Position numbers and translations under genes: made by a program. 35,574 bases of DNA from Hyphomonadaceae bacterium (lineage in GTDB: Bacteria > Pseudomonadota > Alphaproteobacteria > Caulobacterales > Aquidulcibacteraceae). Below the pieces are notes generated by a model. The model worked only from the letters and a program-made list of their open reading frames with translations, was not told the origin of the DNA and made no database searches. Location: assembly GCA_016791365.1 (NCBI GenBank), contig JAEUMT010000049.1, forward strand, positions 1 to 35,574. Reading direction: 5' to 3'. This document shows positions 1-35,574 of the stretch, piece after piece. The first letter of the stretch is position 1, and each line of letters begins with the position of its first letter.

Positions 1-64
1 TATTTTCCATCCGGTTTGCTGAAAGGCCGGTGCTCTTTGTGTGTTCCTCTTCTCGTCCCTTGGT

Positions 65-192
65 GCTCCCCCGCCTGGGGGGGAGCTGTCAGCACGCTAC
101 GCGTTTTGACTGAGGGGGCGCAGCGCCGGCGTCAGCCGGACTCTCCCCCTCCGCTCGTTTCACTCGCACCTCCCCCGCGCGCGGGGGAGGAT
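65..192. repeat. inverted pair of GC-rich palindromic repeats at the rimP 3' end
   Basis: Two copies of a palindromic element face each other. The first has a perfect 8-bp stem (GCTCCCCC at 65-72 with GGGGGAGC at 79-86), then a weaker stem (GTCA 88-91 / TGAC 107-110) and a GAGGGGG tail. The second, on the opposite strand, has a perfect 8-bp stem (CCTCCCCC 169-176 / GGGGGAGG 183-190) and a degenerate second part ending in CTCCCCC at 143-149. The same two-copy layout recurs inside trmB at 1344-1480. The element covers the rimP stop codon and its last codons. It resembles REP-type mobile palindromes; that assignment is inference. Confidence 0.7.
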
Positions 193-728
193 TCCGCGGC
201 CTCAGCCGCCTTCGCACGTTTCAAATCTTCCGCGATCAGCCTGTCGGTCAGCACGAGACGCGCATCCGAAAGCTGTCCGAATTTCAGCCGCGCTTCGCCT
301 TGATCGGTCGTCAGCACGATGACGTCGCCTTCCACGGCGCTGATGACACCTTTGAAGCGACGCTGGTTGTCGGTCATCGCCGCGGTTTCAAGCTTGGCGT
401 CGTGACCCTTGAAGCGCTCGAAATCCTCGATCCGCATCAGCGGGCGATCTATGCCCGGCGAGCTGATTTCCAAATCGTATTCGCCGTCCACCGGATCATC
501 GAGATCAAACACGGGCGCCAGCGCCCGCGAGAGCTTGGTGCAATCGTCGATGCCCATTTCGCCGTCGCTGACGCGCTCGCCCATGATCTGCAGGCGCTTC
601 CTGCGATTGCCGGAGAGCCGGACCCGCACGATCCGGTAACCGAGGCCAGCGGCCGTCGGCTCGATCAGCGCGATAACGCGCTCTTCAACTGGGTTCGTCG
701 CGCGCAGAAGCGGCCCCTTAAGTAACAA
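132..728 (-). CDS. rimP: ribosome maturation factor RimP
   Basis: RimP is needed for assembly of the 30S ribosomal subunit. The protein of about 198 residues carries the family signature ISSPGIDRPL (residues 88-97), preceded by the DGEYDLE strand, and the C-terminal SH3-like part (about 105-165). The start is uncertain. The TTG at 728 lies directly against the U-tract of the trmB terminator, and homology to the family begins only near residue 10 (RATNPVEER). AAGGGG stands six bases before a CTG at residue 8, so a later non-ATG start is possible. The last 19 residues (SPARGGG then Gly/Ser-rich) come from the palindromic repeat at 143-192 and are probably not ancestral. In alphaproteobacteria nusA usually follows; an ATG at 10-8 on the minus strand could be its first codon, but only ten bases are visible. 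Confidence 0.93.
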   Translation of the reverse strand: MLLKGPLLRATNPVEERVIALIEPTAAGLGYRIVRVRLSGNRRKRLQIMGERVSDGEMGIDDCTKLSRALAPVFDLDDPVDGEYDLEISSPGIDRPLMRIEDFERFKGHDAKLETAAMTDNQRRFKGVISAVEGDVIVLTTDQGEARLKFGQLSDARLVLTDRLIAEDLKRAKAAEAAESSPARGGGASETSGGGESG

Positions 729-756
729 AAAAGCGGCGGACCCGGGGCCCGCCGCT
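726..756 (-). terminator. rho-independent terminator of trmB
   Basis: Read on the minus strand, a GCGGCGG / CCGCCGC stem (733-756) with a GC-rich loop is followed by six T residues (727-732). It lies about 50 bases after the trmB stop and directly before rimP. This implies that rimP is not simply read through from trmB, or that termination is partial. Confidence 0.75.
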
Positions 757-806
757 GCGTCTTCATCGAAGACATCAGCGATGTGTTAGATGGCGATATA
801 GCGGGT

Positions 807-1619
807 TTATGCCCGCGCGCCAAGCCCCTTGCTCTCAAACCGCAGCCAAATCGGCGCGCAATCACCGAGCTTCTTCGCTTCGTACCGCGTCGTCACATGC
901 CCCGGCCAAGGGCTGCGCCAGTCTGCAGCGCTTTCCGCCGTCCAGACAAAGCGCGGATGACGCGTCACTTGCTCCAAGGTCCACGCCGCGTAGTTCGCCC
1001 AATCTGTCGCGAAGCGCAGCTCCGCGCCCGGCTTCATCACCCGCGCCAGCTCATTCAAAAACTCAGCCTGGATCAGCCGCCGCTTATGGTGCCGCGCCTT
1101 CGGCCAAGGGTCAGGGAAAAGGATATAGACCAGATTCACCACCCCATCCGGCAGGCGCGCCACCACGTCGCGCGCGTCGCCATTGTGCAGCCGAACATTC
1201 TGCGCGTTGGCCTCTTCGATGTGCCGGAGACACGAGGCGACGCCGTTCAAGAACGGCTCAACGCCAATGAACCGTGCGTTCGGATGCGCCGTAGCTTGCG
1301 CCACCAAATGCTCGCCGCCGCCAAAGCCGATTTCGAGAACCAATCCCTCCCCCCTTGCGGGGGAGGTGTCGCGCGGATGCGCGACGGGGGGGGGGCGGTC
1401 AACCGCGCTGAAATCTGCAAGCGAAGGCGCGTCTTCACGCCCCCCACCCCCTGGCCGCGCCCCGCGAGGGGGCGGGGAGAAGATTGCATCAACATCAATC
1501 TCGCCCGCTTCCGGCAGCGCTAAATGCGGCAGCAGGCTTTCCATCAGCCCGGCTTGGCGCGGCTTTAGCGTCCGCGCTTTGATCCGGCCAAAGGTGCGTA
1601 AGGGGCGGCGTTCGTCCAT
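807..1619 (-). CDS. trmB: tRNA (guanine-N7-)-methyltransferase TrmB with repeat-encoded insert
   Basis: TrmB uses S-adenosylmethionine to methylate G46 of tRNA. The SAM-binding EIGFGGGEH (residues 96-104), the GVEPF strand, NGDARD, and the substrate motif FPDPWPKxRHxKRR are all present. The N-terminus (RTFGRIKAR...LKPRQ) also fits the family. The protein has 270 residues. An insert of about 45 residues (48-92, DNA 1344-1478) separates the N-terminal part from the first SAM motif. It is low-complexity, rich in Pro, Gly and Arg, and is encoded by an inverted pair of palindromic repeats. The insert keeps the frame and contains a run of ten C residues on the coding strand (1386-1395), so a slip there would break the gene. 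The core fold downstream is intact, so I expect a working enzyme. Confidence 0.93.
   Translation of the reverse strand: MDERRPLRTFGRIKARTLKPRQAGLMESLLPHLALPEAGEIDVDAIFSPPPRGARPGGGGREDAPSLADFSAVDRPPPVAHPRDTSPARGEGLVLEIGFGGGEHLVAQATAHPNARFIGVEPFLNGVASCLRHIEEANAQNVRLHNGDARDVVARLPDGVVNLVYILFPDPWPKARHHKRRLIQAEFLNELARVMKPGAELRFATDWANYAAWTLEQVTRHPRFVWTAESAADWRSPWPGHVTTRYEAKKLGDCAPIWLRFESKGLGARA
1344..1480. repeat. inverted pair of palindromic repeats inside trmB
   Basis: The forward copy has a perfect 8-bp stem (CCTCCCCC 1346-1353 / GGGGGAGG 1359-1366), then a perfect 7-bp stem (GTCGCGC 1368-1374 / GCGCGAC 1379-1385) and a run of ten G (1386-1395). After a spacer (about 1396-1435) a variant copy lies in reverse, with stem CGCCCC 1458-1463 / GGGGCG 1469-1474. 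Architecture and orientation match the pair at 65-192. The whole unit is translated in frame within TrmB. Confidence 0.75.
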
Positions 1620-1713
1620 TGGCGCGGGGCATAGCGCAACATTGCCGCCGCGCGAACTCGCCGCCCCTCACTATATCTGCTACTTGAGCCCAAAATCCCC
1701 CGGAGGAACGAAC

Positions 1714-3156
1714 ATGCGCGAGAAGCTGAATTTCTACATCGACGGCAAATGGGTCGCCCCAGCCAAGCCGCGCACGCATGACGTGATCAGCCCCGCCAAC
1801 GAAGAGCCGATCGGCCGTATCTCGCTGGGCTCCCCGGACGATGTGAACAAAGCCGTCGCCGCCGCCAAGAAGGCGTTCGAAACCTGGTCCGTCACCACCA
1901 TCGATGAGCGCAAAGCCATCCTCGACAAAGTCATCGCCGTCTATCAACGGCGCATGGGCGAGATGGCCGAGACCATTTCCATGGAAATGGGCGCGCCGCT
2001 GCCGCTGGCGAACGCCGCACAGGCGCCGGCGGGCCTTGGCTATCTCATCGACGCCCGCAAGCAACTCGACACGTTCGACTTCGAATACGATTACGGCAAA
2101 GGCCGCCGCATCCTGAAGGAAGCCATCGGCGTCATCGGCATGATCACGCCGTGGAATTGGCCGATGAACCAGATCGGCGCGAAGGTCGGCCCGGCGCTCG
2201 CGGCCGGCTGCACCATGGTGCTAAAACCGTCAGAACTCGCGCCGCTGAACGCTATCCTCTTCGCTGAGATCCTCGACGAAGCCGGCGTGCCGCCTGGCGT
2301 CTTCAATCTGGTCAACGGCGACGGCCCCGGCGTCGGCAACGCGCTGTCCTCCCACCCGGACGTCGACATGCTGAGCTTCACCGGCTCAACCCGCGCCGGC
2401 ACCTCGGTGATGCAGAACGCCGCCGTCGGCATCAAGAAGGTCGCCCTCGAACTCGGCGGCAAGAGCCCGAACATCATCCTCGACGACGCCGACCTCAAAG
2501 CCGCCGTCGCGCGTGGCATGATCCATATGGCCATGAACACCGGCCAATCGTGCAACGCCCCATCGCGCATGCTCGCGCCTAAAGCCAAGTACGAAGAGGT
2601 TGTGCAGATCGCCGCCGCCACCGCGAACTCGATCAAGGTGCAAGCGCCAGATCAAGCCGAACCCGGCGCCATCGGCCCGCTGGCGAACGCGAACCAATTC
2701 CAAAAAGTGCAGGGCCTCATTCAAAAAGGCATCGACGAAGGCGCGCGTCTCGCCGCCGGCGGCGTCGGCCGTCCCGAAGGCTTCAACCGAGGCTACTACG
2801 TGAAGCCGACCGTGTTCGCCGACGTGAACAACAACATGACGATCGCGCGCGAAGAAATCTTCGGACCGGTGCTCTGCATCATCCCGTACGAGACCGAAGA
2901 AGAAGCCGTCCGCATCGCCAACGACACGCCGTACGGCCTCGCCGCTTACGTGCAAGGCAGCTCCGAAGAGCGCACCCGCAAAGTCGCCCGAAAACTCCGC
3001 GCCGGCATGGTTCATATCAACGGCGCACAAGGCGGCCTGGGCTCGCCCTTCGGCGGTTACAAGCAATCCGGCATTGGCCGCGAAGGCGGCGCCTTCGGTG
3101 TTGAAGAATTCCTTGAAGTGAAGGGCGCGTACGGCTGGGGCGAACAGCAAGCGTAA
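1714..3156 (+). CDS. NAD(P)-dependent aldehyde dehydrogenase
   Basis: This 480-residue member of the ALDH superfamily oxidises an aldehyde to a carboxylate with NAD(P)+. It shows the cofactor and oxyanion motif TPWNWPMN, the nucleotide-binding KPSE and FTGSTRAG, the catalytic general-base Glu in LELGGKSPN, and the catalytic Cys in NTGQSCNAPSR. The C-terminal EEIFGPV and PFGGYKQSG are also present. The GQSCNAPSR form resembles the CddD-type subgroup of ALDHs that act on omega-oxo acids; the true substrate is unknown. The start at ATG 1714 is preceded by GGAGGA about eight bases upstream. An open frame continues further upstream, but it only runs opposite trmB. It is divergent from trmB, with no pathway partner next to it. 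Confidence 0.93.
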   Translation: MREKLNFYIDGKWVAPAKPRTHDVISPANEEPIGRISLGSPDDVNKAVAAAKKAFETWSVTTIDERKAILDKVIAVYQRRMGEMAETISMEMGAPLPLANAAQAPAGLGYLIDARKQLDTFDFEYDYGKGRRILKEAIGVIGMITPWNWPMNQIGAKVGPALAAGCTMVLKPSELAPLNAILFAEILDEAGVPPGVFNLVNGDGPGVGNALSSHPDVDMLSFTGSTRAGTSVMQNAAVGIKKVALELGGKSPNIILDDADLKAAVARGMIHMAMNTGQSCNAPSRMLAPKAKYEEVVQIAAATANSIKVQAPDQAEPGAIGPLANANQFQKVQGLIQKGIDEGARLAAGGVGRPEGFNRGYYVKPTVFADVNNNMTIAREEIFGPVLCIIPYETEEEAVRIANDTPYGLAAYVQGSSEERTRKVARKLRAGMVHINGAQGGLGSPFGGYKQSGIGREGGAFGVEEFLEVKGAYGWGEQQA

Positions 3157-3169
3157 ACGCAAGTAAAAC

Positions 3170-3185
3170 GCCGCTTTCACGCGGC
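3170..3185 (+). terminator. short hairpin after the aldehyde dehydrogenase gene
   Basis: GCCGC and GCGGC pair around a six-base loop 14 bases after the aldehyde dehydrogenase stop. There is no T-run, so this is a weak terminator candidate. Confidence 0.25.
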
Positions 3186-3216
3186 ATTAGTCATAAACGG
3201 GCAGAGTGGCGGGATC

Positions 3217-3861
3217 ATGGTTCCGCCACTCGACCCCTTCGCCCAGGCTTTCGACTCGATCGAGATCGATCCCGCACGCACGCCGTCGCCAGCCGCGATC
3301 GATCACGCGAACGCGCTTTTCGCACACGAACCGCCGCAAAGCGCCGAGCCCGGCTTTTATCTGCTCGACAACGCCAACGGCCGCTTTGTCGTCGATCGGC
3401 AAATGGGCGTCGTCACGCTTGCTGACGAGTCGTTGCTGCGAAGCGAACGCAACACGATCCACGCTGTGACGCTCCGCGTCATCGAACCATCCGGCGTCTC
3501 TTACGAACTTGAGATGCGGCTTCGGATCAGCGGCCGCGTTCCACAAATGATCGGCGCCGAGGAATTCGGCGCCATCGCGGGCCTGACCGACGAGACAATT
3601 CTCGTGGCGCCGCGCGTGCCGGTGCTGGTCACGCCTCAGGAAACCGCGCCGCCAATAGCCGCACCGATCGAGGAAACGCCTGCAGCGGCGACGCCCTGGA
3701 CACACTTTGCCGTCGCGCAGGGGCATTCGTGTCGCACGCCGCGGGTGCAACCGCGCCGCAGCTTCATCACCGCGGAACTCCCGACGATTTCCGAACCGAT
3801 ATCGATGCGTTTCGACGGCTTGCCAGCAGGCTTTGCCGCCCACCTGCCCTGGTCACTTTAA
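3217..3861 (+). CDS. hypothetical protein with a cadherin-like repeat
   Basis: A 214-residue protein I cannot assign to a named family. Residues about 50-105 read like one cadherin/dystroglycan-type beta-sandwich repeat: NGRFVVD..MGVVTL, then an acidic stretch, HAVTLRV, and a final strand ending in LRISG. A proline- and alanine-rich linker (about 130-160) follows, then a short tail with RRSFITAEL. No signal peptide is visible, which is odd for a cadherin-like protein. It is convergent with the cytochrome gene, with a 3-base gap. The start is an ATG with a weak ribosome-binding site (GGCGGGATC before it). Real coding is likely because the frame is open throughout and shows family-like strand spacing. 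Confidence 0.6.
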   Translation: MVPPLDPFAQAFDSIEIDPARTPSPAAIDHANALFAHEPPQSAEPGFYLLDNANGRFVVDRQMGVVTLADESLLRSERNTIHAVTLRVIEPSGVSYELEMRLRISGRVPQMIGAEEFGAIAGLTDETILVAPRVPVLVTPQETAPPIAAPIEETPAAATPWTHFAVAQGHSCRTPRVQPRRSFITAELPTISEPISMRFDGLPAGFAAHLPWSL

Positions 3862-3864
3862 ACG

Positions 3865-4233
3865 CTAGCTCGCGTTTGGCGCTTCCTGAATGGAGCGTAG
3901 ATACTGGATCAGCGCATCCGTGCCCTGCGGATTGAACTGAAATTCCGGCATCGGGTGCGACACGCGGATGCCTTCAATCAGCTCTTCCTCCAAGACCTCC
4001 GCACGGTAACGCTGGAAGATGGTCCGGAACACCGGCGCGCCTGGATTTGGACTGGCGCCATACTCGCCAACGGCATGACACGCCGCGCATTGCGCCTCCG
4101 CAATATCACGCCCCGACTCCGCCAGCGCGTCCAATTCCGCCGCGACACTCACGGCTGCGGGATCAGGCGCGGGTTCGGGCGCCGCGCATGACGCTAAGAC
4201 GATGGCTGCCGCCGCGACTAAAATCCACTGCAT
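3865..4233 (-). CDS. small lipoprotein c-type cytochrome
   Basis: A 122-residue class I cytochrome c. The N-terminus is a lipoprotein signal (MQWILVAAAAIVLASC, lipobox Cys16), so the mature protein should be anchored to a membrane facing the periplasm. A Pro/Ala linker follows, then the haem-binding CAACH (Cys49, Cys52, His53) and the likely distal Met ligand in SHPMPEF (Met95). The C-terminal helix (DALIQYLRSIQ) is typical. The start at 4233 has GGAGGAG about seven bases upstream; the frame stays open further upstream but runs into the helicase gene. It is divergent from the helicase gene with a 58-base gap. Its redox partner cannot be read from context. Confidence 0.85.
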   Translation of the reverse strand: MQWILVAAAAIVLASCAAPEPAPDPAAVSVAAELDALAESGRDIAEAQCAACHAVGEYGASPNPGAPVFRTIFQRYRAEVLEEELIEGIRVSHPMPEFQFNPQGTDALIQYLRSIQEAPNAS

Positions 4234-4272
4234 CACCTGCTCCTCCAGCCTTAGCTTAGCGCAGGCGCCAGC

Positions 4273-4288
4273 CTTTCTATATAGAAAG
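4273..4288. promoter_or_regulatory. perfect 16-bp palindrome just before the helicase start
   Basis: CTTTCTATATAGAAAG is a perfect inverted repeat ending three bases before the helicase ATG at 4292. Its centre contains TATATA, which could serve as a -10 box (4278-4283) for a nearly leaderless transcript. The palindrome could be an operator. No ribosome-binding site fits between it and the ATG. Confidence 0.45.
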
Positions 4289-4291
4289 CAC

Positions 4292-5581
4292 ATGTCGATT
4301 CCCGCGTTGCGCCCCGATCCCGCCATTTCGGAAGCACTGACCGCAATCAACGACCGCACGCCGGTGGTGATGCTGATCGGCCGCGCCGGCACCGGCAAGA
4401 GTCATTTCATCCGATCCCTGGTTGAGAGCAACCCCGGCTACCCGCAAGCATTGCTGGCGCCGACGGGTCTGGCCGCCATGAACATCGGCGGCCAAACCAT
4501 CCACTCCTTTTTCGGTTTCCCGCCGCGGCCGATGATCGGCAACGCGGAAAAGCCCAATTACTTCTTCACACGCACCGCACGCGCCATTTCTCGGCTCATC
4601 ATCGACGAAGTCTCGATGGTGCGCGCCGACATCCTCGACGCGATGAACTCGCACCTTCAGATCGCGCGTAAGAGTTCGCGTCCGTTCGGCGGCGTGCAGA
4701 TGCTGCTCGTCGGGGACTTTTATCAATTGCCGCCTGTCGTGCGCGGCGATGAAGGCCAGCTCCTGGAAGATGCCGGTTACAACAGCCCCTACGCGTTCTC
4801 CGCCCACTGCCTCCGCGACGCTCCGGTAGCGGGCATCGAGCTCACTGAGGTGCATCGCCAAACCAATCACGACTTCATCCAGATTCTTTCGTCCATACGC
4901 GAGCGCAACAACATCGAAGAAGCCGTGACAATCCTCAACACGGTTTGCCTCGATCGCGCCTTGCCAAAGCGCCCCGTTCTGCTCTGCGCCACCAATGCCG
5001 TCGCCGACGGCTACAACCAGCGCGGTCTCGCGGCGTTGGAAGGTCAGGCCATGCGCTATACAGGCGGCTTCGAAGGCGAAGCGCCGAAGGCGCAAAGCGA
5101 TCGCTTCCCGGCGCCAATGGAATTGGTGCTAAAGCGCGGCGCCCGCGTGATCTTCACTCAAAACGATCCCGAAGGCCGGTGGGTGAACGGCTCGCTCGGC
5201 ACGGTGAAGACGCTCGATGAGGACATCGTCCAGGTTCTCCTCGACGCCGGCGACGAAGTCGACGTTGAGCGCGCAACCTGGCCGCAGGCGCGTTGGACCT
5301 GGAACGCCAAGGAGAACCGGATGGAAGTGAAAGAGGAATTCAAATACGTGCAATTCCCTCTCGCACCCGCCTGGGCGCTCACCATCCACAAGGCCCAGGG
5401 CATGACGCTCGATAGCGTCGAGATTGATCTTGGCCGGGGCGCTTTCGCACCTGGTCAAACCTACGTCGCGCTCTCGCGTGCGCGCAGCATGGAAACACTC
5501 CGCCTCACGCGTCCGATTTCAGCGCGCGACGTGCAGGTCGATCCCGCGATCGCCGAAGGCCTGCAACGGATCGGCCTCTAG
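4292..5581 (+). CDS. Pif1-like superfamily 1 ATP-dependent DNA helicase
   Basis: A 429-residue helicase. Walker A is GRAGTGKS (residues 30-37), motif Ia lies in APTGLAAMNIGGQTIHSFF, and Walker B is IIDEVSM (Asp105, Glu106). Motif III is VGDFYQLPPV. The C-terminal part has the UvrD/TraI-like HKAQGMTLD and YVALSRARS motifs, typical of Pif1 and RecD2 relatives. Pif1-type enzymes unwind 5'-3' and act on G-quadruplexes and stalled forks; the exact role here is inferred. It is compact, with no accessory N-terminal domain. The ATG at 4292 is chosen because homology starts there, although no Shine-Dalgarno is visible and a palindrome with a -10-like core abuts it. Confidence 0.9.
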   Translation: MSIPALRPDPAISEALTAINDRTPVVMLIGRAGTGKSHFIRSLVESNPGYPQALLAPTGLAAMNIGGQTIHSFFGFPPRPMIGNAEKPNYFFTRTARAISRLIIDEVSMVRADILDAMNSHLQIARKSSRPFGGVQMLLVGDFYQLPPVVRGDEGQLLEDAGYNSPYAFSAHCLRDAPVAGIELTEVHRQTNHDFIQILSSIRERNNIEEAVTILNTVCLDRALPKRPVLLCATNAVADGYNQRGLAALEGQAMRYTGGFEGEAPKAQSDRFPAPMELVLKRGARVIFTQNDPEGRWVNGSLGTVKTLDEDIVQVLLDAGDEVDVERATWPQARWTWNAKENRMEVKEEFKYVQFPLAPAWALTIHKAQGMTLDSVEIDLGRGAFAPGQTYVALSRARSMETLRLTRPISARDVQVDPAIAEGLQRIGL

Positions 5582-5623
5582 CCTGCACGCCAAAGCTCGC
5601 CCGAACTAGCGAGCCGGCGCGCG

Positions 5624-6433
5624 ATGGCGTATGACCCGCTCGCGTTGGAGATTGAGATGAGCTGGGAAGAAACGTTCGCGGAAGACATGGACAATCGCGG
5701 CGGGCGCAATCGCACCGTCACCGTGGGATGGACCGTCCGCGCGCCACACGCACACATCATCTGGGGCGCGCCGCGCCCGTTCGAACACAAGCTTCCAAAG
5801 CCGACATCGGCAAAATCGGTTCAGGCATGCCCGGCGGCGGTTGATTTCGACCGTCGCCATTTCGTGATCCCGTGCCCGCTCGACGTCACGCTAAAATTCC
5901 AGAAGCAAGCCAACGGCCAGCTGGGTTTGGTCGATGCGCACGGCGAACAGTCCGCCGTGCGCCCGCAAGGCATGCGCGAACTGCTGACGCTGCAGCCGCC
6001 GAATGAATGGCGCCATCCCGAACGGCCATTGATCCAATTTCAGGCGCCCTACGTTTTTGTCGCCGACGATCCCTGCTACGTTGTGCAAACGCCGCCCTAT
6101 CTCGACTATTTCCCGCAACAACGCCCTGGCGTCCAAATCTGCGGCCGCTTTCCGATTCACATCTGGCCGCGGCCGTTCAGCTGGGCGTTCGAATGGTACG
6201 ACATCAGCCAGCCGTTGGTGCTAAAGCGCGGCGAGCCCTGGTTTTATGTCCACTTCGAAACCGAGACGCCGTCCGCGCGCGTGCGTCTCGTGGAAACAGA
6301 ACTGACGCCTGAACTCGAAGAGCACATCAAAACGATCGCCGATGTCACGAATTTTGTGAATCGCTCTTTCACAATGTTCGGCGAAGCGCAGCGCCGCCGC
6401 CCCGCCACGCTGGTGAAACCGAAGAAAGCCTAA
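5624..6433 (+). CDS. hypothetical protein, possibly a distant DUF6065 relative
   Basis: A 269-residue soluble protein rich in aromatic residues (WPRPFSWAFEWYDIS near residue 190), with no catalytic motif that I recognise. Its order of features (a PCPLD..LKF strand, PLIQFQ, a PP turn, a W/F-rich strand, then KRGEPWFYV) parallels the DUF6065-type protein at 27446-28201, which has PFPFTMNW then FKKGEPFCFVY. I infer a shared fold. It follows the helicase gene in the same direction after about 40 bases. The ATG at 5657 has GGAG six bases upstream and may be the true start; the one at 5624 lacks a clear site. Confidence 0.75.
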   Translation: MAYDPLALEIEMSWEETFAEDMDNRGGRNRTVTVGWTVRAPHAHIIWGAPRPFEHKLPKPTSAKSVQACPAAVDFDRRHFVIPCPLDVTLKFQKQANGQLGLVDAHGEQSAVRPQGMRELLTLQPPNEWRHPERPLIQFQAPYVFVADDPCYVVQTPPYLDYFPQQRPGVQICGRFPIHIWPRPFSWAFEWYDISQPLVLKRGEPWFYVHFETETPSARVRLVETELTPELEEHIKTIADVTNFVNRSFTMFGEAQRRRPATLVKPKKA

Positions 6434-6448
6434 GGCCGCGCGCGGCCT
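6433..6448. terminator. GC-rich palindrome between convergent genes
   Basis: AGGCCGCGCGCGGCCT is a perfect 16-bp palindrome that overlaps the stop of the forward gene (ends 6433) and of the reverse spoVR gene (begins 6447). Its position suits a two-way transcription stop, although no T-run follows on either side. Confidence 0.4.
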
Positions 6449-7988
6449 ACATAAACGGGCGGCGCGGGCTGGCCGCATGCTCGGCGCGGACATTGCCGGA
6501 ATCGTCGGCCTCCACCAGCTTCACGTCATAGCCCCAAAGATCGGCGACGTGCTGCAGCACCTTGTCGGTGTCGCTGTCCTCAAGCGTCATGCCGTCCAGC
6601 ACGCGGTAGGACAGGATGAGCTTGCGGTCTCCCGCGAGATCGACATCCACGATCTGAATGTCCGGATCGCTGTACGCCACGTCGTAGCGCTTCGACAGCG
6701 CGCGGCGGATCTTGCGATAGCCGCGCTCATCATGGATCGCGGCGACGTTCATATCCTCTTCTTCCTCGTCATCGTGAACATTGAAGAGTCCGAAGCTGCG
6801 GATGCATTCCGGCGAGAGATATTGTGAGACAAAGCTCTCATCGCGGAAGTTGGCCCAAATATTCCGCAGCGTGCCGTACGCATCGCCGTTGCCGGCAATA
6901 TCCGGCATCCATTCGCGATCCTCATCCGTCGGCTTGGTGCAAATGCGCTCGATATCGCAGCACATCGCAAAGCCGAGCGCGTAAGGATTGATGCCCGAGT
7001 AGCGGCGATCGTCGAAATCCGGCTGCATCACCACGCTGGTGTGCGAGTGCAGGAATTCCAAGAACGCGCCGTCGTCAATCTGCCCCTTCTCGTGCAAGCG
7101 GTTCATGACACGATGGTGCACGAACGTTGCGCAACCTTCGTTCATCACCTTGGTCTGGCGCTGCGGATAGAAATACTGGTTGATCATCCGCACCATGCGC
7201 AAAATTTCGCGCTGCCATGGGGCAAGGCGCGGCGCCGTCTTCTCCAGGAAATAGAGCAGGTTCTCTTCGGGCAATCCGAGCAACGCCTTGCGGCGCGCGT
7301 CATCGTCCGCGTTCGGCTTGCGCTTGCCTTGCGGCACGGTGCGCCAAAGATCGTTGAACAATTGCTCGCCGTGGAGGCGCCGCTCTTCTTCCCGGCGCTG
7401 CTCGGAACGGAGGTCGGCCATACGCTTGCGCGGAAAACGATGAATGCCGTGGCTCTGCAGTGCGTGCGCCGCATCAAGCACGCGCTCCACCTCTTCCTGG
7501 CCGTACCGGTCTTCGTATTTCGCGATCAAGCCACGAGCAAATTCGAGATAGTCGAGAATGCCGTCCGCATCGGTCCACTGCTTGAACACGTAATTGTTCT
7601 TGAAGAAGTGGCTATGCCCGTAGCCCGCGTGAGCGATCACCAGCGTCTGCATCATCGCGGAGTTTTCTTCCATGATGTAAACGAGGCACGGGTTCGAGTT
7701 GATGACGATCTCGTACGCGAGGCCCTGATAGCCTTTGCGATAGAGCGCCTCGTTGCGCGCAAACTCCTTACCGAACGACCAATGCCGATAGAAGAGCGGC
7801 ATGCCGGTCGAAGCATACGCATCCAGCATCTGCTCGGTCGTGATCACTTCGATCTGGTTCGGATACGGGTCCAAGCCCATTTCGTTGATCGCGATCTCGC
7901 CGCACGCATCATGTACGCGGCGGATAAGATCGAAATCCCAATCCGGACCTTTGAAGAGCAGCTTGTTGTCGGGTGCGAGCAGAGTCAT
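6447..7988 (-). CDS. SpoVR family protein (YcgB-like)
   Basis: A 513-residue member of the SpoVR/YcgB family, named after a Bacillus spore-cortex gene but widespread in non-sporulating bacteria. Typical stretches are present: the N-terminal DWDFDLIRRVHDACGEIA, VIVNSNPC-type IVINSNPCLVYIMEEN, HAGYGHSHFFKNN, and MNEGCATFVHH with INPYALGF in the middle. Its biochemical function is unknown. Its ATG shares one base with the stop of the upstream yeaH-like gene (TGATG), so the two are probably translationally coupled. It is the last gene of the prkA-yeaH-spoVR operon, which in E. coli (yeaGH and ycgB) responds to stationary phase and nitrogen stress. Confidence 0.95.
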   Translation of the reverse strand: MTLLAPDNKLLFKGPDWDFDLIRRVHDACGEIAINEMGLDPYPNQIEVITTEQMLDAYASTGMPLFYRHWSFGKEFARNEALYRKGYQGLAYEIVINSNPCLVYIMEENSAMMQTLVIAHAGYGHSHFFKNNYVFKQWTDADGILDYLEFARGLIAKYEDRYGQEEVERVLDAAHALQSHGIHRFPRKRMADLRSEQRREEERRLHGEQLFNDLWRTVPQGKRKPNADDDARRKALLGLPEENLLYFLEKTAPRLAPWQREILRMVRMINQYFYPQRQTKVMNEGCATFVHHRVMNRLHEKGQIDDGAFLEFLHSHTSVVMQPDFDDRRYSGINPYALGFAMCCDIERICTKPTDEDREWMPDIAGNGDAYGTLRNIWANFRDESFVSQYLSPECIRSFGLFNVHDDEEEEDMNVAAIHDERGYRKIRRALSKRYDVAYSDPDIQIVDVDLAGDRKLILSYRVLDGMTLEDSDTDKVLQHVADLWGYDVKLVEADDSGNVRAEHAASPRRPFM

Positions 7989-9292
7989 CAGGCGCCATCC
8001 GCCGCGACGCCGTCAGGACGGCGCGCAAACAATTCGCGGAACACAGGATAGATATCGCGGCGATGCTTGACCTTGCGCATCGCGAACGGCGCATCGACCG
8101 AAACCCGCCGGTACGCGCGCCACAGATTGGTGCTGGGCTCGCCGGCGCCGGGATGATCATCCTCATCGTCCATGCCGACTTCGACATAGGCATAATACTG
8201 GCAAATCGGCAGGATCACATCGCGCAGCTGCGCCAGCACCACGGCATTATCGCTCGACGTATTGTCGCCGTCGCTGGCTTGCGCGGCGTAGATATTCCAC
8301 TGATCGACCGGATAGCGCTCGCGCACGATCTTCTGCATCTCGAACAAAGCCGTTGACACCACCGTGCCGCCGGTCTCGCGCGAATAAAAGAATGTCTGCT
8401 CATCCACCTCGGACGCTTCGTGCGTGTGGCGGATGAACACAACATCCACGTGCTCGTAACGCCGGTTCAAGAAGAGATAGAGCAGCGAGTAAAACCGCTT
8501 CGCCAAGTCCTTCATGTGCTCGTTCATCGAGCCGGAGACGTCCATCAGGCAAAACATCACCGCTTTCGCGATCGGCTTGGGGTTCGATTCCAAACGGCGG
8601 AAACGCACGTCCACCGGATCGATATACGGAATCCGCTTCGAGCGCAGAATGATCTGCTCAAGCGCTTTGCGTTTCTCAACCAGCGCTTCGAACTGCCCGC
8701 CTTCCCGCTCCAGCTTCTCGATCTCCTCGCGCAGCGCGACGATCTCTTCCTTCTTCGGCCGCTTCAGCGCGATGCGGCGCGACATCGAGTGACGCAATGT
8801 GCGTGGCACCGAGATACGCGACGGCGGACCGGAAACCGAATAGCCGGCCTGACGCCACTGCACCGACTTCGCGCCGCTGACTTGGCGTTTAGCCAGATCG
8901 GGAAGCTCAAGATCTTCAAGATAGAGATCGAGATATTCCTCGTCCGACAGCGCGAAGCGAAACTCGTCCTCGCCCTCGCCGCTGTCGCTAGCCTTCGAGC
9001 CTTGCCCGCCGCCTTGCTGGGGGCGCGCGATGCTATCGCCTTCAATGTACTTCTTGTTGCCCGGCAACACATAGTCGCGGACGCCGCCTTGGCCTGAACG
9101 GCGCAAATGCGGCTCATGCACACCGCCGGCCGGGATCGAAACCTCGCCGCCCTTGCCCGCATCCTTGATCGAGCGCGACGAAGACGCTTCACGCACCGCC
9201 TTGCGCACTTGCGCACGCGCGCGACGCAAGAAGCGCTGACGGTTCGCAAAACTCTTCCCGCCCGGGTTCAGGCGGCGATCGATAATGTTCAT
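7988..9292 (-). CDS. YeaH/YhbH family protein (DUF444)
   Basis: A 434-residue protein of the YeaH/YhbH family. The N-terminus is basic (NIIDRRLNPGGKSFANRQRFLRR, typical of the family) and a Gly-rich acidic linker follows. From about residue 235 there is a von Willebrand factor A-like domain with the metal-site motif DVSGSM, then HTHEASEVDE and SGGT-like TGGTVVSTAL. These proteins are partners of the PrkA kinase; the mechanism is unknown. It starts 12 bases after the prkA stop and ends overlapping spoVR, so the three genes form one unit. Confidence 0.95.
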   Translation of the reverse strand: MNIIDRRLNPGGKSFANRQRFLRRARAQVRKAVREASSSRSIKDAGKGGEVSIPAGGVHEPHLRRSGQGGVRDYVLPGNKKYIEGDSIARPQQGGGQGSKASDSGEGEDEFRFALSDEEYLDLYLEDLELPDLAKRQVSGAKSVQWRQAGYSVSGPPSRISVPRTLRHSMSRRIALKRPKKEEIVALREEIEKLEREGGQFEALVEKRKALEQIILRSKRIPYIDPVDVRFRRLESNPKPIAKAVMFCLMDVSGSMNEHMKDLAKRFYSLLYLFLNRRYEHVDVVFIRHTHEASEVDEQTFFYSRETGGTVVSTALFEMQKIVRERYPVDQWNIYAAQASDGDNTSSDNAVVLAQLRDVILPICQYYAYVEVGMDDEDDHPGAGEPSTNLWRAYRRVSVDAPFAMRKVKHRRDIYPVFRELFARRPDGVAADGA

Positions 9293-9304
9293 ACGCGGCC
9301 CGCC

Positions 9305-11245
9305 TCAGCCCGCTTGCTTGACGCGCATGTACCACTCGACCAGCCGGCGGACTTGCCGCTCGGTGTAGCCGCGCTCGACCATGCGCAACACGAACTCCTC
9401 GTGCTTCTTCTCCGAGTCGCCGTCCTTCTTTGAACCGAAGGAGATGATCGGCAGCAGATCTTCGACCTGGCTGAACATCCGGCGCTCAATCACTTCGCGG
9501 ATTTTCTCGTACGAGGTCCAAGACGGGTTCTTGCCGCCATGGCCCGCGCGCGCGCGAAGCGTGAACTTCACGACCTCGTTGCGGAAGTCCTTCGGGTTGG
9601 CGATGCCGGCGGGCTTTTCAATCTTCGAAAGCTCCTGATTGAGCAATTCGCGATTGAGCAGCTGGCCGGTGTCCGGATCCTTGTAATCGATGTCCTCGAT
9701 CCAAGCGTCGGCGAAATCGACATAACGATCGAACAGGTTCTGACCGAAGTCGTGATATGACTCGAGGTACGCCTTCTGGATCTCGTTGCCGATGAACTCC
9801 GCGTAACGCGGCGCAAGATCGGCCTTGATGAACTCAAGCAACCGGCCTTCTTGCTCTTGCGGATATTGCTCGCGCCGCACTTGCTGCTCGAGCACGTACA
9901 TCAAGTGCACCGGGTCAGCGGCAACTTCCGTCGTGTCGTGATTGTAAGTCGCGGCCAGCACTTTGAACGCAAAGCGCGTCGAGATGCCTTCCATGCCTTC
10001 ATCGACACCGGCGGCGTCCTTGTACTCTTGCAGCGTGCGCGCTTTCGGATCGACCTCCTTCAAGCTCTCGCCGTTATAGACGCGCATCTTCGCGAACGCG
10101 TTGGAGTTTTCGTGCTCCTTCAAGCGCGAAAGCACCGAGAAGCGCGCCAGCATTTCAAGCGTACCCGGCGCGCACGGGGCTTCCGAAAGCTCGGAACCCC
10201 GGATCAGCTTTTCATAGATGCGCTGCTCTTCCTGCACGCGTAGCACGTACGGGACCTTGATCACGTAGATGCGGTCGATGAAGGCCTCGTTGTTCTTGTT
10301 GTTCTTGAACGTCTGCCACTCGGCTTCGTTCGAGTGCGCCATGATGATGCCGGTGTACGGGATCGCGCCGATATTCTCGGTGCCGACGTAATTGCCTTCC
10401 TGCGTCGCCGTCAGCAGCGGGTGCAGCATCTTGATCGGCGCTTTGAACATCTCGACGAATTCGAGCATGCCCTGGTTCGCACGGTTCAAGCCGCCGGAAT
10501 AGCTGTACGCGTCAGGATCGTTCTGCGCGTGCATTTCGAGCTTACGGATGTCGACCTTGCCAACGAGCGAGCTGACATCCTGGTTGTTGTCGTCGCCGGG
10601 CTCGGTCTTCGCGATCGCCACTTGCCGCAGCCGCGACGGATTCATCTTGGCGACGCGGAATTTGGTGATGTCGCCGCCGAATTCGTCGAGCCGCTTCACG
10701 CACCATGGGCTCATCAGGCCATTCAGCCGGCGCTGCGGGATGCCGTAATCGTCCTCAAGACGCTGGCCCCACACAGCCGGATCAAACAAGCCAAGCGGAT
10801 GCTCGAACACCGGCGAAAGCTCATCGCCCGCTTTCAGCACGTAGATCGGCTGATCTTCCATCAGCGCCTTCAAGCGCTCGGCCAGTGACGACTTGCCGCC
10901 GCCGACAGGGCCCAACAGATAGATGATCTGCTTGCGCTCTTCCAAACCCTGCGCGGCGTGACGGAAGAAGGCGACGATCCGTTCGATCGTCTCTTCCATG
11001 CCGTAGAATTCCGCGAACGCGGGATAAAACCGCATCGTGCGGTTCATGAAGACGCGCCCAAGCCGCGCGTCCTTCGACGTATCGACCATTTTGGGTTCGC
11101 CGATCGCGGCAAGCAGACGCTCGTGCGCGCTCGCGTAGGCCATCGGTTCGTCGCGGCAAAGGCTGAGAAAGTCCTGCAGCGACATTTCCGCTTCCCGACG
11201 CTGCTCGAACGAGCGAGCGTAACTGCGAAAAAGATCTTCAGACAT
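9305..11245 (-). CDS. prkA: PrkA family serine protein kinase / AAA+ protein
   Basis: A 646-residue PrkA (YeaG) protein. An AAA+ module with Walker A GPVGGGKSS (about residues 112-120) is followed by the PrkA C-terminal domain. HSNEAEWQTFKNNKNNEAFIDRI-type text and RAGHGGKNPSWTSYEKIREVIE are highly typical of the family. In other bacteria it is a stress- or sporulation-associated kinase, and recent work also points to Lon-like protease activity in Bacillus. The ATG at 11245 is preceded by GGAGG with a four-base gap; an upstream in-frame codon at 11269 lacks support. It is the first gene of the prkA-yeaH-spoVR operon. Confidence 0.95.
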   Translation of the reverse strand: MSEDLFRSYARSFEQRREAEMSLQDFLSLCRDEPMAYASAHERLLAAIGEPKMVDTSKDARLGRVFMNRTMRFYPAFAEFYGMEETIERIVAFFRHAAQGLEERKQIIYLLGPVGGGKSSLAERLKALMEDQPIYVLKAGDELSPVFEHPLGLFDPAVWGQRLEDDYGIPQRRLNGLMSPWCVKRLDEFGGDITKFRVAKMNPSRLRQVAIAKTEPGDDNNQDVSSLVGKVDIRKLEMHAQNDPDAYSYSGGLNRANQGMLEFVEMFKAPIKMLHPLLTATQEGNYVGTENIGAIPYTGIIMAHSNEAEWQTFKNNKNNEAFIDRIYVIKVPYVLRVQEEQRIYEKLIRGSELSEAPCAPGTLEMLARFSVLSRLKEHENSNAFAKMRVYNGESLKEVDPKARTLQEYKDAAGVDEGMEGISTRFAFKVLAATYNHDTTEVAADPVHLMYVLEQQVRREQYPQEQEGRLLEFIKADLAPRYAEFIGNEIQKAYLESYHDFGQNLFDRYVDFADAWIEDIDYKDPDTGQLLNRELLNQELSKIEKPAGIANPKDFRNEVVKFTLRARAGHGGKNPSWTSYEKIREVIERRMFSQVEDLLPIISFGSKKDGDSEKKHEEFVLRMVERGYTERQVRRLVEWYMRVKQAG

Positions 11246-11563
11246 CGTGCCTCCGTCGCGTCCCGGCAAAGCTTACATAAGTACTGCGGCTCCGAGACGC
11301 TTAACAAAAAGCCATGCAAATCTGGCGGCGATAAGGTGGAGTTTGTAACGCCGCGCACGATCCGCCCAAACAACGTGCAGAGGATGGCATGATTTGCGCC
11401 GATGCCGAGACGGAAACTGGCAAAAGTGAACAGCTGACCGAAAACTGAACGAATTGTGGCGCAACGCGAACGCACGGCTTTAACGAAAGCAAAACTCTCT
11501 ATTTTACGCGGCCTTAAGCACGATGCGGCATCCCTTGGGGCTGGGGACCGCAGAGGCTGACCA
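11246..11563. promoter_or_regulatory. divergent intergenic region prkA / coiled-coil gene
   Basis: This 318-base stretch shows no convincing gene and is less GC-rich than its surroundings. On the minus strand a possible promoter for prkA is TTGTTA (11302-11307 in reverse), an 18-base spacer and TACTTA (11278-11283 in reverse), giving a leader of about 25 bases. On the plus strand TTTAAC (11479-11484) and TATTTT (11500-11505) stand 15 bases apart upstream of the coiled-coil gene, a poor fit. I looked for the GGAAC...CGTT general-stress promoter of alphaproteobacteria and did not see one. Confidence 0.35.
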
Positions 11564-13966
11564 ATGAGTGACAGTGCATGGGTGCTAAAGGGCGTCGACC
11601 CTCAGACCCGCGATCGCGCGGTCGAAGACGCACAGCGCAGGGGCATCAGCCTGGCGGACTACGTCACCAACGTGGTTCTAAAGAGCGCGCTTAACGAGCA
11701 GGTAAGCGCAATGGCGGCTGACGCCGAGCCAACGCCGGCGCCTGAGCCCAGCGATTTTGGCGTCCGCCACCGCTTTCGCACCCTGGAACGGCGCCTCGAA
11801 GGCTCGGTTGGAAGCCTTGAGAGCGCGCTTCACTCCCTCGATTCCTCCCTCTTCGACGTCGCCTCGCGCGTCGGTGAGCTGGAAGGGCTCGCGGGCGACA
11901 CCGCACATGCGCTGCAACAGGCGATCGCCGAAATGGCGGGACAACTTGCGGCTGTCCGGCTTCACATAACCGACGTCGAAGAAAATTCGGTCGCGCGTGA
12001 CGACGAAACCGCAGCCGCCCACGCATCGCTTTCACAAGCTTTCACGGGGCTAAATTACCGCACGGAGACGATCAGCAATCGGGTTGATGACGCTGAGATC
12101 GTCGCCCGGCGCGCCGACACCAATGCCGCCGTGCTCGCCGACGCGCACGAAGCGCTCAAGCACGCCGTCGCGGGTGATTTCAGCGCCTTTGCGCAAGACA
12201 TCAACGAGCGCCTTGGCCATGGCCTGCGCGACGTCGCCGCCGCCGCGGATGAAGCCGCGGCGCAAGCCGACGCCGCCGTCGCCCATCTCATCGTCGAACT
12301 GCGCGGCGTCCGCCAATCGCTCGAGCAAAGCGTCGCCGACGGCGTCGATGAAACCCGCCGCCGCATGCACGCCGCCTTCACCGACGCCGCCGAGCGCATG
12401 GAGGCGCTGTCGGACCGCGTCGATAACGTCGAAATGATCAGTCTGCGCGCCAACGAGCAGTTGCGCATCCAGCTGACCGACGTGGAGGACGCCGCCCAGA
12501 CCGCCCTCGAAGAAACCGCCGAAAACCTCCGCCAGGCCGGCGAATCTCTGGCTACCGACCTGCAGCGCTCGATTCAGGACAGCCGCGCCGCCCTCGAAAG
12601 CGTCCACAACGACCTCGCCAGCGAATTGGCCGGGGTCCGCGAGCGCCAGAACAGCGGCCTGCAGCGCCTAAAGCAGGTCGATGCCGCCGCCAACAACACG
12701 GCCAACGAGCTTGCCGCGCTGCGCGAAGCGCTACTCCGTCGCATCAGCGAGAGCGAATCCGGCAGCGCCGAACTCACAGCGCGCGTCCAAGCCGAAATGG
12801 GCGAAGAACTCGACACGCTCGCCTCGCGCTTTGCCCGCCATGAACGCGACAACACCGACACGCATTTCACGCTGCGCGCCGAGACCGAGCGGGTCGAAAC
12901 CGCCGTCCTGGCCTCGCTTGAAAAGCTCTCCGGCGACATCGCCAAGGGCGACGCCGCCGGCATTTCGCTCCTCGATGACATCCGGCGGCGGGTCGATGGC
13001 GAAATCAGCGCACTCGCTGACCAGCAGGCGACAGCCGCCGCCCGCCTCACCGTGATGGATCTGGCGCTGGGCGCGCAAACCCAATTGGCCGATCGCATCA
13101 GCCAAGTGGAAGCCGCCCTTGGCGACAACACGGTGCAAACCAGGGTTACATCGGTGGAAGCGCAAGTCAGCACTCTGACAAAAGCGCTGGCCGAGCGTTC
13201 CGACGACGAGCTGCTGGCCCGCATCGAAGACCTGCGCACGCGCCTGTCGTCTTACGAAAATCACGCCGGCGTCGCCGCCGATGGCGTCAACGACCTCGTC
13301 CGCATGCTGGGCCGCGTCACCACCCAGAACGCCGAAGCGACCGCCAAGGCCGAAGATCGTGTCCACAAACTCGAAATGGCGCTGGCCGATCTGAAGCTGG
13401 ATCACCTCGCCAACCGCGAAAAGCCGACCGCCACGCCCGACGACGTCGCCGCGCTACAGCGCCGTCTTAACGCCATCGAGCAACGCCCGGTACAGGTCGC
13501 CGCGACGCCGCAGGACATCGCCGCCCTCCAACGCCGCATCGGCGCCATCGAACAGCGTCCCGTTGCGCAAACCGCAACACCGGACGACATCGCGGCGCTG
13601 CAATCGCGGATCAGCGCCGTCGAGCAGCGCCCCGCCCAGCCCGTCGGCGCGCCGGCGGAAGCCGTCGGGCAAATCGAAGAACGTGTGGGCCAGATGGAGC
13701 GCATCCAGGACGAGGCGCTCGAGACGCTGCGCGCCGACATCGTGCGCTTCGTCACCGACAACGACCGCCGCCTCGCCTCGCTCGAACACAACGAAGCCGA
13801 CTACAACCTCGCCGCCGAGTTCGACGCCCTGCGCCGCCGCGTCGAAGAACGCATCCTGGGCATCGAGCAGCGCAGCGTCCGCACGCTGGAGCAAGTGGCG
13901 GACACGGTTCAGATGTTGGAAGAGCGCTTCATCGGCCGCCTCGACGGCGAACGCCAGACCGCCTAA
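11564..13966 (+). CDS. long coiled-coil protein with a PodJ-like N-terminal motif
   Basis: An 800-residue protein. Residues 6-40 (WVLKGVDPQTRDRA, then RRGISLADYVTNVVL) resemble the conserved N-terminus of the polarity factor PodJ (WSVKGIDPxxREAA, then GMTLGEWLN), a short ribbon-helix-helix-like segment. The rest is almost entirely heptad-patterned coiled coil, rich in Ala, Glu, Asp and Arg, with no transmembrane helix and no Sel1 or peptidoglycan-binding domain as in true PodJ. Three near-identical repeats of about 23 residues (624-694) carry DIAALQRRI..IEQRP. A role as a cytoplasmic scaffold or polarity protein is inferred. Its end overlaps the convergent small gene by four bases. The start has GAGG about eight bases before the ATG. 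Confidence 0.85.
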   Translation: MSDSAWVLKGVDPQTRDRAVEDAQRRGISLADYVTNVVLKSALNEQVSAMAADAEPTPAPEPSDFGVRHRFRTLERRLEGSVGSLESALHSLDSSLFDVASRVGELEGLAGDTAHALQQAIAEMAGQLAAVRLHITDVEENSVARDDETAAAHASLSQAFTGLNYRTETISNRVDDAEIVARRADTNAAVLADAHEALKHAVAGDFSAFAQDINERLGHGLRDVAAAADEAAAQADAAVAHLIVELRGVRQSLEQSVADGVDETRRRMHAAFTDAAERMEALSDRVDNVEMISLRANEQLRIQLTDVEDAAQTALEETAENLRQAGESLATDLQRSIQDSRAALESVHNDLASELAGVRERQNSGLQRLKQVDAAANNTANELAALREALLRRISESESGSAELTARVQAEMGEELDTLASRFARHERDNTDTHFTLRAETERVETAVLASLEKLSGDIAKGDAAGISLLDDIRRRVDGEISALADQQATAAARLTVMDLALGAQTQLADRISQVEAALGDNTVQTRVTSVEAQVSTLTKALAERSDDELLARIEDLRTRLSSYENHAGVAADGVNDLVRMLGRVTTQNAEATAKAEDRVHKLEMALADLKLDHLANREKPTATPDDVAALQRRLNAIEQRPVQVAATPQDIAALQRRIGAIEQRPVAQTATPDDIAALQSRISAVEQRPAQPVGAPAEAVGQIEERVGQMERIQDEALETLRADIVRFVTDNDRRLASLEHNEADYNLAAEFDALRRRVEERILGIEQRSVRTLEQVADTVQMLEERFIGRLDGERQTA
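13430..13645 (+). repeat. three tandem in-frame repeats in the coiled-coil gene
   Basis: Three consecutive units of about 70-75 bases each encode TPxD(V/I)AALQxR(L/I)xA(I/V)EQRP plus a short Val/Gln/Ala linker. The protein similarity is higher than elsewhere in the coiled coil, which suggests recent internal duplication. Confidence 0.75.
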
Positions 13967-14271
13967 GCGAACCCAGGCGGCTGCGGCGCATAAAGCGGCT
14001 GCCCGACCTCCTCGCCCGCGTCGCGCGACAGCAGCGTGTTGGCCGTTTCCATCGCACGCAGCGCCGTCGCTTGCGCCAATGCGATCAGCTGCGCGCGCCA
14101 GGTCTCGGGCGCAACAACGCGTCCGCTCTCAACCGCAACGATCTCCGATTCCGTCACCTCAAAGGCTTTCGCAAGCACGCCGCGCCAGCCAGCCCCGAAC
14201 AGAGCTTGGCCGGCCTTCGTCAACTCATATGACGACAAACGCGGATAATTGGCGTCATGCATCGCTAGCAT
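13963..14271 (-). CDS. small helix-turn-helix protein
   Basis: A 102-residue protein. The middle (about residues 22-60: LFGAGWRGVLAKAF.VTESEIVAVESGR) looks like a Cro/C1-type helix-turn-helix of the short family common in alphaproteobacteria (pattern LYG..W...LA..LGV...TV.RW..G). A longer helix follows (APETWRAQLIALAQ). It probably binds DNA, but its target is unknown. Two in-frame ATGs (14271 and 14262) are possible. The gene is convergent with the coiled-coil gene, overlapping it by four bases, and divergent from the nuclease gene at 14375. Confidence 0.7.
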   Translation of the reverse strand: MLAMHDANYPRLSSYELTKAGQALFGAGWRGVLAKAFEVTESEIVAVESGRVVAPETWRAQLIALAQATALRAMETANTLLSRDAGEEVGQPLYAPQPPGFA

Positions 14272-14374
14272 GGAACCATGGACGTGGTTGGAGACCGCTT
14301 AAGCCAACTGCAATCTCCATTACACCTGCTGCACGTTTACGCGCTGGTAACTTTTAAAGCGCCTGGCTCGCGCC

Positions 14375-14866
14375 ATGGCGACTTTCAGACCACTCCGCTC
14401 CGGCTTTGCGACGTTTGCGATCGTTTTCGCGTTCGCCTTTGGCGTCACCTTCCTGCTGACCAACCAGGGGCCCAGAGCCGAGGCGCAAACTACCCAGCTC
14501 GTGAGCAGCGCCGATTCAAGCGCCCATATCCGCGTCATCGACGGCGACACGATCGAAGACATGCGTGACGCCACGACCTATCGCCTCGTCAACATCGATA
14601 CGCCCGAGACCGGATCACGCGCGCGTTGCACAGCCGAGCGTTCACTTGGCAATCGCGCCACCGAGGCCGCGCGAGCCTTGATCGCGCAAGCCGACAACCT
14701 CGAACTGCGGCCCACTGGCCGCATCGACCGCTACGGCCGCACCATCGCATTCGTCGTCCTCGATGGTCACGACATGGGCGAGACTTTGATCGCCGAGGGG
14801 TTCGCGCGCCCTTGGCGCGGCCGCCGCGAACCCTGGTGTGACGCAAACGGCAACCTCATTCGGTAG
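14375..14866 (+). CDS. membrane-anchored thermonuclease (SNase-like) family protein
   Basis: A 163-residue protein with an N-terminal hydrophobic segment (residues 10-28, FATFAIVFAFAFGVTFLL), acting as a membrane anchor or uncleaved signal. The staphylococcal nuclease fold follows. Catalytic and calcium-site residues match the family: VIDGDTIE (Asp56, Asp58), RLVNIDTPE (Arg70, Asp75, Glu78) and DRYGR (Arg119). The C-terminal FARPWRGRREPWC is typical of this bacterial subgroup. It is likely a periplasm-facing nuclease. The start at ATG 14375 fits the signal sequence. No operon partner is visible. Confidence 0.88.
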   Translation: MATFRPLRSGFATFAIVFAFAFGVTFLLTNQGPRAEAQTTQLVSSADSSAHIRVIDGDTIEDMRDATTYRLVNIDTPETGSRARCTAERSLGNRATEAARALIAQADNLELRPTGRIDRYGRTIAFVVLDGHDMGETLIAEGFARPWRGRREPWCDANGNLIR

Positions 14867-14882
14867 AGCTGCCTTGCGGGCC

Positions 14883-14898
14883 GGCGCTTGTAAGCGCC
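14883..14898 (+). terminator. hairpin after the nuclease gene
   Basis: GGCGCT and AGCGCC pair around TGTA, 16 bases after the nuclease stop. There is no strong T-run. A second hairpin (GGGGA / TCCCC, 14917-14931) lies about 20 bases before the next start. Confidence 0.35.
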
Positions 14899-14949
14899 GC
14901 TTCCGCGCCATAAGCCGGGGATCGTCTCCCCGAGCTTGAAAGCGCGCCC

Positions 14950-15789
14950 ATGTCCGCAATGGACGAACTCATCGGCATTCTCACCCTCGAAGCAATCGAG
15001 GTGAACCTGTTTCGCGGCGTCTCTCCGCCGGAAGAGCGCCAGCGCATCTTCGGCGGCCAAGTCGTCGCGCAGGCGCTGATGGCCGCCTACAAGACCGCGG
15101 GCGACAATGTTTGCCACTCGCTGCAGAGCTACTTCATCCGCCCCGGCGATCCTTCGGTCCCCGTGCTCTACCAGGTCGAGCGCTCACGCGACGGAAAGAG
15201 CTTCGCCACCCGCCGCGTCATCGCCATCCAGAAGGGCGAGCAGATTTTCAACATGGCCTGCTCCTTTCAGACCGTGGAAAAGGGCTACGAGCACCAAAGT
15301 GAAATGCCGGCCGCGCCGTCCACGGACGAGGTCGGCAGGCGTGTGGAGGAATGGCTGAAAACGCAGCCCGAAGAGAACACGCGCTGGCTCCGCAACGCGC
15401 CGATCGAAATGCGGGCCATTGATCCCGTTGACGTCTTGAAACCTGTTCCCAAGCCGGCGCATCAGAGCGTCTGGCTGCGCGCGCGCGAAGACGCCGGCGA
15501 CGGCGTTGCGCTCAACCAGGCGCTCCTTGCATACGCCTCCGATTATTCTCTCCTGGGAACCGCGATGCGTCCGCATGGCGTCAGCTGGCAGTCCGGCGTG
15601 CAAACCGCGAGCCTCGATCACATCATTTGGTTTCACCGCCCCACGAATTTTTCGAACTGGCATCTCTACGTGCAAGACAGTCCGAGCGCCTCGGGCGCGC
15701 GCGGCTTCAATCGCGGCGCAATCTACAACGCTGACGGAACTCTCGTCGCATCGACGGCGCAGGAAGGGCTAATTCGCAAGCGCGGATGA
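14950..15789 (+). CDS. tesB: acyl-CoA thioesterase II
   Basis: A 279-residue double-hotdog thioesterase that hydrolyses acyl-CoA to free fatty acid and CoA. The N-terminal hotdog shows IFGGQVVAQAL and HSLQSYFIRPGD. The C-terminal one shows HQSVWLRAR, LAYASDYSLL, the conserved SLDHIIWFHRP (catalytic Asp region) and GARGFNRGAIYNADGTLVAS with the QEGLIR end. These are nearly family-perfect. Both M1 (14950) and M4 are possible starts. It is a monocistronic-looking gene ahead of the small protein at 15879. Confidence 0.95.
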   Translation: MSAMDELIGILTLEAIEVNLFRGVSPPEERQRIFGGQVVAQALMAAYKTAGDNVCHSLQSYFIRPGDPSVPVLYQVERSRDGKSFATRRVIAIQKGEQIFNMACSFQTVEKGYEHQSEMPAAPSTDEVGRRVEEWLKTQPEENTRWLRNAPIEMRAIDPVDVLKPVPKPAHQSVWLRAREDAGDGVALNQALLAYASDYSLLGTAMRPHGVSWQSGVQTASLDHIIWFHRPTNFSNWHLYVQDSPSASGARGFNRGAIYNADGTLVASTAQEGLIRKRG

Positions 15790-15835
15790 AATTAGCGGAA
15801 GCTCTTACCGCAACCGGCCGCGTCGCATCAATTTC

Positions 15836-15852
15836 GCTAATTTTGCATTAGC
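15836..15852. promoter_or_regulatory. inverted repeat upstream of the 116-residue gene
   Basis: GCTAAT and ATTAGC form a perfect 6-bp inverted repeat around TTTGC, 26 bases before the ATG at 15879. Another ATTAGC stands at 15791-15796. This could be an operator; the surrounding AT-rich stretch may hold the promoter. Confidence 0.35.
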
Positions 15853-15878
15853 AATGCGCGCCTAACATCCGCCCGCCG

Positions 15879-16229
15879 ATGAATAAGAAGTGGGTAGATA
15901 ACGAGGTCTATTTTGGACCTGACCGCCGCAACGGCGGTCTTGGAAAGCGCTGGGGCGACCGGCGCTCGTACGACGACGCAGGCCCGCCGCCGCCCATCGG
16001 CGCCGTGATGCGCCGACTGCGCGTGCAACTGAACTCGGTTGTGTCCGGCGAAGACCGCCGGCGTGTCTATGACCTTGCGCGCTTCGCCGCCGCCGAGGCC
16101 GAGCGCCAGCATCTCACGGCAACCGCCGACCACCTCCGCGCCGTGCTGGACGCAATCAAAATCGGCGACTTCACCGCCGCGGACGACTCGGTGATGCAGG
16201 CTCAAGCCGCGTTCAACAGCCCGCGCTGA
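15879..16229 (+). CDS. hypothetical protein, 116 residues
   Basis: I do not recognise this protein. The N-terminal third is charged and glycine-rich, with FGPDRRN..GKRWGDRRSYDD, a pattern like the PilZ-adjacent or short 'GxDRR' motifs seen in alphaproteobacterial small proteins. The second half is predicted helical (RRRVYDLARFAAAEAERQ, then HLRAVLDAIKIGD). No signal or membrane segment is visible. It has its own AT-rich upstream region with an inverted repeat and is followed by a 122-base gap before the biosynthetic cluster. Confidence 0.65.
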   Translation: MNKKWVDNEVYFGPDRRNGGLGKRWGDRRSYDDAGPPPPIGAVMRRLRVQLNSVVSGEDRRRVYDLARFAAAEAERQHLTATADHLRAVLDAIKIGDFTAADDSVMQAQAAFNSPR

Positions 16230-16351
16230 GCACACCTCCGCCTCGATTCAGCTCCAATGCCTGCTCCACAACTGCCGCCGCGGTAGTGCTGGCCTCCCCT
16301 CTCTGGTAAGCCCGCACCGCACCCTTTGCGGAGCAAGCCAAGAGGCAAGCC

Positions 16352-17362
16352 ATGCGGACCACCGACCCCGTTCCGGTCATTGGCGGGATTGGCATCTATC
16401 TGCCGCGCAACGTCGTGACCTCCCGTGAGCTCGATTCCCAGTTGGGGCTGCGCGATGGTTGGCTTGAGAAAAACTGCGGCGTCAGACAGCGCCACGTCGT
16501 CAGCGGCGATGAAACTCAAGAATTCATGGGCGCCGCCGCCGCCCGCGCCGCCCTGGCGGACGCCAAGCTCGACGCGAACGATCTCGACGTTCTTCTCTTC
16601 GCCGCCGCCGTCGGACGCCAACCGATTCCCGCCACGGCGCCGCTCATCAAACAAATGCTCGACACGAGCGATCACGCTTTCCCGGCATACGATGTGAACG
16701 CCACCTGTCTCAGCGCCCTCGTCGCCGTCGACACCGCGTCGATGCTCATCCAGACCGGACGCGCCAGGAACGTTCTCGTCGTCGCTTCCGAAATCGCCTC
16801 GCGCGCGCTGCCGTGGCGCACCGATCCCCGGACCGCCGGTCTTTTCGGCGACGGCGCCGCGGCGCTGGTGATTCGCGCCGCCACGGGACCCGCCCCTTAC
16901 GCCGTCGGTCCGATGCATTTGGAAACCTATTCAGACGGCTATTCCTATTGCGAGCTGCGCGCCGGCGGCACGCGCTACGACTTCAAGACAGAGCGCGAGG
17001 AGTTCACCGCCAACGCCGAGTTCAGCATGCAAGGCGCATCGCTTTATCGCCTGAGTTCGGAGGCCGCGCCCGGCTTCATCGCGCGCCTTCTCGACAAAGC
17101 CGGCTGGCGCCACGAAGACGTCGATCTCGTTGTCCCGCACCAGGCCAGCGCTCACGCGCTGGCGCACATCATCAAGCGGTGCGGGTTTGAATCAAGCCGC
17201 GTCGTCGATCTGGTCGCTGAGATCGGCAATCAGGTCGCCGCCTCCTGGCCGATCGTTCTCTACAAGGCGCGTGAAGCGGGCCGCTTACAATCCGGCATGA
17301 AGGTATTGCTGCTCGGAACGTCCGCCGGCGTCTCGCTGGGTGGCGCGACCATGGTGGTGTAG
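16352..17362 (+). CDS. 3-oxoacyl-ACP synthase III (FabH-like) family protein
   Basis: A 336-residue thiolase-fold condensing enzyme that would join an acyl-CoA or acyl-ACP to a second acyl unit. The catalytic triad is in place: Cys119 (DVNATCLSA), His263 (VPHQAS) and Asn293 (EIGNQVAAS). The His-Asn spacing of 30 equals that of FabH. GDGAAALVI and the C-terminal GTSAGVSLGGA are typical. The divergent active-site text and the company it keeps argue for a secondary pathway rather than primary fatty-acid synthesis. AGAGG-like AAGAGG stands six to seven bases before the ATG. It is the first gene of a six-gene block with almost no gaps; the next gene begins on the base after its stop. Confidence 0.92.
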   Translation: MRTTDPVPVIGGIGIYLPRNVVTSRELDSQLGLRDGWLEKNCGVRQRHVVSGDETQEFMGAAAARAALADAKLDANDLDVLLFAAAVGRQPIPATAPLIKQMLDTSDHAFPAYDVNATCLSALVAVDTASMLIQTGRARNVLVVASEIASRALPWRTDPRTAGLFGDGAAALVIRAATGPAPYAVGPMHLETYSDGYSYCELRAGGTRYDFKTEREEFTANAEFSMQGASLYRLSSEAAPGFIARLLDKAGWRHEDVDLVVPHQASAHALAHIIKRCGFESSRVVDLVAEIGNQVAASWPIVLYKAREAGRLQSGMKVLLLGTSAGVSLGGATMVV

Positions 17363-18331
17363 GTGCGCATCATCATCACCGGCGCGACCGGATTTCTCGG
17401 CGGCGTATTGGCGCGCCGCCTCCTCGCCCAAGGCGATGACGTCATCGCGCTCGGCCGCGATCGGGTAAAACTGGCTTCACTCGAAGCGCTAGACGCACGG
17501 ACACATGCGTTTGACCTCTCAGCAACGGCGAAACCACCAGGCCTCGCCGCCGACGCAATCGTCCATTGCGCCGCACTTTCCTCGCCATGGGGCGCGCGCG
17601 CCGCTTTCCACGCCGCCAATGTCATAGGCACACAGAACGCCATAAAGCTCGCTCGCGACGCAGGCGCCCGACGCTTCGTCCACATCTCCACGCCCAGCAT
17701 CTACTTCCGGTTTCGCGATCAAGTCGGCGTGCGCGAAGACGCGGAACTCCCAGCGCCCGTGAACGCTTACGCCCAAACCAAACGTGAAGCCGAACGTCTC
17801 GTGATCGGCGCGAGCGGCCTCGACCCAATCATCCTGCGACCCCGTGGCCTCTACGGCCCAGGCGACACAACGTTGCTGCCGCGTCTGATCAACGCCGCCC
17901 GCACGCGCGCGCTGCCACTCATGAACGAGGGTCGCGCCGCCACCGATCTCACATTCATCACCGATGTCGCCGACGCGGCGCATGCGGCGCTCATCGCGCC
18001 CGGCGCGCTCGAACAACGCATCTTCAACATTTCCGGCGGCGAAGCGCTCAACGTAACGCAAGTCGCCGACCGCGCCGCCGCGCGCGCAAATGTCAGCGTC
18101 CGCTGGCGGCGCATGCCCCCGGCGTTCGTTCTGGCATTTGCGCGCCTCAGCGAAGCACTCTGCGCGCGCCTGCCGCATCGCCCCGAGCCGCCGATCACCG
18201 CTTACGGCGCCGCGCTCTTCGCTTTCACGCAAACGCTCAACATCGAGGCGGCCGCCAAGCACCTCGGCTGGACGCCGAAGGTCAAGTTTGACGAAGGCCT
18301 CGCTCTCACATTCGCGGGCGCAGGCGCTTGA
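17363..18331 (+). CDS. NAD(P)-dependent epimerase/dehydratase (extended SDR)
   Basis: A 322-residue extended short-chain dehydrogenase. The Rossmann motif GATGFLG is at residues 7-13, HCAA at 68-71 and the catalytic YxxxK at Tyr136/Lys140 (YAQTK), with RPRGLYGPGD downstream. It resembles 3-beta-hydroxysteroid dehydrogenase/OleD-type enzymes that reduce a beta-keto group more than sugar epimerases; this is inference. The GTG start at 17363 directly follows the TAG of the ketoacyl synthase gene, so translation is probably coupled. A likely job is to reduce the condensation product of the previous enzyme. Confidence 0.9.
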   Translation: MRIIITGATGFLGGVLARRLLAQGDDVIALGRDRVKLASLEALDARTHAFDLSATAKPPGLAADAIVHCAALSSPWGARAAFHAANVIGTQNAIKLARDAGARRFVHISTPSIYFRFRDQVGVREDAELPAPVNAYAQTKREAERLVIGASGLDPIILRPRGLYGPGDTTLLPRLINAARTRALPLMNEGRAATDLTFITDVADAAHAALIAPGALEQRIFNISGGEALNVTQVADRAAARANVSVRWRRMPPAFVLAFARLSEALCARLPHRPEPPITAYGAALFAFTQTLNIEAAAKHLGWTPKVKFDEGLALTFAGAGA

Positions 18332-19104
18332 GCGCACGTCCGGTCTTCCTGAACAGCGCTTTCGTGCGAGCGCCTGAACGCTTCGTCCTCCATGGCGGCC
18401 GCTGGACCCGAATCGACATCCCGGTGCGCTACGGCGTGTTTGATCATCCACGCCTCGGCCGCTGCCTCATCGATACCGGCTACACGCAACGCGTCACCAC
18501 AGGCCGCCGCTCGCTGCCGCTCACGCTCTATGCCAGCATCCTCCGCCCGCGCCTTCAGCAGGACGCGCTACGCGGCGACATCACGGTCAAGGCCATCCTC
18601 CTCACACACCTGCACGCCGACCATGTCTCCGCGCTGCGCGATTTTCCGGATGCCGCGCTCTACGCCAGCGGCGTCGGCGTCGATCATTTCACCAACTGCA
18701 GCGAATACGCCCGCATCCGCCACGGCGTCTTCCGCGAATTGCTGCCATCCGATCTCCAGCAGCGCGCCAAACGCTTCGAAGCCTGCGCCATCGTCGAAGC
18801 GCCACTCGGCCTCGGCCCGGCGCGCGATGTATTCGGCGACGGCGAAGTCCTGGCCGTGCCGCTACCCGGGCACATGCGCGGCCACACCGGCTTTGTCTGG
18901 CCCAAACTTGACCGACCACTCCTCTATGCCGCTGACGCCCAATGGCTCGCCCGCGCCGTCATGGAAGATCGCGCCCCCGGAGCGCCCGCGCGTTGGATCG
19001 TGGACGACGTCGCCGCCGACGTTACAACGCGCCAACGCATCGCCGCCTTCGCGCGCGCCGGTGGCGAGGTGATCTACTGTCACGATCCGGCGGATGGCGC
19101 ATGA
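18328..19104 (+). CDS. metallo-beta-lactamase-fold hydrolase
   Basis: A 258-residue hydrolase. The zinc motif HLHADH is at residues 94-99, with further ligands likely at His182/His186 (GHMRGHTG) and Asp203 (AADAQW). The N-terminal half has the fold's LIDTGY strand. It resembles lactonase and thioesterase members of the family (AHL lactonase-like), suggesting cleavage of a lactone or thioester intermediate. The TTG start overlaps the preceding stop (TTGA), and the end overlaps the next ATG (ATGA). It is the third gene of the block. Confidence 0.9.
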   Translation: MSARPVFLNSAFVRAPERFVLHGGRWTRIDIPVRYGVFDHPRLGRCLIDTGYTQRVTTGRRSLPLTLYASILRPRLQQDALRGDITVKAILLTHLHADHVSALRDFPDAALYASGVGVDHFTNCSEYARIRHGVFRELLPSDLQQRAKRFEACAIVEAPLGLGPARDVFGDGEVLAVPLPGHMRGHTGFVWPKLDRPLLYAADAQWLARAVMEDRAPGAPARWIVDDVAADVTTRQRIAAFARAGGEVIYCHDPADGA

Positions 19105-20252
19105 GCACCGTCCTCATCACCGGCGTTCGCGCACCGATCGCACTCGATCTCGCCCGCAGCTTCAGCGCCGCCGGGCACGACGCGCACGTTGCCGACTCGA
19201 TCTATCCCTGGACAGCGCGGCTTTCCCGCCAAACCCGCAACCGCTTCCACAAATTCGCACCGCCGCGCTTCGCTTTCACAAAATTCGCGGAAGACCTCGC
19301 GCGCCTCGTCAATCAACTCAAGCCAGATTGGATCATTCCAACCTGTGAGGAGGTCTTCTATGTCGCCGAAGCCGGAGCGCGACAGGGCTTCGCCGATCGC
19401 GTTTTGGCGCCGCCGCCATCCATGCTGCGCACCCTGCATTCGAAAGTCGACTTCGCCCACTTCGCCCAAGCCAATGGCGTCACCGCGCCGGAAACGACAC
19501 GCGTTACCTCGCCCGAAGAACTCAGCGCATTTCGCGACCGGTCGCGCACCGTCGTGCTGAAACCCGAATTCTCGCGCTTCGCCTCACACGCAAAAATTCG
19601 CCCCACCGCCGAAGAGCTTGACACCATCAAACCCACCGCCGCCGAACCATGGGCCGTGCAAGATTTCGTCGAAGGCGATGAGATCTGCGTCTGGTCATCA
19701 AGCATGAACGGTGAGGTCACCGCTTTTGCCGCTTACAAGCCGCTCTGGCGCCTCGGCCAATCCTCAAGCTTCTATTTCGAACGCGACGACGATCCGGCCA
19801 TCCTTGAAACCACCCGCGCCATCGCCCGCGCCGCCAACGCTACCGGTCAGCTTTCCTTTGACGTCATCCGCACCCGCAACGGCGCAATCCTACCCATCGA
19901 GTGCAACCCACGCGGCATCAGCGGCATCCATCTTTTCGACAGCGATCCGCGCCTTGCGCGTGCGCTGCTCAACGAGACGCCGCTACAAACGCCGCGCGCC
20001 GAGGCCCGTCACATCGGTCCGGCCATGTGGCTGTTCGGTGCGCCCGGCGCGCTCGCCAGCGGCAGATTCGAAGCCTTTCAACACGACATCAAACGCAGCC
20101 GCGACGTCCTCAACGTTCCGAACGAACCCATGCTCGGCGCCGGCGCGCTTCTCGACGCCGGCCGTTTCACCCTCATCGGCCTCAGCCGTGGCCGCTCCGC
20201 TTCCGGCCAAAGCACCGACGACATCGAGTGGAACGGCGAGCCGATCGCGTGA
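19101..20252 (+). CDS. ATP-grasp domain protein
   Basis: A 383-residue ATP-grasp protein; such enzymes join a carboxylate to an amine or thiol through an acyl-phosphate. The N-terminal Rossmann-like part begins VLITGVRAPIALDLARSF, as in the carbamoyl-phosphate-synthase-like branch. WIIPTCEEVFY is followed by the ATP-binding VVLKPEFSRFAS, QDFVEGDEICVWS, and the metal-binding ILPIECNPRGISG. The C-terminal 80 residues are not recognisable. ATG overlaps the MBL stop (ATGA), and its own stop overlaps the next GTG. It may conjugate the acyl product to an amino compound; the substrate is not readable. Confidence 0.88.
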   Translation: MSTVLITGVRAPIALDLARSFSAAGHDAHVADSIYPWTARLSRQTRNRFHKFAPPRFAFTKFAEDLARLVNQLKPDWIIPTCEEVFYVAEAGARQGFADRVLAPPPSMLRTLHSKVDFAHFAQANGVTAPETTRVTSPEELSAFRDRSRTVVLKPEFSRFASHAKIRPTAEELDTIKPTAAEPWAVQDFVEGDEICVWSSSMNGEVTAFAAYKPLWRLGQSSSFYFERDDDPAILETTRAIARAANATGQLSFDVIRTRNGAILPIECNPRGISGIHLFDSDPRLARALLNETPLQTPRAEARHIGPAMWLFGAPGALASGRFEAFQHDIKRSRDVLNVPNEPMLGAGALLDAGRFTLIGLSRGRSASGQSTDDIEWNGEPIA

Positions 20253-21388
20253 GCGCCCCCGATCTCTTCTATCCCGAAACAGGCCCCCGTGACGGTTGGC
20301 CCGCAGGCGCCGAGGCTGATCGCGCCTATCTCGAAATTTTCGCGCACAGAGACTCAACCGCGCTCATCTCGAACCTGCGCACCACGATCATGGGCCTGCG
20401 CTCCGGCGCACGCGTCTATCCGGTCACCATTAACGAAGCAGAATACGGCGACGCCTACGTCTGCCTCCCACACACCGCCTATGCGCTCTACGCCAAGGAT
20501 GAACTCCGCATCGTCGACGCCGGGCCATGGACACCGGCGCTCGGCCTTCTCGCAAGCAGCGCCGGCGCCATGCTCCGCGCGGCGCGCGTCAACCGCATCG
20601 TTCACGTCAACAATTACATGCTCTCAACCAACCTCCACGGCGGCTGGCGCGGCGACGATATCGACGCCATAAGAATGCTGCTCACGGAGCGCTTCCCGGA
20701 CCACCTCATCGCCGTGCGTTCGTTGAACCAATGGTCTGACGCTGATCTCTGGCGACGTTTTCACGACGCGGGATGGCGGATGCTCCCGAGTCGCCAAATC
20801 TACGTCACTGACGATCTCACAGCCGATTGGGCGACACGCCGTGACACCAAACGCGATCGCGCCATCATGCGCACCGTCGCCAGCCGAATCGACACGCTGG
20901 AAGCACTGCGCCCCGGCGACGCCGAACGTATCTCCGAACTCTACGCTCTGCTTTATCTCGGTCGTTACTCCGCTCTGAATCCCGCCTTCACGCCCGCTTA
21001 CATCGAGGCCACGAACCGCACCGGCGCATTCCACTATCGTGGCCTGCGCGAAAGCGACGGCCAGCTCTCCGCCGTCGTCGGCTGCTTTATCCGCGGCGGC
21101 GTCCTCACCACGCCCATCGTCGGCTACGACACGGCCCGTCCTGCCAGCGATGGCCTCTATCGCATCGCCAGCTACATGCTCGCCCAAATCGCGCGGGACC
21201 GCGGCTTGCGCCTCAATGGCTCCGCCGGCGCCGCGAGCTTCAAAGTCAATCGCGGCGCACGCCCGGTCACTGAATACTCCGCCTACTTCGTCGATCATCT
21301 CTCTCTTGCCCGCCGGGCCGTCATCGGAGGCGTGGAGCGCTTGTTGAACAAGGTCGCCGTCCCATTGATGCAGGAGCGCGGCCTATGA
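20249..21388 (+). CDS. acyltransferase-like (GNAT/FemAB-type) protein of unknown function
   Basis: A 379-residue protein. The first half (about 1-190) has no recognisable motif; it contains ISNLRTTIMGLRSGARVYPVT and HVNNYMLSTNLHGGW. The second half reads like a GNAT/FemAB acyltransferase: RAIMRTVASRIDTLEALRPGD, LYLGRYSALNPAFTPAYIE, VVGCFIRGGVLTTPIVGYD, then LNGSAGAASFKVNRGA near the end. The GTG start overlaps the previous stop (GTGA), and its end overlaps the Rieske start (ATGA). The position suggests it transfers an acyl or aminoacyl group in the same pathway. The functional call is tentative; the coding call is firm. Confidence 0.75.
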   Translation: MSAPDLFYPETGPRDGWPAGAEADRAYLEIFAHRDSTALISNLRTTIMGLRSGARVYPVTINEAEYGDAYVCLPHTAYALYAKDELRIVDAGPWTPALGLLASSAGAMLRAARVNRIVHVNNYMLSTNLHGGWRGDDIDAIRMLLTERFPDHLIAVRSLNQWSDADLWRRFHDAGWRMLPSRQIYVTDDLTADWATRRDTKRDRAIMRTVASRIDTLEALRPGDAERISELYALLYLGRYSALNPAFTPAYIEATNRTGAFHYRGLRESDGQLSAVVGCFIRGGVLTTPIVGYDTARPASDGLYRIASYMLAQIARDRGLRLNGSAGAASFKVNRGARPVTEYSAYFVDHLSLARRAVIGGVERLLNKVAVPLMQERGL

Positions 21389-22383
21389 GCGCCTACCCGC
21401 ACGCCGTCGCCCAAGGCTGGCATCCGATCGCAGCGGTGAAGCAACTCGGCGCCAATCCGCTCGCGCGCTCGTTAATGGGCACGCCCGTCGTCGTGTTCAA
21501 AGGCGCCGGCGGCCCTGCCGTGCTCGTCGATCGCTGCCCGCATCGCAACATGGCGCTCTCACGCGGCGCCGTACATAGCGGCGAGATCGAGTGCCCATAT
21601 CATGGTTGGCGCTTCGCCAGTGACGGCCGCTGCACGCTCACCCCAGGCGCCAGCGAACCCGCACGCTTTGGCGCGCAAACACTTCCCGTTGCCGTGCGCG
21701 CCGGCCTCGTCTGGACCACGCTCGCGAAATCGCCGAACACCGAACCGTTCCTACCGCCGCCTCTTACCACCGAAGGCCTCGACACCTTCATGTGGCCCGT
21801 GAAACCTTCGCGCGCGCGCCTCATCGACGCTGTCGAAAACCTGCTCGACCCCGCCCATCCGCATTTCCTGCACGCCGGCATCGTACGCGCGAAGAACCTC
21901 CGCAAACCCGTCGACGTCACCGTGCGCGTCCACCCAACCTTCGCGGAAGCCATCTATATCGAGAACGCCAAAGCCTCGGCGCTCATGCCGCGCATGCTCG
22001 AGGGCCTCCGGGTCGCCAGCATCGGCCGCTTCTTTCCACCTTCAACCGGCCAAGTCGCGTTTGAAGGCAAAGACGGCTTGAAACTCGCCATCACCGTCTT
22101 CTTCACGCCGGAAAGCGAAAACGTCGTGCGCCCGTTCGCCCACTTCGCCACACCGAAAGGCGTGGCGCCCGCATTCGTGAAAGAAGCGCTGCTGCGCGCC
22201 TTTCATATCCCCGTGCTCGCGCAAGACCGCGAAGCCTTGCGCAAACAAACCGACGACATCGAAAATTTCGGCGCGCCCAAATACGCGCTCGGCCCGCTCG
22301 ACTTTCTCTTCCCCGCCATCAACGCGCTCGCTGCCGGCGAAACCCCAGAGCCAAGCGAACGCACCGCCCGCGTCGAACTTTAA
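21385..22383 (+). CDS. Rieske 2Fe-2S ring-hydroxylating/demethylating-type oxygenase
   Basis: A 332-residue oxygenase alpha subunit. The Rieske cluster ligands are Cys51-x-His53 (CPHRN) and Cys70-x2-His73 (CPYHGW). The mononuclear iron site follows in ENLLDPAHPHFLH (Asp155, His158, His163). It resembles vanillate O-demethylase/PaO-like enzymes, which hydroxylate, desaturate or demethylate. No reductase or ferredoxin gene is adjacent, so electrons must come from elsewhere. It is the last forward gene of the block; its TAA shares the bases TTAA with the stop of the convergent adenylate-forming gene. Confidence 0.93.
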   Translation: MSAYPHAVAQGWHPIAAVKQLGANPLARSLMGTPVVVFKGAGGPAVLVDRCPHRNMALSRGAVHSGEIECPYHGWRFASDGRCTLTPGASEPARFGAQTLPVAVRAGLVWTTLAKSPNTEPFLPPPLTTEGLDTFMWPVKPSRARLIDAVENLLDPAHPHFLHAGIVRAKNLRKPVDVTVRVHPTFAEAIYIENAKASALMPRMLEGLRVASIGRFFPPSTGQVAFEGKDGLKLAITVFFTPESENVVRPFAHFATPKGVAPAFVKEALLRAFHIPVLAQDREALRKQTDDIENFGAPKYALGPLDFLFPAINALAAGETPEPSERTARVEL

Positions 22384-23648
22384 GACGGCCGCCACTCACG
22401 CCGCACACGCCGCAACTTGCGGTCAAACGGCGCCTCAATCCCGGACCGCAGCTCAACCCGCGGCTCTACCGCGCCAACCTTGAGCAAGGCCGCATGCAGC
22501 GCCGCAACCGCGCGCGCACCGGCCTCCGCCGGCAGATCATGCGCCAGGGTCAGCACAACACGGTCCACGCCAATCTGCGTCACGCGGAAATCCAGGATAC
22601 GCCGATCCGCATCGACCACGGCGTTGCGCATCACGTCCGGCGTCACCGACACCAACGCATCACCGAACCCGCCCAGCTGAAACACATCGTCATGGCGCCC
22701 TTCGATGCTCTCAACGCATTGCAGCGGCGAGCCACATGCGCATCCCCTGCTCGACAACCGCAGCAGATCATTCATCCGATAGCGCGCCATGATTTGCGTC
22801 GTGCGGGTAAAATCCGTCACCAGCGGCGACACCAAGTCGCCGCCTCCCGGTTCAAACTCAAACGCCACCACATCTTCCGCCAAATGCAGCGTCCCTTCCC
22901 GGCACCCGACGCCGAACAAGCCCTCCGTCGCCATGTAGATTTCGCGCACCCGCGCCCCGAAACGCGCCTCAACACTGGCGCGGTCCAGCGGATCAAGCAC
23001 CTCGGCGCCCGAAAACACATTCAACGGCCGAATGCGCGACGTCTCAGCCAAGATCCGCAACACCTTCGGCGGCGCGACAATCGTATCCGGCGCGTACGCC
23101 TCGATTTCCGCGCGCCACGCATCCACGCCCAGCGCCAAATCAAAGAACCGCAGCGACAGCCGCCCCGTCTCCGCCGCCGACGCATAGAGTTTGTTGTACC
23201 CCGGCAGCGCCAGCGCCACCTTGTGCCGCGCGAACAAGACATCCGGCAACGTCTTCGCCAGCATCACGCCGAGCCACGTAAACCGCTCAGCTTCGCTGAT
23301 GACGTACACACCGCGATTGCCGCTCGTACCCGTGCTCTGCCCAATGAAAAGATCGCCGACCTTCTCATCCCCACGATCCAACGCTGCGCGCACATCCGGG
23401 TATGTCGCGCCCTTCACATTGAATTTATCGAAGTTCGCCAGCAGAACCTGCTTGTCGACAATTGGCAAATCCGCAAGCCGCCGCGCGCCAAGCCCCGCAT
23501 AGTACGGCACGCGCGCCACAGCATGGCGCAAGAACCGATCCAGCCGCGCCGCCTGCCATCGCGCCACATCCGCACGCGTACGCAGCCGCTTCGCGAGCTG
23601 TCTCGTCCGCCAAAACGCGGCGATGGCGTAAACGACGGCGAAATTCAT
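22380..23648 (-). CDS. adenylate-forming enzyme, coenzyme F390 synthetase-related
   Basis: A 422-residue member of the ANL-type adenylating family close to PaaK and F390-synthetase-related proteins. The phosphate-binding loop is GQSTGTSGNRGVY (about 103-115). YMATEGLFG is the A5-like motif, and YRMNDLLRL the A7/A8-like region. A short Cys cluster (CACGSPLQC) matches the PaaK-type metal site. It should activate a carboxylic acid as an acyl-adenylate. It is convergent with the Rieske gene (four-base overlap at the stops) and divergent from the exporter with a 37-base gap. Despite the opposite strand it most likely belongs to the same pathway. Confidence 0.88.
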   Translation of the reverse strand: MNFAVVYAIAAFWRTRQLAKRLRTRADVARWQAARLDRFLRHAVARVPYYAGLGARRLADLPIVDKQVLLANFDKFNVKGATYPDVRAALDRGDEKVGDLFIGQSTGTSGNRGVYVISEAERFTWLGVMLAKTLPDVLFARHKVALALPGYNKLYASAAETGRLSLRFFDLALGVDAWRAEIEAYAPDTIVAPPKVLRILAETSRIRPLNVFSGAEVLDPLDRASVEARFGARVREIYMATEGLFGVGCREGTLHLAEDVVAFEFEPGGGDLVSPLVTDFTRTTQIMARYRMNDLLRLSSRGCACGSPLQCVESIEGRHDDVFQLGGFGDALVSVTPDVMRNAVVDADRRILDFRVTQIGVDRVVLTLAHDLPAEAGARAVAALHAALLKVGAVEPRVELRSGIEAPFDRKLRRVRREWRPS

Positions 23649-23685
23649 TCTCGTGCCGCTTTAGCACGCCGTATAAGGTGACGAT

Positions 23686-24900
23686 ATGGCGCGCCATTCG
23701 CTCGGCTTCATCTACGTGACCGTGGCGCTCGATGCGCTCGCCATGGGCATCGTCATTCCCGTACTGCCGCGCCTCATCGGCACGCTAACGAACTACGATG
23801 CGCCAAACATCGCGCTCGCCGTTGGCGTGCTCGCCACGCTTTTCGCGCTCACGCAATTTTTCGCGGCGCCCATCATCGGCGCGCTCTCCGATCGGTTCGG
23901 GCGCCGTCCCATCGTGCTCGCCGCCAATGCCAGCCTCGCCATCGACTTCGCCATCATGGCGTTTGCGCCAAATCTGATCTGGCTCGCGGCAGGGCGCTTC
24001 TTGTCAGGCATCGCCGCCGGCAGCGGCCCCGCCGCCTTCGCCTACGTCGCCGACGTCACGCCGCAATCGAAACGTGGCGCGGCCCTCGGCAAGCTCTTCG
24101 GCGCGCAAGCGCTCGGTGCAACCTTAGGCCCCGCACTCGGCGGCCTTCTCAGCAGCGGCGATATCCGCGCGCCCTTCTGGGCCGCCGCAATTCTTTGCCT
24201 GCTCAACACGCTCTACGGCCTCTTCGTGCTGCCGGAATCCTTGCCGCCCGAAAAGCGCGCGCGTTTCGACTGGGCGCACGCAAACCCCATCGGCGCCATT
24301 GTCTGGCTCGCGCGCGCATATCCGCAGGCGCTGGGCATGATCGTCGTCGCGTTTCTGCTGAGCTTCGCCTCGCAAGGCGCCAACAGCCTCACCGTGCTCT
24401 ACACGGAATTTCGCTACGGCTGGACGCCGCAAACCATCGGCATCGTGCTCACGATCTTCGGCATCGCCAGCCTTGCCGTACAAGCCGGCCTCGTGACGCC
24501 GATCACGCGCCGCCTCGGCGAACGCGCAACCTTCATCAGCGGACTCTCACTCACCACCGCCGGACTCTTCCTTTTCGGCGCGGCGCCCACCGGCGCGCTC
24601 TTCTGCGCCGCGCTGCCGCTGCTCGCGCTCGGCGCCATCTGCGGGCCCGTGATGGGCGGGTATTTCAGCGCCATGGTCGCCGACCACGAACAAGGCCGCC
24701 TCCAAGGCGCCTGGAGCGGCGTCAACGCCGCCATGGGCCTTCTGGCGCCCGGCGCCTTCACCGCGCTCTACGCAACCTCGATCTCCGGCGCCCACGCACC
24801 GGCCCCCGGCGCAGCCTTCTACGCCGCCGCCGCCATCCTCACGCTCGCACTCCTCCTCGCCACAAAAACATGGCGCAGCCCGCGCAGGAGCATCGACTAA
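23686..24900 (+). CDS. MFS transporter, TetA-like
   Basis: A 404-residue major facilitator with about 12 membrane helices. Motif A is GALSDRFGRRP after helix 2, GIAAGSGPAAFAYVADVTP marks the helix 4-5 region, and GPALGGLL the antiporter motif C-like region. The whole resembles tetracycline/multidrug proton antiporters. Its position, divergent from the adenylate-forming gene and next to the biosynthetic block, suggests export of the product; this is inference. A housekeeping or resistance role is equally possible. Confidence 0.92.
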   Translation: MARHSLGFIYVTVALDALAMGIVIPVLPRLIGTLTNYDAPNIALAVGVLATLFALTQFFAAPIIGALSDRFGRRPIVLAANASLAIDFAIMAFAPNLIWLAAGRFLSGIAAGSGPAAFAYVADVTPQSKRGAALGKLFGAQALGATLGPALGGLLSSGDIRAPFWAAAILCLLNTLYGLFVLPESLPPEKRARFDWAHANPIGAIVWLARAYPQALGMIVVAFLLSFASQGANSLTVLYTEFRYGWTPQTIGIVLTIFGIASLAVQAGLVTPITRRLGERATFISGLSLTTAGLFLFGAAPTGALFCAALPLLALGAICGPVMGGYFSAMVADHEQGRLQGAWSGVNAAMGLLAPGAFTALYATSISGAHAPAPGAAFYAAAAILTLALLLATKTWRSPRRSID

Positions 24901-24911
24901 GCTTGAAAAAC

Positions 24912-24986
24912 TGGAGCGGGCGATGAGATTCGAACTCACGACCCCAACCTTGGCAAGGTTGTGCTCTACCCCTGAGCTACGCCCGC
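24912..24986 (-). tRNA. tRNA-Gly (anticodon GCC)
   Basis: On the minus strand a cloverleaf folds: acceptor GCGGGCG / CGCCCGC, D arm GCTC / GAGC, anticodon stem CAACC / GGTTG around loop TTGCCAA (anticodon GCC), T loop TTCGAAT, discriminator T and an encoded CCA. It sits 11 bases after the convergent MFS stop. No integrase or duplicated tRNA end is nearby. Confidence 0.97.
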
Positions 24987-24998
24987 ATCCGTGGGTAA

Positions 24999-25017
24999 CC
25001 CCGGGTCGAGCCCGGGG
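24999..25017. repeat. REP-like palindrome upstream of tRNA-Gly
   Basis: CCCCGGG and CCCGGGG pair perfectly around TCGAG. Palindromes of this CCCGGG...CCCGGG form are common scattered repeats in alphaproteobacteria. It lies 12 bases upstream of the tRNA 5' end, so it may also affect tRNA transcription. Confidence 0.4.
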
Positions 25018-25093
25018 CTGAGGGGCGGTCATATCGCAGAGCCGGGGCCGGGAAGCAAGGGGCGCTGCGGCGCCATTGTCGGCGCTCACCACC

Positions 25094-25130
25094 GAAAAGA
25101 GGCGCGCCTGACGGTTAAGCCGCCAGGCGC
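25094..25130 (-). terminator. terminator of the DUF883-type gene
   Basis: On the minus strand GCGCCTG (25124-25130) pairs with CAGGCGC (25104-25110), followed by GCCTCTTTT. It lies just after the stop at 25139. Confidence 0.6.
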
Positions 25131-25138
25131 AATTCGGT

Positions 25139-25414
25139 TTACTTGCGGCGACGGGCCAAGGCGGTCACCAGCACCCCTGCCAGGAGGCCTGCGCCGGCGG
25201 CCGCGCCGATGGCCGCGAACGGACGCGCCCGCACTTCTTTGCCAACCCGCTTGATGCCGCCATTCACACGTTCGCCAACGCCGTTCCACTTTTCAGTGAA
25301 GATGCTGCCGAGATCGCCCGTCAGCTGCGAGAAATCCTTGCCCAGCGTATTCATGTCGTCGCGCAGGTCGATCGCACCGTTGCGGCGGTGACGCGTTTCG
25401 TATGCATGTGCCAT
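25139..25414 (-). CDS. DUF883 (ElaB/YqjD-like) membrane protein
   Basis: A 91-residue protein. A polar, amphipathic helical N-terminal part (DLRDDMNTLGKDFSQLTGDL..IFTEKWN) is followed by the typical RARPFAAIGAAAGAGLLAGVL and a C-terminal transmembrane helix ending in basic ARRRK. ElaB/YqjD-type proteins are tail-anchored in the inner membrane, bind ribosomes and are induced in stationary phase in E. coli. The ATG at 25414 has GGAG eight bases upstream; an open frame further upstream has no family likeness. It is single, with its own terminator. Confidence 0.82.
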   Translation of the reverse strand: MAHAYETRHRRNGAIDLRDDMNTLGKDFSQLTGDLGSIFTEKWNGVGERVNGGIKRVGKEVRARPFAAIGAAAGAGLLAGVLVTALARRRK

Positions 25415-25538
25415 TTTCTTCACTCCACCATGATGCAGCGTCGTGCTGCTCCGATGAGTGAGAAATAGAGCGCGCGCGCTTGAGCCGCCGCGACCTGCGT
25501 CACACGCCGATGGCGGTTTTCCACAAGCCGCTAGAGCT

Positions 25539-26654
25539 TCACCAAATCTCGCCAAATGCGCGGATAAAATTGCCGCCAAGCACCTTCTCCACCACGCGCG
25601 GGGCGACCCCGCGATCGAGCAGCGCGTCGGCAATCACCAAGGCGCGGTCCGGCCGGTTCAGGCCCTCGGTGAACGGCAAGCGGCCGTCCTCCTCGGGGGC
25701 CGCGACGCCGGCTGCAATGCGGCGCTGCGTCTCCGCGTCCCAACTGGCCTGCTCCTCGGCCGACATTTCCATGGTGCTGAAACTGGTGTCGCTGCCGATA
25801 CCGACATGATCCTCACCGCACACGTCCAGCGCGTGCATCATGTGCGCGAGATAGTCGTCGACATTCGGTTGGCGGGGGCTGGGCGCGGTGAAGAAGAGAT
25901 CGAAGATTCCAAACACGCCGCCCTTCTCGGCAACCGCGCGCATCACGTCATCAGTTTTGTTGCGCGGATTGTTGTGCACCGCCGTGCAGCCGGCGTGCGT
26001 GATCAACACCGGCTTCGTCGACGCTTCGATCGCCGCACTCGTGGTTGCGGGATTGGCGTGACTTAAATCCAGTGCGACGCCTTTCTCATTCATACGCGCC
26101 ACAGCTTGGCGGCCGAGATCGGTCAGCGTCGAATCTGCTGGCGACATCACGCCAGCGCCAAACGGCGAGGGCGTATTGTAGCTCAGCTGCATCACGCGCA
26201 CGCCAAGGTTACGGAAGAGATCGATGCGGTCGATCTTGTCGTCCAAACACGCCGCGCTCTCGAACGAGAAGATGATCCCGACCTGCCGCTCGCGCTTCGC
26301 GGCGGCGATATCGCCAACACTACGGATCTGACGGAAATAGTCGGGATGCGCTTCGATCAAGCGCTGGTAAAAGGCGATCTCGGCAATTGTATCTTCGAAC
26401 GGCCCGTTGAATCCGCCCATGCTGGTCTTGATCGCCGAGACGCCGGCGTTGCGCGCGAGATCCAATGTCGCCTGCGGCAGGGGCAGCTGGGCTGAGCTGA
26501 TCGGCGGCCCAAGATTGGCGTCCACAACGATCGCGCGCCGATGCGCCGAGCGCGCCCGCGAACTTATCGCGCCATCATAAGCCAACGCCGCGCTCCCAAA
26601 ACCGCCCGCGGCCAGCAACGCCCCAGCGCCCAGCGCAAATTCACGACGATCCAT
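25539..26654 (-). CDS. membrane dipeptidase (peptidase M19, renal dipeptidase family)
   Basis: A 371-residue metal-dependent dipeptidase. The N-terminus MDRREFALGAGALLAAGGF carries a twin-arginine (RRE-F) export signal with an A-L-A cleavage site, so it acts in the periplasm. Family motifs follow: VVDANLG (usually V-D-x-H), FSFESAACL, LSHANPAT, LITHAGCTAVHNNPRNKTDD, and HVGIGSDTSF. The usual His-x-Asp at the first metal site appears as Asp-Ala-Asn, a possible change in metal binding. The start at 26654 gives the best spacing to GGGGAGA; 26660 is the alternative. A repeat-rich 74-base leader separates it from the lipoprotein gene. Confidence 0.9.
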   Translation of the reverse strand: MDRREFALGAGALLAAGGFGSAALAYDGAISSRARSAHRRAIVVDANLGPPISSAQLPLPQATLDLARNAGVSAIKTSMGGFNGPFEDTIAEIAFYQRLIEAHPDYFRQIRSVGDIAAAKRERQVGIIFSFESAACLDDKIDRIDLFRNLGVRVMQLSYNTPSPFGAGVMSPADSTLTDLGRQAVARMNEKGVALDLSHANPATTSAAIEASTKPVLITHAGCTAVHNNPRNKTDDVMRAVAEKGGVFGIFDLFFTAPSPRQPNVDDYLAHMMHALDVCGEDHVGIGSDTSFSTMEMSAEEQASWDAETQRRIAAGVAAPEEDGRLPFTEGLNRPDRALVIADALLDRGVAPRVVEKVLGGNFIRAFGEIW

Positions 26655-26674
26655 TCGCATTCTCCCCAATGTGT

Positions 26675-26714
26675 CTTGAACGGGGATGCCGCACCGTACT
26701 TGAACGGATGCGGC
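26675..26714 (-). promoter_or_regulatory. direct and inverted repeats in the dipeptidase leader
   Basis: CTTGAACGG occurs at 26675-26683 and 26699-26707, a spacing of 24 bases. GCCGCA (26688-26693) and TGCGGC (26709-26714) form an inverted repeat. These lie within 60 bases of the dipeptidase start and may be an operator or a hairpin leader. Confidence 0.3.
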
Positions 26715-26734
26715 CTCCTTCACGATTCCAAAAT

Positions 26735-27442
26735 TCAGTCAGAAATTGATATGCTCGCCAACGAATAGTCGAGGATGGGCGTCCAGATTGGAGCCTCGGC
26801 AGCGCGATGACTCAGCGTAACCACTACCGTTCGATCATTGGACGCTATGTGGAATTGGCGGACGACCATGTCACCAGCACCCGCGATTGAACTAGCTCGC
26901 TGGTAGCGAAGCAGAACTGCAGGATGTCCTCCGATGCGCATTATCTGTGGCTCGAATGACTCAACTACGTTCACACCACCAGCCTGCAGACTTGCAACCA
27001 TCGTCGCCTGCTCGGTTCGCAACGCCGCCAACAATTCTTGCTGGCCGTTGCGGATGTAAGCCTCGAAGTCTTGCTCCCGCAACTCGGCGGGTGACTTTAC
27101 CGACACTCGCAACATCGCTCCCGGCGATGACGGTGCAGCATTCATAGCAAGCAGCGACTGAGTTCCCGTCCACCCATGTCCAGACTGTCTCAACCTAGCT
27201 TCCGCAGACGCGCTCAGGTTAGCGCGCATCGTCTCATCGAGCACGAACCAGTGCCGAGGAACGCTAATAGAAATGCCTTCTCCGAGATCTCTCACCTCAA
27301 ACTGTGATTCATCCGCCCCAGGATCTACGGCTATCGACTGCAAGTCTGCAGTTACCGTCGGTGCTTGTGTTTCGACGATCTCGTTGCACCCGCCGGACAA
27401 CACAATTGTCGCCAACGCCAAGGCCCGCAGATAACTCAGCAA
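26735..27442 (-). CDS. hypothetical lipoprotein
   Basis: A 235-residue protein. The start is a TTG followed by a signal peptide with a lipobox (VLSGGC, Cys about 19), so it is a lipid-anchored envelope protein. The mature part has GEGISISVPRHWFVLDE (about 54-70), typical of PsbP/DUF1795-like folds, and ends in strands that read like a beta-rich domain. I cannot name a function. GGGGA lies eight bases before the TTG. It begins four bases after the DUF6065 stop, so the two are probably co-transcribed. Two sampled 60-base lines are 55-58% GC, lower than a sampled line in the aldehyde dehydrogenase gene (65%), hinting at a different origin. Confidence 0.72.
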   Translation of the reverse strand: MLSYLRALALATIVLSGGCNEIVETQAPTVTADLQSIAVDPGADESQFEVRDLGEGISISVPRHWFVLDETMRANLSASAEARLRQSGHGWTGTQSLLAMNAAPSSPGAMLRVSVKSPAELREQDFEAYIRNGQQELLAALRTEQATMVASLQAGGVNVVESFEPQIMRIGGHPAVLLRYQRASSIAGAGDMVVRQFHIASNDRTVVVTLSHRAAEAPIWTPILDYSLASISISD

Positions 27443-27445
27443 TAC

Positions 27446-28201
27446 TTATTCCCCGGGCTCAGCCTTGCGCGGCGGCTTCAGGCGTCGGCGATTGACGTGG
27501 CTATCGGGCGCCAGATGACCTTCGGGCGTGCGGCCGCGGAAATAATCGCGTTGCCAGCCGTTCTTCACCGCTTCCGAGTCCTTATCGGCGAGCTTGTCGA
27601 GAAAGTTGGTGCGGCTGGCGCCCCACGCTTCGTACTGCCGCTTCAACTCGGGATCGGAATCCAACGATTTGATGATCGGCTGCACTTCATCCATCTGCTC
27701 GTGCGGCAGCGGATACACAAAACAAAACGGCTCGCCCTTCTTGAACGAAATCATGCCTGGCCGCGTGAAGCGCCAGTTCATGGTGAAGGGAAACGGCAGC
27801 CAATATGTCTCGATCACGCCGGCAAGGGGCTGAATGCCGTCCTTGAGGTGATTGGGCGGCCCGCCGGCCCACAGATCCCAACCTTCCTCGGTGCGGAAAA
27901 GCCAGCCGGTGTGGAAAGTCAGCACGCCGCCGGAAAAGTGCGACACAGCCCAACGATCAAGCACCGCGCGCGTCGTGTCGCCATCGGGATCGAGCCGGAT
28001 ATCCTCAATGCGCGGCCCGCCGGTCCAGGTCGCGGTGAAGCTGACCGGCGAGAGCAAAGCCCAGCCTGTTGTGTTGGCGACAACCAGCGGCAGGCATCGA
28101 TAAGGATGGCGATCGGAAAATTTATCCATCCATTCGCGATCCGGCGAGCCGGGGACCATCTCGGCTGGGTGCGGATCGACTTGATAACAAGTAAGTTTCA
28201 T
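27446..28201 (-). CDS. DUF6065 family protein
   Basis: A 251-residue protein with no known function. It opens MKLTCYQVDPHP, and contains RCLPLVVANTTGWALLSPVSFTATW, a stretch I associate with the DUF6065 family. Then come FHTGWLFRT, GGPPNHLKDGI, PFPFTMNW and FKKGEPFCFVYPLP, and a basic C-terminus (RRRLKPPRK). GGAGGGAG stands close before the ATG. It is divergent from the YbaK-like gene and upstream of the lipoprotein gene. A second, distant relative may be encoded at 5624-6433. Confidence 0.82.
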   Translation of the reverse strand: MKLTCYQVDPHPAEMVPGSPDREWMDKFSDRHPYRCLPLVVANTTGWALLSPVSFTATWTGGPRIEDIRLDPDGDTTRAVLDRWAVSHFSGGVLTFHTGWLFRTEEGWDLWAGGPPNHLKDGIQPLAGVIETYWLPFPFTMNWRFTRPGMISFKKGEPFCFVYPLPHEQMDEVQPIIKSLDSDPELKRQYEAWGASRTNFLDKLADKDSEAVKNGWQRDYFRGRTPEGHLAPDSHVNRRRLKPPRKAEPGE

Positions 28202-28251
28202 CCACTCCCTCCTAGACGCTCAGCCTCGCTTGCGCCAAGGGGATGCACGTT

Positions 28252-28794
28252 ATGCCCGCCACCGAAGCTGATCTTTTTGCCCGTTTCGATGCGCTCGGCA
28301 TTGAACACGTGACGCACCGGCACCGTCCAGTATTCACGGTCGAGGAAGGCGCCGACCTCAAGGCCTCAATGCCCGGCGGGCACACCAAGAACTTGTTCTT
28401 GAAGGACAAGAAGGGCGCGATATTCCTCATCTGCGCCATCTCCAGCACCGTCATCGATCTCAACGCCACGTCGAAGCTTCTGGCGTCCGGCCGCTTTTCC
28501 TTCGGCTCCTCCGAGCGACTCTTGGAGCACCTCGGCGTCGAGCCAGGCTCGGTGACCCTTTTCGCCCTGATCAACGATCCGGACCGCAGCGTCACGCTGG
28601 TACTGGATGAAGCGCTCTTCGCGCATGACCCGGTGAACTTCCACCCGCTCAAAAACGACGCCACCACCGCGATCAGTCCGGCTGACCTCCTAAAGTTCAT
28701 CCGCTCCCTTGGCCGCGAGCCGATCCGGCTGGCCTTTGACGATCAAGGGATACCGACGAGAATTGAACCGGACGCGCCAGTGTCCCATCTTTAG
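28252..28794 (+). CDS. YbaK/ProX-type aminoacyl-tRNA deacylase
   Basis: A protein of about 180 residues made of one YbaK/aminoacyl-tRNA synthetase-associated domain. This family removes mischarged amino acids from tRNA (for example Ala-tRNA-Pro). Typical stretches are [59 protein letters not shown], and [26 protein letters not shown]. It matches the PrdX/ProX subgroup. The ATG at 28252 has AAGGGG nine to ten bases upstream; an ATG at 28243 is too close to that site. The CnoX gene follows after 17 bases. Confidence 0.92.
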
Positions 28795-28811
28795 GCCGAA
28801 CGAGGACCTGC

Positions 28812-29714
28812 ATGACCTTCATTGACGGCTCAGCGCCGCCCGAATCCGACATCGTAAAAGACGGCACTGACCAGGCCTTCATGGCCGACGTCGTGGAGCA
28901 GTCACGTGAAACACCGGTGATCGTCGATTTCTGGGCGCCGTGGTGCGGCCCGTGCCGCACGCTTGGTCCGCCGCTCGAAAGAGCCGTGCGCAACGCCGGC
29001 GGCAAAGTGCGGCTGGTGAAAATCAACATCGATGAAAACCCGGGCGTCGCCGGCCAGCTTGGTGTGCGCTCGATCCCCGCCGTCTATGCATTCGATCAAG
29101 GCCGGCCAATTGACGGCTTCATGGGCGCGATTCCCGAGAGCCAGATCAAACTCTTCGTTGATCGTCTCGCCGGCGCCGACATGACCGTCGAGATCGAGCC
29201 GTTGCTCTCGCAGGCAGCCGAATCCGCGCAGCTGGGCGATATTGGCGGCGCGGCGCAGGCCTACACAGCCGTGCTGCAACTCGATCCAACCAACACCAAA
29301 GCCATCGCCGGCATGGCGCGCATCGCGCTGAGCGCGGGCGATGTCGAAAACGCGCTCGAAATTCTCGCCATGGCGTCGGCGGACAAGGCCAACGACCCGG
29401 ACATCGCCGGCGTTCGCGCGGCGCTCGATCTTGCCGCGAACGCCGCAAACATCGGCGACAATGACGAACTCGGCGCCAAGGTCGCCGCCAACCCGAACGA
29501 CTTGCAGGCGCGTTTCGACTACGCGGAAGCGCTTTCAGCGCGCGGCGATCTCGAAGCCGCGAGCGACCAATTGCTTGCGATCATCGAGAAAAACCGGGAA
29601 TGGAATGAGGGCGCTGCGCGCGCCCAGCTTCTAAAGGTGTTCGAAGCCGCCGGCCCTACGTCCGAGGTCACCAAGCAGGGCCGCCGCAAATTGTCGGCGA
29701 TTCTGTTCTCGTGA
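28812..29714 (+). CDS. cnoX: CnoX-type thioredoxin with TPR domain
   Basis: A 300-residue chaperedoxin. The thioredoxin domain has FWAPWCGPC (Cys45, Cys48), with the cis-Pro in SIPAVYAF. The C-terminal half is made of TPR-like helical repeats (DIGGAAQAYTAVLQLDPTN, DVENALEILAMA, DLQARFDYAEALSARGDLEAASDQLLAI). CnoX holds unfolding proteins and passes them to GroEL/DnaK, protecting cysteines during bleach or redox stress. The intact CxxC suggests redox activity, unlike the SxxC of E. coli. It is followed by the Lon-N and Trm112 genes, a familiar alphaproteobacterial order. Confidence 0.93.
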   Translation: MTFIDGSAPPESDIVKDGTDQAFMADVVEQSRETPVIVDFWAPWCGPCRTLGPPLERAVRNAGGKVRLVKINIDENPGVAGQLGVRSIPAVYAFDQGRPIDGFMGAIPESQIKLFVDRLAGADMTVEIEPLLSQAAESAQLGDIGGAAQAYTAVLQLDPTNTKAIAGMARIALSAGDVENALEILAMASADKANDPDIAGVRAALDLAANAANIGDNDELGAKVAANPNDLQARFDYAEALSARGDLEAASDQLLAIIEKNREWNEGAARAQLLKVFEAAGPTSEVTKQGRRKLSAILFS

Positions 29715-29772
29715 CTGTCCAGTCAATGCAAGAGACTTGACGCGCTGTTCGCGATGCGAGGCGTAACATGCC

Positions 29773-29802
29773 TTGCCGCTGACAGGCGCCGAACCTTATA
29801 TT
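29773..29802 (+). promoter_or_regulatory. putative promoter of the Lon-domain gene
   Basis: TTGCCG (29773-29778) and TATATT (29797-29802) stand 18 bases apart. Initiation 6-7 bases after the -10 box would fall on or next to the ATG at 29809, predicting a leaderless mRNA. No Shine-Dalgarno is visible before that ATG. Confidence 0.4.
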
Positions 29803-29808
29803 TGTCGC

Positions 29809-30465
29809 ATGAGCGCCTTTGGTTTCCGCAAGCCGTCCGACTTACCGCAAACGATCCCGCTGTTTCCTCTGGTCGGCGCGATCCTGATGCCGCGCGGCGT
29901 TTTGGCGCTCAACGTCTTCGAGCCACGCTATCTCAACATGGTCGATGATGCGCTCGGCGGCGACCGCCTCATCGGTATGATTCAACCGAATGCCGGCGAC
30001 GAAGACGATCCTTCGCCGGATCTCTCGGACGTCGGCACCGTCGGGCGCATCACCGCCTTTTCGGAAACGGAAGACGGTCGCTATCTCATCACGCTCACCG
30101 GAATCTGCCGTTTCGATTTCAATCAGGAACTCGAAACCGGCGCGCCCTACCGGCAGGCGCTCGTCAGCTACGACGCCTTCGAAGGCGATTTCGCCCAGGC
30201 CCGCGGCGAGCGCATCGATCGCGACGCCCTGATCAAGTCACTCAAGAGCTATGCGGCGCTGCACGGCTTTGTCGTCGACTGGGACTCCGTCGAGCAGGCG
30301 CCGACGGAAACCATCGTCAATGTCGCCGCGCAGATCTGCCCGTTCGACCCCGCCGCCAAGCAAGCAATGCTGGAAGCCATTACGCTTGAGGATCGCACCC
30401 AGACGTTACTCGCCCTCCTGGAATGGGACCGCGCCGCCGGCGACGAACAGCGGCCTATTCAATGA
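29809..30465 (+). CDS. Lon N-terminal (LON substrate-binding) domain protein
   Basis: A 218-residue protein consisting of the Lon N-terminal domain alone, with no AAA+ or protease part. Family stretches include [63 protein letters not shown] and RYR-like QALVSYDAF. Such stand-alone domains (CRBN/YvbA-like) may bind protein substrates; the role is unknown. Its stop overlaps the Trm112-like start (ATGA). The ATG at 29809 is chosen on homology. Confidence 0.93.
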
Positions 30466-30644
30466 CCGAAGTCGATCCGAAGCTTCTCGAGGTGTTGGTG
30501 TGTCCACAAACGCGCACGACACTCCGCTACGATCGGGAGCGCCAGGAACTCATCAGCGAGAGCGCCCGCCTCGCCTACCCGGTCCGCGACGGCGTCCCGA
30601 TCATGCTGATCGACGAAGCGCGCGAACTTGGGGCCGATGAGTGA
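30462..30644 (+). CDS. Trm112 family protein (UPF0434)
   Basis: A 60-residue protein. [36 protein letters not shown] and [10 protein letters not shown] match the short bacterial Trm112-like family. Eukaryotic Trm112 activates several methyltransferases; in bacteria the role is not settled. Only one of the usual zinc cysteines is seen. Its start overlaps the preceding stop by four bases (ATGA), so the two are co-translated. Confidence 0.92.
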
Positions 30645-30682
30645 GCCCACGGCGTGCGTTTGCAGCGCCGGTGCTGTAAAGA

Positions 30683-31063
30683 ATGACCATGACTGCAGAA
30701 GCAATCTCCCGCCCCTGGCCGACGGACCTTGTCTTCGACCGCGAAGCCAGGGCGCTCACCATCGCCTTCGATGACGGCGAGATGTACGAAATCCCGTTCG
30801 AACTTCTCCGCATTGAAAGTCCGAGCGCCGAAAACAAGGGCCACGGCGGCAACGTTCCGCCACCCGTCACCGGCAAAGCCAATGTGAACATCGTCAGCGC
30901 TGACGCTGTCGGTCGCTATGCCGTACGCATCACATTCGACGACGGCCACGACACCGGACTCTATTCGTGGGACCTGTTGCACGAGCTCGGCCGTGACAAA
31001 GACGAAAAGCTGCGCATCTATCGCGACACCTTGCGCCTGCGCGCCCTCAGAGATGAGGCTTAG
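30683..31063 (+). CDS. DUF971 (gamma-butyrobetaine hydroxylase-like N-terminal) domain protein
   Basis: A 126-residue single-domain protein. WPTDLVFDREARALTIAFDDG, YEIPFELLRIESPSAENKGHGG, and YAVRITFDDGHDTGLYSWDLLHEL are diagnostic of DUF971. The family is linked to Fe-S assembly (Apd1/HscB-associated) and to the N-terminal domain of gamma-butyrobetaine hydroxylase. The start at 30683 or 30689 cannot be separated. It follows the Trm112 gene by 38 bases. Confidence 0.93.
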   Translation: MTMTAEAISRPWPTDLVFDREARALTIAFDDGEMYEIPFELLRIESPSAENKGHGGNVPPPVTGKANVNIVSADAVGRYAVRITFDDGHDTGLYSWDLLHELGRDKDEKLRIYRDTLRLRALRDEA

Positions 31064-31068
31064 GGCGC

Positions 31069-31299
31069 GTGTCGACGCAACTCGAAGAGAAGCGCGTCAC
31101 CAGGCCGGCCAGTCGCTGGCGCAACTTCTATTGGCTCAATGAGGAAATGCTGATCAACGGCGAGATGCGCGGCCCCGGCCGCACGCCGTCCAAATTCGTT
31201 TGGCCAACGAAAGACATCGCCGAGACCATGGCCGAAAGGCGCCGCGCCGAATGGGAGAAGATCGGCGTCAGATATCTCGGTGCCGAAGAAGAAGCGTAG
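31069..31299 (+). CDS. hypothetical protein, 76 residues
   Basis: I do not recognise this protein. It is charged, with RWRNFYWLNEEMLINGEMRG, KFVWPTKDIAETMAERRRAEWE and KIGVRYLGAEEEA. The alternation of hydrophobic and charged residues reads like a small soluble helical protein. It starts with GTG five bases after the DUF971 stop, so it is part of the same transcript. A palindromic repeat lies 30 bases after it. Confidence 0.6.
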   Translation: MSTQLEEKRVTRPASRWRNFYWLNEEMLINGEMRGPGRTPSKFVWPTKDIAETMAERRRAEWEKIGVRYLGAEEEA

Positions 31300-31328
31300 G
31301 CGCAACCGCTGCCCGGCGCGAACGGCGG

Positions 31329-31352
31329 CCTGCCGGCCAAGGCCGGGTCAGG
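31329..31352. repeat. palindrome overlapping the stop of the 37-residue gene
   Basis: CCTGCCGGCC (31329-31338) pairs with GGCCGG and CAGG (31341-31352) with a two-base bulge. It is REP-like and also sits where terminators of both flanking convergent genes would be expected. Confidence 0.45.
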
Positions 31353-31461
31353 CGTCGGGCTTCTGCTTCCGCAAAGCATAGAGCGCCAGCAGCAGCGCCG
31401 TGCCGACGCCAAGCACGAGCGGAACCCAGATGCCGACGGATTCTGCGAGTTGCTGATTCAT
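31348..31461 (-). CDS. 37-residue single-span membrane protein
   Basis: A small frame that encodes MNQQLAESVG followed by one hydrophobic helix (about residues 11-30, IWVPLVLGVG then TALLLALYAL) and a basic tail (RKQKPDA). GGAG stands eight bases before the ATG. It ends in a palindrome. The pattern resembles short accessory subunits such as CcoQ-type proteins, but there is no oxidase gene nearby, so no function is assigned. Confidence 0.5.
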   Translation of the reverse strand: MNQQLAESVGIWVPLVLGVGTALLLALYALRKQKPDA

Positions 31462-31614
31462 CGCCACGCTCCAGCACTGCCCTTAGCACGACAGGCTACC
31501 GACCGCCACCGACAGGCCCAGGCCCGTGACCACCGTCACAGCGGCATCCCTAACCCTTCGCTACCTTCTCCTCATCGGAACGGGGCAACGGCCCCACCAA
31601 ACGGAGCAAGAGCA

Positions 31615-31707
31615 ATGACCAAGTTTTATTCCCTGATGCTGGCGGTGATGCTGATGGCGCCTGTCGCCTTCGCCACGATGAACCAGGCCGCTCAGATCGT
31701 CGCCTAA
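31615..31707 (+). CDS. 30-residue hydrophobic peptide, copy 1
   Basis: The peptide starts MTKFYSLML and ends MNQAAQIVA with a hydrophobic core (LMLAVMLMAPVAFA). It is one of two adjacent genes of identical length whose products share 17 of 30 residues, including the MTKF start, APVA at 15-18, and the QAAxIVA end. The conserved start, core and end argue for real coding rather than chance. GGAG stands nine bases before the ATG. A lysine followed by a hydrophobic segment suggests membrane insertion or export. No function is known to me. Confidence 0.6.
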   Translation: MTKFYSLMLAVMLMAPVAFATMNQAAQIVA

Positions 31708-31742
31708 GCGATCAACCCCAAACCCAATCAGAGACCAACCCA

Positions 31743-31835
31743 ATGACCAAGTTTTTCGCCCTCATCGCTGCCTGCGCCGTGTTTGCTCCGGTCGCCCTCA
31801 GCGTGATGACCCAAGCCGCGCGGATCGTCGCTTAA
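31743..31835 (+). CDS. 30-residue hydrophobic peptide, copy 2
   Basis: The second of the tandem pair, starting MTKFFALIAA and ending MTQAARIVA, 35 bases after copy 1. The hydrophobic core is different in detail but keeps APVA. The upstream site (AGAG about nine bases before the ATG) is weaker than for copy 1. A strong hairpin follows 48 bases after the stop, so the two genes form a short transcription unit. Confidence 0.6.
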   Translation: MTKFFALIAACAVFAPVALSVMTQAARIVA

Positions 31836-31883
31836 GCTCCCAAGCAGCACGATCATTGGCCCCAATAGCGCGGCCTGGACATA

Positions 31884-31920
31884 GAACGGCGCGAAGGATT
31901 GCTCCCCCTTCGCGCCGTTC
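31884..31920. terminator. strong bidirectional hairpin between convergent genes
   Basis: GAACGGCGCGAAGG and CCTTCGCGCCGTTC form a perfect 14-bp stem with a nine-base loop. It lies between the tandem peptide genes (plus) and the end of the HAD-UbiA gene (minus, 31927). No T-run follows on either side, but the stem is very stable. Confidence 0.6.
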
Positions 31921-31926
31921 ACTGCT

Positions 31927-33351
31927 TCAAAGAAGCACCGCCGCCGCGTAGGCCATCGCCGCCACCAGCGCCATCATCAACGACATCCAATCGCTCACCG
32001 CGTGCACGACAGGATCGTCCGGCATCTCACCGCGCCCCGTCAGCAACCACACACGGCACAGCCAGAAGATCACCGCGCCCGGCAGCAGCCACAGCCACAT
32101 CGGCGAATTGTACGTGAACATCGCCACATCGCTCTGCACGTAAAGCGCAAGCACCAGGCTGGCCGCGAACGCCGAGCCCACACCCATCGCCTTCAGGATC
32201 GGCGCATCCGCGATCGTGTAGCCGCGCCTGATATTTTCCGGCGCGCCTTCGATCTCGGTCACACGTTTCACCAGCGCCAGGCTCAAAAAGAAAAACCCGC
32301 AAAACGCCAGCATCCACGACGACGCCGGATGCGCCGAAGCCTCGCCGCCCAGCAACACACGCAATCCATAGAGCGTCGCCAACACAAAAATATCGACCAC
32401 CACCAGCCGCTTCATCCAAACCGTGTAGAGGCTTGAGATCGCCATATAGAGCAGCGTCAGCACGACAACATTCGCCGCCCACCCCACGAGCAACGCCGCG
32501 CCCGCCAGGCCCACAGCCACGGCGATACCGCGCGCCGGCGACAGCGCACCGCTCGCGAACGGCCGGTTGCGCTTGCGCGGATGGCGCCTGTCGGCGGGAA
32601 TGTCGAACGCGTCATTGAAGAGATAAACGCTCGACGCGGCGCAGCAGAGCGCGACAAACGCCAGGAGCGCGCTCTTCCAGCCCTCAAGATCGGCCCAGCC
32701 CTGCGCCGCGATCAATGGGATGAACACCAGAACGTTCTTCACCCACTGGCGCGGCCGCAGCGCCTTCTCCAGCGCCGCCCGCGCATCGCGCTCATCCGGC
32801 AGCACGCGCTCAACCACCGTCAACGCCGCCGCGCGAAATTGCAGCGTGTCATCGGCGTTGACGACCACCGCGCCCTTCGCTTTTTCCCAAACCTCCAGAT
32901 CGGCAATCTCGTTGCCGGCATACACAAAGCCTTGCGGATAAGCGGCGCTCAGCGCTTCCGCTTTCCGTGCCGACTTCAAGTTCGTCACGCCGTCCGACGC
33001 AAACACATCGTCGAACAAGCCAACGTGCGCCGCGATCCGGTCGGCGATTCTGCGATCCGTCGCCGTCGCCAAAGCCAGACGACGCCCACGCGCTTTCTCT
33101 TCGCGCAGCCACGCCAGCAAACGCAGATCGTACGGGACTTCATCCGCCTTCGGCGCGTAATCGGCGAGCTTCGCTTTTACGAATGCGCGCCCCTTCGTGA
33201 ACCAACCCGCCAGCGCAAACACGCCCAGCGGATTGCTCCCCAAATACGAGAGGATCGATTCAAAAAACGTGTCGCCATGGATAAGCGTGCCGTCGAGATC
33301 GACAGCCAGCGGCAAATCCGCTGTACCTGGTTCCGTAGCTTCGATTGACAT
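31927..33351 (-). CDS. HAD-UbiA fusion: prenyltransferase-family membrane enzyme with HAD domain
   Basis: A 474-residue two-domain protein. The N-terminal 180 residues form a HAD-type phosphatase (AVDLDGTLIHGD, Asp nucleophile; ATATD; YAGNEIADLEVW). The C-terminal 280 residues are a UbiA-fold membrane domain with the polyprenyl-diphosphate motif NDAFDIPADRRHP then KRNRP (about 243-262) and eight or so hydrophobic helices. The motif is close to that of decaprenyl-phosphate phosphoribosyltransferase. A plausible role is to transfer a phospho-sugar to a polyprenyl phosphate and then remove a phosphate, as in the DPPR/decaprenyl-arabinose route; this is inference. It has no clear Shine-Dalgarno. 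It is upstream on the minus strand of the terminator hairpin. Confidence 0.88.
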   Translation of the reverse strand: MSIEATEPGTADLPLAVDLDGTLIHGDTFFESILSYLGSNPLGVFALAGWFTKGRAFVKAKLADYAPKADEVPYDLRLLAWLREEKARGRRLALATATDRRIADRIAAHVGLFDDVFASDGVTNLKSARKAEALSAAYPQGFVYAGNEIADLEVWEKAKGAVVVNADDTLQFRAAALTVVERVLPDERDARAALEKALRPRQWVKNVLVFIPLIAAQGWADLEGWKSALLAFVALCCAASSVYLFNDAFDIPADRRHPRKRNRPFASGALSPARGIAVAVGLAGAALLVGWAANVVVLTLLYMAISSLYTVWMKRLVVVDIFVLATLYGLRVLLGGEASAHPASSWMLAFCGFFFLSLALVKRVTEIEGAPENIRRGYTIADAPILKAMGVGSAFAASLVLALYVQSDVAMFTYNSPMWLWLLPGAVIFWLCRVWLLTGRGEMPDDPVVHAVSDWMSLMMALVAAMAYAAAVLL

Positions 33352-33417
33352 TATCGGCCCAAATCAACGCATAGCAGCGCCATAAGCCCCACAATCGCGC
33401 ACTCACCTGACGCGTGT

Positions 33418-34680
33418 CTAAGCCGCCAGACTCTCGCCGCGCAGCAGCTTCGGCAGGTCGCCGGCGCCGCCGCCGGCATATTTCATGAAGAACCGCCGCG
33501 CTGGCCCGACGGCATTGACGGCCGCAAGCCCCAAGGTCCGCGCCGCGCGCAGCGGCTTGATGTCGTTCGAGAAGAGCTTGTCGAAGAACTCCATCCCGAG
33601 CGCCATCGTCACATTGTCGAAACGCCGCCAGCGTTGATAGCGCTCCAGGATCGACACATCGCCAGGATCAAGCCCCAGCGCCACGCCATCGGCGATGCAC
33701 TCCGCCAACGCCGCGCAATCCTTCAAGCCGAGATTCAATCCCTGCCCCGCCAACGGATGAATTCCGTGCGCGCTATCGCCCGCCAGCGCCACGCGCTGAT
33801 CGATCATCCGCTCCGCCATCTGCAGCGAGAGCGGATAGCCAAAGCGCGGCCCTTCCAACGAAAGCTCGCCCAAGAACGTGCCGAAGCGCTTGGTGAGCTC
33901 CGCCAGGAAATCCTGCTCGTTCATCTTCAGCAGAGCCTCCGCCGCCGCGCGCGGCTCCGCCCAAACAATGTTCGAGCGATTGCCTTTCAGCGGCAAAATC
34001 GCGAACGGCCCGTTCGGCAGGAAGAATTCATGCGCTACCGCATCGTGCGGCTTTTCATGGGCGATCGTCGCGACAATCGCCGTCACCGGATAATCCCAGC
34101 CGATCGTGCGAATGCCGACAGCGCCGCGCACGAACGAACGCCGCCCGTCCGTCCCCACCAGCAATGGCGCACGGAGCTTCCGCCCATCCGCGAGCGTCAC
34201 CGTCGCGCCCGCGGGATCGCGCTCGATCGCGCCCACCGACATCGGCTGAATCATCTTGATGCTCGGCCGCGCCTTCACGCCGCTATCGAGCGCCATCCGC
34301 ACGTGCCGTGCTTCGAGCATCAGTCCGAGCGGCTCATCAGTGTCGCGCATCTCGGCGCGATCAAAATGCAAATGCAGCAGCGACGGTCCGCGTCCGAGCT
34401 TGCCATCCGTCACCATGATCTGCTCGATCGGCTGCGCGACCTCATCAAGCTGATCGCCCAGTCCAAGCGCGCGCCACATCCGGTACGATGCAAACGCAAT
34501 CGCGAACGCGCGCCCATCGAACGCCGGCGCCAAGGTGTCCGACGGCTTCGACGCATCGATCACCGCAACGGAAAGCCCCGCCTGATCCAGCGCCAAAGCC
34601 AGCGTCTGCCCTACCAGGCCGCCGCCGGAGAGGATCACGTCAGCATCAAATCCCAGAGTCTTTGGGGGTCCATTGCTCAT
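33418..34680 (-). CDS. UbiH/UbiF/VisC-family FAD-dependent monooxygenase
   Basis: A 420-residue flavoprotein. The FAD dinucleotide motif is SGGGLVGQTLALAL near the start (residues about 17-30), the middle has LLVGTDGRRSFVR, and the second FAD motif is GDSAHGIHPLAGQGLNLGLKD. This family hydroxylates the ubiquinone ring (UbiH, UbiF, UbiL in alphaproteobacteria), so the likely role is aerobic ubiquinone synthesis; which carbon cannot be told. The ATG at 34680 is chosen because the homology begins there; an upstream extension is non-homologous. It is divergent from amtB, with a 180-base gap. Confidence 0.92.
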   Translation of the reverse strand: MSNGPPKTLGFDADVILSGGGLVGQTLALALDQAGLSVAVIDASKPSDTLAPAFDGRAFAIAFASYRMWRALGLGDQLDEVAQPIEQIMVTDGKLGRGPSLLHLHFDRAEMRDTDEPLGLMLEARHVRMALDSGVKARPSIKMIQPMSVGAIERDPAGATVTLADGRKLRAPLLVGTDGRRSFVRGAVGIRTIGWDYPVTAIVATIAHEKPHDAVAHEFFLPNGPFAILPLKGNRSNIVWAEPRAAAEALLKMNEQDFLAELTKRFGTFLGELSLEGPRFGYPLSLQMAERMIDQRVALAGDSAHGIHPLAGQGLNLGLKDCAALAECIADGVALGLDPGDVSILERYQRWRRFDNVTMALGMEFFDKLFSNDIKPLRAARTLGLAAVNAVGPARRFFMKYAGGGAGDLPKLLRGESLAA

Positions 34681-34860
34681 GCCGAACGATACCTTTGCGT
34701 CAGCCCAAACGCGATGCGGCCCGCTGGCGCGCAAGGAGAAGGCAGGGCGCCGCTTTTTTGAGCGAACCTGCTGCAGCGCACAAAGACGCGTCCCCATGAG
34801 CTTGCCGGATCGCGCAGCGCCTCGGCCAATCGACGCTTCGATCGTTTGAGGAGCGGGGCA

Positions 34861-35574
34861 ATGACAAAAACCAAGGGGCTATGGCGCTCGCTGCGGCTCG
34901 CAGCGTTAGCGCTCGTAGGCGCGGCAGCGCTCGGCGCGATGACGCCGGAACTAGCATTCGCACAAGAGACAAGCGCCGCCGTCGAAACCGTCGCGGCTGA
35001 CGAAGGCACAGGCGAGATCATCGCCGTTCAAGAAGCAGCCCCGGAAGCGCCCGCGCTCACGGTCGACAAAGGCGACACCGGCTGGATGCTCGTCTCCACC
35101 GTTCTCGTGCTGTTGATGATCATCCCAGGCCTTGCGCTCTTTTACGGCGGCCTAGTGCGCGCGAAGAACATGGTCTCGATCTTGAGCCAAGTCTTCGTCG
35201 TCACCGGCATCGGCATGGTGATGTGGCTGTTGGTCGGCTACTCGCTCGCCTTCACCGATGGCGGCGGCTTGAACCGCTTCGTCGGCGGCTTGAGCAAAGC
35301 TTTCCTCCACGGTGTTGACGTGACGACGATGGTGGAAACCTTCTCCGTCGGAATCGCCATTCCAGAGCTGATTTTCGTGGCTTTTCAGATGACGTTCGCC
35401 TGCATCACCGCAGCGCTCGTGCTCGGCGGCGTGGCTGAGCGTGTGAAGTTCAGCACGGTTGTGATCTTCGCGATCGTGTGGCCCGTGCTGGTCTATTATC
35501 CGATGGCGCACATGGTCTGGTGGTGGGGCGGCCCGATCATGGCCTCCGATCCCGCCAATGCTGAAGCGCTCGCT
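34861..35574 (+). CDS. amtB: ammonium transporter AmtB, 5' part (runs off the window)
   Basis: The first 238 residues of an ammonium channel. A signal peptide (cleavage after AFA, about residue 34) and an acidic, Ala/Glu-rich linker precede the transmembrane domain, which begins GDTGWMLVSTVLVLLMIIPGLALFYGG. VRAKNMVSILSQVF, the FQMTFACITAALVLGG helix and the AERVKFS segment are diagnostic of Amt proteins. The gene continues past 35574. The ATG has GAGG(AG) seven to nine bases upstream. No glnK gene lies upstream; it may follow outside the window. Confidence 0.95.
   Translation, partial: MTKTKGLWRSLRLAALALVGAAALGAMTPELAFAQETSAAVETVAADEGTGEIIAVQEAAPEAPALTVDKGDTGWMLVSTVLVLLMIIPGLALFYGGLVRAKNMVSILSQVFVVTGIGMVMWLLVGYSLAFTDGGGLNRFVGGLSKAFLHGVDVTTMVETFSVGIAIPELIFVAFQMTFACITAALVLGGVAERVKFSTVVIFAIVWPVLVYYPMAHMVWWWGGPIMASDPANAEALA

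Follow-up and report, generated by a model that had tools for sequence, protein, structure and literature searches.

A modular block of enzyme genes in a Hyphomonadaceae bacterium that may make a small acyl-amino-acid-like metabolite

Background

Parts of the gene block considered here resemble several described systems. The condensing enzymes MxnB and CorB of the myxopyronin and corallopyronin pathways join two chains, and their native setting is PKS/NRPS clusters. FemXAB, MprF and Sbb17 are aminoacyl-tRNA-dependent transferases with a tandem-GNAT Fem fold. Ole (oleABCD) clusters combine a thiolase-superfamily condensing enzyme with an OleD-related SDR and an adenylate-forming enzyme; OleB is an alpha/beta hydrolase that acts as beta-lactone decarboxylase. 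OleA-OleC-OleD clusters that lack OleB yield beta-lactones according to one report (PMC7064751). Another report places an F390 synthetase within a fatty-acid cluster of Desulfotalea, which is a different setting (PMC2649909).

The block lies in a 35,574-nucleotide stretch of contig JAEUMT010000049.1, here called the window. It shares with Ole clusters the three enzyme types named above, and it differs from them in that its ligase belongs to TIGR02304, in that it has an MBL enzyme and no OleB-type hydrolase, and in its additional ATP-grasp, FemX-like and Rieske enzymes. An operon of E. coli ABU 83972, sited between narI and tRNA-Tyr genes, shares with the window the four core genes, KAS III, SDR, MBL and TIGR02304 ligase ('F390 synthetase-related protein'), which lie adjacent there. 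However, its tailoring enzymes are a PAP2 phosphatase, a sterol-desaturase-type enzyme and an acyl-CoA desaturase, and it is without the ATP-grasp, FemX-like and Rieske genes of the window.

Results

The genes of the block are intact and tightly packed. They are conserved jointly across bacterial phyla, catalytic residues included, but their distribution within the host genus is patchy. All eight open frames listed in the first-pass annotation are present at their listed positions. Six enzyme genes fill 16352-22383 of the forward strand: a KAS III-type condensing enzyme (336 aa; 16352..17362), an NAD(P)-dependent SDR (322 aa, GTG start; 17363..18331), an MBL-fold metallo-hydrolase (258 aa, TTG start; 18328..19104), an ATP-grasp ligase (383 aa; 19101..20252), a transferase of predicted FemX/MprF fold (379 aa, GTG start; 20249..21388) and the terminal component of a Rieske non-heme iron oxygenase (332 aa; 21385..22383). 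The packing of these genes without gaps or with overlaps, described in the first-pass annotation, is confirmed throughout: the KAS III/SDR junction is 0 bp, and the SDR/MBL, MBL/ATP-grasp, ATP-grasp/379-aa and 379-aa/Rieske junctions are each 4-bp overlaps. The convergent acyl-activating enzyme recorded there is likewise real and is a PaaK/F390-type adenylate-forming ligase (422 aa; 22380..23648, reverse strand), whose gene overlaps the Rieske gene tail to tail by 4 bp. A 37-bp spacer separates it from an MFS exporter gene (23686..24900, forward strand), and a tRNA-Gly(gcc) gene (24912..24986, reverse strand) forms the right border of the variable site that carries the block. Promoter-like sites do not exceed the chance level (1 observed against a mean of 1.3 in shuffles), and terminator-like sites barely do (12 against a mean of 8.9, sd 2.8).

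The block is rare in the host genus, where it occurs in 3 of 30 genomes and at more than one site. In genome G020 the block is absent, and the acyl-CoA thioesterase gene that is its left neighbour lies about 490 bp from tRNA-Gly. The MFS gene is present in all three genus loci (the window, L005 and L006). Among the best 80 of at least 574 confirmed relatives of the ATP-grasp protein, an MFS relative (E<=1e-8) is found only at L023 and L024, whose contigs are those of L005 and L006. Membership of the MFS gene in the conserved block is rejected, since it accompanies the block only in the host genus. The exporter is a genus-level addition, and its earlier assignment to the cluster holds beside the block in this genus but not for the conserved block elsewhere. 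The protein is Tet(A/B/C)-like, and its identity as a tetracycline pump is rejected because it scores 260.3 bits against the Tet(A)-type tetracycline efflux model, under the curated cut-off of 475.

The conservation counts come from the same best 80 of at least 574 relatives and are not frequencies in nature, because of this selection and because 30 of the 80 loci belong to Mesorhizobium or close kin. A gene was counted as absent from a locus when tblastn gave no match at E<=1e-8. All seven enzyme genes form a single chain at 50 of these 80 loci, including one from a cyanobacterium (L095), and KAS III, SDR, MBL and ATP-grasp genes occur together at 73, including one from an Opitutaceae MAG (L072). 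The block is carried by, among others, alpha-, beta- and gammaproteobacteria and a cyanobacterium. The first-pass annotation had proposed that joint conservation in distant genomes would support the cluster and that separate occurrence in most genomes would refute it; these counts, which take in distant taxa, bear out the former and run counter to the latter. Same-strand junctions in the 80 loci fall within -60 to +30 bp in 358 of 371 cases. For each of the 21 gene pairs the inter-gene distances correlate, with rho 0.34-0.80 and none of 200 permutations reaching so high a value, in a comparison that ignores host phylogeny and from which 29 of 30 Mesorhizobium-type loci had been dropped.

The KAS III enzyme matches PF08541/PF08545 and scores best against the beta-ketoacyl-ACP synthase III model NF005541 (PRK07204; 311.7 bits). 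This is under the cut-off of 402, which the corresponding proteins of Paenibacillus L107 (424.9) and Pontibacillus L103 (444.9) pass. The triad Cys119-His263-Asn293 is kept in an alignment of the window with 79 of 86 loci (C119 in 79 of 80 rows with one gap, H263 and N293 in all 80). The closest solved relatives are 4v2p ('ketosynthase'), which we take to be MxnB, and CorB (4yuc). By its sequence nearness to these two, the window enzyme may join chains head to head, as in OleA or MxnB. The PKS/NRPS context of MxnB and CorB is missing here. Two further FabH genes of this genome exceed the cut-off of the family; the block enzyme is therefore an extra copy, and a housekeeping FabH role for it is rejected.

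The best NCBIfam model for the SDR is OleD (2-alkyl-3-oxoalkanoate reductase, NF042422; 183.6 bits), and its Tyr136/Lys140 are kept in 80 of 80 aligned rows. Lactonases are the nearest models and solved chains to the MBL enzyme, weakly (45 bits; E 1.4e-7). Its HxHxDH motif is kept in 80 of 81 aligned rows with one gap, and its final histidine is kept in 41 of 81, the other variant perhaps reflecting an alignment fault. The ligase passes TIGR02304 (272.3 bits; curated cut-off 251.9) and keeps Glu242, Asp294 and Lys411 in 74 of 74 aligned rows. Because catalytic residues are kept nearly everywhere and the junction type recurs in relatives, a chance origin of the block is excluded.

These assignments raise an Ole-like alternative, in which the KAS III would act as OleA and the SDR as OleD. 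The TIGR02304 ligase would be the analogue of OleC and synthesise a beta-lactone, and the MBL enzyme would open the lactone or limit its level. The product would then be a beta-lactone or the hydrolysed beta-hydroxy acid, which is subsequently tailored. The chain-joining relatives of the KAS III, the weakly lactonase-like MBL enzyme and the beta-lactones made by clusters without OleB are consistent with this scheme, as is the lead of OleD over the best non-OleD-type family for the SDR (184 against 95 bits). OleD-type models are also top for the core SDRs of one Paenibacillus and one E. coli. However, the SDR is far under the OleD cut-off of 580, the KAS III prefers a synthase III model, the ligase, for which Pfam gives no hit at E<=0.01, is not of the OleC-type model, and Pfam finds no OleB-type alpha/beta hydrolase among the eight window proteins. 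We regard the alternative as unlikely, and a plain Ole cluster is rejected on the OleD cut-off, the ligase type and the missing OleB.

The ATP-grasp protein has an ATP-grasp fold of amine-ligase-like type with conserved nucleotide/metal-site residues, and it is probably a carboxylate-amine ligase. It reaches 295 bits against NF005315 (PRK06849), under the cut-off of 406, and its counterparts in Paenibacillus L107 (364.1) and Pontibacillus L103 (339.4) also score under it. Unlike the PurD, PurK, PylC and L-amino-acid ligase enzymes it belongs to a PRK06849-like subfamily of its own, and no solved structure matches its profile at E<=0.001. The 379-aa protein has no match of its own in Pfam or NCBIfam, and the only Pfam match in its family is GNAT PF13480 (20 of 40 members). 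A FemX/MprF aminoacyl-tRNA-transferase fold with tandem GNAT domains is confidently predicted for it, at 8-16% identity to FemXAB, MprF and Sbb17 in aligned pairs. The label 'acyltransferase-like' is corrected accordingly to a predicted FemX-like fold, with acyl transfer kept as one proposed option, and the protein gains a concrete, testable role as a putative aminoacyl or acyl transferase. The Rieske protein (PF00355 + PF19112, Rieske + VanA_C) keeps its Cys2His2 site in 73 of 74 rows (one gap) and its iron site D-x2-H-x4-H almost as well (D155 72/74, H158 72/74, H163 73/74); its closest solved relatives are SxtDIOX, SxtT and dicamba monooxygenase.

The block is modular. Its core of KAS III, OleD-like SDR, MBL and TIGR02304 ligase is reused with other tailoring sets, and the core is found with a PAP2 phosphatase and desaturases in 671 of 5,426 E. 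coli genomes. Genes for lipid enzymes (PAP2 phosphatase, sterol-desaturase-type and acyl-CoA desaturases) are its neighbours both in E. coli and in three out of four additional genomes from one family, and three Rhodobacterales plasmid records combine it with a sulfotransferase. TIGR02304 occurs (E<=1e-25) in 11 of 398 phylum genomes and is adjoined by KAS III, SDR and MBL genes in 10 of the 11, which gives this family a context as a marker of the core in the genomes sampled. Four Brevundimonas loci (L081, L083, L084 and L088) carry a five-gene version, the core plus ATP-grasp, and Brevundimonas locus L074 has a Rieske gene in addition to these five. The ATP-grasp and FemX-like pair occurs without adjoining core genes on one Deinococcus plasmid and on two MAG contigs from Armatimonadota, of which one stops just past the pair. 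The ligase belongs to the core. Neither the Rieske nor the 379-aa gene is obligatory, and there are cores without ATP-grasp as well.

The lipid enzymes beside the core in E. coli and three of the four additional genomes, and the sulfotransferase in Rhodobacterales, could fit a membrane lipid, not a secreted metabolite. Its acyl chain would be made and modified by the core, while the tailoring enzymes would build a polar head group, aminoacylated here and sulfated in Rhodobacterales. The nearness of the predicted FemX-like fold to MprF, which aminoacylates lipids, would fit this proposal, but the patchy distribution within the genus and the efflux pump that adjoins the block there argue against it and leave it doubtful. 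A catabolic or detoxification operon that breaks down an external compound is very improbable: Rieske oxygenases, SDRs, MBL hydrolases and PaaK-like ligases are frequent in degradation and a TetR-like gene, identified by eye, lies within 6 kb at 11 of 86 loci, but the KAS III, ATP-grasp ligase and FemX-like transferase are bond builders, the core occurs without the oxygenase, and outside Mesorhizobium no other gene family, in a set that is partly annotated, lies within 6 kb at more than six loci.

Discussion

The reading that we prefer, at a probability of about 0.5, is that the block is a portable modular cluster for a small acyl-amino-acid-like metabolite. It probably builds a fatty-acid-like chain and adds an amino acid and oxygen. 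The KAS III would elongate or join fatty-acyl thioesters to give a beta-keto chain, which the OleD-like SDR would reduce to a beta-hydroxy, possibly 2-alkyl, acyl group. The MBL enzyme would then cut the thioester (or a lactone) to a free carboxylate, and the TIGR02304 ligase would convert the carboxylate to an acyl adenylate. The ATP-grasp enzyme could then attach an amino acid through an amide bond, using an acyl-phosphate route, the FemX-fold enzyme may add an aminoacyl group from aminoacyl-tRNA or an acyl group, and the Rieske oxygenase may hydroxylate or desaturate. From these steps we infer an aminoacylated, oxidised beta-hydroxy-acyl product, which the MFS pump would export in the host genus.

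The earlier view of one biosynthetic cluster without a named pathway is supported by the joint conservation, and the open-licence papers listed, judged by their titles and the opening lines of abstracts, yielded no product or characterised cluster for this gene set. The seven genes form a self-contained set that distant bacteria keep with tight overlaps and whose tailoring part varies, which points to a metabolite that is widespread and for which no name was found. The five-gene version in Brevundimonas makes the chemistry testable with a small construct.

A broader and rather speculative proposal is that these loci represent a new, phylum-spanning class of modular lipid-amino-acid clusters, in which the core would give a beta-hydroxy acid or beta-lactone without OleB or OleC and host modules would convert it, here with a FemX-like, aminoacyl-tRNA-dependent transferase and an ATP-grasp ligase. 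If this is true, the metabolite would take amino acids directly from charged tRNA, and related products would be present in hundreds of E. coli strains.

Genes and layout in the window

Six forward-strand genes, all open frames, run in close succession in the window. The first three encode a KAS III-type condensing enzyme (16352-17362), an SDR (17363-18331) and an MBL-fold hydrolase (18328-19104); genes for an ATP-grasp enzyme (19101-20252), a 379-residue protein (20249-21388) and a Rieske oxygenase (21385-22383) follow. On the reverse strand, a PaaK/F390-type ligase (22380-23648) converges on these six genes to complete a block of seven enzymes, and an MFS pump (23686-24900, forward strand) comes next. 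The KAS III and SDR genes abut with 0 bp between them, each of the next four forward-strand pairs overlaps by 4 bp, and the convergent Rieske and ligase genes also overlap by 4 bp. The frames and junctions confirm the run of six closely packed genes, with a convergent enzyme gene and an exporter, described in the first-pass annotation, and Pfam and NCBIfam scans concur with its family calls for the KAS III, SDR, MBL, ATP-grasp, Rieske and MFS genes.

The ligase belongs to TIGR02304, with a score above the family cut-off. The top NCBIfam model for the SDR is OleD (184 bits), and the top family not of OleD type scores 95 bits. No Pfam or NCBIfam model matches the 379-residue protein at E<=0.01; its predicted fold is that of a FemX/MprF tandem-GNAT transferase. 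The G+C content is nothing unusual. The same genome encodes a second OleD-like SDR (G000:C26:47457-48410; 221 bits, below the cut-off of 580), and elsewhere in the window SpoVR, DUF444 and PrkA genes form a single reverse-strand run (6447-11269).

Conservation across distant bacteria

The cluster is real and widespread. A genome-collection scan with an alignment of eight ATP-grasp sequences returned at least 574 confirmed relatives, and we analyzed the best 80 of 574, chaining neighboring genes less than 2.5 kb apart. All seven enzyme genes fall in one chain in 50 of these 80 loci, Cylindrospermum included; joint conservation in distant genomes is what the first-pass annotation named as support for its reading. 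The KAS III, SDR, MBL and ATP-grasp genes are chained in 73. Among these, the 379-residue gene alone is missing from 10, the ligase alone from 6 and the Rieske gene alone from 2, while 5 have neither the 379-residue nor the Rieske gene. Four of the remaining seven loci lie close to a contig end; L031, L041 and L089 do not, and in L041 the SDR, MBL and KAS III genes occur ~3.3 kb beyond. Gene order and strand follow 19 patterns as listed over the 80 loci, some of which differ merely through split matches or truncation. Despite this variation, 358 of 371 same-strand junctions fall within -60 to +30 bp.

Among the carriers are species of Sphingomonas, Mesorhizobium, Brevundimonas, Erythrobacter, Methylibium, Stenotrophomonas, Xanthomonas and Pseudomonas. 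The block occurs without the ligase in an Opitutaceae MAG, and the cyanobacterium Cylindrospermum has all seven genes in a different order with one additional gene within. The ATP-grasp query also matched 15 plasmid records, six of which were read at the match. Rhizobium and Roseateles plasmid records hold all seven genes, one from Paraburkholderia has six annotated genes and a Rieske match by tblastn, one from Paenibacillus has every gene but the Rieske one, one from Pontibacillus has the ATP-grasp gene with the KAS III, SDR, MBL and ligase genes, and the sixth, from Deinococcus, has just the ATP-grasp and 379-residue genes.

Several cases count against strict linkage. A relative of the 379-residue gene (41%) in genome G398 stands alone (L150, 9787-10941), ~5 kb from a contig end with no block gene around it; the ligase is missing from the block at five Xanthomonadaceae loci; no KAS III, SDR or MBL gene accompanies the ligase and the ATP-grasp relative within the 19 kb read of a Pseudomonas amygdali plasmid; and these five genes are spread over ~14 kb on the Pseudomonas sp. 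Leaf58 plasmid.

The first-pass reading of these genes as one biosynthetic cluster that matches no named pathway stands, given their joint conservation and the finding of no characterization in the open-licence literature searched. Membership in the Ole family was considered and rejected on the features tested.

Distribution and location among relatives

The block is rare within its genus. The 379-residue protein is present in 4 of 61 genomes searched among the nearest relatives: the genus accounts for three (out of 30, the window's own counted), and the fourth is G044, whose copy is distant (26%) and at a contig end. Gene order is identical across all eight genes, KAS III through pump, in the window and in G004 of the same genus; in G011 the contig runs out within the pump gene. 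Across 398 genomes sampled from the phylum, eight have the ATP-grasp family (E<=1e-30). The block surrounds the gene in six of these, the window's genome among them, and three of the six lack the 379-residue gene; G070 and G034 have the ATP-grasp gene only.

The tRNA-Gly(gcc) site beside the block (24912-24986; compared stretches L139, L140 and L144) is variable in the genus, and the block occupies more than one location. Its left neighbor, an acyl-CoA thioesterase by Pfam, occurs in 29 of 30 genomes of the genus and its right neighbor (25539-26723) in 7 of 30 (E<=1e-80). The thioesterase and tRNA-Gly are separated in the window by 9.1 kb containing the block and a 132-residue gene, and in G020 by ~490 bp with the block absent. 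In G027, ~20 kb with no match to the block separates tRNA-Gly from the 132-residue gene. The G004 block lies on contig C158, where the 19-kb stretch read resembles the window in block and pump only, and the window's left and right neighbors are on other contigs (C133 and C83).

A core with exchangeable partners

The block looks like a composite of a core (KAS III, SDR, MBL and ligase), an ATP-grasp/379-residue pair and the Rieske gene, because core and pair each occur apart. Of the 398 phylum genomes, 11 have TIGR02304 (E<=1e-25), and the KAS III, SDR and MBL genes adjoin it in 10; the eleventh, G273, has two places of 94 bits, with none of these genes beside the one read. Four of the ten genomes, all of family f50, have the core without ATP-grasp. 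PAP2, sterol-desaturase-type and acyl-CoA desaturase genes lie downstream of the core in three, and the fourth (G347) gave no match to any of these genes. On one Ketogulonicigenium and two Paracoccus plasmids (L110, L113, L115), genes for a TetR regulator and a sulfotransferase accompany the core, which stands by itself in a Pseudomonas sp. FeN3W record. The pair occurs on a Deinococcus plasmid with no other block gene there, and on two Armatimonadota MAG contigs. Core genes ordered SDR, MBL, ligase, KAS III are also seen in Fusobacterium vincentii (L116, 5823-10200), in a 2.1-Mb record labelled plasmid that carries no gene annotation over the stretch read.

The same core belongs to a seven-gene Escherichia coli operon with PAP2, sterol-desaturase-type and acyl-CoA desaturase genes. 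The operon is seen in L117 (2001-8882, E. coli ABU 83972) and L109 (5191-12072). On the ABU 83972 chromosome it lies between narI and the tRNA-Tyr genes, and an E. coli plasmid record has the same operon. Among complete E. coli genomes, 671 of 5,426 have 80% or more of it at a single location.

Proposed chemistry

Family assignments suggest a route in which the KAS III enzyme would build a beta-keto chain from acyl thioesters, the OleD-like SDR would reduce it, the MBL hydrolase would release an acid and the ligase would activate it. The ATP-grasp enzyme could then form an amide, the FemX-like 379-residue enzyme could add an aminoacyl or acyl group, and the Rieske enzyme may carry out an oxidation. 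The core may proceed via a beta-lactone, as OleA-OleD-OleC clusters do (PMC7064751). The tailoring sets exchanged around this one core (a sulfotransferase, desaturases with a phosphatase, or the ATP-grasp pair with the Rieske enzyme) are as expected of a chain-building core with variable finishing.
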